Assembly (NCBI GenBank): GCA_021824175.1 | Contig: JAKALP010000004.1 | Coordinates: 62,001 to 126,000, forward strand | Origin: Deltaproteobacteria bacterium | GTDB lineage: Bacteria; Desulfobacterota; Desulfobacteria; Desulfobacterales; Desulfosarcinaceae | DNA length: 64,000 nucleotides | Direction: 5' to 3' | Part shown: positions 1 to 64,000 of the stretch, piece after piece | Layout: every line of letters starts with the position of its first letter | How positions within the stretch are numbered: position 1 is the stretch's first letter | The notes under the pieces: model-generated | Databases searched by the model: none | Told to the model about the DNA's origin: nothing | What the model saw: the letters and a program-made list of their open reading frames with translations, nothing else | Position numbers and translations under genes: made by a program

Positions 1-383
1 TGAAAAGAGTTGGTCTGGTAGTCGCTTGTTTGGTCGTCATAGGTTTGGTGGCTTCAGCCACGTTGGCTTGCGCCGATGAAGTCAACATTACCGGCAAATG
101 GTTTTTTACGGTTCAGACCCCTAAAGGAAGCGGCAATCCGGTGGTGTCTTTTGAGCAAAAAGGCGAGAACCTCACGGGCCACTACGCCGGGTCCATCGGC
201 GAGGCGGACTTGACTGGTACTTTAAAAAATGGTGAAATTACTTTCCAGTTCGTAACTGATCCCAAAGCCGGCCCCGCGATTTATACGGGCAAGGTTGATC
301 CAACTGATCCCAAGAAGATGTCCGGTGATGTGGACTTTGCCGGGAAGGCTAAAGGGACCTGGGAAGGCAAGAAAGTAAAATAA
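1..383 (+). CDS. Exported lipocalin-like small protein (5' base cut off)
   Basis: The first two bases are the TG of a probable ATG whose A lies just outside the window. From there the frame reads MKRVGLVVACLVVIGLVASATLACA, a typical Sec signal peptide, followed by about 105 mature residues rich in alternating beta-strand patterns (GKWFFTVQTPKGSG, LTGHYAG, LTGTLKNGEITFQF). This pattern is seen in small periplasmic beta-barrel or lipocalin-like proteins of unknown function, so ligand binding in the periplasm is a guess. A TTG at position 30 is a poor start because it would remove half of the signal peptide. A strong inverted repeat follows the stop codon, so the transcript probably ends here. 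Confidence 0.6.
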   Translation, partial: KRVGLVVACLVVIGLVASATLACADEVNITGKWFFTVQTPKGSGNPVVSFEQKGENLTGHYAGSIGEADLTGTLKNGEITFQFVTDPKAGPAIYTGKVDPTDPKKMSGDVDFAGKAKGTWEGKKVK

Positions 384-400
384 GATCCCTACTGACAAGC

Positions 401-444
401 CCTCTCAAAAAAGCCTTTTGGCCCCAAATCATTTTTTTGAGAGG
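401..444 (+). terminator. Inverted repeat after the exported protein gene
   Basis: A perfect 12-bp stem (401-412 pairs with 433-444) encloses a 20-nt loop. The 3' arm begins with a run of T. It lies 18 bp after the stop codon of the first gene, as expected of an intrinsic terminator, although no T tract follows the stem on the plus strand. Confidence 0.5.
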
Positions 445-468
445 CCTTGTAGTAAATGGACGTGAAAG

Positions 469-510
469 CCCCTTCTCTCCTGCCTGTTGAAGGCCGCGGG
501 GGAGAAGGGG
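469..510. repeat. CCCCTTCTC...GAGAAGGGG inverted repeat
   Basis: A 9-bp inverted repeat (469-477 with 502-510) just before the receiver-kinase gene. A related CCCTTTCTCCCGC/GCGGGAGAAAGGG hairpin lies at 13326-13359, so this looks like a dispersed intergenic palindrome. Confidence 0.5.
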
Positions 511-534
511 ACTTGCATTTAGAAAGGGTGGCTT

Positions 535-1689
535 ATGTCCGGGAAAATTTTGTTGGTGGATGACGAGGAAGACTTCATTGCTGCGCTGGCGGAGAAGATG
601 GTGTTGCGCGGCATGGAGGTCTCGCAAACAACCTCTCCCGCCAAAGCCATTGAAATGCTGGATCGAGAGTCTTTCGATGCGGTGATTTTAGATTTGCTCA
701 TGCCGCAGATGGATGGGTTGGAGGTGCTCAAAGCTATCAAAAAGTTGCGCCCGGAAACCCAGGTGATTCTTTTGACCGGCAATGCCACCCTTGATAAAGG
801 CATTGAGGCCATGAAACTGGGCGCCATGGATTTGCTTGAAAAACCATTGGACTTCCAAAAGCTGACTGGAAGGCTTAATGAAGCACGCGCCAATAAACTT
901 ATCCTGGAAAAAGAACGCATGGAACAAAGGCTGAGGAGTTTCTTGCGTATGGCATCCCTTGGAGAATTGGCCGTGGGCGTTGCGCACGAAATCAATAATC
1001 CCCTGGCGGCCATACGGGAAGCCGCGGGGTGGATCAAGGATTTGCTGGCCGACGACGAGGCCATGAAGATCAGCCCGAACTTGGCGGAGATTGCCGAATC
1101 GCTCAAGCTCATCGAAGTCCATTGCCTGCGGTGCAAAGATATAACGGCCAAGCTGCTGAGTTTCGCTCGCAGCAGGGATAAGGAAGAAGCAGAAAAGGTC
1201 GAAATCGGCGAGGTCATCAAAGAAGTCCTCGAGACTTTCAATTATACCAAGCGAACGAACATCACCGTAGTTACGCATGTAGCGCCGTCTATTCCCCCGA
1301 TCGTGGCCGCCGCCACTGAAATGCTTCAGGTTATGCGCAATCTGGTGGACAACGCCGTGGATGCCATTGGCGAGAAGAACGGGCAAATTATGATTAGTGC
1401 CGAGGGCCGGGGCGATTGGATTATTGTTGAGGTCAAGGATACCGGCCCAGGCGTCCCAGAAGCAGTCAAAGATCGACTTTTCGAACCCTTTTTTACCACC
1501 AAGCCAGTAGGCAAGGGGACTGGGTTGGGGCTTTATATTTGCTATGGGATCGTAAAACGCTTGAAGGGCGATATCGTAGTCAAAAGCGAGGAAGGAAAAG
1601 GGGCCTGCATTACGGTGACCCTGCCGATTCATGGCACTGGCGATTTGATATCGCCAGGATCATTTCCAGAACCGGGCGGGGTAAAATAA
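535..1689 (+). CDS. Receiver-histidine kinase (REC-HisKA-HATPase)
   Basis: A 384-residue cytoplasmic two-component protein with the receiver first. Residues 1-120 are a CheY-like receiver (LLVDDEED acidic pocket, phospho-Asp in VILDLLMPQMDG, KP loop in LLEKPLDF). The HisKA box is GELAVGVAHEINNPLAAI, followed by an HATPase_c domain with N-box LVDNAVDAIG, DTGPGVP and GTGLGLYICYGIVK. No membrane segment or sensor domain is present, so its input is probably phosphorylation of the receiver by another kinase. The start is set by AAAGGGTGG upstream of the ATG. It stands alone on the plus strand. The family assignment is secure; the signal and target are unknown. Confidence 0.9.
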   Translation: MSGKILLVDDEEDFIAALAEKMVLRGMEVSQTTSPAKAIEMLDRESFDAVILDLLMPQMDGLEVLKAIKKLRPETQVILLTGNATLDKGIEAMKLGAMDLLEKPLDFQKLTGRLNEARANKLILEKERMEQRLRSFLRMASLGELAVGVAHEINNPLAAIREAAGWIKDLLADDEAMKISPNLAEIAESLKLIEVHCLRCKDITAKLLSFARSRDKEEAEKVEIGEVIKEVLETFNYTKRTNITVVTHVAPSIPPIVAAATEMLQVMRNLVDNAVDAIGEKNGQIMISAEGRGDWIIVEVKDTGPGVPEAVKDRLFEPFFTTKPVGKGTGLGLYICYGIVKRLKGDIVVKSEEGKGACITVTLPIHGTGDLISPGSFPEPGGVK

Positions 1690-1803
1690 CCTCAATTTGT
1701 TCGCGGGGCACGATGCCGGCCTGCAAACGAGAGGACACCACCGAAGCCCCGCCACAACAGAATAGATGACGGCGCTGATTGCTCTTGCCGCTTCCCTAAG
1801 ATT

Positions 1804-1882
1804 CACACCACGAGAACACAGAGACCCCAGAGTAGAAGTAGAGCAAAACATCTATCACTGAGCGCTCTGTGTCTTTGGTGTG
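1804..1882. repeat. Imperfect inverted repeat, CACAGAG family
   Basis: Left arm CACACCACGAGAACACAGAG and right arm CTCTGTGTCTTTGGTGTG pair across about 41 nt. It is related in style to the CGCAGAG-type palindromes at 29614-29904 and 47564-47666. It sits in the 240-bp spacer between convergent genes. Confidence 0.6.
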
Positions 1883-1929
1883 GAAATGCTTACCAGGGCG
1901 ATACCTCACCGAAGTATTTACCCCAAGCG

Positions 1930-2313
1930 TTAGGCAGGTATTTTAGACGAACTTGGTGTCAGACCGACGGTTTGGGAACGGTTTGCCGTGGGCCGTGGGC
2001 CCGTTTGTCGTTCGTACTCAGCCAGTTTCTTCCCAATCCGCATGGCCTTAACGCCGATAAAGGTCGCCACCAGGATGCATGCCGTGACGATGATGTGCAT
2101 GCTGGAGATGGTGTTGCCTAACGATCGGAAGATGATCGAACACCAGGTCAGGACCCCGCCTAGTCCCAAGCTTAAAATAATGATGCTGTGGCAATTGCCG
2201 ATCCAATTGTCCGATGCCCAGGATGGCTGTTGTGGGTTGCGAAACGCCAGCAGCACAATACAATATGCAAAGACCGACAATGAGATAAAAATTGCTCCAA
2301 TGACAAGCGCCAT
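1930..2313 (-). CDS. Small membrane protein, paralogue of the next gene
   Basis: A 127-residue protein of unknown function with three predicted membrane helices: ALVIGAIFISLSVFAYCIVLLAF, SIIILSLGLGGVLTWCSIIF and HIIVTACILVATFIGVKAM. The ATG at 2313 is preceded by GGAGGAAGGGAG, which rules out the longer in-frame start at 2439. It shares LAFRNPQQPxWASDxWxGNxHSI and the overall helix plan with the protein at 2630-2944, so the two arose by duplication. Its C terminus is 20 residues longer, polar and rich in Thr, Ser and Pro. It lies downstream of the two-component system and close to hgcAB. A function cannot be given from sequence. Confidence 0.75.
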   Translation of the reverse strand: MALVIGAIFISLSVFAYCIVLLAFRNPQQPSWASDNWIGNCHSIIILSLGLGGVLTWCSIIFRSLGNTISSMHIIVTACILVATFIGVKAMRIGKKLAEYERQTGPRPTANRSQTVGLTPSSSKIPA

Positions 2314-2629
2314 AACTACTCCCTTCCTCCATTTGTTCTGATGATGCGGGACGGCTCCATTGAGGTGATTCATGGTTGGCCGGAGCTCTCCCATTGAGAG
2401 AAGTAGTATAGCACGGGGAGTATTACACGCGCCTTGCACGGGGCTTACAGATTGGAAAGGTGGGTCTGACGATTAAAAAAAAAGATCGAGGCTCGTCCTC
2501 CATCCGTTTTTGTGGAAGGGTCGAGCCTCGAACTTTGCCAAACCAAATTTATCGATTGAGAAGAGGTGGGGCGCTTGCTGTGCCCAGGATATGGAGCGCA
2601 ACAAGAAGCCGGTTACCGGTAAATAGCCA
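2314..2629. other. Spacer between the two paralogous membrane protein genes
   Basis: 316 bp without a convincing gene. It holds the terminator at 2475-2531 and the ribosome-binding region of the 1930-2313 gene. That gene is therefore probably transcribed from its own promoter rather than by readthrough. Confidence 0.6.
2475..2531 (-). terminator. Intrinsic terminator on the minus strand
   Basis: A 10-bp stem, TCGAGGCTCG (2486-2495) with CGAGCCTCGA (2522-2531), with further pairing inside the loop. On the minus strand it is followed by nine T residues (A run at 2475-2483). This is a textbook rho-independent terminator for the 2630-2944 gene. Confidence 0.85.
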
Positions 2630-2944
2630 TTACGCTTGTTTCTGAAACTGCGCCAGGCGTTTCTTGATCCCCATCATTTTAACCCCAATGACCATGCCGG
2701 CCAGGATCGCGGCCGCAATCGTGATATCCATCTTATTGAAGCTGTCGGTGGCTGGATTCATAAGGGTGAATCCGATGGTCAAAATGCCGGCCAGTCCGAA
2801 TGCAATTATGAGGATGCTGTGGAAGTTGCCTACCCAGGCGTCAGACGCCCAGAAAGGTTGTTGGGGATTGCGAAATGCAAGCATGACGACGCAAAACAGC
2901 AGGACCGACAGTGTGATTAATACTGAACCGAGAATGAGCGCCAT
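2630..2944 (-). CDS. Small membrane protein, paralogue of the previous gene
   Basis: A 104-residue protein with three predicted transmembrane helices (ALILGSVLITLSVLLFCVVMLAF, SILIIAFGLAGILTIGFTLM, ITIAAAILAGMVIGVKMMGI) and a basic C-terminal tail. It is paralogous to the protein at 1930-2313. The ATG has AAAGGAT upstream. Its promoter region carries three AACATT direct repeats with an 11-bp period ending next to a TATGCT box, the layout of an OmpR/PhoB-family activator site. The adjacent two-component system may therefore control it. No homologue with a known role is recognised. A role in the envelope stress or metal response sensed by that system is inference only. Confidence 0.75.
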   Translation of the reverse strand: MALILGSVLITLSVLLFCVVMLAFRNPQQPFWASDAWVGNFHSILIIAFGLAGILTIGFTLMNPATDSFNKMDITIAAAILAGMVIGVKMMGIKKRLAQFQKQA

Positions 2945-3040
2945 ATGAGATCCTTTCCATTAAAAGAATTCGACCGCGGGTTGCGGGCTGATGGGCCATG
3001 CATAAGTTTTTGCTTTGAAGCCCTGAGTGGCCCTGTTGAT

Positions 3041-3093
3041 AGCATACAAAACATTACATGAACATTTCAGAAACATTACAGTTTTGAAATGTT
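3041..3093 (-). promoter_or_regulatory. Triple AACATT direct repeat with promoter
   Basis: AACATT occurs at 3050-3055, 3061-3066 and 3072-3077, exactly 11 bp apart; a fourth copy is inverted at 3088-3093. On the minus strand the array runs directly into TATGCT (3041-3046), a possible -10 box for the membrane protein gene that starts at 2944. Tandem boxes with 10-11 bp period ending where the -35 would be are typical of OmpR/PhoB-type activator sites. The regulator gene at 4549-5238 is the obvious candidate. Confidence 0.55.
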
Positions 3094-3176
3094 TCTAGGC
3101 AAAGATGCTATCCTTGACCAGGGAATCGATTGGAGAGTGTCAAATGCACCACCGGTTAAAAAGGCGAGGGCGGATT

Positions 3177-4583
3177 TCAGCGATGGTGCCGCCGGGGCAG
3201 CTGTACCGTGAAAATGGAGCCGACCCCGGGAGTGCTCTGGGCCCGGATTTCTCCTTCGTGAGCTTCCACCACGGCCTTGACCATGCTTAAGCCCAGTCCC
3301 AACCCCTGATGGGTGGCCTGGGCGCCCCGAAACAACCGGTCCCAGATCCGATGAATCTCCTCAGAGGGGATTCCAGCGCCTGAGTCGGATACCTGCATCA
3401 GGATATGGTCCGGCTCTTTGTGGATAATTACCCGCACCAGCCCCTCCGGCGGGGTGAATTTTACGGCATTGTCCAGCAGATTGGCCAGCGCCTGACCGAT
3501 GCGATCAGCATCCGCTTCCAGCATGGCGTCAGGCGGAAGGTGGGTTTCGATTCGTATCCCCCGCTCCTCGCCGACATAACGGTACATGTCGGCCATGCTT
3601 TCCGCCACCGGCACCAGGTCCATTGGCTTAATGTCAAGGCGCATGGTGCCGGCCTGGGCTTCGGAGATGTCCATGAGCATGTGCAGCATGCGTAGAATGC
3701 GGTCCGATTCATCCATGCATTCTTGAAGCGCTTCGCGAAAGGCCGGCAGCGATTGTTCCTGTTGCAGGGCGGTTTCAGCGATATTGCGGAAGTGGGTCAT
3801 GGGCGTGCGCAGATCGTGGGCCACGCTGTCCAGCGAAGCTCTCATACCTTGAATCAACTGGTTGATTTTTTCAATCATGCGGTTGAAAAGGCGCCCCAGC
3901 TCATCGAGTTCATCGCCGGTGCGGCTAACCGGGACGCGGGCATCCATCTTCCCGGCTTCGATGGAAACCACGGTCTCGATCAGGTTACGCAATGGCCTCA
4001 AGGCGCGCCGGGAGAGAAAGGCGCCGCCGCCGACCGCCAGCAAAATCAGGGGGGCGGACACCACCAGGAAGCTCTCTTTATAGCGCCGCAGGATGGCCAA
4101 GCGATCTTCGGTGCTGATACCCACCTGAAAGAGAGTGCCGTCAGAGTGGCCGGCCGTATAGATTTCCAGGGCATAGGTGTGATCGCGATTGGGGAACGAA
4201 ATCCATTGATCGGCGGTTTGGCCCGGAAAATCTTCCAGCGCGGTGAGGTCGAAATCTTTCCAGTATTGGGGGAAGAAGACACGCCCGGGCCGCCGCGGCG
4301 ATGATATGGCCCTGGTAAAGAAAGGGTTGTTTTTGCGCAGGCTGTCGTTTTCCAGGGCCTTGTGGTCAAAGGCCGCCCGTCCGCCGATGCGATATTGTTC
4401 CTGCAGGCTCTCCACTTCTCCGGCGATCATGCGCCGGCTCTGGCGGGCCAGGGTGGTTTCCAGAAACAGGTAGGCGAAAACGTTCAATCCCACGAAGCTG
4501 AAGGTCAGCAGCAGAGAGTACGCGGCGGCGATTTTAAAACCAATGGTTTTACTGATGTTGGGAATCCGTGGCATCAATGACAT
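3177..4583 (-). CDS. Sensor histidine kinase, CusS-like
   Basis: A 468-residue inner-membrane sensor kinase. Membrane helix 1 is near residues 10-38 (FKIAAAYSLLLTFSFVGLNVFAYLFL), followed by a periplasmic sensor loop of about 125 residues. Helix 2 is FLVVSAPLILLAVGGGAFL, then HAMP, HisKA with phospho-His in DSVAHDLRTPMTHFRN, and HATPase_c with NLLDNAVKFTPP, DSGAGIP and GLGLGLSMVKAVVE. Its layout matches CusS/CopS/heavy-metal sensor kinases. The start overlaps the upstream response regulator gene by 35 bp, without its own clear ribosome site, which suggests translational coupling. The signal is unknown. Its position beside hgcAB makes a metal or metalloid signal tempting but unproven. Confidence 0.9.
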   Translation of the reverse strand: MSLMPRIPNISKTIGFKIAAAYSLLLTFSFVGLNVFAYLFLETTLARQSRRMIAGEVESLQEQYRIGGRAAFDHKALENDSLRKNNPFFTRAISSPRRPGRVFFPQYWKDFDLTALEDFPGQTADQWISFPNRDHTYALEIYTAGHSDGTLFQVGISTEDRLAILRRYKESFLVVSAPLILLAVGGGAFLSRRALRPLRNLIETVVSIEAGKMDARVPVSRTGDELDELGRLFNRMIEKINQLIQGMRASLDSVAHDLRTPMTHFRNIAETALQQEQSLPAFREALQECMDESDRILRMLHMLMDISEAQAGTMRLDIKPMDLVPVAESMADMYRYVGEERGIRIETHLPPDAMLEADADRIGQALANLLDNAVKFTPPEGLVRVIIHKEPDHILMQVSDSGAGIPSEEIHRIWDRLFRGAQATHQGLGLGLSMVKAVVEAHEGEIRAQSTPGVGSIFTVQLPRRHHR

Positions 4584-5238
4584 AGCCGATCCCGCGAATG
4601 GTTTGAATCAGTTTTTGAGTGAAGTTTTTGTCGATCTTATTGCGCAGCCGGCATACCAGCACATCCACCACATTGGTTTGGGGATCGAAATGCAGATCCC
4701 ATACATGCTCCAGGATCATGGTCTTGGAGACCGTGCGCCCGCGGTGGCGCAGCAAATACTCCAGCAAGGTGTACTCCTTGGGTTGTAAATCGACGATTTG
4801 CGTGCCCCGCCGGACTTTGCGCTCACGCAGATCCACCACCAGATCACCACAGGTCACGCGGTTGGCTTCCACCGGCTTGGCCGAGCGGCGGACCAGGGCG
4901 TTTACCCGCGCCAGCAGTTCCGCGAAGATAAACGGCTTGACCATGTAATCATCGGCGCCCTGTTCCAGACCCTTGATGCGGTCATCCACGGTGTGTTTGG
5001 CGCTGAGGACCAGAATCGGCATGTCGTTGCCCCGCCGCCGCAGCAGATCGATGAGGCTTAATCCGTCGAATTTGGGCAACATGATATCAATAATGGCCAC
5101 ATTATACTTGATCTCTTTGGTCAATTGCAGGGCCTGCTCGCTATCCTCGGTGCGATCCACCACAAACCCGGCTTCGCGCAACCCCTTTTCTACAAAGGAA
5201 GCGATCTTGATATCATCTTCCACCACTAGAACCTTCAT
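4549..5238 (-). CDS. OmpR/PhoB-family response regulator
   Basis: A 229-residue regulator with an N-terminal receiver (VVEDD pocket, phospho-Asp in AIIDIMLPKFDG, switch Lys in VKPF) and a C-terminal winged helix (LQPKEYTLLEYLLRHRGRTVSKTMILEHVWDLHFDPQTNVVDVLVCRLRNKID). It is of the CusR/CopR/PcoR type. I chose the ATG at 5238 (MKVLVVEDD) over one six codons earlier because the family begins this way. It forms an operon with the sensor kinase. Likely targets are the AACATT triple repeat at 3050-3077 and possibly its own promoter. It lies 128 bp downstream of hgcB on the same strand. Confidence 0.92.
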   Translation of the reverse strand: MKVLVVEDDIKIASFVEKGLREAGFVVDRTEDSEQALQLTKEIKYNVAIIDIMLPKFDGLSLIDLLRRRGNDMPILVLSAKHTVDDRIKGLEQGADDYMVKPFIFAELLARVNALVRRSAKPVEANRVTCGDLVVDLRERKVRRGTQIVDLQPKEYTLLEYLLRHRGRTVSKTMILEHVWDLHFDPQTNVVDVLVCRLRNKIDKNFTQKLIQTIRGIGYVIDATDSQHQ

Positions 5239-5274
5239 GGAGCCCCCGCCAGCCATTGTTTTATGTTCGCGGCA

Positions 5275-5303
5275 AGTATATGGGACATTGCCAATAGCAG
5301 CAA
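5275..5303 (-). promoter_or_regulatory. Candidate promoter of the two-component operon
   Basis: On the minus strand TTGCTG (5298-5303) is separated by 17 bp from TATACT (5275-5280), about 35 nt ahead of the response regulator start. ACATTGC (5285-5291) and GCAATGT (5300-5306) form an inverted repeat across the spacer and could be an operator. The -35 match is weak. Confidence 0.4.
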
Positions 5304-5366
5304 TGTGAGAAGTGATAATATCAGGTGTTTTAAAAAAATACCATCATGGTTGGCCGATGCCTGAAA

Positions 5367-5657
5367 TCAGCAACACCCCGAACCGCCGCAGGAGGCTTTT
5401 TCCTTGCCTTTAATCCAGGTTTGAATGATGTAGCTGGCGCAGCCCACTCCCGGCGTCACGGTGATCGCTTCAGTGGGACAATTCTTAGCGCACGCCCCGC
5501 ATTCCATACACCCATCTCGATCCACGATCTGGGCCTTGCGATGATCCATGGCCAGAACGCCGTGAGGGCATACTTCGGTGCAGATCGCGCAGCCTACGCA
5601 CTTGCTTGCATCCAGGGTCAGGGTGACGACATTATCCAGATAACGCAAGGTTTTCAT
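5367..5657 (-). CDS. hgcB: HgcB, ferredoxin partner of mercury methylation
   Basis: A 96-residue dicluster ferredoxin. Two CxxCxxCxxxC motifs (C20, C23, C26, C30 and C50, C53, C56, C60) bind two [4Fe-4S] clusters. Beyond these it has the marks that separate HgcB from ordinary ferredoxins: a lone Cys73 in PGVGCASY and a C-terminal Cys pair (C95, C96) after GGSG. In the known system HgcB reduces the corrinoid of HgcA and is thought to deliver Hg(II) through these thiols. Both are needed for methylmercury formation. It follows hgcA by 24 bp on the same strand, with TGGAG upstream of the ATG. Length and cysteine positions match the family closely. Confidence 0.95.
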   Translation of the reverse strand: MKTLRYLDNVVTLTLDASKCVGCAICTEVCPHGVLAMDHRKAQIVDRDGCMECGACAKNCPTEAITVTPGVGCASYIIQTWIKGKEKASCGGSGCC

Positions 5658-5681
5658 GAGGTTTACTCCATCTTATTGTCT

Positions 5682-6908
5682 TTATACTCCAATGAACGCG
5701 CTGGTCACCCATATCAGCGCCGCCGCCAAGGCCGCTAAGGCCTGCACGGGCATATAGCGGCGCATCTCTTTTTCTACTCCCGATGGTGAAGTAAAAGGAG
5801 TGGACCCCGTAAAATTCATGGCCAGGAAGGAACTCAAGGCCATGGTGAGCAACACCAGGGCCAGGGCAGACCACCGGGTCAGCAGCGGTGTGCCCCATAA
5901 TCCGGCCGCCAGCGCCCCTCCGGCAAACCCTCCGGCCAGCATGCCTTTAATCGCGAAGCTCCGGCCCGGAACCCATGGCAGCAGGGCCGGCACCAGCACA
6001 CACCCGGCGAAGATGCCGGTCAAGGTGGCCTCGACCGCCAGAAGTCCGCGTTGCCAGGCGGCCCCAAACGAAAAGATGGAGGGGCCGATGCCGGAAATCA
6101 CCGCAATGGCGGCCAGGGTTCGCCAAAGATATTTGCGCAGCAGCGTAATTTCCACCGGCACCAGCACCAGGCGTTCGGTCAGGGAAAAAGTAATCCGGCG
6201 CATGGCGCCATCGGCTTTCAGGCCGCTGGATAGAAACGCGCTAAGGTCTGAGGCCCGGATCGGTCCCCACACCACCTCAAATCCACATTCTTTCTTCACC
6301 CGGCCGCCGGCCACGCCCGTGGCGCCGAGTTGGGGCAGGATCAAGCGGCGGTGGCGCACCACCCGATCCAATTGGGTCTGTTTGACCCGTTGCACGAGCT
6401 CGTCGGTGCCGAAGCTGCCCTTGCCAGCCGCGCACCATACATTGATGCCCCGGGTGTCTAGAATCAGCAACCAGGCATTGACCTCTGTCAGAGAGGCGCG
6501 CAAATGATCGAAGCTCAACTTGTAGTTGGCCGTCACCAACACTGGAGAGTCATGGTCTGGCTGGCCCACCGCGTAAAGTCCAGGCGCTACTTTATAGTTG
6601 CTGCGGCCATAGCCCAGCCGCACGCTAAGGGTCCCGAGACGGTCGGACCGCTCCAGTCGCGTTTTGATCTTAGGGACAGGACCCGCGGGTGTATGGACAA
6701 AGCCCTCCACAAAACCGCACAGTGTGTACCCCGGCCGTTCAAAGGGGTTGCTGGGTGGCCCGGCCGGTGGCCCACAACAGGGTTCATCTTTGATCGAAGG
6801 CCGGTAAATCGGCAGCATTTCCAACCCAGGGCCATGGTCCTGGGATTCGGCGCCCCCCAAGGTACAGCCGCAGGTGTGTTTAGAAAGATCATTCAAAAGA
6901 TCATTCAT
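5682..6908 (-). CDS. hgcA: HgcA, corrinoid mercury methyltransferase
   Basis: A 408-residue membrane protein. The soluble half holds the HgcA signature NVWCAAGK (residues 156-163), in which Cys159 is the lower ligand of cobalt and lets the corrinoid pass a methyl group to Hg(II). Five membrane helices follow (for example TLAAIAVISGIGPSIFSF, GLLAVEATLTGIFAGCVLVPALL, SALALVLLTMALSSFLAMNFTG, QALAALAAALIWVTSAFIGV), as expected. The ATG at 6908 overlaps the arsR stop codon and has AAGGAGG 8 nt upstream. An in-frame ATG at 7001 would run far into arsR and is rejected. The N-terminal stretch before the corrinoid domain is long and has Cys pairs (C13/C15, C44/C45) in HTCGCTLGG and EPCCGPP. It forms an operon with arsR and hgcB. 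Confidence 0.95.
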   Translation of the reverse strand: MNDLLNDLSKHTCGCTLGGAESQDHGPGLEMLPIYRPSIKDEPCCGPPAGPPSNPFERPGYTLCGFVEGFVHTPAGPVPKIKTRLERSDRLGTLSVRLGYGRSNYKVAPGLYAVGQPDHDSPVLVTANYKLSFDHLRASLTEVNAWLLILDTRGINVWCAAGKGSFGTDELVQRVKQTQLDRVVRHRRLILPQLGATGVAGGRVKKECGFEVVWGPIRASDLSAFLSSGLKADGAMRRITFSLTERLVLVPVEITLLRKYLWRTLAAIAVISGIGPSIFSFGAAWQRGLLAVEATLTGIFAGCVLVPALLPWVPGRSFAIKGMLAGGFAGGALAAGLWGTPLLTRWSALALVLLTMALSSFLAMNFTGSTPFTSPSGVEKEMRRYMPVQALAALAAALIWVTSAFIGV

Positions 6909-7215
6909 TGGGCGCACCTCCTTGGCCGAACTGAGCGGCCATGGACCTGAACTCCTCAATGACCTGCCGGTCGAGGCAGTAACAGGTTCGGGGGCCATCA
7001 ATGGCGTCCTTGACCAGGCCCGCTTCCTTCAAGATCTTTAAATGCTGGCTGACCGTGGATTGGGCCAGTGGCAGCACCTCCACAATCTGACCACAAATAC
7101 ACTGATTTAACTGGTTAAGGTGATCCACAATCCGCACCCTGGCCGGATGCGCCAGGGCTTTGCAAATTGAGGCAAATCGTTCGGCATTTAAAATGGTTTT
7201 GGTTTTGGGTCCCAC
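6901..7215 (-). CDS. ArsR-family thiol-type repressor of the hgc operon
   Basis: A 104-residue winged-helix regulator if read from GTG at 7215, which follows GGAG by 6 nt and gives the usual ArsR length. Longer in-frame reading to 7374 would cross the promoter and operator at 7240-7280. The helix-turn-helix is PLAQSTVSQHLKILKEAGLV. Just before it is CIC (C39, C41), equivalent in place to the CVC arsenic-binding pair of ArsR. A second pair, CYC (C78, C80), lies in the wing region. It therefore probably senses a thiophilic metal or metalloid such as As(III), Sb(III) or Hg(II) by losing DNA affinity. It overlaps hgcA by 8 bp, so repressor and methylation genes are co-transcribed. Confidence 0.88.
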   Translation of the reverse strand: MGPKTKTILNAERFASICKALAHPARVRIVDHLNQLNQCICGQIVEVLPLAQSTVSQHLKILKEAGLVKDAIDGPRTCYCLDRQVIEEFRSMAAQFGQGGAPNE

Positions 7216-7239
7216 ACGAAGCTCCAAATATGAGGTAAA

Positions 7240-7280
7240 ATCGTAAATCGACGATAAACGATTATCAAAAGGGTTGTCAA
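7240..7280 (-). promoter_or_regulatory. Promoter and near-palindromic ArsR operator of arsR-hgcAB
   Basis: On the minus strand the -35 TTGACA (7275-7280) is a perfect consensus. A weak -10 TTATCG (7252-7257) lies 17 bp away. Overlapping it is a 23-bp near-palindrome centred on 7251: ATCGT, AA, ATCG, A, CGAT, AA, ACGAT (7240-7262), symmetric except for the two AA steps. A repressor bound here would block polymerase. The site is 25 bp upstream of the GTG start of arsR, so autoregulation is likely. Confidence 0.65.
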
Positions 7281-7615
7281 TCAGAAAACCTGTAGTACTT
7301 TTTGCACAAAAAGATAGGAGATAACGGAATACCCCCTTGACTTTTAATTCCGATTTCAAGTAAGACGAGAACACTGAGTTCGAGTTCGGCGCTTTTCATT
7401 CATTTCCACTCCTGATCATCTCAATTTTGACATTCGGCACGGCAGACATCGCAAGGGTTGGTTCGCATCCTTTACTTGAATTGTTTCTGCCTCAGAGGAC
7501 ACGGGCATTTCCAGATCATGTCTTGATCTTGATGAAAGAACGGGTGTTTTTCAAAAAGAGAACATGAGAAGGTTTCTGTCCGGGCTTGCATGGCATAGGG
7601 ATGAATTGATCCTAA

Positions 7616-7643
7616 TTGGCTTCTAACTAATTAGAATTATAAA
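7616..7643 (+). promoter_or_regulatory. Possible phaEC promoter
   Basis: TTGGCT (7616-7621), a 16-bp spacer and TATAAA (7638-7643). CTAATT (7612-7617) and AATTAG (7629-7634) form an inverted repeat over the -35 side. The leader to phaE would be about 220 nt, which is long, so this is tentative. Confidence 0.3.
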
Positions 7644-7872
7644 AGAGTTGCGACAGCGGGCGCGGATAAGGGCTGCTGGCGGCGCACTATTTTTCCCCGC
7701 TCCCAGGCCAAACGAGCCCGTCCATCTCTTAAGGAAGTAAAGGCGGAAGAGATCGATTCTCTTCTGAGGTGTTGAAATTTCATGATGACAGGTCGAAGCA
7801 TATGAAAGATATGCGATACCTTAAAAAGCAATCCAACCAAATCCAAAACGTTTCAAAGAGAGGAGGAGGCAT

Positions 7873-8949
7873 ATGACGATGACCGGAGGCGTGAATGATC
7901 TTCCCCCCACGCAAGGGGAAGCGGAAAAGGAATCCGAAGTCCAATGGGCGGATGAATACGGCCCTAAATCACAACAGGAGGCGGAACCGCCGCAGGACTG
8001 GCAAGTACTGTTGAATGAGATGATGGCGAAAATCATGGCGCAAGGCGAAGAAGCAAAAGAGTCCGCCTTTTTCGCGCGGCTTCTGAATGCCGGCCATTTA
8101 ATGAGCCAGTTAAATCAATTTTGGAATTCTACCATTCAGGATTTACCCAAACTCTATCAAGGCAATGGCGATAGCGCTCAATCAAAGGAAATTATTAATA
8201 AGTGGATCGAACGCTACAAGAATATCTTTAAGGAAGAAGAGTCGCCGCTGTCCCAGCAAGCGGAAGAAATCTTCTCATTTTGGCTGCATATGACTCAAAT
8301 GAGCCAGACGGCCCATGAGCCCGTCTGGAACCATTGGCTGGCGGCCTTGCCCCAATGGAATGAGCAGTCCGAAAAACTGGCCAAAGGAGATCTGGAGGCT
8401 TTGGATGAAAGATTGAGCCTCTGGAAGGAGCTCTATAATGAAACCTTGGGCAAGTTTCTGCGGATGCCGGCCCTCGGATTGACCAAGCAGCATACGGAGA
8501 AGATCACGGGGACCTTTGCCGAATTCGCGCAGCTGATGTCATCGCTGCCGTATTTGTACCAATATCTGTATAATACCGAAATAGAGGCCTTTAAAGAGGT
8601 CTTTGACCGGATACATCAGTTGGACCTCAAGGAGATGACGCCGGAAGCAATGCGCGAGATCTATAAGATCTGGTTGACCACCAATGAGAAGACATTTCAT
8701 CGGCTCTTTAAACAACCCGATTTTTGCAACACCATGGGGGAAGTATTGAATTGCATGTTCCGGTTCAAAAAGCAGATGAATGATTTGACCGCCAAATGGT
8801 GTGAAGCCATGTCTATCCCCTCCGGGCGGGATCATGATCAAATGGCCATGGCCATTCAGGACCTGCGCCGTAAAGTCCACGCCCAGCAAAAAACCATATC
8901 CGCCCTGCAGCAAAAGCTGGCGCGCCATCAAAGCAAGGAGGCTTCATGA
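7873..8949 (+). CDS. phaE: PhaE, accessory subunit of class III PHA synthase
   Basis: A 358-residue, mostly alpha-helical protein that pairs with PhaC to form the active class III polyhydroxyalkanoate synthase on the storage granule. Its N terminus is acidic and probably disordered. The middle is rich in Trp, Gln and Met helices, and the C terminus is a coiled-coil-like segment (RRKVHAQQKTISALQQKLARHQ). PhaE proteins are poorly conserved and have no catalytic motif. The call rests on length, on composition and above all on the 4-bp overlap with a clear class III phaC. A strong GGAGGAGG precedes the ATG. Confidence 0.85.
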   Translation: MTMTGGVNDLPPTQGEAEKESEVQWADEYGPKSQQEAEPPQDWQVLLNEMMAKIMAQGEEAKESAFFARLLNAGHLMSQLNQFWNSTIQDLPKLYQGNGDSAQSKEIINKWIERYKNIFKEEESPLSQQAEEIFSFWLHMTQMSQTAHEPVWNHWLAALPQWNEQSEKLAKGDLEALDERLSLWKELYNETLGKFLRMPALGLTKQHTEKITGTFAEFAQLMSSLPYLYQYLYNTEIEAFKEVFDRIHQLDLKEMTPEAMREIYKIWLTTNEKTFHRLFKQPDFCNTMGEVLNCMFRFKKQMNDLTAKWCEAMSIPSGRDHDQMAMAIQDLRRKVHAQQKTISALQQKLARHQSKEAS

Positions 8950-10082
8950 TGCAACTGCCATTTGAAAAAAACGCCTTGAGCTATTTTAAGGAGATGGAGC
9001 AATACTCCCATCGGCTCTTCAATATCACCGATACCCTGTTGAAACAGCAAAAGGTCGATATCGCCACCGCCCCCAAGGAGCTGGTGTTTCAAGAAGATAT
9101 TGTGAGCCTCTATCATTTCAAATCGCCGCGGGCCATTCGGTGCCCGGTGCCCTTGCTGATCAATTATGCCCTGGTGAATCGCGAGACCATGATGGATCTC
9201 GAGGAAGGAAAAAGCCTGATCCGAAACCTGCTGACCCTGGGCATCGATATCTATATGATCGTCTGGGGCTATCCCTCGCGGGCCGAGCGCTATGTCACCA
9301 TGGATGACTACATCGATATGTATATTGATGATTGCGTGGAGTATATCCGTTCCGAAAAAAGCGTGGAGCGCGTCAATCTCATGGGGGTTTGCCAGGGCGG
9401 GACGTTTGCCGCCATTTATGCCGCGCTCTATCCGGAAAAGGTGCGCAACTTGATTACCATGGTGGCCCCCATCGACTTTCATACCGACGATGGGTTGCTC
9501 AATATCTGGGCCCGCTACCTGGATGCCGACGTCATGGTCGATGCTCTGGGCAATATCTCGGGAGATCTGATGAACCTGGTCTTCCTGATGCTCAAGCCCT
9601 ATCAATTGATGATGGACAAATATGTGGGCTTGTTGGAGAGCGCTGAAAACCCGGCCATCATCGAAAATTTTCTGCGCATGGAGAAATGGATCTTCGATAG
9701 TCCGGACCAGGCCGGAGAAGCATTCCGGAAATTTGTCAATGAATTATATAAGAAGAACAATTTGATCAAGGGCCAATTGAATATCGGCGGCCGCATGGTG
9801 GATTTAAAAAAGATCGATATGCCGGTGCTCAATATCTTCGCGGAGCACGACCATTTGGTGCCACCTTGTTCTTCCAAGGCCTTCGAGCAATATACTTCTT
9901 CCAAGGATTTTACCAATAAATGCTTCCCCGTCGGTCATATTGGCGTCTATGTCAGCTCAAAGACCCAAAAAGATCTGGCGCCGTTAATCGCCAATTGGCT
10001 GATTGATCGTAATCCCAAGACGCCCAATAAGGTGCGCATGCGAGCCAAGGCAGGCATGGGTAAAGAATTGCGTTCGACGTGA
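8946..10082 (+). CDS. phaC: PhaC, class III polyhydroxyalkanoate synthase
   Basis: A 378-residue alpha/beta-hydrolase-fold polymerase that joins (R)-3-hydroxyacyl-CoA units into PHA. The lipase-like box GVCQGG carries the nucleophile Cys149. Asp302 lies in AEHDHLVP and His331 in VGHIGVYV. These three numbers equal those I recall for the class III enzyme of Allochromatium vinosum. Its short length and the PhaE partner place it in class III rather than class I or II. It overlaps phaE by four bases, so translation is coupled. The cell therefore stores carbon as polyester; the monomer may come from beta-oxidation intermediates. Confidence 0.95.
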   Translation: MMQLPFEKNALSYFKEMEQYSHRLFNITDTLLKQQKVDIATAPKELVFQEDIVSLYHFKSPRAIRCPVPLLINYALVNRETMMDLEEGKSLIRNLLTLGIDIYMIVWGYPSRAERYVTMDDYIDMYIDDCVEYIRSEKSVERVNLMGVCQGGTFAAIYAALYPEKVRNLITMVAPIDFHTDDGLLNIWARYLDADVMVDALGNISGDLMNLVFLMLKPYQLMMDKYVGLLESAENPAIIENFLRMEKWIFDSPDQAGEAFRKFVNELYKKNNLIKGQLNIGGRMVDLKKIDMPVLNIFAEHDHLVPPCSSKAFEQYTSSKDFTNKCFPVGHIGVYVSSKTQKDLAPLIANWLIDRNPKTPNKVRMRAKAGMGKELRST

Positions 10083-10098
10083 TAGGTTGTCCAGGATC

Positions 10099-10195
10099 TG
10101 AGGGACAAAGGCACAAAGGGACTGAGGGACAAAGGTACAAAGGGACTTAGGGACTGAGGGACTTAGGGGCTAAGGGTGAAGGGCTGAGGGGAGTA
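10099..10195. repeat. AGGGACT-type low-complexity repeat
   Basis: Irregular tandem copies of GGGACTGAGGGACAAAGG and GGGACTTAGGGACTGA. The reverse complement of the same pattern lies at 32531-32584. It is intergenic, downstream of phaC. Confidence 0.7.
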
Positions 10196-10219
10196 GATTT
10201 GTGTGCGAATTAGGCGAAT

Positions 10220-10250
10220 GGGGTTGCCTGGGGGCAACCCCGTTTGTGTT
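10220..10250 (+). terminator. Terminator after phaEC
   Basis: GGGGTTGCC (10220-10228) pairs with GGCAACCCC (10233-10241), followed by GTTTGTGTTT. The stem is strong and GC-rich with a T-rich tail, 140 bp after phaC. Confidence 0.7.
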
Positions 10251-12643
10251 TAGGAGGCTTTGCGTTGATCCAATATACTTCTGATTTTGTGGGATAGCTC
10301 AGGCAGACTGAAGGGTTTTTGGATAAATCCGTTGCATCCCTTGCGCATAATCTCGTTGGCTTTGTTATTGAGAGCATACCCGCTGGAGAGCATCACCGGA
10401 ATGTTCGGCCGCAGGGCCCGGATCTGGTCAAAAGCTTCGTTGCCATCCATGCCTGGCATGATCATATCGAGAATTACCATGTGGATGGGGGTAGTATTTT
10501 GGCGCAGGGCCGTCAACGCTTCCTCGCCGCTGTTGACTGCCACGGGGCGGTAACCCAAGCGGCCGAGCATGGCCGCGCCAACCTGGGTGATCATGGTTTC
10601 ATCATCCACCAGTAATATGGTTTCCGTGCCTTTGACCAGTTGCTCCTCAAGTGAAATCTCCCGGGCCACCTTCTGGTCTGATAATGGGAGGTAGATATTA
10701 AAGGTCGTGCCCTGGCCGACTTCGCTGTAGACGGTGATCACACCCGCGTGGTTCTTGATGATGCCATAGGCCGAAGCCAGCCCGAGGCCGGTACCCCGGC
10801 CTTTTTCTTTGGTAGTAAAAAAAGGATCGAAGATGCGCTGGAGCGTGGCACTGTCCATGCCAATGCCGGTATCCGTCACTGAAATCAGGGCATGGCGTCC
10901 GGGCTGGCAACCATGGGTGGCGCAAAACGCTTCTTCCAACAGTACGACCGTGGTTTCCAAGAAGATATCGCCGCCGTTCGGCATAGCCTGCCAGGCATTG
11001 ACATACATATTCAGCAGCACCTGTTCGATCTGGCCGCGGTCGGCCAGCACCACCGGGGCCGGCTCATGCAGCTTGGTATGGATGCGGATGCCTTTCTGGG
11101 TGCGGCCGAACATTTTGATGCTGGCAAAGGCCACCTGATTGAGATCAATGGGTTTGACTTCGTATTTGCCGCCGCTGGCTACGCCCAGAAGCTGTTTGGT
11201 CAAGTCGGCGGCGCTGCGGGTATATTCCATGATGGCCTGAATATGCTCAAAGCTGGTGTGGGTGCGCTCCAGATCGGCCGCCATCAGAGAGGCCCGGCCC
11301 TGGATGCCCATCATCAGGTTGTTGAAGTCGTGGGCAATGCCGCCGGCGAGCGTGCCGATGGCTTCCATCTTCTGAATCTGGACCATCTGGGTATGGAGTT
11401 TTTCTTTTTCTTTTTCCATCTCCTTGCGCTCGGAAATATCGCGCGCAAATCCAAAGAGTAGAGTCTGGCTGCCCATCTGGATGGCGGAAATCCGCACTTC
11501 CGCCGGGAAAACGGTGCCATTTTTACGTTTAAACGACCCTTCGACCGATAACACCTGGCCGCCGATGATCTTTTTCCACAGCTCAACGGCCTGCTCTGTG
11601 GCGACATTTTGCTCCACATCCAAAACCGACATGCCGATCAGCTCGTCGCGGCGATATCCAAGAAACTGGCACGCGGCTTCATTGACTTGCATGATGCGGC
11701 CGTTGTGGTCATGCACAAAGAAGGCGTCGGGCGCTTGCTCGATCAAGGTTTTGAGCCACTCTTCGCTCTGCCTGAGGGCCATTTCGGCTTGTTTGCGGGC
11801 CGTGATATCATTGAAAAGGGCCGCCATCTTGCCTGGCTCGGTCTGAAAGGCCACCACTTCGAAAGCGCCCCGGATGCGTCCTTCATTGTAATCGATCTGT
11901 TCGGTCTGCCAGACCTTACCGTTTCTGGCCGCCTCGCGATAGCGCGCGGGGACCTCGGTGGCGGTCAGGGCCGGGAAGGCCTCTTCAATGGTCTTGCCGA
12001 GAAACTGTTCATGACTGACCCCCAGCAACCGGTCCGAGGCCGGATTGGCGCCGATGAAGATGAGGCGGTCGTCCGCTGTCAACTCATAGCGGTGGATGCC
12101 CATGGGCGAGGCATTGATGATGTTTTTAAATTTCAATTCACTGGCCCGCAGACGTTCTTCAGCCAATTTCCGCTCGGTAACATCTTGCGACACCGCCACG
12201 CAGCCTACGATGTTCCCATGCTTGTCGCGCAGCGGGTCGAGATGGCTTTCCCAATACATGCCACGGTATTGCTCTTCATATTGGGCTGATTTTCCTGACA
12301 GGGCCTGGGCAATGCGGTCGATGGCGATCTGATGGGAATAGTTTGGATCAGATTCGAAAAATTGGGTCACCGACTGGCCGACCACCTGATCTTGGGTCAG
12401 ACCGAGCTTGGCCAGGCCCGCACCCCGGGATGAGGTGAAACGCATATCGCGGTCCACGGTCCAGACAATGGCGTTGGCTTGCTCCAGCAACAAACGGTTC
12501 AGGACATCGTTTCCATGGGAATTTTTACGATGAAGCCGGGTGAAGATACGGGCGGCCGCGGCGCCCATCAAGGCGAAAAAGGCCGCTCCCAGGAACAAGA
12601 TGATCCCTTTGTGGGCTTCATAGAATGACATGGGGTCAGCCAT
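10250..12643 (-). CDS. Hybrid sensor kinase (TM-PAS3-HisKA-HATPase-REC)
   Basis: A 797-residue hybrid kinase. It has one membrane helix near the N terminus (GIILFLGAAFFALMGAAAARIF), so it is anchored but has almost no periplasmic part. Three PAS modules follow at about 50-160, 165-290 and 295-410; each ends in a PAC-like segment (VAVSQDVTERK, AALFNDITARK, FGFARDISERK). HisKA has AGGIAHDFNNLMMGI. The HATPase has DTGIGMD and GRGTGLGLASAYGIIK. The C-terminal receiver has LLVDDE, phospho-Asp in VILDMIMPGMDG and a QKPF switch Lys. The gene stands alone. The PAS modules suggest a cytoplasmic redox or small-molecule signal. The target is unknown. Confidence 0.9.
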   Translation of the reverse strand: MADPMSFYEAHKGIILFLGAAFFALMGAAAARIFTRLHRKNSHGNDVLNRLLLEQANAIVWTVDRDMRFTSSRGAGLAKLGLTQDQVVGQSVTQFFESDPNYSHQIAIDRIAQALSGKSAQYEEQYRGMYWESHLDPLRDKHGNIVGCVAVSQDVTERKLAEERLRASELKFKNIINASPMGIHRYELTADDRLIFIGANPASDRLLGVSHEQFLGKTIEEAFPALTATEVPARYREAARNGKVWQTEQIDYNEGRIRGAFEVVAFQTEPGKMAALFNDITARKQAEMALRQSEEWLKTLIEQAPDAFFVHDHNGRIMQVNEAACQFLGYRRDELIGMSVLDVEQNVATEQAVELWKKIIGGQVLSVEGSFKRKNGTVFPAEVRISAIQMGSQTLLFGFARDISERKEMEKEKEKLHTQMVQIQKMEAIGTLAGGIAHDFNNLMMGIQGRASLMAADLERTHTSFEHIQAIMEYTRSAADLTKQLLGVASGGKYEVKPIDLNQVAFASIKMFGRTQKGIRIHTKLHEPAPVVLADRGQIEQVLLNMYVNAWQAMPNGGDIFLETTVVLLEEAFCATHGCQPGRHALISVTDTGIGMDSATLQRIFDPFFTTKEKGRGTGLGLASAYGIIKNHAGVITVYSEVGQGTTFNIYLPLSDQKVAREISLEEQLVKGTETILLVDDETMITQVGAAMLGRLGYRPVAVNSGEEALTALRQNTTPIHMVILDMIMPGMDGNEAFDQIRALRPNIPVMLSSGYALNNKANEIMRKGCNGFIQKPFSLPELSHKIRSILDQRKAS

Positions 12644-13379
12644 TGTTAACCTCGAGCCCAGGTTACGAAAAAAATGCTGAAACGGCCTTTATAAGGCATT
12701 AATGGGCCTCCAACCATTGGCTACCGCTGCCGGTGCGACTCACAGTGGGCGCTTACGGGGTGAGAGTTTGCTCAAAGGAAAGGTGGTCATCCGCCGGCAC
12801 TATAATTATCTATACCACAAAAGCACATCCACACAAGGAGGGGCGTCAGTCACGATGGTTAGGTGAGGCGGACTATGCCTCTTTTCCATACGCCTGCTCT
12901 CAGCTTATGAGAACACCGTCCGACCAGCCAATATCGTGGGTATCAGCCTGGGACTGCGCACCCCCATCGGCAACCTCCAACGATATCACCGTTATCGTCG
13001 CGAAGGCTGGCCGCCGTAAAGGCCGGTGCCGACACTATAATCGAGCTTTCCTTTGACATTTTTTGCAAAGACTTTGTCCATGCGGGTAACGTACATGGAG
13101 TAATTGTCGGGAATCTTTTCAAGGGCCGGAATTCGAGTTCAGCGGTTTGCGGAAAAGAGAGCAGACAGGCCACCTGAGATAGCTTGCAGTGAATCGAGTT
13201 ATAAATGAAACAATGAGCAATTGATGTCAAATGGGGCGCTTTGAAAGGCACTCGTCAGGCTGCAGTGAGCTGCCAAAGGCAGTTAGGCTCAGGATTTTTC
13301 AATTTCCGGGGGCATTTTGGGATTTCCCTTTCTCCCGCGCTCCCCAGCGGGAGAAAGGGGATTGAGATCGTAAAAATGC
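12644..13379. other. Long spacer without a supported gene
   Basis: 736 bp between the hybrid kinase and cheW. A plus-strand frame at 12733-13056 (107 residues) has no recognisable domain and an odd composition, so I do not call it. The only clear element is the hairpin at 13326-13359. It may contain decayed sequence. Confidence 0.5.
13326..13359. repeat. Perfect 13-bp hairpin, CCCTTTCTCCCGC
   Basis: 13326-13338 pairs perfectly with 13347-13359 around an 8-nt loop. It lies just downstream of cheW on the minus strand and could act as its terminator, but no T run follows. It resembles the palindrome at 469-510. Confidence 0.65.
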
Positions 13380-13889
13380 TTAGGCCGCCTTCATGTCTTG
13401 CCCACTGTCGTCCTGGCGCACCATGGCCAGTTCATCGGCCGAGAAGATGCGGTCCACGTTGAGAATGATAATGAACTGATCCTGGTGTTTGCCGATGCCC
13501 TTGATGAAGTCGGTGTTCCACTTGGCGCCCACCTTGGGAGCCGGCTCGATGCCCGAGGGCTCAATGTCCATGACATTGTGCACGGCATCGGCCAGGGTGC
13601 CGATGATGGTCAACTCGCCGTCCAAGGCAATCTCCATCACCACGATACGGGTATCCACGGTCTGCTCGGTCTTGGGCATATCGAATTTCAGGCGCAGATC
13701 CACCACCGGCACCACGCTGCCGCGCACGTTGATCACGCCGCGCATGAACTCCGGCGCCCGGGGCACTTTGGTGATGGTGGTCACGTCCAGGATTTCGCGC
13801 ACCTGGGAGACATCGATGGCGAACATTTCGTTGCCCAGTTTAAACGTCAGATATTGATGGAGCATGGTTTTACTGCTGATATTGGCCAT
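13380..13889 (-). CDS. cheW: CheW chemotaxis coupling protein
   Basis: A 169-residue CheW-domain protein that links methyl-accepting receptors to the CheA kinase in the cytoplasm. It shows the family landmarks YLTFKLGNEMFAIDVSQVREIL, FMRGVINVRGSVVPVVDLR and FIIILNVDRIF. AAAGGAG sits upstream of the ATG. It is the last of a run of minus-strand genes (receiver-like protein, two methyl-accepting proteins, cheW), likely one operon. No cheA, cheR or cheB is visible here, so the array must borrow them from elsewhere in the genome. Confidence 0.95.
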   Translation of the reverse strand: MANISSKTMLHQYLTFKLGNEMFAIDVSQVREILDVTTITKVPRAPEFMRGVINVRGSVVPVVDLRLKFDMPKTEQTVDTRIVVMEIALDGELTIIGTLADAVHNVMDIEPSGIEPAPKVGAKWNTDFIKGIGKHQDQFIIILNVDRIFSADELAMVRQDDSGQDMKAA

Positions 13890-13906
13890 GGTAGGCTCCT
13901 TTCATT

Positions 13907-13940
13907 AATTGGTTGATTCGTTGTCTGGTTGATTCGTTTT
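13907..13940. repeat. GGTTGATTCG low-complexity repeat
   Basis: Two copies of TGGTTGATTCGTT in the gap between cheW and the receptor gene. The same motif recurs at 19624-19648 and, in inverted form, at 31121-31231. Confidence 0.6.
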
Positions 13941-13991
13941 GATGCCTGAAAGCATTCAGCGTTTATCTTTGCAACCAACCATTCGACGGCA

Positions 13992-16529
13992 CTAAAATCG
14001 TTCAAACTCCGTGTCCAAATCCTCGCCATTGCCCGGCTTGCTCATGTGCAAGGCCACACCGCTCGGCAGTGAATCCGGTTTGACCATACGGCCATTGCCG
14101 CCACCATTCTTCTTCTCGGAGACCCCATAGTGCACTGACTTTGGTTTGAGTGAACCGGAAGATTTTGAGACCTTCCTGCTTTTCGGCATCGCTCCGGTGG
14201 ATGTTTGCATATGGGCCGCCTGGCGGTGGGAATCGACTTTGAAGTAGGCAATGGTCTCTTGCAGACGTTCGGCCTGGCTGGACAACTCTTCGGAAGTAGA
14301 CGCCATCTCCTCGGAGGCCGAGGCATTTTGCTGGATCACCTGGTCCAGTTGCTGGATGGCCTTGTTGACCTGATCGGCGCCGGTGTTCTGCTCGATGCTG
14401 GCCGCGCTGATCTCCTGGACCAGCTCGGCGGTCTTTTGAATGTCCGGCAGAATTCGGGCCAGCATTCCGCCCGCTTTTTCGGCCACCTCCACGCTGGTGC
14501 CGGACAAGCGGCTAATCTCACCGGCCGCCATCTGACTGCGCTCGGCCAGCTTGCGTACTTCCGATGCCACCACGGCAAACCCCTTGCCGTGCTCGCCGGC
14601 CCGGGCTGCTTCGATGGCTGCATTCAAGGCCAGCAGATCGGTCTGGCGGGCAATTTCTTCGATGATGGAGATCTTCTGGGCAATCTCCTTCATGGCCGAT
14701 ACCGTCTCGGCCACGGCTTTGCCGCCGGCTTCGGCATCCTCGGACGCTTTCAAAGCGATCTTCTCGGTCTGCTGGGCATTGTCGGCGTTCTGCTTGATAT
14801 TGGCCGCCATCTGCTCCATGGAAGAAGAAGCCTCTTCGGCCGAAGCCGCCTGTTCGGTGGCGCCCTGGCTCATCTCTTCACTGCTGGAACTGAGCTCTTG
14901 ACTGCCCGAGGCGACATTGTCGGCCGCGGATTGAATCTCGCTGACCACTTCGCTCAATTTTTTCACCATATCCGACAGGGTGTGCATCAGCTCATCTTCG
15001 CTGGAACGTTCTTTTAAGTTGACGGTTAGATTGCCGCCGGCAATCTCCTTGGCTGCGGTGGTAATGCCGTTGGTGGCATCAATGAGCATATTGAGGTTTT
15101 GTTTGATCTTGTTGAAATCACCGCGATACTCTTCGGTGATCAGCGGCGGCATGTTGCCCTTGGAGATGCGATCCACATAGTCGGCCGTGACCCGGATGGG
15201 ATGGACAAAGGCATCGATGAGTTCGTTGACGCCGGTCACCAGCTTGTTCCAGTCACCTTGGTAAGCGGCGGCATCCCCGCGCACCTCCAGCTTGCCGTCT
15301 TTGGTGGCGTCGATGAGGCTGTTGACCTCATTGCCGAAATTCTTCAAGTTGAGCCGCACGGCTTCGATGGTGTCATTGATAAAGGCTTTTTTGCCAGGGA
15401 ACTTCTCCAGCTCGGCGTCGAAGTTGCCTTTGCCGAATTCGGCGATGCAGGCCATGGCTTTTTTCTTCACGCTGATATGGCCCTTGACCATGTCGTTAGC
15501 ACCCTTGGCCATGACATGGAAGGCGCCTATGTATTTGTCGGTGGGCATCATCACATCGATATCGCCCAGGTCGTGCTGGTGGCTCATCTCCGCCATGTCT
15601 TTGATGAAGTTCTTGATGTTGCCGCGCACGGCTTCCACCGTGTCGTTGATGAAGGCTTTCTTGCCGGGGAACTTCTCCAGTTCGGCGTCGAAGTTGCCCT
15701 TGCCGAACTCGGCGATGCAGGCCATGGCTTTTTTCTTCACGCTGATGTGGCCTTTGACCATGTCATTGACGCCCTTGGCCATCACTTGGAAAGCGCCCTG
15801 GTAAGTATCGGCCGGCATGACCACATCGATATCGCCGGCTTCATGCTCCTGGGACATATGGGCCATGTCGCCGATGAAGCGCTTGATGTTGCCCCGCAGG
15901 CCTTCGATATTTTCATTGATGAAGGCTTTTTTGCCGGGGAATTGCTCCAATTTTGCGTCGAAGTTACCTTTACTGAATTCAGCGATGCAGGCCATGGCTT
16001 TCTTCTTCACGCTGATATGGCCCTTGACCATGTCATTGACCCCTTTGGTCATGATCTTGTACATGCCTTCAAACTTTTCTTCCGGGATCATTACATCGAT
16101 ATCGCCGGCATTGTGCTCGCTGCTCATCTTCTTCATCTCGTCCATGAAGGCGCCGAGCGTATCGACGCAGCGATTGAGATTGTTCTTAATGGTATTGAAA
16201 TCGCCGCGATAGGTATCGGTGATCTTGGGCGGCAAATCGCCCTTGGCAATACGGTCGATATACTGGGACGTGATGTTGATGGGGCCGTCAAAAGCAGCGA
16301 TCAGCCCATTGACTTCTTCGGCCAATTTGGCCCACCCACTGCCATAGGAAGAAGCATTCAGGCGCTCCTCCAGCTTGCCATCGGAAACCGCCCGGACCAG
16401 GTTGGAAATATCGCCGCAGCAACCATTCAAAGCCGCATCCTTGGCGGCGACCGCCGCTTCCAGTTCACGGATGCGCTGGGTGGCGACCGCCAATTTTTCT
16501 TCATTCTGTTTCCAATTCATGATACCCAT
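13992..16529 (-). CDS. Soluble methyl-accepting protein with repeated HAMP-like modules
   Basis: An 845-residue chemoreceptor without a membrane segment. A short coiled coil is followed by HAMP-like units. Among them are three nearly identical 90-residue repeats ([27 protein letters not shown] ... GDIDVxMP ... [17 protein letters not shown]). The C-terminal signalling domain has the hairpin tip [41 protein letters not shown]. The protein ends in [12 protein letters not shown]-x-x-F fits the CheR tether rule. The ATG at 16529 is used because AAAGGAG lies 10 nt upstream; the TTG three codons earlier is too close to it. It probably senses a cytoplasmic signal. Confidence 0.92.
15345..16130 (-). 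repeat. 270-bp in-frame tandem repeat inside the receptor gene
   Basis: The segment coding for [11 protein letters not shown] recurs near 15440, 15710 and 15980, exactly 270 bp (90 codons) apart, with high nucleotide identity. The neighbouring GDIDV blocks extend the similarity on both sides. This is recent internal duplication of HAMP-like units. Confidence 0.85.
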
Positions 16530-16641
16530 TGCCTTCAATCTCCTTTATGTTTGCCATTATCCGGTTGGTGGACAGCCGACTCAATATTTTCGCCGGGGGG
16601 CCATACCCCCCGGCGATTCGACCATTCGCCAGTGCACCGAC

Positions 16642-18741
16642 TTAAAATCTTTCGAACTCTGAATCCAAATCCTCGCCACTGCCTCCTTTGCTCATGTGCA
16701 GGGTGACGCCGGCCGGCAGCTCCTTAACGGTCCCGTGGCCGTTGCCATTGGCGGCCTTGGGCTGCATTTTTTGAAAATGGTGGTGCAATTCAGTGGCCGG
16801 TGCTTTGTGGACCGCGCCCTTGGCGCGGGCTTTGGCTCGCTTGGCGCCTTGACCGGCCTGGGTGTCGAGCTTGAAGAAGGCGATGGTATCCTGCAACTGC
16901 TCGGCCTGGCTGGAGAGTTCTTCGGAAGTAGAAGCCATCTCCTCGGAAGCCGAAGCATTTTGCTGAATCACTTGATCGAGTTGCTGGATGGCCTTGTTGA
17001 CCTGCTCGGCGCCGGTGTTCTGCTCGTTGCTGGCCGCGCTGATCTCCTGGACCAGTTCGGCGGTCTTCTGGATATCTGGCACCATGCGGGAGAGCATCTC
17101 TCCGGCTTTTTCGGCTACCTCTACGCTGGTACCGGACAGGCGGCTGATTTCGCCAGCCGCGGTCTGGCTGCGCTCGGCCAGTTTGCGTACTTCCGAAGCC
17201 ACCACGGCAAAGCCCTTGCCATGCTCGCCGGCCCGGGCTGCCTCAATGGCCGCGTTCAGGGCCAACAGGTCGGTCTGGCGGGCGATCTCCTCGATGATGG
17301 AGATCTTCTGGGCGATCTGCTTCATGGCGGTGACGGTTTCAGCCACGGCCTTGCCGCCGGCCACGGCGTCCTCGGCCGACTTCAGGGCGATTTTCTCGGT
17401 CTGGGTGGCATTGTCAGCGTTCTGCTTGATATTGGCCGCCATCTGCTCCATGGAAGAAGAGGCTTCCTCGGCCGAGGCGGCCTGCTCGGTGGCGCCCTGG
17501 CTCATCTCTTCGGAGCTGGCGCTCAACTCCTGGCTGCCCGAAGCCACGTTATCGGCCGCGGTCTGGACATCGGCGACAATGCTTCTCAACTTCTCCACCA
17601 TGTTCTTCATGGCGGTGAGCAGCATGCCCATCTCATCGTTGCCGTCCACATTTATGGTCAGATTCAAATTGCCATTGCTCAACTCGTTGGCCACGCCCAC
17701 GGCCTGAACCACCGGCTTGATGATGACGCGGGTCAAAAGGATGGCCAGGGCAATGCCGATGAACAGCGCCACCACCAGGCCGAATATGACTGTTGTGGAA
17801 GCCGAACCCAAATCGGCCGAAGCCTCGTTGGCGATGTTGGCGGTTTGTTCAGCGGCCGCCGCATTCAGGCTCTTGCCCAACTCCAAAGCTTTTTCACCGG
17901 TCTGTCCGCGTAGCACGCTGATTTTAATTAATTCGTCGTTTACCGACATGTACTTTTCAATGGCGGTTCTATACTGCTCCGCGGATTTCAACATTTTGGC
18001 CAACTGCTCCTTATTGTTGGCGCTGTGTACCATGGGTTCGATCTCTCGCCCGATCTTCGCGATGGCCGGAAAGACCTGGGCAACGGCCTCCTTGGCGATG
18101 GAGTAGTCGTTGCGGGCCTGGGCCTTGAAATTGGCAAGACGGGCCGCGTTGCCTTGATCAATCAAGTCATTGACCAGGGTGATCTTGGCCAACCGCTCCT
18201 TGAGTTTGTCGCCGGTGGCTTTTTCGCCGATTTCCTGGAGCATTTCATTGTTTTGGTCCTTGGAAAAATCATAGGCGTTATCCATATACTGCTTGGCAGC
18301 GGCGTCCATCTCCGTTATCACTTTATTGATCTCTTGGAGATGTTCATCGGTGTCGGTAACCAGCTTCTGATACTCCGCCATCGCTTGTTTGATCTCATCC
18401 AATGCGCCTTTGAGTTTGACCAGGTGCTTGGCCTTGGCCGCTAGATTTTCCGCCTTTTCGATGGTATCCTTGACCTGGGCCATGGCCGCCATGCCGTCGT
18501 CGAAGTACTTCTTTTCTCCAGTCAAACCGAAACCGCGAATGGCGTACATGGTGGCGCTGACTTGCCGCTCCAACTGGCTGGCCAGATCGGATTCCGGTAC
18601 ATACTCCTGGGAAAGCTTGTTGGAGTCGCCCTCCACGCCCTTCATTTTTACTACCGCGATGGCGCCCAGGATCATGGCAATCAGGATCAGAATGCCGAAG
18701 CCGGCTCCCAGTTTGGTTCCAAGTTTCAAATTTTTAAACAT
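16642..18741 (-). CDS. Transmembrane methyl-accepting chemotaxis protein
   Basis: A 699-residue receptor. Membrane helix 1 is residues 10-35 ([23 protein letters not shown]). A periplasmic all-helical sensor of about 280 residues follows, of the long helical-bundle (HBM or 4HB) kind. Helix 2 is [23 protein letters not shown], then HAMP and the signalling hairpin with [41 protein letters not shown]. It ends in [11 protein letters not shown], nearly the same tail as the neighbouring soluble receptor. The signalling halves of the two receptors are almost identical, so they probably join the same array and share cheW at 13380. The ligand cannot be told from sequence. Confidence 0.93.
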
Positions 18742-18775
18742 TGATTTTCTCCTTTTTTGGGATGTCGCTTATTGT

Positions 18776-19411
18776 TTATGTCGCCTTAAGGTTAAGAGGG
18801 CCGCCTATGCTCCCCTTGCGATGGTTAGGGCCCAACGCTCGGGGGTGAAGATGAGGCCGCCTAAACCGTTTGCTTCTAGACACTCCTGCCCCTGCCATTG
18901 CGTTGGTGGAGAGTATTTGTTTCTCGCCACGGGGCAGGCCTTGACGTACGAGGAAGAGTCCTTTTTTGCGCAGCGTGGTCATGAGAGTTTGTGGATGCAG
19001 CCGGGTGGAGTTACGGTCTGGGGAGATTGCGCAGGAGACCAAGCGGCGCAGCACCAGGCGCATCTCCCTGAAATCGATGCGCGGTTCCACAAGGTACCTG
19101 GGCCGCAGGCGATGGGCCAGGGCGATAGTGGGCCGCAGATGGTTGGGAATCATCAGAATCAGCGGCAGATTTTCAAACCAGGGCGCCATGGCGGCGATGG
19201 ATTCCAGCTCCCGGCGATCCGCGGCCAGCAAAATGGCGAAACAGCGCCGGTGGGCTTGATGCTTCAAGGTCCGGCAGAGCTTGACCGGGTCGCGGAAGAT
19301 TGTGCAGTCGGTCCGTCCGGAGAGCAGATCCTGATCAATGATACGGGCGATGCGAGCGGCCGTGCGGGTGCGGCTGGGAGCGAATATCAGAGCAGTGTTG
19401 CGGTCCGCCAT
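18776..19411 (-). CDS. Receiver-like protein without a clear phosphorylation site
   Basis: A 211-residue protein. The first 130 residues follow a receiver-like alternation of strands and helices (TALIFAPSRTRTAARIARII, FAILLAADRRELESI, LPLILMIPN, PRYLVEPRIDFREMRLVLRRL). The double-acidic pocket and an evident phospho-Asp are missing. The last 80 residues are Arg-rich and look unlike a domain, so the gene may be frame-shifted near its end. AAGGAAGGAG precedes the ATG. It is just upstream of two chemoreceptor genes on the same strand and may be a degenerate partner of that pathway. No family name is certain. Confidence 0.55.
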   Translation of the reverse strand: MADRNTALIFAPSRTRTAARIARIIDQDLLSGRTDCTIFRDPVKLCRTLKHQAHRRCFAILLAADRRELESIAAMAPWFENLPLILMIPNHLRPTIALAHRLRPRYLVEPRIDFREMRLVLRRLVSCAISPDRNSTRLHPQTLMTTLRKKGLFLVRQGLPRGEKQILSTNAMAGAGVSRSKRFRRPHLHPRALGPNHRKGSIGGPLNLKAT

Positions 19412-19759
19412 GACTCCTTCCTTTCATCCATATCCGATGGTCGGCTTTCTAATAGTGGATGGAATGGCAACCTCCATGCCAGCATTCGAGAAGAATTTTC
19501 TTTTGATCTTTTTACCTTGATATCAACAAATTAGATGGATCGTGCGGTTTTTTGACCTGAGCGCTCGCAGCGATTTTGTCCGGCCGGACCGGACAAAGTC
19601 CGAAGGGACTGGACGGGGAGGGGGATTGGTTGATTCGTTGATTGGTTAAATCGTAGAGTGATTTTTGTTCCCACATACTGGTGGGAATGAGAAGAACGGT
19701 TGTTTTAGCCGATAGGACAGTGCGATCTATTTTCAAACATTTTGTGATCAAGAATTGCT
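19412..19759. other. Spacer with hairpins
   Basis: 348 bp without a gene. It holds an inverted repeat TTTGTCCGG/CCGGACAAA near 19574-19598 and a GATTGGTTGATTCGTT repeat at 19624-19648. Nothing else is recognisable. Confidence 0.55.
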
Positions 19760-20188
19760 TCAGGAGAGTGGATTGCGCCACTTGAGTTTGGGGAAACGCG
19801 CGAAGTCGGAATCGGTGGAGGCCAGCTCGCAGCCATGTTCGATGGCCAGTGTTGCCAGATGGGCATCGGTCACCAAGTTGGCCGTGGCTTTGGCACCCAA
19901 CAACATTTGCTGAAAGATTGTCCAGTGCTGTTCCGTCGGGCGGATGATTTTGGCGCAGGGTTGGTCTATCCAACTTTGGATACGGGCTATAGCTTGCTCA
20001 AGGAGAAGGGGGCTTTCGAAGACTCGAGGATTGGTGCTGATCCGAATAAATGCGGAAAGCACTGTCCAGCACAAACAGATGGGATTGCTGCCGGAAAGTT
20101 GTTCATCCCACCATTGTCTGGCCTTAACATGGTGTCGATTCAGGGAATCTTGGGCATAAAGAAGGATATTGGCATCAACCAGGATCAA
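19760..20188 (-). CDS. vapC: VapC-type PIN-domain toxin
   Basis: A 142-residue PIN-domain ribonuclease, the toxin of a type II pair. The N-terminal MILVDANILLYA carries the first metal-binding Asp (D5). TDAHLATLAIEHGCELASTDSDFARFPKLKWRNPL is the usual C-terminal PIN signature with two more acidic residues. VapC toxins cut tRNA or rRNA when freed from the antitoxin. It overlaps the antitoxin gene by four bases (20185-20188). The target of this copy is unknown. Confidence 0.9.
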   Translation of the reverse strand: MILVDANILLYAQDSLNRHHVKARQWWDEQLSGSNPICLCWTVLSAFIRISTNPRVFESPLLLEQAIARIQSWIDQPCAKIIRPTEQHWTIFQQMLLGAKATANLVTDAHLATLAIEHGCELASTDSDFARFPKLKWRNPLS

Positions 20189-20430
20189 CGGTATCCCTCG
20201 CCTTCGATGAGCGCCAAGAGCTCGCCGATATTGTCTAAATTGCGTCCGGCGCGCAACCCCATGGCGATTGGCTCTGTGCGGTAGGGCCTCTGGTTGGTGG
20301 GGGTTCCCACTATGTCTAGTCCGGCTCTGAGAGCTTCATTGATTATTTTTTTAAAAGGCGCGCGCCGTTGGGCGGCCACTTTTCGCGCCCGTTCCAAAAC
20401 ATCTTCATCTATGGAAAGTGTCGTCCGCAT
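20185..20430 (-). CDS. vapB: VapB-type antitoxin (ribbon-helix-helix)
   Basis: An 81-residue antitoxin. MRTTLSIDEDVLERARKVAAQRRAPFKKIINEALRAGL is a ribbon-helix-helix DNA-binding motif that would repress its own promoter. The C-terminal tail, predicted to wrap the toxin, ends in GEGYR. There is no Shine-Dalgarno sequence. A -10 box ends only 6 nt before the ATG, so the mRNA probably begins at or next to the start codon. Leaderless translation is therefore likely. Confidence 0.88.
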   Translation of the reverse strand: MRTTLSIDEDVLERARKVAAQRRAPFKKIINEALRAGLDIVGTPTNQRPYRTEPIAMGLRAGRNLDNIGELLALIEGEGYR

Positions 20431-20436
20431 GCCATC

Positions 20437-20464
20437 ATCATAGCATCATCGGGATTGATGTCAA
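20437..20464 (-). promoter_or_regulatory. vapBC promoter giving a leaderless mRNA
   Basis: On the minus strand TTGACA (20459-20464), a 16-bp spacer and TATGAT (20437-20442). The ATG of vapB is at 20428-20430, 6 nt past the -10. Several GATGATG/CATCATC steps around it may form the operator for VapB. Confidence 0.65.
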
Positions 20465-20534
20465 GGCATCATTTTCGGCGGGTGTGAGTCACGATTGTTG
20501 CATAATGTATGAGGTCTCTTCCTACCTTACCTTA

Positions 20535-20627
20535 TCGTACTCGTACTCGTACGCGTACTCGTACTCGAATGATTTAATAAAGGCCTTCGAGTACGCGTAC
20601 GAGTACGAGTACGAGTTTGAGTACGAG
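20535..20627. repeat. TCGTAC-hexamer hairpin, copy 1
   Basis: The left arm is tandem TCGTAC with one GCGTAC, ending TCGAA. An AT-rich loop is followed by TTCGA and a right arm of GTACGAG units. The arms pair over about 35 bp with small slips. It lies between vapBC and the Hpt gene. Confidence 0.9.
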
Positions 20628-20704
20628 TGCTACCTGCTCGAAAATCCATATCGCGCAACACCCCTGAACTCTGTCACCGAACGATGCATCACGGAATCAA
20701 CCCA

Positions 20705-21022
20705 TCAACCATTCAAAAATGCCTGAACGATCTCGAACTGACTTTTGAGGGTATCCACCGACGCTTGCAGGCCGTCCAGGTTTTTCTGCTCGGCCCTGTA
20801 TTCAATCAACTTGGCGATGGCGCTGACATCCATCAGCCCCAGATTACCGGCCGCGCCTTTGATGGTATGGGCGCTGCGCATCACTTTATCGGCATCGCCC
20901 GCGGTCAGGGCCTGTTGCAGGTTGGCGAAATCGTTGCCGCCCGAGGAGATAAAAAGTTCGACCAGCTCGCGGTATTCATCTTCTTCCAGGCCCAGCCTGG
21001 CTCCCAATTCTTTGAAGTTCAT
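20705..21022 (-). CDS. Hpt-domain phosphotransfer protein
   Basis: A 105-residue single Hpt domain. The phosphorylated His lies in [17 protein letters not shown], the standard AHxLKG-type box; the rest is the expected four-helix bundle. The gene overlaps the end of the hybrid kinase gene by four bases, so it almost certainly takes phosphate from that kinase's receivers and passes it to a response regulator elsewhere. The start has a ribosome site within the kinase gene. CheY at 24766 is one possible downstream receiver, but nothing in sequence proves it. Confidence 0.92.
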
Positions 21023-23079
21023 GAAGTTCTCCTGTTGAGCACATATTGATTGATGACTTCAAACACCTTTTCCCGCTTGATGGGTTTGGTGATGTAATCG
21101 TTCATGCCCGCTTCAATGCACATCTCCCGGTCGCCCTTCATGGCGTGGGCCGTCATGGCGACAATGGGCACGTCGGTAAACCCCAGGGCGCGCAGTTTGG
21201 CCGTGGCTTCCTGGCCGTCCATCTCGGGCATCTGCACATCCATGAAGATCAGATCGTATTTTTCGGGCGCGGCGCTGTATTTCTCCACGGCTTCGCGGCC
21301 GTTGTTGGCCACCTCGACTTGGTAACCGGCTTTGCCCAGCAAAATGACCGCCAGCTTCTGGTTGACCACGTTGTCTTCGGCCAGCAGGATGCTCACCGAT
21401 TGCTTCATGGCCTCGCGCACCGAATACTGGGTGTGCATTCTGCGCTTGGTGTCATCGCCGCCGGCTCTGGCCCCTTCGCCCAACAAGCGGCCCATCATCT
21501 GGATGAGCCGCTCGCGCCTTACGGGTTTGGCCTGAAACCCGTTGAATCCGGCGGCATCGCATTTGGCCGCGTCCCGCTCCAGGGCCGATGACAAGGCAAT
21601 GAGCACGGGCGGCGACTGGAGCTGGGTGCGGATTTTTTCAGCCACTTCATAACCGGTCATCTCCGGCATTTTGAGATCCAGCAGGCAGATGTCAAAGGGT
21701 TTTTGTTCCTGCTGGGCCTGGAGCAGGGCCGGCACCACCGCTGGTCCGCCATCCACTGTGACCGGGTCCATATTAACGGCGGTCAGCATTTGCCGCAAGA
21801 TAGTCAGGGTGCCGGGATGGTCATCGGCCACCAGGACCCGTTTGCCCTCCAGTTGCGCGGGTTGCACCCTGGACGGCGGCGTGCTTTGGGATTTGCCCAT
21901 CCAGGCCGTGAAGTGAAAGATGCTGCCCCTGCCCACTTCGCTTTCCACCCAGGTGGCGCCGCCCATCATATTGGCCAGTTGTTTGCAGATCGATAGCCCC
22001 AGGCCCGTGCCGCCAAAGCGGCGCGAGGTGGAGCCATCGGCTTGCTGGAAGGGCTCGAAGATCAAATCCAGCTTATCGGCCGGAATGCCCATGCCGGTGT
22101 CCCGGATTTTAGCGTGCAACTTGATCTGGGTGTCGGTTTCGGCCTCCACCGTCAATTCCAATTCGATTTCGCCCTGCTCCGTGAATTTGGGCGCATTGCC
22201 CAGCAAGTTGGTGATCACCTGGCGGAAACGCAAGGGGTCACCCTGAACCAGGGGTGGCAGGTTATCGTCGATGCGGCACAACAGCTCGATGGGCTTGCTG
22301 CCGATTTTGGGCCGCACCAGTTCGCACACATCATAGGCCAGCAGTTCGGGATCAAAATCTATGGACTCAAATTCGAGCTCGCCGGCTTCGATTTTGGAAA
22401 AATCCAGAATATCGTTGACCAGCATCAGCAAGGTTTCACCACTGCGCTTGATGGTGCGGGTAAAATCATCCTGCACATCGTTGAGGGTGGTCTCCAGCAA
22501 CAGGTCGGTGAAGCCGATGATGCCATTCATAGGCGTGCGGATCTCATGGCTCATATTGGCCAGAAATTGGCTTTTGGCCTTGTTGGCCAATTCCGCCGCT
22601 TCCTTGGCTTTTTTCAGCTCCTCCTCGTTCTGTTTGCGGGCTGTGATGTCTTCGATGGTGCCGGTATAGCGGGCACCCTCATCGGAGAAGACCGGCGAGG
22701 CGTGGATGTGAACCCAGCGCTGTTGGCCGTCGGCGCCGATGATGCGGCAATCGGAGGAGAAATTGGCCATCTCCGCCACCGACGCCTGCCACAGATTTTT
22801 GATCAAATCGCGGTCTTCGGCCGCGACATAGTCAATCCAGCGGGTGGTGAGGCTCTGGATCAGGCTGATGCCCAGAATTTCATGGAAGCGGGTGTTGGTA
22901 TACAGGGAGTTGCCATTTTCATCGATTTCAAAGACACCCACATGAATGGTTTCGGAAATCAGGCGAAAGCGCTCTTCGCTCTCTTTGAGCGCTTCCTGGG
23001 CGCTGCGGGTCTTGGCCTGTTCGGCTTCCAATTCCTGGACCCGTTTGACCAGATCGATGATCGTTGCCCTATCGGCCAT
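21019..23079 (-). CDS. Hybrid sensor kinase (PAS-HisKA-HATPase-REC-REC)
   Basis: A 686-residue soluble hybrid kinase. A short N-terminal coiled coil leads into one PAS-PAC module (residues 30-155). HisKA follows with phospho-His in [19 protein letters not shown], then HATPase_c with DTGMGIP and [14 protein letters not shown]. Two receivers complete it: about 415-535 with [14 protein letters not shown], and about 560-680 with [15 protein letters not shown]. With the overlapping Hpt gene it makes a His-Asp-His relay of the BarA/TorS kind split over two polypeptides. AGGAGT lies upstream of the ATG. Input ligand and final regulator are unknown. Confidence 0.92.
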
Positions 23080-23259
23080 CTAAAGTGGACTCCTGCCGGT
23101 ATCGCCCCTTGTTTAGGACGGGATTTGCTATGGATATCCCTTGCGTACAGTTCCTATATCGGCTTAGACATTAGGGCACTTTAGGGGGGAGAGGGTCGGG
23201 GTGAGGGGGGAAAGGCATCCGTTAAAAGGTATCGCGGCTTTTTCTATACCGCAAGGCAA

Positions 23260-23844
23260 TCACAGATACGCCGCCATTTTCATCATTAAATCGTATTTGG
23301 GGATTCCGCCCACCAGGTGGTCTTTCATCTGACCCGCGTCGAAGATGAAAAAGGAAGGCACGCTGAGGATATTATATTGGTTGGCAATGGTGGGGTTGGC
23401 GTCGATGTTGACTTTGGCGATGCGCACTTTGCCTTTGGTTTCGGCGGCCAACTGTTCCACCACCGGACCGGTGCTGCCGCATACGCTGCACCACGGTGCC
23501 CAGGCATAGAGCAGCACCGGCAGCGGTGATTGCAGCACGGTTTGGGCAAAATTGGCATCGGTCACCATCACCGGATGGCCGGACAGGATATCCTGGTGCT
23601 GCAACGGGGCGCCGCAGCGGCCGCATTTGGCGCCGGCATGCAGCTTGGCGGCCGGAACCCGGTTTTTGGCGTGGCATTGGCCACAACGCAATGTCAGGCG
23701 TTCATCGGTCTGGGTTTGCGAATGGTCTGTCGAAACGGCCGGCAGCGGCTGGTGGCAGCGGCCGCATGTCGCGTTGCCATCTTTTTCAACGGGGATGCGG
23801 TTTTTGGTTTGGCATTGGGGGCAAATGATGATGGTCGAATCCAT
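23260..23844 (-). CDS. Thioredoxin-like protein with two zinc ribbons
   Basis: A 194-residue cytoplasmic thioredoxin related to thioredoxin 2 (TrxC). The N terminus holds two zinc ribbons in tandem (C8/C11 with C27/C30, and C54/C57 with C74/C77); each reads CxxCxxKNR(I/V)P...CGRCxxPL. TrxC of E. coli has one. The thioredoxin domain (about 95-194) has the active site WCSVC (C119, C122) instead of the usual WCGPC, and the cis-Pro in SVPSF. I start at the ATG at 23844 because GGAGAGGG lies 8 nt upstream; the ATG seven codons earlier has no ribosome site. It should reduce disulfides. The changed active site may alter its redox potential. Confidence 0.85.
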   Translation of the reverse strand: MDSTIIICPQCQTKNRIPVEKDGNATCGRCHQPLPAVSTDHSQTQTDERLTLRCGQCHAKNRVPAAKLHAGAKCGRCGAPLQHQDILSGHPVMVTDANFAQTVLQSPLPVLLYAWAPWCSVCGSTGPVVEQLAAETKGKVRIAKVNIDANPTIANQYNILSVPSFFIFDAGQMKDHLVGGIPKYDLMMKMAAYL

Positions 23845-23868
23845 GCGGGGGTCCCTCTCCGTCATTTA

Positions 23869-23928
23869 TCGTACGCGTACTCGAAATATTTTAAAACCAT
23901 TCGAGTACGAATACGCGTACGAGTACGA
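23869..23928. repeat. TCGTAC-hexamer hairpin, copy 2
   Basis: TCGTACGCGTACTCGAA pairs, across an AT-rich loop, with TTCGAGTACGAATACGCGTACGAGTACGA; the shorter left arm leaves the outer right units unpaired. It lies between divergent genes for thioredoxin and the Cys-rich protein. Confidence 0.88.
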
Positions 23929-24045
23929 TCTCCAAACCCGAAGCAATAGTCGTAACTTGCACAACTCCAGTTAAAGCATGGCTCAAAGCCAATTGATTCA
24001 AAATAAGATCGATGCTTTAATATTCAAATCCGAACAGGGGGGCTC

Positions 24046-24516
24046 ATGAAAGATTTCGACTATTTACCTGCCGCTGCGTCGGCGGCCACGCCGCTGGAGC
24101 GCCCCTATTTTTTTGATGCCGGCCTGCGTTTTGAATGTCAGCGCTGTGGCGTCTGTTGTACCGGTGCTCCGGGCACTATTTACATGGGGCCGGACGAGAT
24201 CGACCTGGTGGCCGGGCACTGTCAAATATCCAGGCAGCAATTCATCGCCACTTATTTATATCCATTCAAAGACAGTTACAGCCTCCGCGAAGATGACCAG
24301 GGCCGCTGCCTCTTTTTCAATGCCGGCTGCACCATCTACGAGGTCCGCCCCTTGCAGTGCCGGTCCTTTCCCTTTTGGTTTTCCAATTTGCGCTCGCCGG
24401 CCCGTTGGGCCAGGTTGCGGCAGGATTGCCCCGGCATAGGTCGGGGCCGGCTCTATTCCAAAGAGGAGATCATGGCCTGGGCGCGCCAAACGGAACACTT
24501 TTCGGCTGAAGATTGA
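24046..24516 (+). CDS. YkgJ-family CxxCxxCC protein
   Basis: A 156-residue protein of the zinc/iron-chelating YkgJ (CxxCxxCC) family. The motif is FECQRCGVCCTG; two further cysteines lie in CTIYEVRPLQCRSFPFWF and one in DCPGIGRG. The family is common in anaerobes and delta-lineage bacteria and is thought to bind an Fe-S cluster or zinc, but its reaction is unknown. The gene has GGGGGG-type purines before the ATG and stands alone between two repeat-bearing spacers. Confidence in the family is high; the role is not known. Confidence 0.88.
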   Translation: MKDFDYLPAAASAATPLERPYFFDAGLRFECQRCGVCCTGAPGTIYMGPDEIDLVAGHCQISRQQFIATYLYPFKDSYSLREDDQGRCLFFNAGCTIYEVRPLQCRSFPFWFSNLRSPARWARLRQDCPGIGRGRLYSKEEIMAWARQTEHFSAED

Positions 24517-24765
24517 GGACTGAGCGGGCCGAGGATTATTTAAGGATAGCCCATCCCTCTGTCTTCGATCTTGCGACTTCAACAGGCGGTCCTCCGCGCT
24601 CCTGGCCATTATTTTTCCGTCCCTCTACAGAAAAACCTAAAGAATTCTTTCAAATTGCCGTTAAAAGATATGAACGCAGCGGGGGCGCATTGACCCTCTT
24701 GCCAGGTACCCATACCCCTTGCGTATGGCGAAACTCTTGAGATGGTGAATTTTTAGGAGGAACCT

Positions 24766-25146
24766 ATGGCCTACAAAATATTAACCGTGGATGACAGTAA
24801 AACCATCCGCATGATCGTCAAGAAAGCATTTTCACCTTACAACTGCGAGCTGTTCGAGGGTGAAAACGGGGTTGAGGGCCTGGCCATTGCAAACAAGGAG
24901 AAGCCCGATCTCATCATTTTGGATATCACCATGCCGGTGATGACCGGCATTGAGATGCTGGCCAAGCTCAAAGCTGAAAAGGACCTCAAGGACATTCCGG
25001 TGATCATGCTGACCGCGGAGTCGGGCAAGGAAAACGTCATGAAGATCGTAAAGATGGGCGTGCGCGACTATGTGGTCAAACCCTTTAAGGGCGATCAGCT
25101 CCTGGACCGCGCCAAGGCGATCCTCAAGCTTAAAGAGATGGAATAG
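24766..25146 (+). CDS. CheY-like single-domain response regulator
   Basis: A 126-residue stand-alone receiver. D9 and D10 form the acidic pocket, D53 in LIILDITMPVMTG accepts phosphate, and Lys in VVKPFKGDQLL is the switch residue. TAESG provides the Thr. It has no output domain, so it acts by protein contact, as CheY on the flagellar motor or as a relay intermediate. TAGGAGGAA precedes the ATG. With CheW and two receptors nearby a chemotaxis role is plausible; the Hpt protein at 20705 is another possible donor. Confidence 0.93.
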   Translation: MAYKILTVDDSKTIRMIVKKAFSPYNCELFEGENGVEGLAIANKEKPDLIILDITMPVMTGIEMLAKLKAEKDLKDIPVIMLTAESGKENVMKIVKMGVRDYVVKPFKGDQLLDRAKAILKLKEME

Positions 25147-25242
25147 ACCCATGGGGCTGCCGGCCGTTTCGGCGGGCAGCCCTGATTTGATTCTCCTTCC
25201 ACGCAGTACTATTTCCGGCAATCCAACTATTATCGTTATCTT

Positions 25243-25304
25243 ATCGGTGTCATCCGTGTGATCCGTGGTAAAAATTGACCACGGATCACACGGATGACAC
25301 CGAT
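25243..25304. repeat. Perfect 26-bp inverted repeat, ATCCGTG family, copy 1
   Basis: 25243-25268 is exactly complementary to 25279-25304 around the loop TAAAAATTGA. The arms are built of CATCCGTG and ATCCGTGG units. A second copy with the same architecture lies at 39021-39083. Confidence 0.95.
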
Positions 25305-25566
25305 ATACTTATGGGGGTGGATTCGAGCCGCTGCTTGAATGGCCAGAACACCGCTGGTCATGTTGAACCCGGCCGAATGCGCTGCCGATCTGCCAATTCG
25401 CGGCAATGACTGACGGATATTGGCAGTAATTAGGGTTGAATCAGCGCCCCGAAGCAGAAAATACCTTGAAAATTGGCCTTTTTCTTTTTTTATTGGATTG
25501 GCATGGATGCTGCTGTCTAATAAACCGGAAGCTGACTTTTTCATACACCTTCATCCTCTCCCTTGT

Positions 25567-25603
25567 GGGCAAGATCCATTGTGGATCTTGCCCTCTCCTT
25601 TTT
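25567..25603 (+). terminator. Terminator-like hairpin before the prenyltransferase
   Basis: GGGCAAGATCCA (25567-25578) pairs with TGGATCTTGCCC (25582-25593) around TTG, followed by TCTCCTTTTT. It is suitable as a rho-independent terminator for plus-strand transcription coming from cheY. Confidence 0.7.
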
Positions 25604-25721
25604 AGGCATTCAATGTTAGAAGTAATCGTTCTGCGCCGATCAAAGCCCGGCATTGACAAAAGCCAGGGAAATTGGCACATCTGGGCCGCTGGTTGGATCG
25701 CAAATTCCCGCTCAGGAGTGG

Positions 25722-26672
25722 ATGGATTTGAATACTTCTTCGCCCCCCGTGTTGCTTGCCGGAAAGCAGCGCATTAAGCTCTTTCTCGCATTGTCGCGCA
25801 CCCCTCATGGCGTGATCGACATGGCCGCGCCGGCCCTGGCCGCTCTGCTCAGTCTCGGTCACTTTCCTTCACTACCGGTGGTGCTGGTTGGCTTGATCAC
25901 GGTGTTTGCCGGCTATACGGCCGTATATGCGCTGAACGATCTGGTGGATCTGCGCGTCGATCGCCAGAAGGCTCGGACCGGCGTGCTGCGGGACAATCAA
26001 AACGATTTGGACGGTCTCATGATCCGGCATCCCTTGGCCAAGGGGGCCCTCACTCTGGGCGCCGGTCTGGCCTGGGCCGGAGCTTGGGCGATCATTGCCA
26101 TGGTTGGCGCTTATTGGCTCAATCCGGTCTGCTTATATATTTTTGTGGCCGGCTGTCTGCTGGAGGCGCTTTACTGCAAGTTATGGCAGGTCACCCCGTT
26201 GCGCTCGGTGGTTAATGGCGCGGTCAAGACCCTCGGGCCGGTGGCCGCGATCTTTGCCGTCAACCCTTCGCCATCCCCTCTTTTTTTGGTGGTTCTCTTT
26301 TTCTGGCTCTTCATGTGGGAAATCGGCGGGCAGAACATCCCCAATGATTGGACCGACATGGACGAGGACCGCCGCTTCAATGCCAAGACCATCCCCATCC
26401 GCTTGGGCCCCCAGCGCGCGTTGGTGCTGATCGCCGCCTGTCTGGTGGCGACACTGCTACTGAGTCTGGTCGTGCTGTGGGCCTCACCCTTGAGATTCAA
26501 TATGGTGTTTCTGCTGGTCACCGTGGCCGTCAATGCGATCCTGCTGTTCTACCCCGCCTATGTTTTGGGCGAACGCCAGCAGCGGCGTGATGCCATGGCG
26601 CTTTTCAACAAAGCCAGTTACTATCCCCTGGCCATGCTGGCAGTGGTGCTGGTCCGGTTTATCTTCCCCTAA
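25722..26672 (+). CDS. UbiA-family prenyltransferase
   Basis: A 316-residue membrane protein of the UbiA superfamily, which attaches isoprenoid chains to aromatic or other acceptors. It has both Asp-rich diphosphate-Mg motifs: NDLVDLRVD near residue 70, and NDWTDMDEDRRFNAKT further on. Eight or nine membrane helices are predicted. The ATG at 25722 is preceded by AGGAG; an upstream TTG (25653) would add 23 polar residues with no support. Family members make menaquinone, ubiquinone, haem O and others. Nothing nearby fixes the acceptor. It is followed 19 bp later by an MFS gene. Confidence 0.88.
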   Translation: MDLNTSSPPVLLAGKQRIKLFLALSRTPHGVIDMAAPALAALLSLGHFPSLPVVLVGLITVFAGYTAVYALNDLVDLRVDRQKARTGVLRDNQNDLDGLMIRHPLAKGALTLGAGLAWAGAWAIIAMVGAYWLNPVCLYIFVAGCLLEALYCKLWQVTPLRSVVNGAVKTLGPVAAIFAVNPSPSPLFLVVLFFWLFMWEIGGQNIPNDWTDMDEDRRFNAKTIPIRLGPQRALVLIAACLVATLLLSLVVLWASPLRFNMVFLLVTVAVNAILLFYPAYVLGERQQRRDAMALFNKASYYPLAMLAVVLVRFIFP

Positions 26673-26691
26673 CCTCCCATTGGTTTGCGCC

Positions 26692-28005
26692 ATGATGAAA
26701 AAAAAGATCTTTTATGGTTGGTGGATTGTCCTGGCGACCAACATCATCTGTATGTTCGGCTACGGCACCTGGCTTTACAGTTTCGGCGTTTTCTTTAAAC
26801 CCATGTCCGCGGAATTCGGCTGGACCCGGGCCATGACGTCCGGCGCCTATGCCCTGCGCAGCGTCGAGGGGGGGATCGCATCGCCGCTGGTGGGCTGGGC
26901 CATTGACCGCTTTGGCTCCCGCATTCTGATCGTCATTGGAGGTGTGGTCTCTGGCACAGCCTTTGTGTTGATGCCGACCATCCAATCTCTCTGGGGATTT
27001 TATCTGATCTACGGCGTGCTGCTCTCCGCGGGCATGAGCGCCATGCTTTACCTGCCGGCCTGGACCGTGATCGCCAAGTGGTTTCACCGGCGCTTATCGT
27101 TGGCCATGGCCGTGTTATCGGTGGGCGCGGGTTTCGGCGGCATGATCTGCGCGCCCCTGGCGGCCATCATGATTGAGCGCTACGGCTGGCGTACGGCTTT
27201 TGTGGTAATGGGCGTTTTTATCTGGTGCCTGGTGATTCCGTTGGCGTTTGTGGTCAAGGAAGATCCGGCCGATCTGGGGCTGCATCCGGACGGCGACCGG
27301 AAACCCGGTCCTTCAATGCTTCAACCCGGCGAGTTTGAGCAGATCCAGACCGGAGCGGCAATGGAACCGCCGGCCGGTTTAAACGATTATACCCTCAAAG
27401 AGGCTGTGCGATCATCGGCCTTCTGGTTTATGGCCCTGGCCTTTTTCTTTCAGGGTATGGCCCACTCCACGGTGACCGTGCACACCGTACCGGCCCTGAC
27501 CGATGCCGGCATACCCGCTGAAAAAGCCGCCATGAGCATCGGTTTGCTTACCCTGGTGAGCGTGATCGGCCGCCTGCTTTTCGGCACCTTGGGCGATTAT
27601 TTCAGCAAACGCTATCTGTTTATGATGACCTATACTCTGATGGGCGCCGGTCTTTTGGTGTTGATGCAGGCCGACACCATGGCCAAAGTGTGGTTGTTCA
27701 TCTTCCTGTTCGGTGTCGGCTTCGGCGGCAATATCCCTTTGATGCCGGGCATCCGGGCCGAATATTTCGGCCGTAAGGCCTTGGGCAAGATTCAGGGGTT
27801 CATGGACCCGGTGATGATGCTGGCCGGCGCCACCGGCCCCATTTTCGCAGGCCATATTTTTGATTCCACCGGTTCCTACCATTTTGCTTTTCTGACCAGC
27901 GGTCTCATGACCTTTCTGGCCGCGGTTGCCATGTTTTTCGCCCGACCGAGCCGCCGGCCAGCTGTCGCACCCGCGCCCCTGGCCGCCAAGATCGGATTGC
28001 CTTGA
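26692..28005 (+). CDS. MFS transporter, oxalate/formate-antiporter-like
   Basis: A 437-residue major facilitator with 12 predicted membrane helices. MKKKIFYGWWIVLATNIICMFGYGTWLYSFGVFFKPM and GWAIDRFGSRILIVIGG are typical of the monocarboxylate or oxalate/formate antiporter group of MFS proteins. The GxxxDRxGxR-type loop between helices 2 and 3 is present. A longer in-frame extension upstream overlaps the prenyltransferase gene and is rejected. It lies 19 bp after that gene and is probably co-transcribed. The substrate is most likely an organic acid, but this is inference. Confidence 0.88.
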   Translation: MMKKKIFYGWWIVLATNIICMFGYGTWLYSFGVFFKPMSAEFGWTRAMTSGAYALRSVEGGIASPLVGWAIDRFGSRILIVIGGVVSGTAFVLMPTIQSLWGFYLIYGVLLSAGMSAMLYLPAWTVIAKWFHRRLSLAMAVLSVGAGFGGMICAPLAAIMIERYGWRTAFVVMGVFIWCLVIPLAFVVKEDPADLGLHPDGDRKPGPSMLQPGEFEQIQTGAAMEPPAGLNDYTLKEAVRSSAFWFMALAFFFQGMAHSTVTVHTVPALTDAGIPAEKAAMSIGLLTLVSVIGRLLFGTLGDYFSKRYLFMMTYTLMGAGLLVLMQADTMAKVWLFIFLFGVGFGGNIPLMPGIRAEYFGRKALGKIQGFMDPVMMLAGATGPIFAGHIFDSTGSYHFAFLTSGLMTFLAAVAMFFARPSRRPAVAPAPLAAKIGLP

Positions 28006-28029
28006 AATTTTGTCATAGCTGGTTATAAT
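28002..28029 (+). promoter_or_regulatory. Near-consensus sigma-70 promoter
   Basis: TTGAAA (28002-28007), a 16-bp spacer and a perfect TATAAT (28024-28029). The -35 overlaps the MFS stop codon. It would drive the 72-residue protein at 28066. Confidence 0.75.
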
Positions 28030-28065
28030 TCGGGTATCTTCTCTGCCTAAACCAAGGAGGATACC

Positions 28066-28284
28066 ATGACCGAAGAACTACGTTCCATGCAAGATCGCCG
28101 AAGCGGCAAGGATCGTCGGAAACTCCAACTGGTTAAGCAACTCTTCGCCCGCGATACGCATCATCGCAATCTGGAACCGCGGCGCAGCACGGATGAGCGC
28201 CGCCAGGGATGGGTTCGCCTGACTAAATGGTCCAGCGTCGATCTCGAACGCTTCAAGATCTCCAAATATCTCAAACCGTATTAG
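28066..28284 (+). CDS. Small basic protein with DRRSGKDRR motif
   Basis: A 72-residue, highly charged protein with MQDRRSGKDRRKLQ and RRSTDERRQGW, repeats of the (G/S)xDRR pattern found in small uncharacterised deltaproteobacterial proteins. AAGGAGG precedes the ATG and a near-consensus promoter lies upstream, so it is certainly expressed as its own unit. The C-terminal segment VDLERFKISKYLKPY is less basic. It might bind RNA or acidic partners, but there is no evidence. Function unknown. Confidence 0.75.
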   Translation: MTEELRSMQDRRSGKDRRKLQLVKQLFARDTHHRNLEPRRSTDERRQGWVRLTKWSSVDLERFKISKYLKPY

Positions 28285-28392
28285 TGGATTGTGCGGCGGT
28301 GGGATCTATTCAAAGGGGACTTTGAGTGATGGTGAAACTGCCAGGCCAAGCGCCTCGGCAGGATGATCTTGTTTACGCTTTTGGGCCGGTTG

Positions 28393-29544
28393 TCAGATCA
28401 CATCCAACTCATGAAAACGTTGGATATCTTCTCCAGTGTAACCCAATTCTTTGAGTATTTGCCGCGTGCTCTCACCAAACCCGGCGCGCGGCGCGCGGAT
28501 GGAACCGGGCGTGGCGCTGAGTTTGATGGCTACGCCCAGGGCGGTTTCATTTTGGCCCTTTCCACGCGGGACCGCCACCACCATGTCCCGCGCGTTGAGC
28601 AGCGGTGATGCCAAAGCCTCCTCCATGGTCAACACGGCGCTGACGCCCATGTCCAGGGGGCTCAACTCTTCTTCCCAGGCTGCCATGGTTTTAGTCTTAA
28701 AAATTCGCCGCAAGGTGTTGACGATCTCCGTTTTGCGGCCCTCATCAAACTGAAGCTCGCCATAGTCGGCAACCCCCAGGTGCGTGCACAGCCTTCGCCA
28801 GAACCGGCCTTCCAAAGCGCCCACCGCCAGATAGCGGCCGTCCGCGGTTTCATAGGTGTTGTAGCAGGCAAAACGATGGGAGAGCAGGTTGTCGCCCCGC
28901 CGTGGCGGCTTATTATCCAATTCCTGGGCATATTGGGCCACGGGCAGCAGGGCAGCCATGGCATCGGTCATGGAGATATCGATGTACTGTCCCAGGCCGG
29001 TGCGTTGGCGGGCAACAAGAGCCAGCAGGATGCCGATCACGCCATTGAGTCCGCCGCCGGCAATGTCAGCGATCTGAATGCCGGGAATCACGGGCGGGCG
29101 CTCCGGCTCGCCAATGAGATCCAGTACACCGGATCGGGCCAGATAGTTGACGTCATGGCCCACGCGCTCGCGCAGGGGGCCGGTCTGGCCATAGCCGCTG
29201 ATGGAGCAGTAGATGATATCTTCCTTGACGCGCCGTACGGCCTCGTAATCCACGCCCAGCCGCTGCGCCACTCCGGGCCGGAAGCCTTCCATGACCACAT
29301 CGGCCTTGTTTACCAGCCGGAAGAAAATCTCCTGCCCCTGGGAAGATTTCAGATTCAAGGAGATGTGCTCTTTATTACGCTGGACCGTGGGCAGGAAAAG
29401 GCCATCGGCCGCATACTGCTTCTTGTCCTCGATGGCGATCACGCGCGCGCCATGATCCGCCAGAATCATGGAGCAGTACGGCCCCGGCAGCAACCGGGAG
29501 AGGTCGAGGACCGTGATGCCGGTCAGAGCGCCTTTGGACAGCAT
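28393..29544 (-). CDS. Alpha-methylacyl-CoA racemase (CaiB/BaiF superfamily)
   Basis: A 383-residue family III CoA-transferase-fold protein. It has His130 in GHDVNYLARSG, Asp160 in IQIADIAGGG and Glu245 in VGALEGRFW. Their spacing (30 and 115) equals that of His126, Asp156 and Glu241, which I recall as the catalytic residues of the Mycobacterium tuberculosis racemase, so racemase is more likely than CoA-transferase. The enzyme swaps the R and S forms of 2-methylacyl-CoA so that the S form can be oxidised. It is the last gene of the minus-strand acyl-CoA operon, about 410 bp after the dehydrogenase gene. A transferase role is not fully excluded. Confidence 0.8.
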   Translation of the reverse strand: MLSKGALTGITVLDLSRLLPGPYCSMILADHGARVIAIEDKKQYAADGLFLPTVQRNKEHISLNLKSSQGQEIFFRLVNKADVVMEGFRPGVAQRLGVDYEAVRRVKEDIIYCSISGYGQTGPLRERVGHDVNYLARSGVLDLIGEPERPPVIPGIQIADIAGGGLNGVIGILLALVARQRTGLGQYIDISMTDAMAALLPVAQYAQELDNKPPRRGDNLLSHRFACYNTYETADGRYLAVGALEGRFWRRLCTHLGVADYGELQFDEGRKTEIVNTLRRIFKTKTMAAWEEELSPLDMGVSAVLTMEEALASPLLNARDMVVAVPRGKGQNETALGVAIKLSATPGSIRAPRAGFGESTRQILKELGYTGEDIQRFHELDVI

Positions 29545-29613
29545 GGCAATGTCTCCTTGGCTAAACTGCTTAAAGGTCTATTTTGGATGGAATGGTGCTT
29601 GATCTACTGTTTT

Positions 29614-29734
29614 CAACGCGGAGGCGCAGAGGACGCAGAGAATCGCAGAGTATCTTTTTATAAATTCGCCTCTGCGAAAATGTCAATGTAATCGCAGCTC
29701 TATTTCTCTGCGTTCCTCCGCGCCCTCCGCGTTG
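29614..29734. repeat. CGCAGAGG inverted repeat, copy 1
   Basis: The left arm starting CAACGCGGAGGCGCAGAG pairs imperfectly with the right arm ending CGCGCCCTCCGCGTTG, across about 65 nt. The same family is at 29765-29904 and 47564-47666, with half a copy at 39136-39172. Confidence 0.85.
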
Positions 29735-29764
29735 AAGACTTATTTAAGCCCCCCATCATGTTTG

Positions 29765-29904
29765 AAACGCAGAGGCGCTGAGAACGCGGAGGTACGCAGA
29801 GGAATCTTTGCATAATTGATTACAGCCGCTTTAATGTTGTTCCAAAATTCAGATCTTCAATTTAAACTCTGCGATCCTTTGCGCTCTCTGCGCCTCTGCG
29901 TTGA
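29765..29904. repeat. CGCAGAGG inverted repeat, copy 2
   Basis: AAACGCAGAGGCGCTGAG on the left and CTCTGCGCCTCTGCGTT on the right, about 70 nt apart. It follows copy 1 by 30 bp. Confidence 0.85.
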
Positions 29905-29955
29905 AAAAGGCACTGAACACCGCATGGCATGCGAGGTGCCGATAGGCCATAGAGT

Positions 29956-31098
29956 TTATAACCCCATAAACTTGGCCGCGATGCCCTTCATGATTTCATT
30001 GGTGCCGGCAAAGATTGCCATCACCTTGGTGTCGCGGAACCCCCGCACCATGGGGCATGCTTCCAGCATACCGTACTGGCCCATCAGGTCCAGGGAGCGG
30101 CTGGCCAGCCGGTGGACCATGTCGGTGCACCAGAATTTGGCCATGGAGACCTCCACCACAATACTTTTCTTCTCGATATGATCGGCGACCAACTTCTCCA
30201 TGAAAGTGCGGCCCAGTTTGACTTCGGCGCTCATCTCCACCAGGGCAAACTGCACGGCCTGGGAGCGGGTCAGGGGTTTGCCATCCCTTTGGGTGCGCTT
30301 GCAGTAATCGATGGTGTACTCGATGATGCGCTCGGCGGCCGTCACCGCGCCCACGGCGCAGGCCAGGCGCTCCTGCTGCAGCTTGTCCATCAGCAGAAAA
30401 AAGCCGCCGCCTTTATCGCCTAGTCGATTGGCCTTCGGAATACGGCAATTGCTGAAGAAGAGTTCGGCCGTATCCTGGCTGTGCCAGCCCATTTTCTTCA
30501 ACTGCGTGCCCTTGGCAAAGCCGGGAGTGCCCGCTTCCACTACGTAGAGCGACACGGCCTGATGCTTGTTGGCTTCGGCCGGGTCCTTGGCCGCCACCAC
30601 CACCAGATCGCAATTGACGCCGTTGGAAATAAAGATTTTGGAGCCGTTGAGGGTCACGCTGTCGCCTTGTTCCACGGCCGTGGTCTGCATGCCGGCCACA
30701 TCGCTGCCCGCGTCCGGCTCGGTCATGGCCAGGGCCGTGACAATATCGCCGCTGACACAGCCGGGCAAATACTTCTTCTTGATGGCCTCAGACCCAAAGG
30801 ACTCGATGTACGGCACCACCACATCGCTGTGCAGCGTTGCCGCCAGACCGGTCTGCAAGGTGCGGGAGATCTCTTCGGCCACGATGAGCGAATAGCGGAA
30901 ATCACCGCCCAGGCCACCGTACTCCTTGGCCACGGTGGGGCACAAGAAACCGCCCCGGCCCATCTTGCGCCATACTTCTTTGGGCACGATGTGTTCTTCC
31001 TCCCACTGGTTCACATAAGGAAGTACTTCCGTGTCGCAAAAAAAACGCAGACGCTTGCGGAAGTCGTGGTGGGCGTCGGTGTAGGTTAGGATTTCCAT
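29956..31098 (-). CDS. Acyl-CoA dehydrogenase
   Basis: A 380-residue FAD flavoenzyme that makes the trans-2-enoyl-CoA in the first oxidation step. The signatures ALAMTEPDAGSDVAGM and FAGTNEIMKGIAAKFMGL are present; the Glu in TNEIM is the expected catalytic base. The N-terminal helical domain, middle beta domain and C-terminal four-helix domain are of normal length. It lies in the TetR-controlled operon between thiolase and racemase genes. Electrons would go to an ETF not seen here. The substrate is inferred to be a 2-methyl-branched or side-chain acyl-CoA, from its neighbours only. Confidence 0.93.
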   Translation of the reverse strand: MEILTYTDAHHDFRKRLRFFCDTEVLPYVNQWEEEHIVPKEVWRKMGRGGFLCPTVAKEYGGLGGDFRYSLIVAEEISRTLQTGLAATLHSDVVVPYIESFGSEAIKKKYLPGCVSGDIVTALAMTEPDAGSDVAGMQTTAVEQGDSVTLNGSKIFISNGVNCDLVVVAAKDPAEANKHQAVSLYVVEAGTPGFAKGTQLKKMGWHSQDTAELFFSNCRIPKANRLGDKGGGFFLLMDKLQQERLACAVGAVTAAERIIEYTIDYCKRTQRDGKPLTRSQAVQFALVEMSAEVKLGRTFMEKLVADHIEKKSIVVEVSMAKFWCTDMVHRLASRSLDLMGQYGMLEACPMVRGFRDTKVMAIFAGTNEIMKGIAAKFMGL

Positions 31099-31120
31099 AA
31101 TTACTCCTGACGGGATTGTC

Positions 31121-31231
31121 GTTGAGTCGTTATTCGTTGATTCGGGGAAGGCGACCTACGCGATAGCCAAGACGGAAACGACCGCTAAACCAATCAACCA
31201 ATCAACGAATCAACGAATAACGAATAACGAA
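31121..31231. repeat. Inverted GTTATTCGTTGATTCG repeat
   Basis: CGTTATTCGTTGATTCG near 31127-31144 pairs with CGAATCAACGAATAACG near 31206-31222, and AACCAATCAACC copies lie between. It belongs to the same family as 13907-13940 and 19624-19648. Confidence 0.7.
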
Positions 31232-32437
31232 TCAACGATACTGCCCGATAATAGCAATACTGCAAATATTCTGGAACGGGAACCCCCCCAGGTTGTGGGT
31301 CAACCCGTAGCGGGGATTCTTCAACTGGCGCTGGCCGGCCCGGCCGTGCAGCTGCAGATACATTTCATAGAGCATGCGCAAGCCCGAGGCTCCGATGGGG
31401 TGGCCGAAGCACTTGAGGCCGCCGTCCACCTGGCAGGGCACCTGGCCGTCCCTGTCATAATAGCCGTCCAGCACATCGTGCCAGGCGTGTCCCCGCTCGG
31501 AGATATGCAGATCTTCCATGGTGACCAGCTCGGTAATGGAGAAGCAATCGTGGACCTCCATCATGCTGAGCTCGGTTTTGGGATCGCGGATGCCAGCCTC
31601 CTCATAGGCTCGGGCGCTGCAGACATCGGTGGTCATGAAGTGATCGCCGTCCCAGCGGTTATAACCTGCTTCCTCGCCGCTGCTCAGGGCGATCTGCAGG
31701 GCCTTGACCGTAACAAAATCCTTTTTGCCCATCTTCTCAGCGATTTCAGGCGTGGTGACAATGGCGCAGGCCGCGCCGTCGCTGACGCCGCAGCAATCGA
31801 ACAACCCCAGGGGGTGGGCGATGATGGGCGCGCTGAGCACTTGATCCAGGGTCAGGGGTTTGCGCAGATGGGCCTTGGGATTGAGCGAGCCGTTGGCATG
31901 GCTCTTGACCGAGACATGGCCTATGGCTTTTTTAAGATCCTTGTCATCCACGTGATGCTTGGCCCGATAGGCCGAGGCCAACTGGGCAAAGGAGCCGGGT
32001 GCGGTCAGGTTGGGCCACCACTGCCACAGCAGGGTGCCGGCGTTGGAGCCGGGATTGGGCAGGCCACCGTAGCCCGTGTCTTTGAGTTTTTCTACGCCCA
32101 AGGCCAAAGCGATGTCATAGGCCCCCGAAGCAACGCCGTAGCAGGCGCCGCGAAATGCTTCGGTGCCCGTGGCGCAGTAATTCTCCACCCGCGTCACCGG
32201 GATCATGGGCAGACGCAGGGTGACGGCCAGGGGCATGCCGGTTTTGCCCACATTGATCTCTTCCATGCAGGTGCCCAGCCAGGCGGCCTGGATGCGCTTT
32301 TTTTCGATACCGGCGTCAGCCAGGCACTCTTCGAATGCTTCCACCATCAACTCTTCGGCCCCGGCATCCCAGCGCTCGCCGAAGCGCGTGCAGCCCATGC
32401 CGATGATGGCCACTTTGTCTTTAATGCCGGTTGCCAT
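31232..32437 (-). CDS. SCP-x/lipid-transfer-type thiolase
   Basis: A 401-residue thiolase-fold enzyme of the SCP-x type that cleaves 3-oxoacyl-CoA with CoA. The nucleophile Cys lies in VENYCATGTEAFRGA, and the C-terminal region keeps MMEVHDCFSITELV and CFGHPIGASGLRM with its general-base His. ATG at 32437 has GGAGGTG upstream; the longer frame to 32473 lacks one. SCP-x thiolases act on branched-chain and sterol side-chain substrates in peroxisomes, and bacterial ones often need a DUF35 Zn-ribbon partner. Such a domain is found in the fused protein encoded next door, so the two may form a complex. Confidence 0.88.
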   Translation of the reverse strand: MATGIKDKVAIIGMGCTRFGERWDAGAEELMVEAFEECLADAGIEKKRIQAAWLGTCMEEINVGKTGMPLAVTLRLPMIPVTRVENYCATGTEAFRGACYGVASGAYDIALALGVEKLKDTGYGGLPNPGSNAGTLLWQWWPNLTAPGSFAQLASAYRAKHHVDDKDLKKAIGHVSVKSHANGSLNPKAHLRKPLTLDQVLSAPIIAHPLGLFDCCGVSDGAACAIVTTPEIAEKMGKKDFVTVKALQIALSSGEEAGYNRWDGDHFMTTDVCSARAYEEAGIRDPKTELSMMEVHDCFSITELVTMEDLHISERGHAWHDVLDGYYDRDGQVPCQVDGGLKCFGHPIGASGLRMLYEMYLQLHGRAGQRQLKNPRYGLTHNLGGFPFQNICSIAIIGQYR

Positions 32438-32530
32438 TTTACACCTCCGTTGGCCCGTTGGCCCGTCAAACACCTTAATCTAATCAATCAGATGTTTGAT
32501 CCCGCTGTTCTTTAGCGGGGTTTGCCCGTG

Positions 32531-32584
32531 AGTCCCTTAGCTTAGTCCCTCAGTCCCTTAGTCCCTTTGTCCCTTAGTCCCTTA
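32531..32584. repeat. AGTCCCTTAG repeat
   Basis: Tandem (C/T)AGTCCCTTAG units, the reverse complement of the pattern at 10099-10195. It occupies the gap between the thiolase and fusion genes. Confidence 0.7.
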
Positions 32585-32588
32585 CGCA

Positions 32589-35345
32589 CTACTTCCCTCC
32601 CAACACAAACAACTTCTCAATCAACTGCGACTTCATCACATCCCCTTCGATCTTCAGCTTGCCGGTAGTAAAGGCCTGGATGGCCGTCATCTTGCCGGCG
32701 ATCATGGTGCTGAAGTCATCGGCCGCCATCTTCAAGGTACAGGTGGGTTTGGCATGCTTGCCCTTGCCCATGGCGCAGGTCTGATTCTGGATCACGCAAT
32801 TCCAGTCGCCGCCGCCGGTGCCGGAAATGCTGAACTGGAAGACCACGTCCACCCCCTGGGCCGCATCAGTCTTAAAGGTCCCGGCCAGGCGCTGCAAGAT
32901 TCCGTCGATGTCAGTGTCCAGGGTTTCGGCCGGTGTCGCGGCCGCGGCTCCGGAGGCCGCGGGTTTGGCTTTGGCCGCCACCGGGGTCATGAGCGCCACC
33001 GAAGCCGCATTGAGGTCCCACATCTCTTTGGCGCCGCTGAGGTCATTGATTTGCTCCCAGTGATCGGCAATGTCTTCCACCGTGGGCAGGGCGTTGGCCG
33101 AGCCCAACTGCACGGCGTTGCCGGTAAGCACCGCGGATCGGCTGTAGTGGCCCAGCCCGGCATTGAAAATGGCGCCGGTATGGCGGCACTCATCGCTGCA
33201 CAGGTAGAGCGCCATGGGCACGGCATACTCCGGGTCGGCGCGCTTGAAGAGTTCGGGCGGCAGTACATCTTCGGTCAGGCGCGAGGCCGCCAGGGGCGCG
33301 ATGGCGTTGATTTTAATATTGTTCTTCTGGCCTTCGAGCTTGATGGTGTTCATCATGCCAATGAGCGCCATCTTGGCCGCGGAGTAATTGGTCTGGCCGA
33401 AGTTGCCGTACAGGCCGGCGCCCGAGGTGGTGACGATGATGCGGCCGAACCCGTTGTCGCGCATGGCGGCCATGGCCGGGCGCGTCACGTTAAAAGCGCC
33501 ATGCAAATGCACATCGAGGACAGCCTGCCAGTTTTCGGGTTCCATCTTGACAAAGGTCTTGTCGCGCAGGATGCCCGCATTGTTGATGACAATATCTACG
33601 CGACCGAAATGCTTCAGGGCGCACTGCACGATCTTCTCCCCGCCCTCCACGGTGGCCACATTGTCGTAATTGGCCACGGCCTGGCCGCCGCTCGACTGGA
33701 TCTCAGCCACGACCCGATCCGCGGGCGCGGCTGAGCCTGTGCCCGAGCCGTCGGTGGCCCCGCCCAGATCATTGACCACCACCTTGGCGCCCCGCCGGCC
33801 CAGGGCCAACGCATAGGCCCGGCCCAGGCCGCCGCCCGCGCCGGTGACAATGGCCACCCGGCCGTCGAATTTGATCTTCTTCATCTCTTCGGCCGCATCG
33901 GCGGTGGGCACGGCTTTCCAGAAGTAATTGACAAAGCCGCGCTGGGCATCTTCCGAGCGCTTGCGAAAGACCATCTGTACGGGCAGGCCGACCTGAAGTT
34001 CTTCGTACTCGCAGTCGGTGAAATCGGCCATCATGCGGCCGCCGTCGTCAAACTGCACCATGCCGTACTTGTGGGGCGGGTCCATGGAGACCGCCAGCAG
34101 ATCGCCGGTAAAGGTTTTGACTTTGGCGGACCGATCGGCGAACTCGTAATCGTCCTGGCTGTGCACGGCACCGCAGTCGGGGTTGACGCAGATATCCATT
34201 TTGGGAAACTGGGGTGTGCCGCAAGTGCGGCAGCGGCCGCCCACCAGGCCCAGCAGCATTTGGCGTTTGCGCCACAGGGTGGTCATGGCGGTCTGGGTGG
34301 GGGCCTCGGCCCGGATGCCCATTTCCGGGTCAATCAGGTTGCGGAACTTGAGCCACTTGCCGTAGTTGTTGGTGCTCTTCTTTTGAGCCAAAGCGCCGGA
34401 GACGCCGCGGCGCGGGGGCAATTGGGTGATGGCTTCGGTGACCTCGAAGCACAGAGCATTGCACCCCTGGCCAAAACCAGCCACCACGATGCGCTGGCCG
34501 GGCTTAGCGGTTTCCAGGGCTCGGGCCAGCATCAGCAGGCTGTGGGCCGTGCCGGTCTCGCCGCACACCTCGTGCATGTTGTCAGCCACGCTCTGGGGCG
34601 CGGCACCCAGTTTGCGGGCGATGTTCTGATGCTCGGCCTTGAAGATGCAGGGGTAGATCAGATGGTCGATCTCCTTTATCTTCAGACCCAATTTCTCCAG
34701 CAAACCGTTGACTGCTTCGGGGATGATTTTGCTGTAGCCTTCGTCCCGGGCCCAGCGCTCTTCCCACATGTAGTCAAAGGAGCGGCCGGCGCCGCGGTAG
34801 TGATCCACGAAATCGTAGGAGACGGTATAGGCGCCCTTGAATTCGGCGATCACGTTGCCGTCGCCCACGGTCAGAGCCGCGGCGCCGTCGCCGTACCACA
34901 TTTCGTAGAAGTAGGCGGTGCGCGTTTCGCGGCGGTCCGAGGCCGTCACTAGTATATTGCGACGCGCGCCGCCCTGGATGGTTTCCAAGGCTGTGAGCAG
35001 GGCCGTGCTGCCCGCTTTCTGGGAAGCAGTAAAGTCAGAGGTCAGGATGGCGCTGGGCAGATTGAGGGCCGTGGCCACGATGCCGGCATTCTGGCGGTCG
35101 GCAAAGGGCAGGGTGGTGGAGGCCAGAAATACGGCTTCGATGGTGCTCTTGTCCAGGCCCTTGAGACAATCCCGGGCCGCGGCCACGGCCATGGTCAAAG
35201 TGTCTTCATCCCAGTTGCACATGGAGCGCTCGCCCTGGGCCACCATCATGATGGCCGGAGCAAACCATCCCATGGCCTGCACAACGGCCATGCGTTCCAA
35301 CCGCAGCTTGGGAATATAGGCGCCGTAAGAAGTGATGCCGATCAT
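32589..35345 (-). CDS. Four-domain fusion: HMG-CoA-synthase-like, Zn-ribbon/OB, SDR, SCP2
   Basis: 918 residues in four parts. Residues 1-340 are an HMG-CoA-synthase-like thiolase-fold domain. Residues 355-480 are a DUF35 zinc ribbon (C372, C375, C386, C391) plus OB fold. Residues 490-745 are an MFE-2-type short-chain dehydrogenase (TGAGGGLG 501-508, NNAG 588-591, Y654 and K658 in YSAAK). Residues 810-918 are an SCP2 lipid-binding domain after an Ala-rich linker. In the first domain QKAGSTAL stands where archaeal HMG-CoA synthases have CKAGTAAL, so the catalytic Cys is Gln109. AAGGAG precedes the ATG at 35345. The SDR should oxidise (3R)-hydroxyacyl-CoA. The first domain may bind, decarboxylate or cleave rather than condense. 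Confidence 0.85.
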   Translation of the reverse strand: MIGITSYGAYIPKLRLERMAVVQAMGWFAPAIMMVAQGERSMCNWDEDTLTMAVAAARDCLKGLDKSTIEAVFLASTTLPFADRQNAGIVATALNLPSAILTSDFTASQKAGSTALLTALETIQGGARRNILVTASDRRETRTAYFYEMWYGDGAAALTVGDGNVIAEFKGAYTVSYDFVDHYRGAGRSFDYMWEERWARDEGYSKIIPEAVNGLLEKLGLKIKEIDHLIYPCIFKAEHQNIARKLGAAPQSVADNMHEVCGETGTAHSLLMLARALETAKPGQRIVVAGFGQGCNALCFEVTEAITQLPPRRGVSGALAQKKSTNNYGKWLKFRNLIDPEMGIRAEAPTQTAMTTLWRKRQMLLGLVGGRCRTCGTPQFPKMDICVNPDCGAVHSQDDYEFADRSAKVKTFTGDLLAVSMDPPHKYGMVQFDDGGRMMADFTDCEYEELQVGLPVQMVFRKRSEDAQRGFVNYFWKAVPTADAAEEMKKIKFDGRVAIVTGAGGGLGRAYALALGRRGAKVVVNDLGGATDGSGTGSAAPADRVVAEIQSSGGQAVANYDNVATVEGGEKIVQCALKHFGRVDIVINNAGILRDKTFVKMEPENWQAVLDVHLHGAFNVTRPAMAAMRDNGFGRIIVTTSGAGLYGNFGQTNYSAAKMALIGMMNTIKLEGQKNNIKINAIAPLAASRLTEDVLPPELFKRADPEYAVPMALYLCSDECRHTGAIFNAGLGHYSRSAVLTGNAVQLGSANALPTVEDIADHWEQINDLSGAKEMWDLNAASVALMTPVAAKAKPAASGAAAATPAETLDTDIDGILQRLAGTFKTDAAQGVDVVFQFSISGTGGGDWNCVIQNQTCAMGKGKHAKPTCTLKMAADDFSTMIAGKMTAIQAFTTGKLKIEGDVMKSQLIEKLFVLGGK

Positions 35346-35403
35346 GTTGATTACTCCTTTTGGTTGTTGCGTGGGGCCGAGCAAAGTTGGTGATATTTAC
35401 AAT

Positions 35404-35575
35404 CTGTAACAAAGTTTTAAGTATAAAGTGTTAAGTTTAAAGCAAAGGAAAAGGGGCGATAGTATTTAAAATGGCGGAACACATTAACTTAAAACTTTTT
35501 ACTTTAAACTTAAAACTCTCTATTATATCCATCAACAACTTAAAACTTTACACTTTACACTTTAAACTTTGCTTT
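35404..35575. repeat. AAGTTTAAAGTG-type AT-rich repeat
   Basis: Repeated AAGTTTAAAG and AAAGTGTTAAG units on the left, and their inverted forms CTTTAAACTT and ACTTTACACT on the right, fill the gap between the two fusion genes. The last units run into the end of the hydratase-SDR gene, where they encode SLKSKV. Confidence 0.7.
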
Positions 35576-37339
35576 TTAAACTTTGCTTTTTAAACTTTCT
35601 ACCACATCCATCAACTGCTCCGGCAACTGCCCGTAGAGTTTTTCTCCCTTGAGGGAAGCAATCTCTTCCATGGCATCGCGGATTTCTTCCACCATCGGCA
35701 CGCGGCCGTCCTTGGTCGGCACCGCGCCCTTGCCGGTTACCACCGCGGCCCGGTTGAAGAATCCCATGCCAGCGTTGTAGATATTGCCATTGACCGGGCA
35801 GGCTTCGGAGCACAGGAACAGGGCCATGGGCACAGCGTACTCGGGTTTCATCTTGGCAAACATCTCCGGCGGTATAATCCCTTCGGTCAGCCGGGAGGCG
35901 GCCAGGGGCGCAATGGTGTTGACCTTGATGTTGTGTTTGTCGCCTTCGAGCTTCATGGTGTTCATCAGGCCCACCAGGCCCGCCTTGGCGGCCGAATAGT
36001 TGGTCTGGCCAAAGTTGCCGTAGAGGCCGGCGGCCGAGGTGGTCATCAGAATGCGGCCGTATTTGTTCTCCCGCATGGCGGCAAAGGCCGGCCGGCTGAC
36101 ATTGTAGGCGCCGTTGAGATGCACGGCCAGCACCGCGCGCCAATTCTCCGGTTCCATTTTGACAAAGCTTTTGTCCCGCAGAATGCCGGCGTTGTTGATC
36201 AGGATATCCAGCTTGCCGAAATGCTTCAAGGCCGCGGCTACCATGGCTTCGCCGCCCGCGGCCGTGGCCACGTTGTCGTAGTTGGCCACGGCTTGGCCGC
36301 CCTGGGCGCGGATTTCAGCCACCACCAGGTCGGCGGGTGCAGCCGAACCTGTGCCCGAGCCGTCGGTGGCGCCGCCCAGATCATTGACCACCACCTTGGC
36401 GCCGCGCCGGGCCAGCTCCAGGGCATAGGCCCGGCCCAGGCCGCCGCCGGCCCCGGTAACGATAGCCACCCGGCCGTCAAAGCGGATGGTGTGAGCTGCG
36501 GGATCGCCATATTCAAAGATCCCGTTGTCGATCACCGTATCGCCGGTCTGGGCGTTGATCACCCGCCACAAGGCTTTGCCTTCACCGACTTTCCAGATGA
36601 GAGTCTTGATGGGCACGCCCGGATAGAGCGGTTTGCTGAACCGGCAGGCCATGCGCCGGGCCTTGTCCGGCGCATCTGGGATCAAGTGGTCGCACAAGGC
36701 CCGGCAGGCGTAGCCGTGGGTGCAAAGGCCGTGCATGATCGGTTTTTCAAAACCGGCCATGCGGGCAAAGGCCGGGTCCACATGCAGGGTGAAGAGATCG
36801 CCCGACAGACGGTAGAGCAGGGCCTGATTGGACGCGGGCTGTGCCTCCACGGTGAAATCCGGCTTGCGCTCGGGAAAGTGCACTTCGGATTTGGGCGCGT
36901 TTTCGCCGCCAAAGCCGCCGTCCAGACGACCGAAGACCGTGCAAATGCTGGTGAAGAGTTTCTTGCCGCCGGCGTCGAAGGTGTCGCTTTCGCCGATGAT
37001 CAGAGCCCCTTTGCCCGGGCCCTTGTCGTAGATGTGACTAATGCGGCCCTTGGTGGTCATGGTGCCTTCGGTGGGAATGGGGCGGTGGAAAATCAACTCC
37101 TGTTCGCCATGCAGGGTCCCGGCCAGATTGATATTGGACTTGACCCCGATTTCCGCCAGCACCGGGAAGATCGAAGCAATGGAAAAACTGGGGATCACCT
37201 TGAGCCCGTTTTCGTAGCAATAGCGCAGATCGTTTTCGCCGGCCCCCACACCCAGGGCGTAGAGGATCACATCCTTCCAAGTGTAGCTTTTGGTCAGGGG
37301 GCCGAGTTTTTGGCCGACGGCATTGAGGTTGAGGGCCAT
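35576..37339 (-). CDS. Enoyl-CoA hydratase 2 fused to short-chain dehydrogenase
   Basis: 587 residues. The first 285 are a double hot-dog (MaoC) hydratase 2 with the motif LSGDLFTLHVDPAFARMAGFEKPIMHGLCTHG. D181 and H186 match the catalytic Asp and His of MFE-2, although the usual NP between them is FT. Residues 287-585 are an SDR with TGAGGGLG (295-302), NNAG and YSAAK, nearly identical to the SDR of the protein at 32589. Together they turn trans-2-enoyl-CoA into (3R)-hydroxyacyl-CoA and then 3-oxoacyl-CoA. Eukaryotic MFE-2 has the order SDR-hydratase-SCP2, so this is a permuted form. AAGGAGG precedes the ATG at 37339, which lies inside the end of the tetR gene. Confidence 0.9.
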   Translation of the reverse strand: MALNLNAVGQKLGPLTKSYTWKDVILYALGVGAGENDLRYCYENGLKVIPSFSIASIFPVLAEIGVKSNINLAGTLHGEQELIFHRPIPTEGTMTTKGRISHIYDKGPGKGALIIGESDTFDAGGKKLFTSICTVFGRLDGGFGGENAPKSEVHFPERKPDFTVEAQPASNQALLYRLSGDLFTLHVDPAFARMAGFEKPIMHGLCTHGYACRALCDHLIPDAPDKARRMACRFSKPLYPGVPIKTLIWKVGEGKALWRVINAQTGDTVIDNGIFEYGDPAAHTIRFDGRVAIVTGAGGGLGRAYALELARRGAKVVVNDLGGATDGSGTGSAAPADLVVAEIRAQGGQAVANYDNVATAAGGEAMVAAALKHFGKLDILINNAGILRDKSFVKMEPENWRAVLAVHLNGAYNVSRPAFAAMRENKYGRILMTTSAAGLYGNFGQTNYSAAKAGLVGLMNTMKLEGDKHNIKVNTIAPLAASRLTEGIIPPEMFAKMKPEYAVPMALFLCSEACPVNGNIYNAGMGFFNRAAVVTGKGAVPTKDGRVPMVEEIRDAMEEIASLKGEKLYGQLPEQLMDVVESLKSKV

Positions 37340-37977
37340 TCTTCTGTTCCTCCTTTTGCCAGGGTGAACGCCGGGATCAGGATGAATTTCAATGTCTCCT
37401 TGACCACCGCGGCGTAAGACTGGGTATCGATTTTGAGCAGGGGCCGGAAGAAGTTCTCGCCGGCCGCGAAATTGATGACCGCGTTCCATACTGCCAAAAC
37501 CCGGGCATGGGCCTGGGGCGCCACATGGTCCTTGTCCACGGCCAGCCCCATGGCCACGGCGATGTTAGTCAGGTGCCGGGTAATGTGGGCTTCGACTTCG
37601 GAAGTAATGCGGTTTTTGGAAAAGTGACTGAAGAGCAGTAGATTGGCGGAGTCCGGGTTTTCGAGCAGATAGTCGCACATCACCTCGATGGCCACATCCA
37701 GGCGCACCGCCAGGGGCTTGCCTTGAACCAGGGTCTCGATCTCCACCAGCTTGTGGTGGATCTCGTCACTCAGATCGGTGAGCACCGACTCGTAGAGATT
37801 TTGTTTGTCGCCCCAATGGTAGTGCAGGGTGGAGATATCGATGCCGACTTCTTTGGCGATCATGCGGGTGGTGACCCCATGAAAACCATATTCGCCGAAG
37901 AGCTTGCGGGCCGCGGACAAGATTCTGGTTTTGACCGAATCCGGGGTTTGGCGGGCTTTTTCAAGAGCGGTGGGCAT
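37294..37977 (-). CDS. TetR-family repressor of the acyl-CoA operon
   Basis: A 227-residue TetR regulator. The N-terminal helix-turn-helix is ILSAARKLFGEYGFHGVTTRMIAKEVGIDISTLHYHWGDKQNLYESV. The C-terminal part is a ligand-binding bundle without further motifs. It is first in the operon and overlaps the hydratase-SDR gene by 46 bp. A 27-bp near-palindrome sits 26 bp upstream of its start and is probably the operator, so the gene likely represses itself and the operon until an acyl-CoA binds. GGAGGAGG lies upstream of the ATG. The effector is inferred, not shown. Confidence 0.9.
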   Translation of the reverse strand: MPTALEKARQTPDSVKTRILSAARKLFGEYGFHGVTTRMIAKEVGIDISTLHYHWGDKQNLYESVLTDLSDEIHHKLVEIETLVQGKPLAVRLDVAIEVMCDYLLENPDSANLLLFSHFSKNRITSEVEAHITRHLTNIAVAMGLAVDKDHVAPQAHARVLAVWNAVINFAAGENFFRPLLKIDTQSYAAVVKETLKFILIPAFTLAKGGTEEWPSTSMPSAKNSAP

Positions 37978-38002
37978 GGAGCTAAGCCTCCTCCATCAAT
38001 GA

Positions 38003-38029
38003 CCATCAAATGATTCAATCAAATGATGG
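38003..38029. promoter_or_regulatory. Probable TetR operator
   Basis: CCATCA-AA-TGATT-C-AATCA-AA-TGATGG: a 27-bp palindrome centred on 38016, perfect except for the two AA steps. It lies just upstream of tetR, where an autorepressor would bind. Confidence 0.65.
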
Positions 38030-38228
38030 ACAAACTATGCTCGATTTATAAATTGGTGTCAAGAACTAAATTGGCTTCATCTCAGTTTGGCCTGTGCGGC
38101 GTTGGTGGGTATTAATGCCGATCGTCGGAGGCTGTACTATAAGCCATTGCCTTTACAGGCCAAACTGTTATTTAATAACTCGCTGAACGGACGGTGATGG
38201 GGTTTTGTTAAGCAGGATCTATTGATTT

Positions 38229-38279
38229 TCGTACTCGTACTCGAAATGACCGGCAATGCCCCTTCGAATATGGGTACGA
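38229..38279. repeat. TCGTAC-hexamer hairpin, copy 3 (degenerate)
   Basis: TCGTACTCGTACTCGAA on the left and TTCGAATATGGGTACGA on the right, about 17 nt apart. The right arm has diverged. Confidence 0.7.
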
Positions 38280-38354
38280 TTTTGACCTTCACCGAAAATC
38301 CGAAATAATGACCGCACAAATAATCTCCAATTAATTTCTAACAGGAGCGTGGAT

Positions 38355-39002
38355 ATGACGTGGATTATATTGATTGTGTCGGCCATTTTGCTGATTTTTC
38401 TGCTGATGGCTGAAAAAAAAGAGAACTTCAAAGGCCGGCTGATATTTAAGCCGCTGCTTTCAGTTCTGTTCGTAATCGTCGCCGGTTTGGGCCCCTGGCC
38501 AATGCCGACCTATGCTGCCTGGGTGCTGGCCGGGTTGGTGCTGAGCTGGTTCGGGGATTTCTTCCTGATCTTTCAATCCGATAAGATGTTTCTCTCCGGG
38601 TTGATCTCCTTTCTGCTGGGGCACGTGTGCTATGCCCTGGGATTTTTTCTGCATGGCCAATGGGGGCTGTTGAGCGCCGCGGGATTGGCGGGCATGTTGG
38701 TCTTGGGCGCAGTGATCTTCAATTGGCTGCGGCCCCATTTGGGCCAGATGACCGGACCGGTCATTGGTTATATTCTGATCATCTCAGCCATGGTGGGCGG
38801 GGCTCTGGCCCTGTTCAGCGCGCCCCAGGCCGCAACCGCCGGCCGATGGCTGGTGCTCTGCGGCGCACAGTTGTTCTATGCTTCCGATATCTTCGTGGCC
38901 CGGGACCGTTTCGTCAAACCGGGATTCGACAACCGCCTGATCGGTCTGCCGCTTTACTACGCGGCCCAGTTCTTATTCGCCTTCTCGGTAGGAATGATAT
39001 AA
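38355..39002 (+). CDS. YhhN/TMEM86-family membrane protein
   Basis: A 215-residue integral membrane protein with about eight helices. GLVLSWFGDFFLIFQSDKMFLSGLISFLLGHVCYALGFF and LFYASDIFVARDRFV hold the conserved Asp residues of the YhhN family. The animal member TMEM86 is a lysoplasmalogenase that cleaves the vinyl-ether bond of lysoplasmalogens. Plasmalogens occur in many anaerobes, so this role is possible. AGGAG lies 7 nt before the ATG at 38355; the GTG two codons upstream is less well placed. It is divergent from tetR and not clearly linked to its neighbours. Confidence 0.85.
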   Translation: MTWIILIVSAILLIFLLMAEKKENFKGRLIFKPLLSVLFVIVAGLGPWPMPTYAAWVLAGLVLSWFGDFFLIFQSDKMFLSGLISFLLGHVCYALGFFLHGQWGLLSAAGLAGMLVLGAVIFNWLRPHLGQMTGPVIGYILIISAMVGGALALFSAPQAATAGRWLVLCGAQLFYASDIFVARDRFVKPGFDNRLIGLPLYYAAQFLFAFSVGMI

Positions 39003-39020
39003 GCGCGTGGAAAGAAGAAT

Positions 39021-39083
39021 ATCCGTGCCATCCGTGTAATCCGTGGTAAAAAATTGACCACGGATTACACGGATGGCACGGAT
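39021..39083. repeat. Perfect 26-bp inverted repeat, ATCCGTG family, copy 2
   Basis: 39021-39046 is complementary to 39058-39083 around TAAAAAATTGA. The arms share most bases and the loop sequence with the copy at 25243-25304. Confidence 0.95.
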
Positions 39084-39135
39084 GGACAGAGTTCCCTCCC
39101 ATGCTCCGCGTCAGAACGAGCTGATAGGCGCTACC

Positions 39136-39172
39136 GCTGCGCTCTTTTGCGCCCTCTGCGCCTCCGCGTTGA
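39136..39172. repeat. Half copy of the CGCAGAGG repeat
   Basis: GCGCCCTCTGCGCCTCCGCGTTGAG matches only the right arm of the palindromes at 29614-29904 and 47564-47666. It lies just upstream of the macroglobulin gene. Confidence 0.7.
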
Positions 39173-39203
39173 GAGAGAACAGAAGTAAAGAGAGGATGGA
39201 AGA

Positions 39204-42200
39204 ATGAAATACATTCCCAGAAGCATCTTTATCTGGCTGGTGGTTTTATTATGGCTCGGCATCAGCATTTGCGCCGATTCCTCAGGTCAAAGCAGTGCCA
39301 AGGCCGCCCTGGGGAATTCAACGGCCCAATCCAAGCCTTCCGCCTTTGACTCAACGGTCAAGCCCCGGACGCCGGAACTCCAGCTTCGCCGCATCACGCC
39401 GGAGGGCGAGGATGTGCCGGCGGGACGCCAGGTGGTCTTCGAGTTCGACCGGCCAATGGTGCCCCTGGGCCGCATGGAACGCAACCCGGAAGAGATCTCC
39501 ATCACCATCACGCCCAAGCTCAATTGCGAATGGCGCTGGCTCGATCCCAGCGCCCTGGCCTGCCAACTGAAGGAAGAAAATGCCCTGACGCCGGCCACCC
39601 GTTATGAAGTCCAGATCACACCAGGGCTTACAGCCATAGACGGCGCCACCATGGCCAAAGCGGTTACCCATCGCTTTACTACCCAGCGCCCGGTGGTGAA
39701 CTACACCCGTTTCCAGCAGTGGCGCGCGCCGGGATGGCCCAAGATCCAGGTCACCTTTGACCAGCCGGTCAGTAAATCTTCGGTGCAAAAGTGCTTGCGC
39801 TTCCGGCTGCCCAAAGCCGGTAAAACGGTATCGTTGACCGCCGAACCGGACGAAGAAGATCGCGAAACCCCGCGTTTCCTGCCGTTGCCCAGTGAAAATA
39901 TGGCCCTGGTGACCGGAGCGGTCAAGCCCGCCAAGGTGGATGACCAAAAGAGGGAAGTCAAAGGCGAGGAGGCCGGGCGCATTTGGGTGCTGGCCCCCAG
40001 CGCCGATCTGGGCGCGGAGAGCGAAGTACAGCTCAACATCCAGCCCGGCCTGGTGTCGGCCCTGGGACCCGAACGCGGCGCGGAGAAACGCACCGTGGTC
40101 TCCTTTTATACTTTTCCGGGATTCCGCTTTCTGGGAGTAAAATGCACCGAAAGCATTTCGCATCAGCAGAAACTGATCCCGCCCAGGTTCAAACCCACGG
40201 ATCCGTTTCCTGAAACCGGCATGGAACAATGTGTGCCCCTGGACCCGGTGGAGCTGGTCTTTTCGGCACCAGTCATCTTTGAAGCGGTAAGAGATCATGT
40301 AACCATCACGCCGGACCTGGCCGGCGGCCGACCAGACTACGATCCCTGGGCCAACCAATACAGCTTTAGTTATCTGCGCTCGCCCCACCAGAAGGGACAG
40401 ACCTACAACGTGCATCTGCCCGAGTTGCTCAAAGCCTTCCAGCGCTACACCCTCAAGAGCCACGCCATCAAATTCAAGGATGAATTCGGCCGGGCCCTGG
40501 ACAAACCCATGGACATGGCTTTCATGACCGCCCATCGCGATCCGGCCATGGTACTGGCGCACAACAATGCTACATTGGAAAAGCAAATCGATACGGATCT
40601 CGGCGTGTATGTAACCAATCTGGACCAGGTGTCGATTCATCACCGGCAATTGACCACCCAGGGACTGAGTGGTGATAGTACAACTCAGCTCCCCGTGGCC
40701 AAGGCCCAGGATGTGGCCTTTGCCATGCCCCTGGGGCTGCGCGAACTGTTGGGCAACCATTCCGGCGCGGTCAGCGGCTATCTGGAGAGTTCTCCTACCA
40801 TTCCTTATTACTCCCAAGAATCCTTCCGCTTCTTTGCCCAGGTCACGCCCTTCCAGGTGCATGTCAAGCTGGGTCACTTCAATTCCCTGGCCTGGGTCAC
40901 GGATATGGCCACGGGCCGGCCGGTGGCCGATGCCAAAGTTACCATCTATAAAGATAACTACTCCCTGTCCGCGCCCACTGCGGTTCTGGCCCAGGCCAAG
41001 ACCGACCTTCAGGGCGTGGCCATGCTGTCCGGCATCGAAACCCTCGATCCCAAGCTGGGGATCTGGCGCTATTACTATGACCCGCAGGAGGAGCGTTTCT
41101 TTGTGCGCGTGGACAAAGGCGAAGATCTGGCCCTGGTGCCCCTGGACGATGCCTACATGACCCATCCGGGCGGCGTGGGATCATCGGTCCGCCCCCAGGA
41201 CGGCCACATGCACGCCTGGGGCACCACGGCCCAGGGAGTATATAGAGCCGGCGACACCATTCAATATAAGTTCTACGTGCGCAACCAGAGCAACCGCCAC
41301 TGGGTTGCGCCGCGCCGAGCCGGCTACACCTTGCAGATCGTGGACCCCAAGGGCCAGACCGTGGAAGAGATCAAGGATCTGAAGCTGTCGGAGTTCGGCG
41401 CTTACGCGAGCGAACTGAAGCTCAGCCCCCAGGCCGCGGTGGGCTGGTATCGTTTTGAGCTGCTGACGAAAATCAAGGAGGACAAGAAGAAGGAAGAAAA
41501 CGAAAAAGAAGAAGGGGAAGAAGGGCCGGAAGAGGAGACCATCCAGGCCCTGCGCGTGCTGGTCAGCGATTTCACGCCCGCGCCCTTCCGCGTAACCACC
41601 GCCCTCAACGGCGACCGCTTCCAGCCTGGCGACCATGTGGAGGTGACGGCTCAAGCCAAGCTGCATGCGGGCGGCCCTTACTCCCAGGCCGACACTCGCA
41701 TCACGGCCATGGTGCGCAAGGGCTATTTCAGCAGCAAGGACCCGCGGGCCCAAGGATTCTACTTCGACTCCGGACCGGATGACGGCCGCCAGCAGTGGCA
41801 GGTGCATCAAAGCAATGTCATGGGCAGCGACCAGGGCGAAGCGGCCGTGGGCTTTGACTTGACCGATCAGCAGATTGTCTACGGCCGCCTGATCGCCGAA
41901 AGCGCGATGCGCGATGAGCGCGGCAAATATGTGGCGGCCCTGACATCGGCCGATTACTTCGGCCGCGACCGCTTTGTGGGGTTGCGCAACACGCGTTGGA
42001 CCTATGATGAAGACAAGCCGGCGGCTGTGGAATATCTGGTGGTGGATGTGGCGGGCAAACCCCTTGCCGGAGCGCCGGTCAAAATCCAGATCAAACGCCA
42101 GGAGACCAAGGCCGCCAGGGTCAAGGGCGCGGGCAATGCCTACCTCACCAATTACGTCACCGAGTGGGTGGCGGTGGCCCAGTTCAACGGCACCTCGGCA

Positions 42201-45188
42201 GCAGATCCGGCCAAGTGCAGCTTCACGCCTGACACGCCGGGGCTCTATGAAATCACGGCCACGATTCAGGACACCCATGGGCGCGATCATACCACGTCGC
42301 TGAAGGCCTGGGTGGTTGGCCAGGGGCAGGTCGTCTGGCAGGAAGAAGACAATTATGATCTGCAGATGATCGCAGAAAAGCAGGAGTACAAGGTGGGCGA
42401 CACGGCCCGCTTCCTGATCAAAAACCCCTTGCCCGGCGCACTGGCCTTGATCACCGTGGAGCGCTACGGCGTGATCGAGCATCGCACCCAGACTTTGGAA
42501 GGCAGCACACCGGTGGTGGAAGTCAAGATCGAACCCGATTTTCTACCCGGTTTTTACTGCTCGGTGCTGGTGGTGTCGCCGCGGGTAGACAAGCCCCTGG
42601 ACGAAAACAATGTGGATCTGGGCAAGCCCACCTTCCGGCTGGGTTATCTGCAGGTACCGGTTAAAGATCCTTACAAGGAGATCGGTATCACAGTCACCAC
42701 CGACCAGGAGACCTACAAACCCCGTCAGAAAGTAAAAGCCGCCATCACGGCCAAGCCGCGGCACGCGGCCGGCGATCAGCCCGTGGAGATCGCCGTGGCG
42801 GTGATCGATGAAGCCGTATTCGATCTCAATCAGAGCGGCCGCAATTACTACGATCCCTACGAGGGCTTCAACCGTCTGGACAATTTGGATCTGAACAACT
42901 ACAGCCTGCTGGCGCGTCTGGTGGGTCGTCAGAAGTTCGAGAAGAAGGGCGACACACCCGGCGGCGACGGCGCGGGCGCGGATTTGTCGTTGCGCAATCT
43001 CTTCAAGTTCGTCTGCTATTGGAATCCCTCCATCCGGCCGGATGCCTCCGGCAAGGCCAATATTGAATTCGAGGTGCCGGACAATCTCACCGGCTGGCGT
43101 ATTTTCGCCCTGGCCGTGACGCCCGATGATCGCATGGGCCTGGGCGACGTAGGCTTCAAAGTAAATCGGCCCACCGAGCTGCGGCCGGTGATGCCCAATC
43201 AGGTGCTGGAAGAAGATACTTTCACGGCCGGCTTCAGCGTCATGAACCGCACCAATGAGGCGCGGGTCATCAAGGTGACGCTCAAGGCCGGCGGCAGCGG
43301 CCTGGCCGACGAGAGCCAGAAGCAGAGCCAGGTCACGCTGCGGCTGGAACCCTTCAAACGTCAAAGCGTCTGGCTGCCCATCCAAACCAAAAGCGCCGGC
43401 GAGATCCGCTTTTCGGCTACGGCCGGCGATGCCATGGACAGCGACGCCTTGGAGCATGTCGTGCCGGTGAACCAACGCCGCTCGCTGCTCACGGCAGCCA
43501 GCTATGGCACCACCACGGAAGCTAAAGTGACGGAAGCCGTGGCCTTTCCGGATGGCATCTTCAAGGATGTGGGCGGCATCAGCGTGGTGGCCGCGCCGTC
43601 GATCATCGGCAATGTCGCGGGCGCCTTTGGTTACATCCGGGATTATCCTTATGTGTGCTGGGAACAGCGTCTCACCAAGGGCGTCATGGCCTCTCATTAT
43701 CAGAATTTAAAAGCCTATCTGCCCGCCGATTTCAAATGGGAAGAGAGTAAAACCATGCCCCAGCGCATCCTGGACGAGGCGGCCGGATTCCAGGCCCCCA
43801 ACGGCGGTATGGCCTACTGGCTGCCCCAGGACGCCTACGTGTGTCCTTACCTGAGCGCCTACACGGCCCTGGCCTTCAACTGGCTGCGGCAAAGCGGCTA
43901 TCAGGTGCCGTCCAAGGTGGAAGAAAAGCTGCTCGCTTATTTGCGCCAGATGCTGGCCCAGGATGTGCTGCCCACCTTCTACTCCAAGGGTATGGCTTCG
44001 AGCGTGCGCGCCGTGGCCCTGGCGGCCCTGGCCGGTCGCGGTCAGCTCAGCCTCAGCGATCTGTTGCGCTATCAGGATCATGTGGCCGAAATGGATCTCT
44101 TCGGTCAGGCCCATTATCTTCTGGCCGCCACCATGGTGGAGGGCGGCCGGTCTACGGCCATGCAGACTGCCAAGCGCATTCTCTCCCACGGCAGTCAATC
44201 GGGCGGCAAGTTCCAGTTCAATGAAATCTGGGACGACAGCTATAGTTATCTACTGGCCACGCCCCTGCGCAGCAACAGCGCGATCCTGAGCGCCTTGTTG
44301 CGTCTATGCGCTGACAGCGAGGGCTTTGCTTTGGTGGGCGATGTGCCTTTCAAAGTGGTGCGCGCCATCACCCAGTCCAGGGGCGACCGCGACCACTGGC
44401 AAAACACCCAGGAGAATATCTTCTGCCTTAACGCCCTGATCGAATACAGCCGGATCTATGAAATCGAAACGCCCAACATGACCGTCAAAGCCTACGTGGC
44501 GGAGCGCGCCGTGGGAGAGACACGCTTTACCGACCGGCGCGATCCGGCCGTAACCCTGACTGATCCACAGCACCAGGTCCAGCCGGGATTGAAGACCGAA
44601 GTGCGGCTGGAGAAGGAAGGACCAGGGCGATTGTACTACGCCACCCGCGTGCAGTACGCGCCCACTGAAGAAAATGCCCAGCCCATCAATGCCGGCATCC
44701 AGATCCGGCGTGAATATGCCGTGGAGCGCGACGGCGCCTGGGTGTTGCTGTCAAGTCCCATGCAGATCAAGCGCGGCGAACTGGTGCGGGTGGATCTCTT
44801 TGTGTCGTTGCCTACTTTGCGACACTTCATGGTGGTGGATGACCCGGTGCCCGGCGGCCTGGAGCCGGTCAACCGCGATCTGGCCACCGCCTCCACCGTG
44901 GATGCGGACAAGGGCGCCTTCAAGGCCGCGGCCGGCTCCTTCTGGTTTTCCTACAGCGATTGGTCTTACTACGGGGTGTACGGCCACAGCTTCTATCACA
45001 AGGAACTGCGCCACGACGCCGCGCGCTTCTACGCCGACTATCTGCCGGCCGGCAACTACCATCTCTCCTACACGGCCCAGGCCATTGCCGCCGGAAGCTT
45101 TGCGGTGATGCCGGTGCACGCCGAAGAGATGTATGATCCTGATGTCTTCGGCAAGGGCCTGCCGGCAAGGTTAGAGGTGGGAGAGTAA
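39204..45188 (+). CDS. Bacterial alpha-2-macroglobulin
   Basis: A 1994-residue exported protein. A signal peptide (FIWLVVLLWLGISICA) is followed by the many beta-sandwich (MG) domains of the macroglobulin family, a macroglobulin bait-like region and, at residues 1485-1488, the thioester motif CWEQ in YPYVCWEQRLTKG. When a protease cuts the bait, the thioester reacts and traps it, which protects the periplasm. A charged Lys/Glu-rich insert (KIKEDKKKEENEKEEGEEG) lies near residue 760. The Cys of the signal end lacks a good lipobox, so membrane anchoring as in E. coli YfhM is uncertain. It is followed by pbpC, as in many bacteria. Confidence 0.95.
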   Translation: MKYIPRSIFIWLVVLLWLGISICADSSGQSSAKAALGNSTAQSKPSAFDSTVKPRTPELQLRRITPEGEDVPAGRQVVFEFDRPMVPLGRMERNPEEISITITPKLNCEWRWLDPSALACQLKEENALTPATRYEVQITPGLTAIDGATMAKAVTHRFTTQRPVVNYTRFQQWRAPGWPKIQVTFDQPVSKSSVQKCLRFRLPKAGKTVSLTAEPDEEDRETPRFLPLPSENMALVTGAVKPAKVDDQKREVKGEEAGRIWVLAPSADLGAESEVQLNIQPGLVSALGPERGAEKRTVVSFYTFPGFRFLGVKCTESISHQQKLIPPRFKPTDPFPETGMEQCVPLDPVELVFSAPVIFEAVRDHVTITPDLAGGRPDYDPWANQYSFSYLRSPHQKGQTYNVHLPELLKAFQRYTLKSHAIKFKDEFGRALDKPMDMAFMTAHRDPAMVLAHNNATLEKQIDTDLGVYVTNLDQVSIHHRQLTTQGLSGDSTTQLPVAKAQDVAFAMPLGLRELLGNHSGAVSGYLESSPTIPYYSQESFRFFAQVTPFQVHVKLGHFNSLAWVTDMATGRPVADAKVTIYKDNYSLSAPTAVLAQAKTDLQGVAMLSGIETLDPKLGIWRYYYDPQEERFFVRVDKGEDLALVPLDDAYMTHPGGVGSSVRPQDGHMHAWGTTAQGVYRAGDTIQYKFYVRNQSNRHWVAPRRAGYTLQIVDPKGQTVEEIKDLKLSEFGAYASELKLSPQAAVGWYRFELLTKIKEDKKKEENEKEEGEEGPEEETIQALRVLVSDFTPAPFRVTTALNGDRFQPGDHVEVTAQAKLHAGGPYSQADTRITAMVRKGYFSSKDPRAQGFYFDSGPDDGRQQWQVHQSNVMGSDQGEAAVGFDLTDQQIVYGRLIAESAMRDERGKYVAALTSADYFGRDRFVGLRNTRWTYDEDKPAAVEYLVVDVAGKPLAGAPVKIQIKRQETKAARVKGAGNAYLTNYVTEWVAVAQFNGTSAADPAKCSFTPDTPGLYEITATIQDTHGRDHTTSLKAWVVGQGQVVWQEEDNYDLQMIAEKQEYKVGDTARFLIKNPLPGALALITVERYGVIEHRTQTLEGSTPVVEVKIEPDFLPGFYCSVLVVSPRVDKPLDENNVDLGKPTFRLGYLQVPVKDPYKEIGITVTTDQETYKPRQKVKAAITAKPRHAAGDQPVEIAVAVIDEAVFDLNQSGRNYYDPYEGFNRLDNLDLNNYSLLARLVGRQKFEKKGDTPGGDGAGADLSLRNLFKFVCYWNPSIRPDASGKANIEFEVPDNLTGWRIFALAVTPDDRMGLGDVGFKVNRPTELRPVMPNQVLEEDTFTAGFSVMNRTNEARVIKVTLKAGGSGLADESQKQSQVTLRLEPFKRQSVWLPIQTKSAGEIRFSATAGDAMDSDALEHVVPVNQRRSLLTAASYGTTTEAKVTEAVAFPDGIFKDVGGISVVAAPSIIGNVAGAFGYIRDYPYVCWEQRLTKGVMASHYQNLKAYLPADFKWEESKTMPQRILDEAAGFQAPNGGMAYWLPQDAYVCPYLSAYTALAFNWLRQSGYQVPSKVEEKLLAYLRQMLAQDVLPTFYSKGMASSVRAVALAALAGRGQLSLSDLLRYQDHVAEMDLFGQAHYLLAATMVEGGRSTAMQTAKRILSHGSQSGGKFQFNEIWDDSYSYLLATPLRSNSAILSALLRLCADSEGFALVGDVPFKVVRAITQSRGDRDHWQNTQENIFCLNALIEYSRIYEIETPNMTVKAYVAERAVGETRFTDRRDPAVTLTDPQHQVQPGLKTEVRLEKEGPGRLYYATRVQYAPTEENAQPINAGIQIRREYAVERDGAWVLLSSPMQIKRGELVRVDLFVSLPTLRHFMVVDDPVPGGLEPVNRDLATASTVDADKGAFKAAAGSFWFSYSDWSYYGVYGHSFYHKELRHDAARFYADYLPAGNYHLSYTAQAIAAGSFAVMPVHAEEMYDPDVFGKGLPARLEVGE

Positions 45189-45218
45189 CGCCATTTTTTG
45201 GGCAGAGTTTGCCGGTGT

Positions 45219-45299
45219 TCGTACTCGTACGCGTACGCGTACTCGAAATATTGAGAAAAAGCCCTTCGAGTACGAGTACGCGTACGAGTACGAGTACGA
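45219..45299. repeat. TCGTAC-hexamer hairpin, copy 4
   Basis: A left arm of TCGTAC and GCGTAC units ending TCGAA, the loop ATATTGAGAAAAAGCCC, then TTCGAGTACGAGTACGCG and further GTACGAG units. The stem is about 29 bp. It lies between the macroglobulin and pbpC genes, so it would be within their shared transcript. Confidence 0.92.
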
Positions 45300-45364
45300 T
45301 TCAGGCCTAGATCAATACATTCGTGGTTTCATGTCTTTGTGCGAGAATATTAAAAGAAGTTAAC

Positions 45365-47539
45365 ATGTCAAAGCATTTCATCAAATGGATTTGGCCCTTC
45401 TTGAGCCTGATGGCTTTGTCAACAGCCATGCTATCCATCCTGACCTTTGCCTGCCTGCAACCCTTGCCCGATCTGACATCCACCGGCCCCATTGCCAAGC
45501 CCCAGCTGCTGGACCGCAACGGGCGGCCCATTACCATCACCTATCAGAACCAGTGGAATCTTCATGACCAGGTGCCCCTGCGTGAAGTGCCAGCGCTGCT
45601 GCAAACCGCTTTTATCCTCTCCGAAGACCAGCGCTTTTACTCCCACCACGGGGTGGATTGGCTGGCCCGTTTAAATGCCGTGCGCCAAAACCTCCTGGCC
45701 CTGCGGCCCACGCGCGGCGCCAGCACCATCAGCGAGCAGGTGGTGCGTCTGCTGCATCCTCGGCCCCGCACGATCTGGTCGCGTTGGCTGGAAGGGTTCG
45801 AGGCCCGGCGTCTGGAAAAGGTTCACAGCAAGGCCGACATCCTGGAGTGGTATCTCAACCAAGTACCTTTTGCTTCCCAGCGGCGCGGCGTGAAGCAAGC
45901 CGCCCGCTTTTACTTCGAGCGTGATCTGGATACCTTGAGCATTCAGGAGACTTTGGCCCTGGCGGTGATGGTGCGCGCGCCGGCCTATTTCAATCCTTAC
46001 AAAAATGCGGCGGCGGTTGAACGGCAGGTGGCCCGACTGGCCCAGCGCATGCGCTCCAAGAAAGCTCTGTCCGAGGCCCAATGGCTGGCCGTATCCCAGG
46101 ATCATTTGAAACCCGTGCCGGCCGCGCCACCGGTGGATGTGCGCCATTTTGCGCGCTATGTGGCTGAACACAGCGATAATTCGGCGGCCTTTATTCGCAC
46201 CACTTTGGATATCGAAGTACAACGCTTTGCCCAGCAGATCCTGGATCAGCGCCTGCAGCAACTCCAGGCGCGCCGGGTAAGCCAGGGGGCGGTCTTGGTG
46301 GCGGATCTTCAGACCAACGAGGTGCGGGCCTGGGCCGTGGGCAACAACCGCCCAGAGGACAAGGAGGCGGGCACGGGCTTTGACGTCGTGCGCACGCCGC
46401 GCCAGCCTGGCTCGGCCCTCAAGCCCTTTGTCTACGCCCTGGCCCTGAGCCGCGACTGGACCCCGGCGACCTTCATCGACGACTCGCCCCTCAACGAATC
46501 CGTAGGTTTGGGCCTGCACACCTATCACAACTACAGCCACACCCATTACGGCCCGGTGAGTTTGCGCCAGGCCCTGGCCAGCTCATTGAACGTGCCGGCC
46601 GTCAAGGCGGCCCAATATGTGGGGCCCGAAGCATTTTTGACTTTGCTGCGCGACCTGGGTATCCACAGCCTGACCCAGCATCCTGATTTCTACGGCGATG
46701 GGTTAGCCCTGGGCAATGGCGAAGTGACTCTGTTGGAGCTGGTCCAGGCTTATACCGTGCTGGCCCGGCGCGGCCGTTTTGCGCCGTTGAAAGTGGTAGT
46801 AAATGCTTCCGGCCCGCCGCCCGAGCGCCAGGTGCTGAGAGAAGAGGTGACCTCCCTCATGGGTGATATTCTCTCCGATGCCGATGCCAGGCGCCTGGAA
46901 TTCAGCGAGGCCAGCCTGCTCAATCTGCCGGTGCAGACCGCCGTGAAGACCGGGACCTCCAGCGGCTACCGCGATGCCTGGGCTGTGGGCTATGATTACG
47001 GCCACGCCGTGGGGGTCTGGATGGGCAACCTGGATAACCGGCCCATGAATGAAGTTACTGGCGCGGTTGGGCCGGTGCTGGTGCTGCGGGCCATTTTCGC
47101 TGAACTCAACCGCAACCGCAATACGGCCCCGCTTTACTTCAGCCGCCGGCTGGAGGCCCATAAGGTCTGCATCGACACCGGCCGCCTGGCCGACGGCCGC
47201 TGCCCCAGCCGCCAGGAGTGGTTCGTGCCCGGCAAACTGCCCCAGGCCAATGTCACGCAAGCGGAACCGGTAAGAATTGCGCGGCCCTTTGGCGGCCTGC
47301 AACTGGCCATGGACCCGCGTATCCCGGACGAAGCCGAGCGTTTCGAATTCAAACTCAACCGCGAGCAGGGCGTGACGGGTGTGGATTGGTTGCTGGATGG
47401 GCAGGAGGCGGGCCGCTCCAAAGGCGCGCGCTATCTCTGGCCCTTGCGGCGCGGCGAGCACCGGTTGCAGGCGCGTATCCATCTGGCCGGGCAGACTGCG
47501 CCGGTGTTGAGTCAGATGGTGCGTTTTGAGGTGAAGTAG
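45365..47539 (+). CDS. pbpC: Penicillin-binding protein 1C
   Basis: A 724-residue bifunctional murein synthase. An N-terminal membrane anchor (FLSLMALSTAMLSILTFACL) is followed by the GT51 transglycosylase (ILSEDQRFYSHHGVDW with catalytic Glu87). The transpeptidase domain has active Ser350 in SALK and the KTGTS box at 528, and a C-terminal BiPBP domain ends the protein. PBP1C and alpha-2-macroglobulin genes are paired in many bacteria. They are thought to act together: the trap guards the envelope while PBP1C repairs murein. I take the ATG at 45365 (MSKHFIKW) because it leads directly into the anchor. Confidence 0.95.
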   Translation: MSKHFIKWIWPFLSLMALSTAMLSILTFACLQPLPDLTSTGPIAKPQLLDRNGRPITITYQNQWNLHDQVPLREVPALLQTAFILSEDQRFYSHHGVDWLARLNAVRQNLLALRPTRGASTISEQVVRLLHPRPRTIWSRWLEGFEARRLEKVHSKADILEWYLNQVPFASQRRGVKQAARFYFERDLDTLSIQETLALAVMVRAPAYFNPYKNAAAVERQVARLAQRMRSKKALSEAQWLAVSQDHLKPVPAAPPVDVRHFARYVAEHSDNSAAFIRTTLDIEVQRFAQQILDQRLQQLQARRVSQGAVLVADLQTNEVRAWAVGNNRPEDKEAGTGFDVVRTPRQPGSALKPFVYALALSRDWTPATFIDDSPLNESVGLGLHTYHNYSHTHYGPVSLRQALASSLNVPAVKAAQYVGPEAFLTLLRDLGIHSLTQHPDFYGDGLALGNGEVTLLELVQAYTVLARRGRFAPLKVVVNASGPPPERQVLREEVTSLMGDILSDADARRLEFSEASLLNLPVQTAVKTGTSSGYRDAWAVGYDYGHAVGVWMGNLDNRPMNEVTGAVGPVLVLRAIFAELNRNRNTAPLYFSRRLEAHKVCIDTGRLADGRCPSRQEWFVPGKLPQANVTQAEPVRIARPFGGLQLAMDPRIPDEAERFEFKLNREQGVTGVDWLLDGQEAGRSKGARYLWPLRRGEHRLQARIHLAGQTAPVLSQMVRFEVK

Positions 47540-47563
47540 CCGGTATTAAGGGTTGGTTATATT

Positions 47564-47666
47564 CAACGCAGAGGCGCAGAGTTCGCGGAGGTGCGCGGAG
47601 GATATATTATTTGTTCATAAATTTTACCTCCTCTGCGTTCCTTTGCGCCCTCAGCGCCTCTGCGTT
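47564..47666. repeat. CGCAGAGG inverted repeat, copy 3
   Basis: CAACGCAGAGGCGCAGAG on the left and CAGCGCCTCTGCGTTA on the right, with ATATATTATTTGTTC in the loop. It fills the gap between pbpC and the DUF2339 gene. Confidence 0.88.
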
Positions 47667-47689
47667 AAAACAAAAACAGAGGAGTACTA

Positions 47690-50600
47690 ATGTATTTCTT
47701 GCTATTGCTGTTGGCTGTGGTTCTTTACATTCTGATCCTGCGCTCAGAAAGGCGTTTGGGGCGGCGCATCGACCGGCTGGAATCGAGTATAGAGTATTTG
47801 CGCAAAAGGATGCAACCGGGAGCCTCGCCCCAGCCGCAAGCCGAGAGTGAAGCTGCTGCGACGGAACCCGAGACCGGCCCCGAAGCAGCCATGGCGGCAC
47901 CGGAGCATTTCTTCCCTTATACTCAGGTGCATCCTGCAAAAGAAGAAGAGATTCCCGTTGAGCCGCCCATGTCTGTGGAGCAGGTGCTTGACATTGAACC
48001 TCAACCCGAATCTCTGGAAGATCTGGTGTTGTCGGCGGAGCCGGCCGAAGCGGTTCAGGAGCAGCAGACCACCACGTTTACCGCCGCGCCGGAAGAGAAG
48101 AAACCCGAATCCCAACCCACGGCCCCCTCCCAATGGCAGGAGCGCTGGCGGGCGTTCAAGGCCACGGTGGATTGGGAACAGTTTACGGGCGTCAAGCTCT
48201 TTGCCTGGCTGGGCGGGGTGGCTCTGTTCATTGCCGCCGGCTTCTTCGTCAAATTCTCCATTGAGCGCAACCTGATTCCGCCGGCCCTGCGCCTGGCCAT
48301 CAGCGCCCTGATCGGCCTGGCGCTGATTATCGGCTCCTTCCGTTTTGGAGAAGAAAAATACCGCGTCATGCGCCACACTTTGGCCGCGGCCGGTATCGGC
48401 GTGCTCTACAGCGTAGTATTCGCCGCCACCCTTTACTACACCTATCTGACCCACGCTCTGGGCTTCGGCCTGCTGGTGCTCATCTCCATCACGGCCTTTG
48501 TGCTGGCGCTTTTCCACAAGAGCCGGGCCGTGGCCGTTTTGGGCGCAATCGGCGCTTATGCCACGCCGGTGCTGGTGCCCACGGGCCAGGAGAGTTTGGT
48601 CCTGCTGTTTGTCTATCTCTCCATTGTCAACATCGGTCTCTACCTGGTGGCTCGGCGTCTGCTTTCCCAGGTCCTGATCCTGGTGGCCGCGGCCGGCACG
48701 GTGGCCAGCCTGGGGCTGGGCACGGAGCGGGTCTTTGATGCAGCTCGCAGCCTGACCATGGCGCTCATCTGGATACTGAATCCGGCTTTATTCACTTATT
48801 TTCTGGCCGCCGGCGAGGCCGATCCGCGTCAAAATCAAGCGGCCCGTTACGCCGGGATCTTCATTTTCATTTCCGCCTTGGTGGTGGCCGTGGCGTTGCT
48901 GCTGGAACCGGGTTGGCCGCCCCTGCTGGTGGTGACCGCGACACAGGCCCTGGCCGTGACCCTGGCTTGGCGCCAATCGGGATGGTACGGCTATGTCATT
49001 GCCTATGGCGCTGTCAGTTTTCTGGTGGCCCTGGCATGGGTGCTCTTTGCCTTTGAGCCCAACCATTTTTCAGCCGGGTTTCCGCTTCTGCTGCTCTATG
49101 GAGCCTTCGGCGGGTTAGGGCCTTTGCTGCTGGTGTGGAAGAACGGCGTCAACCGCGCGGTCATCACCTGGTTCAAGATCTTTCCCCTGGCCGTGGTGCT
49201 GGTCAGCCTGGCCATTGTCTTCCAGCAGCCGGTGGTTTCTTTCTGGTTCTGGCCTCTGTTGTTGGGACTGGAGTTGCTCGGCATTGGTTTGAGTCTGCTC
49301 TTCCGGGCTTTTGTCCAAGTGGCCGTACTGGTGCTGCTCTTTCTGGTGGGCGCCCTGCACTGGCTTTTCAACGTACCGGCCGAGGTGCTGGGATTGGGAT
49401 TTTTTGTCTTCATCATCGGCGCGGGAGTAATTCTGTGCGCGGCCGTGTTTGTGCTCATTCGGCGGTTGCCCGATCTGGTCACGGCTCTGAACCTGGCAGG
49501 GGAGAGTTCCACGCCTCCAACCAGCGTGACCGCTACCGGGTTGACCCAATGGCTGGCCGCGGCGCCGGCCGCCGGTGTGTGCGTGCTGCTGGCCGCCTCT
49601 TTTTTAATTAAGTATCCTCATTATCCTCAGCCGGGCATGGTCACGATAGTCTGCTTTCTGGCCCTGGTGCTGGCGGCGGCGCGGCGTTTTGGGTTCGAAA
49701 TCTCGGGCGTGGCGGCCCTGGTGGGCGCTGTGGCGGCCCAGGCGGTCTTTGTCCTGCATCCTTACCTGGGGCCACCGGTTTACTTCCAGGCTCAACTCTG
49801 GGCCGGCGCTCTGTTTTTGGCTGCGCTGGCGGCGCCCTTTCTCTTTTTTTCTTCCACCGAGCGCTGGCCGCGCATCTGGTACGGTTGGGCCTTATTTGAA
49901 GCCATTCAGGCGAGTTTTTTACTTTTCGTCACCCAACGCTGCTGGCACGGGCCGGAAGTCAAATGGGTGCCCCTGGTTCTGGCGATCCTCAAGCTGCCGG
50001 CGGTGGCCGTGCTTCTGCCTCGGCTGGAGGGGCGACCGGAGCGCAACGCCATCCTGGCCTTTCATGGCGGCGTACTGCTCTTCTATCTCTCCACCCAGCC
50101 CGTGCTGGTGCTGGATTACGGCTGGATCGGCCCGACCTTTGTCTTCGAGGCCGCGGCCTTGCTCTGGCTCAACCGCCGCATCGAACATCCGGGCCTGCGC
50201 TGGGTGGCGCTCTTGATGGCACCGGCCGGGCTGCTGATTCTCTTCTTCCACCTGCCGGTGCTCAAATCCCCCCAAAGTCTTCCCATCCTCAACAGCGCGG
50301 TGCTGAGCACAGCCGCGGCTGTGGCCGCCCTGGCCCTGGCCGTGGGCCCGGCCGGTTATCCCCGGCGCCGCCTGGCCGCCCTGGATCTTCCAAACACCTT
50401 CTTGTGGCTGGCCGTGGTCACGGGTTTTGTGCTGGTCAATCTGGTGGTGGCCGATCTCTTCGCCCGGCCCGGAACCGCTTTCACCATCTGGCCGGGAAGT
50501 AATTTTGTGCAGGGGGCCTGCTATGGCCTGGCTTGGGTAGCCCTGGGCGGGCTATTGCGGCGCTTGACCGGCCTACCGGGGGCCGTGCGCCTGGTTGGGT

Positions 50601-51556
50601 TGGGGCTGGTGGCGGCTGGAACGCTGGGCCTGATCGTGCTGCCCTTGATGCTGCCCGAGACAGCCGTGGCCATGCGCCCTGTGTTCAACACGGCGTTTGC
50701 GCTCTATCTGCCTCTGCTCGCCGGACTTTACTACTTATTTCACAAAGAATCGTGGGAAGAGGGCGGCGGCTTGATCAAAAACATCCTGCTGGCGCTCTTT
50801 TTAGCCGGCGCTTTGATTACTTTTAAATTCCAAAAAGGGCTGGCCGTGGCTCCCGGCTATGCCTTTTCCTTGTTGACCAGCAAGACCGCGACCCTGGCCG
50901 CCAGTTCCGCCGCGGGTTGGTTGATCTACGGCCTGGGCTTGTTGCTGTGGCCCAGGCGGCTGGACCGGCCCTTCCGGCTGGCCGGCGTGGTGTTGATTCT
51001 GCTGGCCCTGTTCAAGGCCCTGAGTCTGCCGTTTACGTTCCCGGTAGCCTTTGCCCAAATGACGCCGCTGCTCAATGGACCCAGCCTGATATTTGCCTGC
51101 TGCCTGGCGGCCCTTGTTTATCTGACAGTGCACCGTTGGGAGGCCCGGCCCTGGCCCGTGGCCCGAGTGGCGCCGCGGCTCTTTTGGGGCATCTTGCTGG
51201 CGGTGATGGTCTTTGCCGTACTCAGCATCGAAGTCGCCAGCGTCTTTGCCATCAAGGGGCGCTCTTTCAGCATGATGACCCATGGCAGCCTGGCCATGCA
51301 ACTGGCCTATAGCATTGGCTGGTTGCTCTATGCCATCGGCCTGATGGTGGTGGGCATTCGCTGGAAATCGCGCGGCGTGCGCTGGGCCGCCATCATCGCC
51401 ATCGTGCTCACCGCCATAAAGATTTTTATACTGGATGTCCGATCCCTGGGCAGTTTGTACCGCGTGGGTTCATTCGTGGGCCTGGCCGTGGTGCTTATGG
51501 GGGTCTCATTTCTCTACCAACGTTTTCTCTCCGAAGGAAATCATGATGCGAGATAG
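47690..51556 (+). CDS. DUF2339 polytopic membrane protein
   Basis: A 1288-residue membrane protein. One N-terminal helix and a coiled coil (RSERRLGRRIDRLESSIEYLRKRM) precede an acidic, Glu/Pro-rich linker of about 100 residues. The DUF2339 core follows, with more than 25 hydrophobic helices (starting WEQFTGVKLFAWLGGVALFIAAGFFVKFSIERN). The end VKIFILDVRSLGSLYRVGSFVGLAVVLMGVSFLYQRF is typical of the family. The function is unknown; an envelope role is supposed. GAGGAG precedes the ATG. It overlaps the DUF3999 gene by 14 bp, a pairing seen in other genomes, so the two products probably form one complex. Confidence 0.93.
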   Translation: MYFLLLLLAVVLYILILRSERRLGRRIDRLESSIEYLRKRMQPGASPQPQAESEAAATEPETGPEAAMAAPEHFFPYTQVHPAKEEEIPVEPPMSVEQVLDIEPQPESLEDLVLSAEPAEAVQEQQTTTFTAAPEEKKPESQPTAPSQWQERWRAFKATVDWEQFTGVKLFAWLGGVALFIAAGFFVKFSIERNLIPPALRLAISALIGLALIIGSFRFGEEKYRVMRHTLAAAGIGVLYSVVFAATLYYTYLTHALGFGLLVLISITAFVLALFHKSRAVAVLGAIGAYATPVLVPTGQESLVLLFVYLSIVNIGLYLVARRLLSQVLILVAAAGTVASLGLGTERVFDAARSLTMALIWILNPALFTYFLAAGEADPRQNQAARYAGIFIFISALVVAVALLLEPGWPPLLVVTATQALAVTLAWRQSGWYGYVIAYGAVSFLVALAWVLFAFEPNHFSAGFPLLLLYGAFGGLGPLLLVWKNGVNRAVITWFKIFPLAVVLVSLAIVFQQPVVSFWFWPLLLGLELLGIGLSLLFRAFVQVAVLVLLFLVGALHWLFNVPAEVLGLGFFVFIIGAGVILCAAVFVLIRRLPDLVTALNLAGESSTPPTSVTATGLTQWLAAAPAAGVCVLLAASFLIKYPHYPQPGMVTIVCFLALVLAAARRFGFEISGVAALVGAVAAQAVFVLHPYLGPPVYFQAQLWAGALFLAALAAPFLFFSSTERWPRIWYGWALFEAIQASFLLFVTQRCWHGPEVKWVPLVLAILKLPAVAVLLPRLEGRPERNAILAFHGGVLLFYLSTQPVLVLDYGWIGPTFVFEAAALLWLNRRIEHPGLRWVALLMAPAGLLILFFHLPVLKSPQSLPILNSAVLSTAAAVAALALAVGPAGYPRRRLAALDLPNTFLWLAVVTGFVLVNLVVADLFARPGTAFTIWPGSNFVQGACYGLAWVALGGLLRRLTGLPGAVRLVGLGLVAAGTLGLIVLPLMLPETAVAMRPVFNTAFALYLPLLAGLYYLFHKESWEEGGGLIKNILLALFLAGALITFKFQKGLAVAPGYAFSLLTSKTATLAASSAAGWLIYGLGLLLWPRRLDRPFRLAGVVLILLALFKALSLPFTFPVAFAQMTPLLNGPSLIFACCLAALVYLTVHRWEARPWPVARVAPRLFWGILLAVMVFAVLSIEVASVFAIKGRSFSMMTHGSLAMQLAYSIGWLLYAIGLMVVGIRWKSRGVRWAAIIAIVLTAIKIFILDVRSLGSLYRVGSFVGLAVVLMGVSFLYQRFLSEGNHDAR

Positions 51557-53486
51557 GATTGAGGCAGTACTACTGGCGGCTGTTCTTTTGATTATAGGAT
51601 TCAGTTCAGCCGCGGCCCAGGAGAACTGGCGCAGCCGGGCCGCGCTGGAAGTATCGGCGCCCGGCATCGTCGAAACCATAGTACCGGCCCAACTGGTCAG
51701 CCGCGCCGAGGATGGGCGCATGGATCTGACGCTCTTAGGACCAGACGGCCACACCCGTTCCTTTGAACTCTACTGGCGCGAGCCGGTGGCCGAAGTAAAT
51801 CTTCAATTGACCTCTTCCCAGGTGATGCTGGACCTGCCCAAAGGGTTGGTATGGCAGGCGACCCTGCCACCCAAAACAGCCACGCGCCAGCTCATGGTGC
51901 AGGTGGCGGCCAAAAGCTACATCGGCAAGGTGACAGTGGAAGGCCTGATTCAAGGACAATGGCGCGAGCTGGCCCGCAATGCCGCCATCTTCAAGGCCGA
52001 TGGCACACTGAACGGCCGCATCGACATCCCCGAAGCACAATATGAGCAAGTGCGACTGACGCTCAGCGGCTATGACCCCAAGGCCGATCCGCAACTGTCG
52101 CCCATTGCCGGCGTGACCGCCATGGGCCGGCATCTGGGCAAGGATTATGTGGAACAACAACTGGCGCTGCCATGGCAGCTTTCCGAGACCGAGGCCGAAA
52201 CCATTGTCGAAGCGGCCCTGCCCGGCAACGGTCTGTGGCTGCGCGGCCTCTCTTTGACCACCGAAGCCCAGTTCCAGGGATCGTGGCAACTGGGCCGGGA
52301 CACTATTGCCAACGGAGTCAAAGCATTCATCGTGATTTCCAATGGTGAAATTGCCCATGTGGACCGCAGCGGCCAGACCTTGACGCTTGAATTGGATCAA
52401 GCCTGGCCGGGCCGCTCCCTGGTGTTGAAACTCAACAACGACCACCGTTACCTGGGGGCGGTCACTGCGCTTACAGTGACCGCGCGTCTGCCGCGCCTGG
52501 TATTCAACGCGGATCAGCCGGGGCGCTACACTCTATGGACCGGCGGCGCTCAGAAGATCGCGATACTGGAAAACCCTGGCGACAGCCAACGCCAGGTGAA
52601 TCAAGAAGTAATCGCCGCCGCCATCGAAGTAAATCCCCAGTGGCAACCGTCCTCCCTGGTGGAGCGCTTCAACCTCAAGGGCGCACCCTTTGATCCCAAT
52701 GGCCACACCTGGCGCAGCCCGCTGGAAATTGCCCAACCCGGTTACTACCGCCTGATTTTGAATCTGGCCGCATTGGTGCAGTCCAATAAGGGTTCGATCC
52801 GTATCGTCCAGGACAACCTGCAAGTGCCCTATATTCAAGGTCGCCGGCAAAACGTAACGATGGAGCCGGCCGTGCAAACCGAGTTGGACCAAAAGACCAA
52901 TCAAGGCCGCTGGATCATCACCTTGCCCGGAGCTTCGGACCAGTGGCAGTATTTGACCCTGCACGCCGAAGGCATTTTCCAACGCACGTTGCATTGGGAG
53001 CAACCCAAGCCAGGCAACCTGGGTTGGCAGCCTTGGCGCAGCGATCAGTGGGAAAACCGCGACCTGAAGGAAACCGCCTACACATTGGATCTATCGGCCC
53101 TGCCAACAGGGTCGGACCGCCTCCGCCTCATTGTGGACAACGGCGACAATCAGCCCATCCGGATTTCCAAAATCACCGCCACCTATGCGGCCCCCACCTT
53201 TTACTTCCTGGCCCAGCAAGCCGGCGGTCTGTGGATATATGGCGGCAACCCCCAGGCCCCCCAGCCCCGCTATGATCTCTCCCTGGTGCAGAACGAACTG
53301 CTGGCCGAATTACCCCAGGAAGTAAACATGGGCGACCCAGTTCTGGTTCAGTCGCCGGGCTGGAGAAGCAAACTCGATGCCGCCTTCACCGGCACCGGCT
53401 GGGGACTATATGCCGTGCTGGGCCTGGTGACCCTGGTGCTGATCGGCGTTATCGTGAGATTATTTCCCAAAGGGGAAAAAAAATAG
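51543..53486 (+). CDS. DUF3999 exported protein
   Basis: A 647-residue protein with a signal peptide (IEAVLLAAVLLIIGFSSAAAQ), a large periplasmic beta-rich region and a C-terminal membrane helix (YAVLGLVTLVLIGVIVRLF) followed by a short basic tail. This plan and the overlap with the DUF2339 gene identify it as DUF3999. GAAGGAA lies before the ATG at 51543; the longer frame from 51435 lies inside the DUF2339 gene. Its role is unknown, probably binding a periplasmic or sugar-like ligand for its membrane partner. Confidence 0.9.
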   Translation: MMRDRIEAVLLAAVLLIIGFSSAAAQENWRSRAALEVSAPGIVETIVPAQLVSRAEDGRMDLTLLGPDGHTRSFELYWREPVAEVNLQLTSSQVMLDLPKGLVWQATLPPKTATRQLMVQVAAKSYIGKVTVEGLIQGQWRELARNAAIFKADGTLNGRIDIPEAQYEQVRLTLSGYDPKADPQLSPIAGVTAMGRHLGKDYVEQQLALPWQLSETEAETIVEAALPGNGLWLRGLSLTTEAQFQGSWQLGRDTIANGVKAFIVISNGEIAHVDRSGQTLTLELDQAWPGRSLVLKLNNDHRYLGAVTALTVTARLPRLVFNADQPGRYTLWTGGAQKIAILENPGDSQRQVNQEVIAAAIEVNPQWQPSSLVERFNLKGAPFDPNGHTWRSPLEIAQPGYYRLILNLAALVQSNKGSIRIVQDNLQVPYIQGRRQNVTMEPAVQTELDQKTNQGRWIITLPGASDQWQYLTLHAEGIFQRTLHWEQPKPGNLGWQPWRSDQWENRDLKETAYTLDLSALPTGSDRLRLIVDNGDNQPIRISKITATYAAPTFYFLAQQAGGLWIYGGNPQAPQPRYDLSLVQNELLAELPQEVNMGDPVLVQSPGWRSKLDAAFTGTGWGLYAVLGLVTLVLIGVIVRLFPKGEKK

Positions 53487-53564
53487 AAAGCCAAAATATG
53501 AGTCATAAGGTATAAAGCAGAAGCAACTTCATCCAACGCGGAAGCTCCATGGAGGTATGGTCAC

Positions 53565-53843
53565 ATGATTAAAAATTCGTTATTTTGGCAGATGAACATG
53601 GCGGGTGCGCTGGCGGGTTGGCTATTCATCATCGCAGGCTTGTTTATGGATCTGAACGGCACTCTGCGAATGGCGTGGTGGATTATTGCGCTGCTGTGGG
53701 TTATCGGCCATCCGCTGGAACTGGTTATTGGCTTGCCCATTGCCCAGAAGGCGGGTTTTTCAAATCTGAAGGCTTATCTGAACATCATGGTCTTCGGAAT
53801 CACCTGGTGGATTCCGGTCAAGTTGGGCGTGATCAAGCCCTGA
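53565..53843 (+). CDS. Small membrane protein of unknown function
   Basis: A 92-residue protein with two or three hydrophobic helices (MAGALAGWLFIIAGLFMDL, MAWWIIALLWVIGHPLELVIGLPI, LNIMVFGITWWIPVKLGVI). TGGAGG precedes the ATG. I do not recognise the family beyond small uncharacterised bacterial membrane proteins. It is 78 bp after the DUF3999 gene and convergent with the esterase gene, whose stop is 45 bp away. Confidence 0.7.
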   Translation: MIKNSLFWQMNMAGALAGWLFIIAGLFMDLNGTLRMAWWIIALLWVIGHPLELVIGLPIAQKAGFSNLKAYLNIMVFGITWWIPVKLGVIKP

Positions 53844-53887
53844 TTCCAGGTGCGACTCTTTTCAGGGCCACTTTATCAGATTCCATT

Positions 53888-55540
53888 TTAAGCCCCCTTG
53901 TTTTCTTCTTCGGGGAACAAGGCCTTAAATAGAGTGCTTTGTAATTGGCGGTCTTTGAAGCTTTTATCATTGACTAGGGCGGTCTTGAGGCTTTGCGCGG
54001 TAACTTCTTCGCAAGACATGCGGATGCCGCCGTCCGTGGCTGAATCGAAGAGAATCATCTTTTCCTTACCTGCGGTGTTGTTCCACTGTTTCCATTCTAT
54101 TTCAGTACCACTGCGGCCTTTGCCCGGTGTACCAGTATAGGCCATTTGCGCCCAATAGGACATTACGCTAGCCGACAGTGCGCGCCGTTGGGGCTCATCG
54201 CAGTCGCCCAAGGGCACGAGAAGACTATTCCATTGACCGAATACAAAGGGGATCTCCACGGTGTGGCCGGCCCCAACGGCCGTGGAGAAGTCCATGCCAT
54301 GTATGATTCCTTCCTCGTCCCAATCAAAGCGGTAGATATAGAGCGCGTCATGCCCAGCGCCGGCCATGGCCCGGGCCACGTCATCCACATGGCGCTGTTT
54401 CCAGGCCAGGGAGCCATAGGCGGCGTAGCTCATGTAATCCTGGGGGCACTCCTTCAATACTTTTTGCCAGGAGGGCTCCAGCAGTTGGTATAGCCGGCGT
54501 TCATCGCGGTTGGTGCCGATGATCAGCGGCACGCGATTGAAGCGGCCGGAAGCAAAGATCTGGAGCGCTGGCACGTCGGGCAGGACGGCCCCATCGCTAA
54601 ACAGGCGCGGCGCCGGGTAGAGCCGCGCGCCCGAAGGATTGACGATGTGGTGGAGCTGGGCCGGGGTCTGGCTGTAAAGCAATTGCCGGATCTGGGCGGC
54701 GGACATGGCCGATTGCAGGGCCTTGGCCGCGGCCCGGTCTTTGGCCTGGCCGTCGCGGATCAAGATGGCGTTTACTACCTCGGGGCCGCTGTTGGGCAAC
54801 CCCGGCACCTCATCATCGGCATAATTCAGAGCCGTGGTTAAAGGCATTTCCAGCAGCGCGCCGCTCTGGGAGATGGCCTGCTGAAAAAGGCCGCGGGCCA
54901 GGGGTGACAGCACCAAGGAGAAGACATTGGTGCCGCCGGCCGATTCGCCGAAAATGGTGACATTGGATAGGTCGCCGCCAAAGGCGCCGATATTATCGCG
55001 CACCCATTCCAGGCCGCGGATGGTATCCAAAGTTCCCCAGTTGCCCGAACGCTCTATGGCGCTGTTGCTTCCGGCCGCCAAAGCCGGGTGCATAAACCAG
55101 CCCATCATGCCCAGGCGGTAGTTGACCGTGACGACGATGACCCGGTGGGTCTGGGCCAGGACCGAACCATCATACGCCGGCGAAGCATTGTGGCCGCCCA
55201 CATTGCCGCCGCCGGGAAGATAATACATGACCGGCAGCCGGTCGCCGGAAGTACTATCGGTCGGGGCGAAGATATTGAGATAGAGGCAATCTTCGGAGCC
55301 GATGAAGCCGTCGCCATCTTCATCAATGAAGGGCGGCGCCAGATGCAGACTTTGAAAACAGGCGTTCCCATCTTTGATGGCGTCCAGCCGGCCGCGCCAG
55401 GGCAGGGGCGGCCGGGGCGGCTTCCAGCGCAGCTCTCCCACCGGCGGCTGCGCATAGGGGATACCGCGCCAGACCAAGGCACCGTTGTCGGCCACCTGGC
55501 CAATGAGTTCTCCCTGGGCGATGGTGCGAAGAGTTTGCAT
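53888..55540 (-). CDS. Type B carboxylesterase
   Basis: A 550-residue alpha/beta-hydrolase of the carboxylesterase type B family. TLRTIAQGELIGQVADNGALVWRGIPYAQPPVGELRW is the family N terminus, EDCLYLNIFAP the second signature, and GESAGG carries the nucleophilic Ser. No signal peptide is seen, so it is cytoplasmic. The ATG at 55540 is preferred to the TTG six codons before. It is the last gene of a three-gene minus-strand set with a DapA-type lyase and a tautomerase. An ester substrate feeding an aldolase pathway is a reasonable but untested idea. Confidence 0.9.
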   Translation of the reverse strand: MQTLRTIAQGELIGQVADNGALVWRGIPYAQPPVGELRWKPPRPPLPWRGRLDAIKDGNACFQSLHLAPPFIDEDGDGFIGSEDCLYLNIFAPTDSTSGDRLPVMYYLPGGGNVGGHNASPAYDGSVLAQTHRVIVVTVNYRLGMMGWFMHPALAAGSNSAIERSGNWGTLDTIRGLEWVRDNIGAFGGDLSNVTIFGESAGGTNVFSLVLSPLARGLFQQAISQSGALLEMPLTTALNYADDEVPGLPNSGPEVVNAILIRDGQAKDRAAAKALQSAMSAAQIRQLLYSQTPAQLHHIVNPSGARLYPAPRLFSDGAVLPDVPALQIFASGRFNRVPLIIGTNRDERRLYQLLEPSWQKVLKECPQDYMSYAAYGSLAWKQRHVDDVARAMAGAGHDALYIYRFDWDEEGIIHGMDFSTAVGAGHTVEIPFVFGQWNSLLVPLGDCDEPQRRALSASVMSYWAQMAYTGTPGKGRSGTEIEWKQWNNTAGKEKMILFDSATDGGIRMSCEEVTAQSLKTALVNDKSFKDRQLQSTLFKALFPEEENKGA

Positions 55541-55572
55541 GTCCGGGTTACCTTTCAAGCCGCGATTTGAAT

Positions 55573-56670
55573 TTAAGCATAATAGGGTTTCTGGACCAGC
55601 TCTTGCGCCCGAACGCCACGCTCATAGGCGGCCTGACCGACCATGAAGGCTTCTTCCGGCGAAGCGACTGGATCGATGCCGATGGTGTGGTATGTCTTTC
55701 GAATCAACTCGCGGCCGGCGGCGTCCAGTACTGGCACATTGCCATGATGGCCGGGCAGCAGGCGGATCAGCCCGCCATTGCCGCCTACGCACCATTGGAA
55801 GTACTTCATGTGCACCCAGGGGTGCAAACCTTTTAATATCAGCGGCGCCTGCAAGCGGTAGAAGGCATTCAGGGCCGGTTCGAGCTGGGTGTAGACTTTC
55901 AAGGCGCCCTCGAAATCCTGATCGCGCAGATGCTTCATCAGTTCCACGGCGTATGGCTTTTGCGGTGACTGCACCGCCTCCACATTCCACTGGCCGCTCC
56001 ACTGGACCGGGTAGTACTTGGCGAGCAGGGGCACGAAGTCCAGGTTCACCGGGCCGACGAGCAATCGCTGCCCCAGCACTTCGCAGATTTGAAAAGCAGT
56101 AGTCAGGCTCATGGGCTGCGAGAGTTTGATGCCCACCACGTTGGGCAGATCCGCCAGGCGATCGAAGATCCGCAGGGGAACGCCGCTGGGGCCAAAGGTC
56201 CGATAGGCTTCCGAAACCGAAGCATAGAGGATGATGGGCAGCGAAGTGGCGTTGATGCGTTGCAGATATCCTTCATACAACTCTTCTTCGCTCTTGGCCT
56301 GCAAACTGCGACCGGGCGCCAGCAGTAAATGGGTGCAGCCGACCGTTTCGGCAAAGGCGATCATGGCCAGGTCGCCCGCCAGGGTGGCTTCAGCCACGAT
56401 ATCGCCGACCAGGATTTGACCATGGGCTTCTTCGCAGGCGGTTTTAAGAAAGGCCTTGTGCTCTTCAGTGGTCACGCCTACTGGGATGCAGCAAACCGAA
56501 AAAAAGCCGTGCCGGATGCCGGTGCGCACGTCATGGCGGATGCCGGCCTCGTCCAGGTTCTTAAAATCCGGTGAAAAAGAAGGCATGAGCAGATTTTCGA
56601 TGCCTTTATACTTCTGCCGTGCCCACTGCTTTTGCGGGCTGGATTTGAGCGATTCTTTGGGCGGTTGCAT
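55573..56670 (-). CDS. DapA-family aldolase/lyase (not true DapA)
   Basis: A 365-residue protein of the dihydrodipicolinate synthase/N-acetylneuraminate lyase family, class I aldolases that use a Schiff-base Lys. NVVGIKLSQPMS holds the expected Lys; the Tyr is likely in LPIILYASVSEAYRT. It is about 70 residues longer than DapA, and the N-terminal GTTGE-type motif is changed to VGVTTEEHKAF, so a role in lysine synthesis is unlikely. It starts one base after the tautomerase stop, with AGAGGA upstream. Probably it cleaves or hydrates a 2-oxo acid in a catabolic route. Confidence 0.8.
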   Translation of the reverse strand: MQPPKESLKSSPQKQWARQKYKGIENLLMPSFSPDFKNLDEAGIRHDVRTGIRHGFFSVCCIPVGVTTEEHKAFLKTACEEAHGQILVGDIVAEATLAGDLAMIAFAETVGCTHLLLAPGRSLQAKSEEELYEGYLQRINATSLPIILYASVSEAYRTFGPSGVPLRIFDRLADLPNVVGIKLSQPMSLTTAFQICEVLGQRLLVGPVNLDFVPLLAKYYPVQWSGQWNVEAVQSPQKPYAVELMKHLRDQDFEGALKVYTQLEPALNAFYRLQAPLILKGLHPWVHMKYFQWCVGGNGGLIRLLPGHHGNVPVLDAAGRELIRKTYHTIGIDPVASPEEAFMVGQAAYERGVRAQELVQKPYYA

Positions 56671-56874
56671 TTATTGTCCTCTGCGCCGGCGCGTGGTGAC
56701 CGATTCTCCGCCGATGCCCCAATTGTCCGTATCCACCTCATCGATCACGACGACGGTAGTGGCGGGGTTCTTGCCCAGAACGTTGACCAGCAAGTCGGTC
56801 ACGCCTTTGATCAGTTCGGCTTTCTGCGCCGCTGTGGCGCCTTCCCTGGTAATCTTGATGTTGACGTAAGGCAT
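56671..56874 (-). CDS. 4-oxalocrotonate tautomerase-family enzyme
   Basis: A 67-residue protein. MPYVNIKITREGATAAQKAELIKGVTDLLVNVLGKNPATTVVVIDEVDTDNWGIGGESV is the classic small tautomerase; Pro2 (Pro1 after Met removal) is the catalytic base. The enzyme moves a double bond in 2-hydroxydienoic acids. The tail TTRRRRGQ is unusually basic. AAGGGAG is upstream. It heads an operon with a DapA-type lyase, which fits a pathway where a 2-hydroxydienoate is tautomerised and then cleaved. Confidence 0.9.
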   Translation of the reverse strand: MPYVNIKITREGATAAQKAELIKGVTDLLVNVLGKNPATTVVVIDEVDTDNWGIGGESVTTRRRRGQ

Positions 56875-57257
56875 ATGTAGTATACTCCCTTGTAATCGTT
56901 TTTCTCTTTGGAGCGATCACCGCTTAATGGCTATCTATATCTTGCTTCAACTTCAGGCACAAGGTGGCGCGCGGGCATGGATCACCATTGTCGCGTACCA
57001 AAGGCTTGCGTGGGGTTCGTACTCGTACTCGTACGCGTACTCGAAAATACTTGAAAATCATTCGAGTACGAGTACGTGTACGAGTACGAGTAAAAAAGGT
57101 AGATCCTTTACAATATTGACTATCAGGACTTACACCCATGGCTTAACGCTCTTGCTTTTTGGCTTTTGAAGGCTACACTAAAGCTTTCGCGCCCGAGGGG
57201 CGAAAATGGATATTGAGAATATAGTCCCTGAACACCGTATCAAAGGACAATGGCCCC
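56875..57257. other. Divergent spacer upstream of pyruvate kinase
   Basis: 383 bp with the fifth TCGTAC hairpin (57017-57092) and a GC-rich hairpin TTTCGCGCCC/GGGGCGAAA near 57186-57206. I see no gene. Confidence 0.6.
57017..57092. repeat. TCGTAC-hexamer hairpin, copy 5
   Basis: A left arm of four TCGTAC-type units ending TCGAA, an AT-rich loop, and a right arm TTCGAGTACGAGTACGTG followed by GTACGAG units. The stem is about 29 bp with one changed base. Confidence 0.92.
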
Positions 57258-58697
57258 ATGAATACCAACGCCGCGCCGTCACTCCGGCGCATCAAGAAAA
57301 CAAAGATCATCGCCACCATTTCCAACACCTGCACGCCGGAGTTTTTGCGCTCGCTGCACGCGGCGGGCGTGGATGTGGTGCGGCTGAATACCGCCCATCA
57401 GACCCCCGAAGAGGCCCTGACGGTAATCAAGAACGTGCGGGCGGCCTCCAACCGTATCGCCATTTTGGTGGATACCAAGGGACCGGAGATCCGCACCACG
57501 CCCACCCGCGAGGATATTCCGGTAAAGGCTGGGGATATCGTCTACCTTCGGGGCGCCAAGCAGGAGCCCTCCAGCCAGGAGTGCGTCTGCGTGACTTATG
57601 ACGGCATTGTGCGCGACCTCTCCATCAATGACCGGCTGCTCATCGACGATGGCGATATCGAGTTGACGGTGGTGGCCAAGGAGGGCGACCGTTTGAAATG
57701 CCGGGTGGGCAACGATGGATCGATCAAAGGCCGTAAAGGGGTCAATGTTCCCGGAGCGTCCATCAATTTGCCGTCGGTTACACCCAAGGACGAAGCGTTT
57801 GTGCGTTTCGCAGCCGACAACGACATCGACTTCATCGCCCACTCCTTTGTGCGCAACAAAGAAGATGTGCTGGCGGTCCAGAAGATTCTGGATGAGAAGA
57901 AGAGCCCCATCAAAATCATCGCCAAGATTGAAAACCAGTCAGGTGTGGATCATATCGATGAAATCTTGGATCACGCTTACGGTGTCATGGTGGCCCGGGG
58001 CGATCTGGCCATCGAGGTGCCGGCCGAGCGCATTCCCCTGATCCAGAAAATGCTCGTTAAAAAATGCAAGGAACGGCGCAAGCCGGTGATCATCGCCACC
58101 CAGATGCTGCAGTCCATGATCCACTCGCCCCGGCCCACGCGGGCTGAAATTTCGGATGTGGGCAATGCTTGCCTGGACGGAACCGACGCCATTATGCTGT
58201 CAGGCGAAACCGCTTACGGCCAGTATCCCCTGGAAGCGGTGCAGGTGATGACCCGCGTGGCCCTGGAAATCGAAGCCGGTCACGACACTTTCAACAATAT
58301 CCCCTATGAGATGGATAACACGGTGACCAGTTATCTCTCCAAGGCGGCCGTGAAAGCCTCCATGCGATTGAATACGGTGGCGTTAGTGGCGGATACCATT
58401 TCAGGCAAGACCATCCTCAGTCTGGCGGCCTATCGTGGTAAAAGCCCGATCTTCGCGCAATGTTACAGCGAGCGCACCATGCGGCAGTTGGCGCTCTCCT
58501 ACGGCGTGGTGGCGCACTACATGCCCCAGGACTTAAGCTCCCACGAGTTTTTACAAACCGCTTTGACCCGTCTGGTAAACGAAGGATACTTTTCGGAAGA
58601 GTGTCTGATTACGGTGCTGGCCGGCCATTTCGGCTCGGAGCAAGGCGCATCGTACGTCGAGATCAGCTCGGTCAGGAATATGCTCAAGCGGGTTTGA
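57258..58697 (+). CDS. pyk: Pyruvate kinase
   Basis: A 479-residue glycolytic enzyme that makes pyruvate and ATP from phosphoenolpyruvate and ADP. TKIIATISN, VDVVRLNTAH and VDTKGPEIRT form the nucleotide and substrate site. KIENQSGVDHIDEIL, VMVARGDLAIEVPAERIPLIQK and IIATQMLQSMIHSPRPTRAEISDVGNACLDGTDAIMLSGETAYGQYPLEAV are the standard signatures, with the catalytic Lys in the first. The usual RxNFSHG is RLNTAHQ here, a change seen in atypical pyruvate kinases. The C-terminal allosteric domain is present. It stands alone on the plus strand. Confidence 0.94.
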   Translation: MNTNAAPSLRRIKKTKIIATISNTCTPEFLRSLHAAGVDVVRLNTAHQTPEEALTVIKNVRAASNRIAILVDTKGPEIRTTPTREDIPVKAGDIVYLRGAKQEPSSQECVCVTYDGIVRDLSINDRLLIDDGDIELTVVAKEGDRLKCRVGNDGSIKGRKGVNVPGASINLPSVTPKDEAFVRFAADNDIDFIAHSFVRNKEDVLAVQKILDEKKSPIKIIAKIENQSGVDHIDEILDHAYGVMVARGDLAIEVPAERIPLIQKMLVKKCKERRKPVIIATQMLQSMIHSPRPTRAEISDVGNACLDGTDAIMLSGETAYGQYPLEAVQVMTRVALEIEAGHDTFNNIPYEMDNTVTSYLSKAAVKASMRLNTVALVADTISGKTILSLAAYRGKSPIFAQCYSERTMRQLALSYGVVAHYMPQDLSSHEFLQTALTRLVNEGYFSEECLITVLAGHFGSEQGASYVEISSVRNMLKRV

Positions 58698-58711
58698 TCG
58701 GCAAGAAGCTA

Positions 58712-58888
58712 TCAGCGGGAAAAGGCCCAGGGGTCCCAGGTTTCATTGCCTTCCCGGCGGTCATACTCCGGATCGATGACCGTATTATAGGCCAACCGGC
58801 CGGTGTGTTCCTTGCAATCATTGGGGCAAACCATCTTGCCGTCTCTGCGTTTGAACAAAACTTTTTTGCACTGCGGACATCGTTTCAT
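58712..58888 (-). CDS. 58-residue zinc-ribbon protein
   Basis: A short gene on the strand opposite to pyk. It encodes MKRCPQCKKVLFKRRDGKMV followed by CPNDCKEHTGRLAYN and an acidic, Trp-containing tail ending WDPWAFSR. C4/C7 and C21/C25 form a CxxC...CxxxC zinc site. GAGGT lies before the ATG. The stop is 15 bp from the end of pyk, so the genes converge. Its small size makes it easy to miss. No function is known; such proteins may bind RNA or another protein. Confidence 0.75.
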   Translation of the reverse strand: MKRCPQCKKVLFKRRDGKMVCPNDCKEHTGRLAYNTVIDPEYDRREGNETWDPWAFSR

Positions 58889-59344
58889 AGCACTACCTCA
58901 ATCCAATCTCCCAAATTAAAATGACGGAAGCCGACTTTTTACCTAACTTCGGAAGCATGTCAACCCTGTTGAACCTATTCTTAATAGATTACACCAGCAA
59001 TTTATGTACCACCGCTATTATCCGGCTATGAGGCCCAACCGGTCCTTTGCTCCGCGATTGGTCCATCTGATTGTTTTGAAGGATTTGTTGGTTTGAACTG
59101 TTTGATATCTATTCAGATTTAATGATCTATGCCACCCGGCGGAGATCCTGTACTGCAGAGTGCGGCGGCGGATTGCCGCCAAAGGGGCCAATCAGGGAAG
59201 TCTGAAGAAAAGATCATAGTATTTATATATTTACCGTGCCTTGGGTAACCGTTTACACAGTCGGTCTGATTTGACCTTCATGGCCCATGTTTGCTAACAC
59301 GATGCAGATCTTCAACGAACTGGCGGCATGGCAAAGGAGGGTCA
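58889..59344. other. Spacer before the MBL-fold gene
   Basis: 456 bp without a supported gene. The only structure is a short GGCGGC...GCCGCC hairpin near 59163-59180. The end carries the AAAGGAGGG ribosome site of the next gene. Confidence 0.5.
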
Positions 59345-60256
59345 ATGATTATCACCCAACCCGGAAGAGTCGCGGATGGCATCACGCTGTTGGGCCGAGA
59401 GGAGTCGTGCCTGTATCTGGTCCAAGACGGGGGGCAGGCCATGATTCTAGGCGGCGGCATGGCCCACATTGTGCCGGATGTGATGGCGCAGTTGATGAAA
59501 TTCCAGATCAATGAGCAGCACATAACTCACATCATTATCCTGCATGGCCACTTCGATCACTGCGGCGCGGTGCCGTTTTTCAAGAAGCGCTGGCCCTGGG
59601 CCAAGGTGGTGGCCTCCCGCCGGGCCGCGGCGCTTTTGGCCAAGCCCCAAGTCATGGAAGGTATCGCGCGCATGAATCAGTTGGCCGTGGAGGGCATGGG
59701 GCTGGCTGAAGCAGCCCGCCAAGCAGGATTTTGGTTCGAGGATCTAAAGATTGAGGCCACGCTGGGGGAAGGCGACCGGCTGAGGTGTGGCGGCCTGGAG
59801 TTGGATGTCATGGAAGCGCCGGGCCACTCCTCCTGCTCTCTGGTCTTGCATTTGCCGGCCCAAAAAGCGTTGTTTGTCTCCGATGCTCTGGGCATTTACT
59901 ACCAAGGAGTCCATCAGCCCGCGCCCAACTCCAATTTCGATGACTACCAGCGCAGCCTGGAGCAAATGGCGCGTTATGCACCGGAAGTAATTCTAATGGA
60001 GCATTTCGGCGCGGTCACCCGCCCCGAGACCCGCACCTTTATTTCCGACGCCATCAACGCCACCCAGCAGCTGCGAATCCAGATAGAAGACACCTATCGG
60101 CGCACGCGCGACGTGGCGCAATGCACGCGCGAGATCGCCGAACTTTTTCTCCAGCGTCCGGCCGATGCCTTTCTGCCCGAAGCGGTGCGCGCCACCGTAG
60201 CCGGTCAGATGGTGCGTTTCATCGCTAAGAGTATTGAGGCTCGGATGGAGAAGTAA
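59345..60256 (+). CDS. Metallo-beta-lactamase-fold hydrolase
   Basis: A 303-residue MBL-fold enzyme. HGHFDHCG (H67, H69, D71, H72) is the di-metal motif; EAPGHSSCS gives the next His, VSDALG the bridging Asp and MEHFGAV the last His. All ligands for two metals (Zn or Fe) are present. AAAGGAGGG precedes the ATG at 59345. The C-terminal helical part (about 80 residues) suggests a thioesterase-like or lactonase-like member rather than a lactamase. The substrate is unknown, and the neighbours give no clue. Confidence 0.88.
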   Translation: MIITQPGRVADGITLLGREESCLYLVQDGGQAMILGGGMAHIVPDVMAQLMKFQINEQHITHIIILHGHFDHCGAVPFFKKRWPWAKVVASRRAAALLAKPQVMEGIARMNQLAVEGMGLAEAARQAGFWFEDLKIEATLGEGDRLRCGGLELDVMEAPGHSSCSLVLHLPAQKALFVSDALGIYYQGVHQPAPNSNFDDYQRSLEQMARYAPEVILMEHFGAVTRPETRTFISDAINATQQLRIQIEDTYRRTRDVAQCTREIAELFLQRPADAFLPEAVRATVAGQMVRFIAKSIEARMEK

Positions 60257-60641
60257 AGTTCGGACGATGGTTGATGTCATTGGGTGTGGATTCCAGAGCT
60301 ATGACTCGTACCCCCGCCGAACTTGGGGTTTGACAAAACAGCTTCACGTTCAATAGGATAAATCATTCAAGATACGAACGACCCAGCTCAGGATTTCGAT
60401 TATCTTATGAGTTCCTGCTCGGCGCCGGAAGGCTTCCCTCGGTGTCATCCGCGCAGCCGGCAAGCGGATCTATTTCTCACAATCACTCCATCGGAACAGA
60501 ACCACTCTGATACCATATTCGGGCCGGTCGCCATGGCATCGAAGCGCAATGGCCACGGGGCATGATGTTCTGCCTTAGGCCAGCACCGGCCTCATTTCTA
60601 CCTTTCTATCCGGGCCATTTTGGCCCCACGGGGTGTGGAAA
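60257..60641. other. Spacer before the last hybrid kinase
   Basis: 385 bp without a recognisable gene, repeat or clear promoter. Confidence 0.5.
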
Positions 60642-63599
60642 ATGGATACGGAGTACCATTATTTGCAAGACGAACTTTATACCTTGGTCCGCCAGGACCC
60701 GTCGATCTTCGAGTTTTTACATAGCGGCTCCTTAGATGGCATCTGGTATTGGGATGTGGAAAATCCCCAACATGAATGGATGAGCCCGCGTTTTTGGACC
60801 ACCCTGGGCTATGATCCCAAAGAAAAACAACACCTGGCCGCCGAGTGGCAAAACCTCATCGATCCCGAGGATCTGAAGGTGGCCCTGGCCAATTTCAAGC
60901 GCCACTGCGAAGACCCCAATCACCCCTACGATCAGGTAGTGCGTTACCGCCACAGGGACGGTCATACGGTTTGGGTGCGCTGCCGGGGTATCGCCATCCG
61001 GGATGCCCAGGGCCGGGCCATCCGCATGTTGGGCGCGCACAATGACATCACCTCCCAAAAGCAGACCGAGGAGGTGCTGCGCAAAAGCGAGCAGCGGCTG
61101 AACCTGGTGCTGGAGGCGGTTCAGGATGCGGTCTGGGATTGGCGCGCGGATACCGGTGAGACCTATTTCAGTCCCCGCTGGTATACCATGTTGGGCTATT
61201 GCCCGGATCAATTCCCCCCATCTTACGAGACCTGGCGCGAATTATTGCATCCCCAGGATTTGCCCGGCGCCGAACAGACCGTCCGCGCCCACCTGCGCTC
61301 GGGCGAACCCTTTGAAATGGAGTTCCGCATGTGGACCCAGGACGGCCAGTGGCGCTGGGTGTTGTGCCGGGGCAAAACCGTGGAAAAGGATGCCGCCGGA
61401 CGCTCCCTGCGCATGCTGGGCACCAATGTGGACATCACCGCGCGCAAACAGCGCGAAGAGGAGCAGGAGATCACCCTGCAACTGTTGCGGGCCTTGTATC
61501 GCGCCAATGATTTCCGCGGCCTGGTCGCGGAGATAACTGGCTTGATGAAAAGCTGGTCCGGCTGCGAGGCGGTGGGCATTCGTTTGCGGGCCGGCGACGA
61601 TTTTCCCTACTGGGAAACCCGCGGTTTTTCCCCGGCCTTTGTGGAAGCCGAGCGACGCTTATGCGCGCTGGATCAGAAAGGGGAGCTGGTGCGCGACTCC
61701 CAGGGCAACCCTGTGTTGGAGTGCATGTGCGGTAACATCATTTGCGGCCGATTTAATCCGGCCTTGCCCTTTTTTACGCCCTACGGGAGCTTTTGGACCA
61801 ACAGCACCACTCAATTATTGGCCTCCACCTCCGAGGTCGAGCGCCAGGCCAGGACCCGCAACCGCTGCCACGGCCAGGGCTACGAGTCGGTGGCCCTGGT
61901 GCCGTTGCGCATCGGGGATGAGCGCATCGGTTTGTTGCAATTCAACGATACTCGCAGGGACCGCTTCACCATCGCACAGATCGAACTGCTCGAACGGCTG
62001 GGCGCCAGCCTGGCCGTGGGGCTTTCCCAACGCATGACCGCCATGGCGCTGCGGGAGAGCGAAGAGACCCTGCGGGCCGGCCGCCAGAAGTTCAAATCCA
62101 TCGTGGATAATATTGGCATTGGGGTCGTGCTGCTCAGTCCGCAAATGGAGATATTGGAGCTCAATCGCCAGATGCGCCAATGGTATCCGCAGATCGACAT
62201 CAACCAACGGCCGGTATGCTATCAGGCGTTCAAGCATCCACCCTGCAGCGAAGCCTGCGATCAATGCCCGACAATCAAGACCCTGAGGGATGGTCAGGTC
62301 TACGAAGCCGTTGTGATCAAGTCGCGCGCAGGAGAACTCCGCCGTCACCGTGTAATCGCTTCTCCCATTATAAATGAGCATGGGACCGTCACAGGTGTCA
62401 TTGAGATGGTGGAAGACATCACCGATCGCCTGCGGCTGGAGGAGAAGTTGCGCCAGGCCCAGAAAATGGAATCCATCGGTGCCCTGGCCGGCGGCATTGC
62501 CCATGATTTCAACAATCTTTTATTCCCCATCATCGGCATGTCGGAATTGCTGCTGGAAGATCTGCCCTCCGGGAGTCAGGCTTACCACAACGTCCAAGAA
62601 ATTCTGGAAGCCGGAAAGCGCGGCGGCGAGTTGGTCAAACAGATTCTGGCCTTCAGCCGGCAAGCGGAACACCGGTTGAAACCGGTGCGGTTCCAGCTTG
62701 TTTTAAAGGAAGCCCTTCGATTGGTCCGCGCCGCCATTCCGGCGGACATTGAGATTGCCCAGGAGATCCAATACAACTGCGGCGTGATCATGGCCGACCC
62801 CACCCAACTGCACCAGATCGCCATGAACCTGATCACCAACGCCTACCATGCCGTGGAGCAGACCAGCGGCCGGATCTGGGTGACATTGAAGGAGGTCAGC
62901 TGCGGTCAGAATGAGGTGGCCGGCACGCACCTCGAGCCAGGCTCATACGTTTTGTTAAGCGTCGCCGACGACGGGTGCGGCATTGATCCAGCCCACATGG
63001 ACAAGATTTTTGAGCCCTATTTTACTACCAAGGCCCAGGGCAAAGGCACGGGCCTGGGGCTGGCCGTGGTCTACGGCATTGTGCGCGAGCACGGGGGCGA
63101 CATCAAAATCAGCAGTGAATTGGGCAAGGGAACAACCGTCCAAGTGCATTTGCCCCTGATTCAGCGGCCCGCGGAAATTCAACGGGCCGACTCCGCCGCA
63201 GCCCTTCAAACCGGCCAGGAAAGAGTTTTGCTGGTGGATGATGAAGACCAGATCATCCGGCTCGAAAAGCAAATGCTGGAGCGGCTCGGCTATCGGGTCA
63301 GCGAACGGCGCGGGAGCCTGGATGCCCTGCAAGCGTTCAAAGCGCAGCCAAATGGGTTTGACCTGGTGATCACGGATATGGCCATGCCCCACATGAACGG
63401 TGAATTGTTGGCCAAGGAGTTGATGGCCATCCGGCCTGAAATTCCAGTGATCATTTGCACGGGGTTCAGTGAGAGGATCAATGCCCAAAAGGCCGCGGCC
63501 CTGGGCATAAAAGGGTTTTTGATGAAGCCGGTGATCCGATCGGAGCTGGCCGCCATGGTGCGCAAGGTGTTGGATGAAGCCAAAGCGCCTTCATCTTGA
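60642..63599 (+). CDS. Hybrid sensor kinase (PAS-PAS-GAF-PAS-HisKA-HATPase-REC)
   Basis: A 985-residue soluble hybrid kinase. PAS1 (15-140) and PAS2 (150-275) are of the PAS_3 type (YWDVENPQHEWMSPRFWTTLGYDP, VWDWRADTGETYFSPRWYTMLGYCP). A GAF-like domain (285-470) contains several Cys, among them ECMCGNIICGRF. PAS3 (485-610) has the Cys-rich insert HPPCSEACDQCPT. HisKA has AGGIAHDFNNLLFPI, the HATPase has DDGCGID and GKGTGLGLAVVYGIV, and the C-terminal receiver has LLVDDED and VITDMAMPHMNG. The Cys clusters could bind Fe-S or haem, which suggests redox sensing. A GTG three codons earlier is also possible as start. Confidence 0.9.
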   Translation: MDTEYHYLQDELYTLVRQDPSIFEFLHSGSLDGIWYWDVENPQHEWMSPRFWTTLGYDPKEKQHLAAEWQNLIDPEDLKVALANFKRHCEDPNHPYDQVVRYRHRDGHTVWVRCRGIAIRDAQGRAIRMLGAHNDITSQKQTEEVLRKSEQRLNLVLEAVQDAVWDWRADTGETYFSPRWYTMLGYCPDQFPPSYETWRELLHPQDLPGAEQTVRAHLRSGEPFEMEFRMWTQDGQWRWVLCRGKTVEKDAAGRSLRMLGTNVDITARKQREEEQEITLQLLRALYRANDFRGLVAEITGLMKSWSGCEAVGIRLRAGDDFPYWETRGFSPAFVEAERRLCALDQKGELVRDSQGNPVLECMCGNIICGRFNPALPFFTPYGSFWTNSTTQLLASTSEVERQARTRNRCHGQGYESVALVPLRIGDERIGLLQFNDTRRDRFTIAQIELLERLGASLAVGLSQRMTAMALRESEETLRAGRQKFKSIVDNIGIGVVLLSPQMEILELNRQMRQWYPQIDINQRPVCYQAFKHPPCSEACDQCPTIKTLRDGQVYEAVVIKSRAGELRRHRVIASPIINEHGTVTGVIEMVEDITDRLRLEEKLRQAQKMESIGALAGGIAHDFNNLLFPIIGMSELLLEDLPSGSQAYHNVQEILEAGKRGGELVKQILAFSRQAEHRLKPVRFQLVLKEALRLVRAAIPADIEIAQEIQYNCGVIMADPTQLHQIAMNLITNAYHAVEQTSGRIWVTLKEVSCGQNEVAGTHLEPGSYVLLSVADDGCGIDPAHMDKIFEPYFTTKAQGKGTGLGLAVVYGIVREHGGDIKISSELGKGTTVQVHLPLIQRPAEIQRADSAAALQTGQERVLLVDDEDQIIRLEKQMLERLGYRVSERRGSLDALQAFKAQPNGFDLVITDMAMPHMNGELLAKELMAIRPEIPVIICTGFSERINAQKAAALGIKGFLMKPVIRSELAAMVRKVLDEAKAPSS

Positions 63600-63668
63600 C
63601 ATTCTGAAAGGGCTTCACTAATCTGCGATCATCATCTCCCATTCAGCATCGTCGAACAGGTGGTTCCC

Positions 63669-64000
63669 ATGTCTATTCAATCGGTAGATCGCGCGCTTAC
63701 TATTTTATCCCTGTTTTCAAGTCGTTGCCCGGTTCTGGGCGTAACCGATATCAGCCGCGCGGTGGGCCTTTCCAAAGGCACCGTGCACGGATTGATCCGC
63801 ACCTTAGTGCGCCAGGGCTTTCTGCAGCAGGATGGTCCCACGCGCAAATACCGTCTGGGCTTAAAAATCTACGAATTGGGCATGATCCTGGCCGGCACTC
63901 TGGAGATCAACCAGAAGGCCACGGGACCAGTCAATCAGATGGTCAAGAGCACCCAGTTGGTGGGCCGGGTGGCTATCTGGGACGGCGACTCGGTGGTCAT
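63669..64000 (+). CDS. IclR-family regulator (cut by window end)
   Basis: The first 110 codons of an IclR-type regulator. MSIQSVDRALTILSLFSSRCPVLGVTDISRAVGLSKGTVHGLIRTLVRQGFLQQDGPTRKYRLGLKIYELG is the N-terminal winged helix of the family. The effector domain begins at QKATGPVNQMVKSTQLVGRVAIWDG and continues outside. AGGTGG precedes the ATG. IclR proteins often govern aromatic or acyl catabolic genes next to them, which here would lie beyond the window. Confidence 0.88.
   Translation, partial: MSIQSVDRALTILSLFSSRCPVLGVTDISRAVGLSKGTVHGLIRTLVRQGFLQQDGPTRKYRLGLKIYELGMILAGTLEINQKATGPVNQMVKSTQLVGRVAIWDGDSVV

Follow-up and report, generated by a model that had tools for sequence, protein, structure and literature searches.

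Reading frames on the minus strand of the window (the whole 64-kb stretch of DNA analyzed here) place arsR (6901-7215), hgcA (5682-6908) and hgcB (5367-5657) in that order, with arsR upstream and co-directional. The mercury-methylation gene set proposed in the initial annotation is real, since all three proteins exceed their family cut-offs, and these scores rule out chance as the source of the gene identities. Together they form a functional-looking operon in a host belonging to the genus of Desulfatitalea sp. BRH_c12. Its features, in the direction of transcription, are the following:

7275..7280, minus strand: -35 box TTGACA, from a consensus scan
7239..7263, minus strand: palindrome AATCGTTTATCGTCGATTTACGATT, a putative operator, with the core ATCGT-N6-ACGAT at 7240-7255
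7251-7256, minus strand: -10 hexamer TATCGT, overlapped by the palindrome core
6901..7215, minus strand: arsR, 104 aa from GTG 7215, a winged-helix ArsR/SmtB repressor (NF033788, PF01022)
beginning at 6923, minus strand: hgcA Shine-Dalgarno AAGGAGGT, read directly from the sequence
6901..6908, minus strand: the 8 bp shared by the end of arsR and the beginning of hgcA, as the sequence itself shows
5682..6908, minus strand: hgcA, 408 aa, ATG at 6908, with a corrinoid-binding domain and a membrane domain (NF040863, PF03599)
5367..5657, minus strand: hgcB, a 96-aa ferredoxin with two 4Fe-4S motifs, Cys73 and the terminal Cys95-Cys96 (NF040864)

The overlap between arsR and hgcA is exactly 8 bp, as had been proposed (6901 is the last base of the arsR stop codon, and the hgcA ATG lies at 6908); it is nevertheless unremarkable, because many relatives have an ArsR frame close to the hgcA frame, at distances of -195 to 391 bp (measured between stop-to-stop frames, which do not give exact gene gaps). 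Position 7280, previously taken as the start of arsR, is instead where the -35 box begins. The preferred start is GTG 7215, with GGAG upstream (judged by eye); the frame stays open up to GTG 7374, yet it then runs through the operator. No known RNA elements were found within the window at gathering thresholds.

The methylation proteins and the ArsR regulator

HgcA matches NCBI's curated family profile (NF040863) at 443.2 bits against a cut-off of 275, over residues 78-405, and PF03599 at 58.8 against 24.8, so the refuting outcome of a sub-threshold HgcA score named in the initial annotation did not occur; the HgcAB-like fusion model gives 199.9, below its own cut-off of 285. The NVWCAAGK reported earlier lies at residues 156-163, with Cys159 as the corrinoid-facing cysteine of the cap-helix motif N(V/I)WCA(A/G)GK, and this motif is invariant across the eight aligned sequences. 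Of the five membrane helices claimed, four appear as hydropathy peaks above 1.6 in a crude scan, and support for the fifth comes from the family match, which is nearly full-length and extends to position 324 of the 325 in the profile. An N-terminal extension contains cysteine (CCG at residues 44-46). HgcB scores 129.9 bits against a cut-off of 99 (NF040864) and carries all the cysteines attributed to it, namely two CxxCxxCxxxCP 4Fe-4S motifs (Cys 20/23/26/30 and 50/53/56/60), Cys73 and the terminal pair 95/96, with a further cysteine at residue 90. The cluster cysteines and Cys73 are numbered identically in the HgcB of Pseudodesulfovibrio mercurii ND132 as given in the available portion of PMC7305189, whereas the terminal pair there is 94/95.

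The locus belongs to a known type. ArsR control of hgcAB, mentioned for Pseudodesulfovibrio in the initial annotation, has indeed been published for the arsR-hgcAB of ND132 (Gionfriddo et al. 2023, as cited in PMC10349881, PMC12953829 and PMC13362967). As far as these citing papers describe ND132, the two systems have in common an ArsR-type regulator upstream of hgcA and the HgcA and HgcB motifs, and they differ in the cysteine-containing N-terminal extension of HgcA and the 8-bp overlap found here. The cysteine motif found in ArsR at our locus recurs, together with an exact palindrome, in a Pseudodesulfovibrio MAG (L115).

A two-component system downstream (4549-5256 and 3177-4583) was considered as part of the hgcAB unit and rejected, since among 12 family loci (in one of which, L040, the sequence runs out some 400 bp past hgcB) no such regulator-kinase pair stands beside hgcB on its strand; at one locus (L037) a weakly similar kinase (33.7 bits) lies beside hgcB on the opposite strand. 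Regulator and kinase resemble the Cop/Cus/Czc type, yet neither reaches its curated cut-off (248.1 vs 279.2 and 225.1 vs 292.55).

ArsR itself scores 70.8 bits against NF033788 (cut-off 55) and 50 against PF01022 (cut-off 22), and the fold match agrees. ArsR proteins of the E. coli type, which respond to As(III), carry CxCxxC in helix 3. This motif was not found in the ArsR of the window, where the corresponding segment reads CICGQI and only CxC is present; the third cysteine of the E. coli-type site is Ile44 here, and a second CxC occurs at 78-80. Canonical As(III)-responsive ArsR repressors (PDB 6j05, 6j0e) count among the nearest known systems. The two CxC pairs of the window's ArsR are Cys39-x-Cys41 and Cys78-x-Cys80, the latter on the last wing strand. 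Cys39, Cys41 and Cys80 are invariant in 34/34 hgcA-linked ArsR, Cys78 is present in 26 and Cys18 in 23 (an alignment of 39 loci minus the unrelated L097, the duplicate L075, L040 with its broken frame, and the close copies L043 and L085, both of which retain the three cysteines). The ArsR of two loci linked to the arsenite methyltransferase gene arsM (L194 and L195) also keep the Cys39/Cys41/Cys80 thiol set. Palindrome-bearing ArsR unlinked to hgcA lose one or two of these residues (Cys41/Cys80 to Thr/Gln in G504 and G452, Cys80 to Arg in G580), which means that a site of three fixed thiolates does not hold throughout and slightly lowers our confidence in the regulatory model proposed below.

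A composite promoter-operator and its distribution

What we add to the known type is a conserved promoter-operator before arsR-hgcAB that a few relatives also have ahead of arsenic-type genes. In the window this composite, TTGACA-N18-TATCGT-N6-ACGAT, occupies 7280-7240 on the minus strand; the promoter (TTGACA, an 18-bp spacer and TATCGT) has 10/12 consensus matches, and the same scan returned six promoter-like sites in the region where 3.4 were expected. Among arsR-bearing hgcA loci the palindrome core is exact in 30/39 and matches at least 9/10 positions in 38/39 (one of the 39 is a duplicate), against 0/1496 and 8/1496 control stretches, respectively; the motif was derived from the same, mutually related loci in which this enrichment was first counted. 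With 11 of 93 loci dropped as duplicates or for short upstream sequence, the exact palindrome occurs at 29/37 distinct hgcA loci with arsR and 3/45 without it. In 39/40 operator loci the first half-site hexamer is preceded, at a distance of 16-18 bp, by a -35-like hexamer (at least 4/6); such a hexamer occurs at 11.5% of random positions. Such a conserved operator at the operon promoter supports an autoregulated arsR-hgcAB operon in which binding is predicted from the sequence, and the placement of the palindrome over the arsR -10 box speaks for all three genes being repressed together. No description of this operator was found in the literature searched, which did not extend to the primary ND132 paper.

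Within the 6.07-Mb genome of the window the exact palindrome occurs twice; the second copy falls in a coding frame (L127), and no wider palindrome regulon was found there. Eleven extra exact palindromes in family relatives, among the matches listed (L156-L165 and L168), were inspected by eye, lie mostly inside long frames and were taken for chance matches.

An order-wide scan identified 61 composite sites in 56/389 genomes, 48 of them with hgcA downstream. The composite precedes hgcA in only 47 genomes and HgcA is above cut-off in 162/389, so that most hgcA genes of the order sample stand without the exact composite. Where the composite precedes hgcA with no neighboring arsR, four of five genomes have a related arsR elsewhere, each with its own upstream palindrome (exact in three, 9/10 in one) that lacks the 16-18-bp promoter spacing; three hgcA-bearing genomes with neither give ArsR-model scores of only 43.6-62.8 bits, vs 82-102. 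Across the phylum, a scan with a spacer range one base shorter than the site in the window returned five sites in 5/395 genomes, and a profile check of these five loci (L189-L193) found no HgcA and one ArsR match. In published surveys, as reported in the portions available of these papers, arsR was near 0/35 paddy hgcAB contigs and within three ORFs in 14/31 confirmed methylators (PMC10349881), and in blue-hole MAGs did not lie near hgcAB (PMC12953829).

The arsenic-type genes preceded by the palindrome (L194, L195, L324, L325, L344 and L345) have exactly the same ATCGT-N6-ACGAT core as our locus, with arsM or permease genes in place of hgcAB, and are rare in the sample. Before arsM, in two genomes, the full composite is present as in the window; in four genomes the palindrome, without the promoter spacing, precedes arsR-ArsP_1 pairs or ArsP_1 permease genes. 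We rejected arsM as a general partner, since the exact palindrome precedes just 3/72 arsM loci, one of them (L289) lacking a -35 box, under a rule that took in the stretch 60-450 bp ahead of the GLGCG motif and would miss an arsM deeper inside an operon. ArsM was not found above cut-off in the window's own genome. ArsP_1 permeases include Cu/Zn exporters, which counts against an arsenic reading.

Regulation of hgcAB and competing interpretations

These observations lead us to consider it likely that ArsR acts as an autorepressor on the palindrome until a thiophilic ligand, which is probably a trivalent arsenical, frees it, whereupon hgcAB is made. An ArsR homodimer would bind ATCGT-N6-ACGAT over the -10 box of the TTGACA promoter and, while bound, would silence both its own gene and hgcAB. 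Trivalent arsenic, whether methylated or not, is the most likely ligand and would bind the ArsR cysteines, for which Cys39, Cys41 and Cys80, plus Cys78 in this branch, are the candidates; liganded ArsR would then leave the operator, allowing hgcAB to be expressed, and HgcA (the corrinoid protein) and HgcB (the ferredoxin) would methylate Hg(II) when present. We infer each of these steps, from DNA binding and the ligand to derepression and mercury methylation. That the ligand would be a thiophilic metal or metalloid we infer from the cysteines, the shared operators and the cited ND132 work, in which hgcAB responds to arsenic via its ArsR regulator (as cited in PMC10349881 and PMC13362967). The earlier reading of hgcAB as switched by an ArsR-type regulator is supported.

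A possible alternative, though one we doubt, is that the palindrome is recognized generically throughout one large branch of ArsR proteins with a conserved recognition helix, implying no shared role for the genes behind it. In G584 and G640 an exact palindrome ahead of a permease gene is followed by a different ArsR type (CVCE, with an AQSTASKHLK helix), arsM is seldom under the palindrome, and the unlinked ArsR with altered cysteines have it as well. A common site would still allow joint regulation, or cross-regulation, of genes in the same genome, however, and in G580 and G504 exact palindromes occur at hgcA, at the unlinked arsR and at an ArsP_1 gene. Going further, hgcAB might natively belong to an arsenical-response regulon in which one ArsR branch and its palindrome control hgcAB, arsR, ArsP_1 permeases and (in one genus) arsM, the selected function being the processing of a trivalent or methylated arsenical, or protection, and mercury methylation a side reaction; we hold this wider proposal to be rather unlikely.

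A repressor whose cysteines detect mercury (as Hg(II) or bound to a thiol) or a sulfur/redox signal, and for which the connection with arsenic is incidental, is improbable. Mercury is the substrate of HgcAB and is also bound by cysteine pairs, and the structural neighbors of the ArsR model include SqrR and BigR (the BigR profile match is weak, 31.6 against a cut-off of 155); on the other hand, arsenic is the inducer according to the papers that cite the ND132 work, a few relatives have the palindrome ahead of arsM and of ArsP_1 permease genes, and no mer-type gene was recognized at the 13 composite sites without hgcA (ORF lists by eye, with profiles for some). The ND132 study reportedly discussed S-adenosylhomocysteine (SAH). 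A SahR-like regulator answering SAH would fit SAM as the HgcAB methyl donor (reported in the portion available of PMC11588087), and SahR is likewise an ArsR-family repressor from delta-proteobacteria with a palindromic site, of 20 bp (PMC4239095, in the part available), but we regard this as very improbable, as the targets described there are SAM-cycle genes, none of which was recognized when the 13 composite sites lacking hgcA were read by eye, and the three cysteines invariant in 34/34 would be needless for such a sensor, even if unlinked relatives lose one or two.

Release of ArsR by an arsenical thus remains our preferred reading, and the sharply defined operator makes its regulon searchable in any genome, with G504 and G580, which have palindromes at hgcA, the unlinked arsR and an ArsP_1 permease gene, as natural test cases. 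Competing hypotheses on the role of hgcAB beyond mercury methylation are set out in PMC10349881, and the palindrome shared with arsenic-type genes in a few relatives hints at the original purpose of these genes. If the proposed control is true, arsenic rather than mercury would set the methylmercury-forming capacity in part of these bacteria, which would bear on predicting methylmercury formation in sediments.

The arsR-hgcA-hgcB operon

The host genome (6.07 Mb, 99.5% complete; the window is C29:62001-126000, C29 being its contig) carries three genes on the window's minus strand, in the order arsR, hgcA, hgcB:

GTG 7215 (likely start, judged by eye, GGAG upstream) to stop ending at 6901, minus strand, arsR, ArsR-type regulator
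5682-6908, minus strand, hgcA, corrinoid protein, 408 aa
5367-5657, minus strand, hgcB, ferredoxin, 96 aa

The identities proposed in the initial annotation were borne out by profile scores: HgcA reached 443.2 bits (curated cut-off 275), HgcB 129.9 (curated cut-off 99) and the ArsR-type gene at the operon head 70.8 (cut-off 55). The HgcA motif NVWCAAGK is present, as are the eight cluster cysteines, Cys73 and terminal cysteine pair of HgcB; the cluster cysteines and Cys73 are numbered identically in HgcB of Pseudodesulfovibrio mercurii ND132, according to the excerpted text of PMC7305189. The 8-bp overlap described between arsR and hgcA is real, both genes covering 6901-6908, and the hgcA Shine-Dalgarno sequence, AAGGAGGT, begins at 6923. 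The upper limit of 7280 given for the genes has to be revised, this position being the start of the -35 box and the arsR start likely the GTG at 7215.

HgcA scores above cut-off in 12 of 30 genomes of the family and in 162 of 389 sampled from the order. The operon type is already known: arsR was reported upstream of hgcA and on the same transcript (Goni-Urriza 2020, cited in PMC10349881 and PMC7438021), and ArsR control was described in ND132 (Gionfriddo 2023, cited in PMC10349881), the work that answers to the control mentioned for Pseudodesulfovibrio in the initial annotation. Excerpts of PMC10349881 place arsR at most three ORFs upstream in 14 of 31 confirmed-methylator genomes and report no arsR on any of 35 paddy contigs; those of PMC12953829 describe MAGs with arsR away from hgcAB. 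What this analysis adds is a conserved composite of promoter and palindrome, variants with an unlinked regulator, and a palindrome in common with arsM (arsenite methyltransferase) and ArsP_1-family permease genes.

The curated HgcA model aligns from residue 78 onwards; residues 1-77 form an N-terminal extension that contains CxC and CCGPPAGPP motifs. CCG occurs in this extension in 36 of 65 untruncated homologues (a rough text search, a few of the 36 probably being wrong frames), and some others carry CCPP repeats; the extension may constitute an extra thiol site. On the strand of hgcB, 110 bp downstream of it, is a two-component pair (3177-5256, minus strand) that resembles copper/heavy-metal sensors, below curated cut-offs; in a comparison of 12 family loci, none had such a pair next to hgcB on that strand. 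Divergent to arsR are phaE and phaC (7873-10082, plus strand), encoding a class III polyhydroxyalkanoate synthase; PhaC scores 469.4 (cut-off 365.3) and PhaE 79.2, below the NCBI cut-off of 154.95, and 102.5, above the Pfam cut-off of 25.7.

A conserved promoter-operator composite

On the minus strand, positions 7280-7239 read TTGACA, 18 bp, TATCGT, N6, ACGAT. This is a sigma-70-like promoter, agreeing with the consensus at 10 of 12 positions, and its -10 box falls within the palindrome AATCGTTTATCG-T-CGATTTACGATT. The exact core, ATCGT-N6-ACGAT, occurs only twice in the host genome and the second copy lies within a coding frame, so the operator appears private to arsR-hgcAB there.

Among 93 hgcA loci (the window, 12 family genomes and 80 named contigs, with three duplicates), hgcA is immediately preceded by an ArsR-family frame in 39. 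The core is exact in 30 of these and matches at least 9 of 10 positions in 38, the sole exception (L097) having an unrelated ArsR; control stretches from the same loci, post hoc because the motif had been read from those very loci, gave 0 exact and 8 matches of at least 9 in 1496. Once 11 of the 93 loci had been dropped (duplicates, short contigs) and both groups were treated by a single rule, 29 of 37 loci with arsR had the exact core versus 3 of 45 without; the Fisher p of 1e-11 is nominal, given the relatedness of the loci. A hexamer resembling a -35 box, spaced at 16-18 bp, accompanies 39 of 40 operator loci versus 11.5% of random positions. Relatives from the same genus or family (L034, L035, L045) have hgcA with neither a recognised upstream arsR nor the operator, so hgcAB regulation seems to differ even inside one genus.

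Searching the 389 genomes of the order (some also in the first locus set) for TTGAC, 18-20 bases and the core yielded 61 sites in 56 genomes and 20 families (hand-counted); one match was noticed in the reversed-pattern control columns (G541). Profiles built from our own alignments, applied to at most 2.5 kb downstream, found arsR then hgcA behind 43 sites, hgcA alone behind 5 (48 sites with hgcA, in 47 genomes), ArsR alone behind 6, in one of which (L226) the contig ends behind arsR, and neither behind 7. The last comprise the divergent half of a shared palindrome (L248-L250), a contig ending after 209 bp (L223), a site within a sensor-kinase frame (L224) and two ahead of other genes, or arising by chance (L203, L247). 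Since 162 sampled genomes have HgcA above cut-off, most lack the exact composite, which speaks against its generality.

In genus g309, arsR-hgcA-hgcB at L248 is accompanied by a nuclease-like gene, and a rubrerythrin-like gene running divergently shares the palindrome; at L249 and L250 this divergent gene is again present and arsR is followed by a nuclease-like gene (that of L250 by eye), as if hgcAB had been lost from between them. At L222:1470-2587 (plus strand) the composite lies inside the 5' part of the open frame of a similar ArsR (CACG...TYYC), and a DSBA-like thiol oxidoreductase gene takes the place of hgcAB.

Unlinked regulators and arsenic-type genes

Five genomes (G580, G504, G452, G595, G445) have the composite before hgcA without an adjoining arsR, and in four of them an ArsR encoded elsewhere scores 82-102 bits with a model of the hgcA-linked proteins. 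The palindrome upstream of the unlinked arsR is exact in G580 and G504 and 9/10 in G452; in G445 the gene lies in two contig-end pieces that are not joined (L350, L170), and the piece holding the start has an exact palindrome some 180 bp ahead of the arsR frame and a nitrilase-like frame before that. The 16-18-bp promoter spacing was found at none of these four genes (25, 25, none and 21 bp, respectively). The best match in G595 (79% complete) is 55.7 bits; genomes with hgcA and neither operator nor cis arsR gave 43.6 (G002, of the host's genus), 59.8 (G004) and 62.8 (G029). In this small sample, palindrome and regulator thus tend to co-occur even when unlinked.

In two genomes of one genus (G640, G584) the composite stands directly ahead of arsM (283.3 and 285.4 bits; cut-off 263), and behind arsM comes an ArsR that shares the CVCG...CYC motif. 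Both genomes have another exact core ahead of an arsR of canonical type and an ArsP_1 permease gene (228.2, 225.4 bits). In G580 and G504 a second exact core separates arsR from the gene for an ArsP_1-family permease (138.4, 165.2 bits; cut-off 32.3); these two permeases score below the cut-offs that NCBI sets for its named transporter families. Of these palindromes, those at arsM alone show the composite spacing. The exact core was present at 3 of 72 arsM loci examined, one without the promoter; these loci came from a search in which 110 of 389 genomes pass the ArsM cut-off, and the host genome has no ArsM above it. The palindrome is therefore common to hgcAB, arsM and ArsP_1 genes, though in few lineages.

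The arsM frames at 660-1498 (minus strand) of L194 and L195 contain a TGA in frame, and its position is identical in the two genomes; read as selenocysteine, it lets the frame run on to about full ArsM length. Several other arsM matches in the order contain one or two TGA.

A model for control of hgcAB

We propose that ArsR dimers would bind over the -10 box and keep arsR-hgcAB off, and that a trivalent arsenical bound by the ArsR cysteines would lift repression. In ND132, hgcAB answers to arsenic via an ArsR regulator, as the citing papers PMC10349881 and PMC13362967 put it; Hg(II) or a sulfur species as the lifting ligand is less likely. After relief by the arsenical, HgcA and HgcB would transfer a methyl group onto Hg(II), for which excerpts of PMC11588087 report SAM as donor. 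This putative explanation as a whole, repression at the -10 box, relief by a thiol-bound ligand and then methylation, we consider quite probable, a shade less so than before because the unlinked ArsR proteins lose cysteines. Through the operator, the native role of hgcAB becomes testable.
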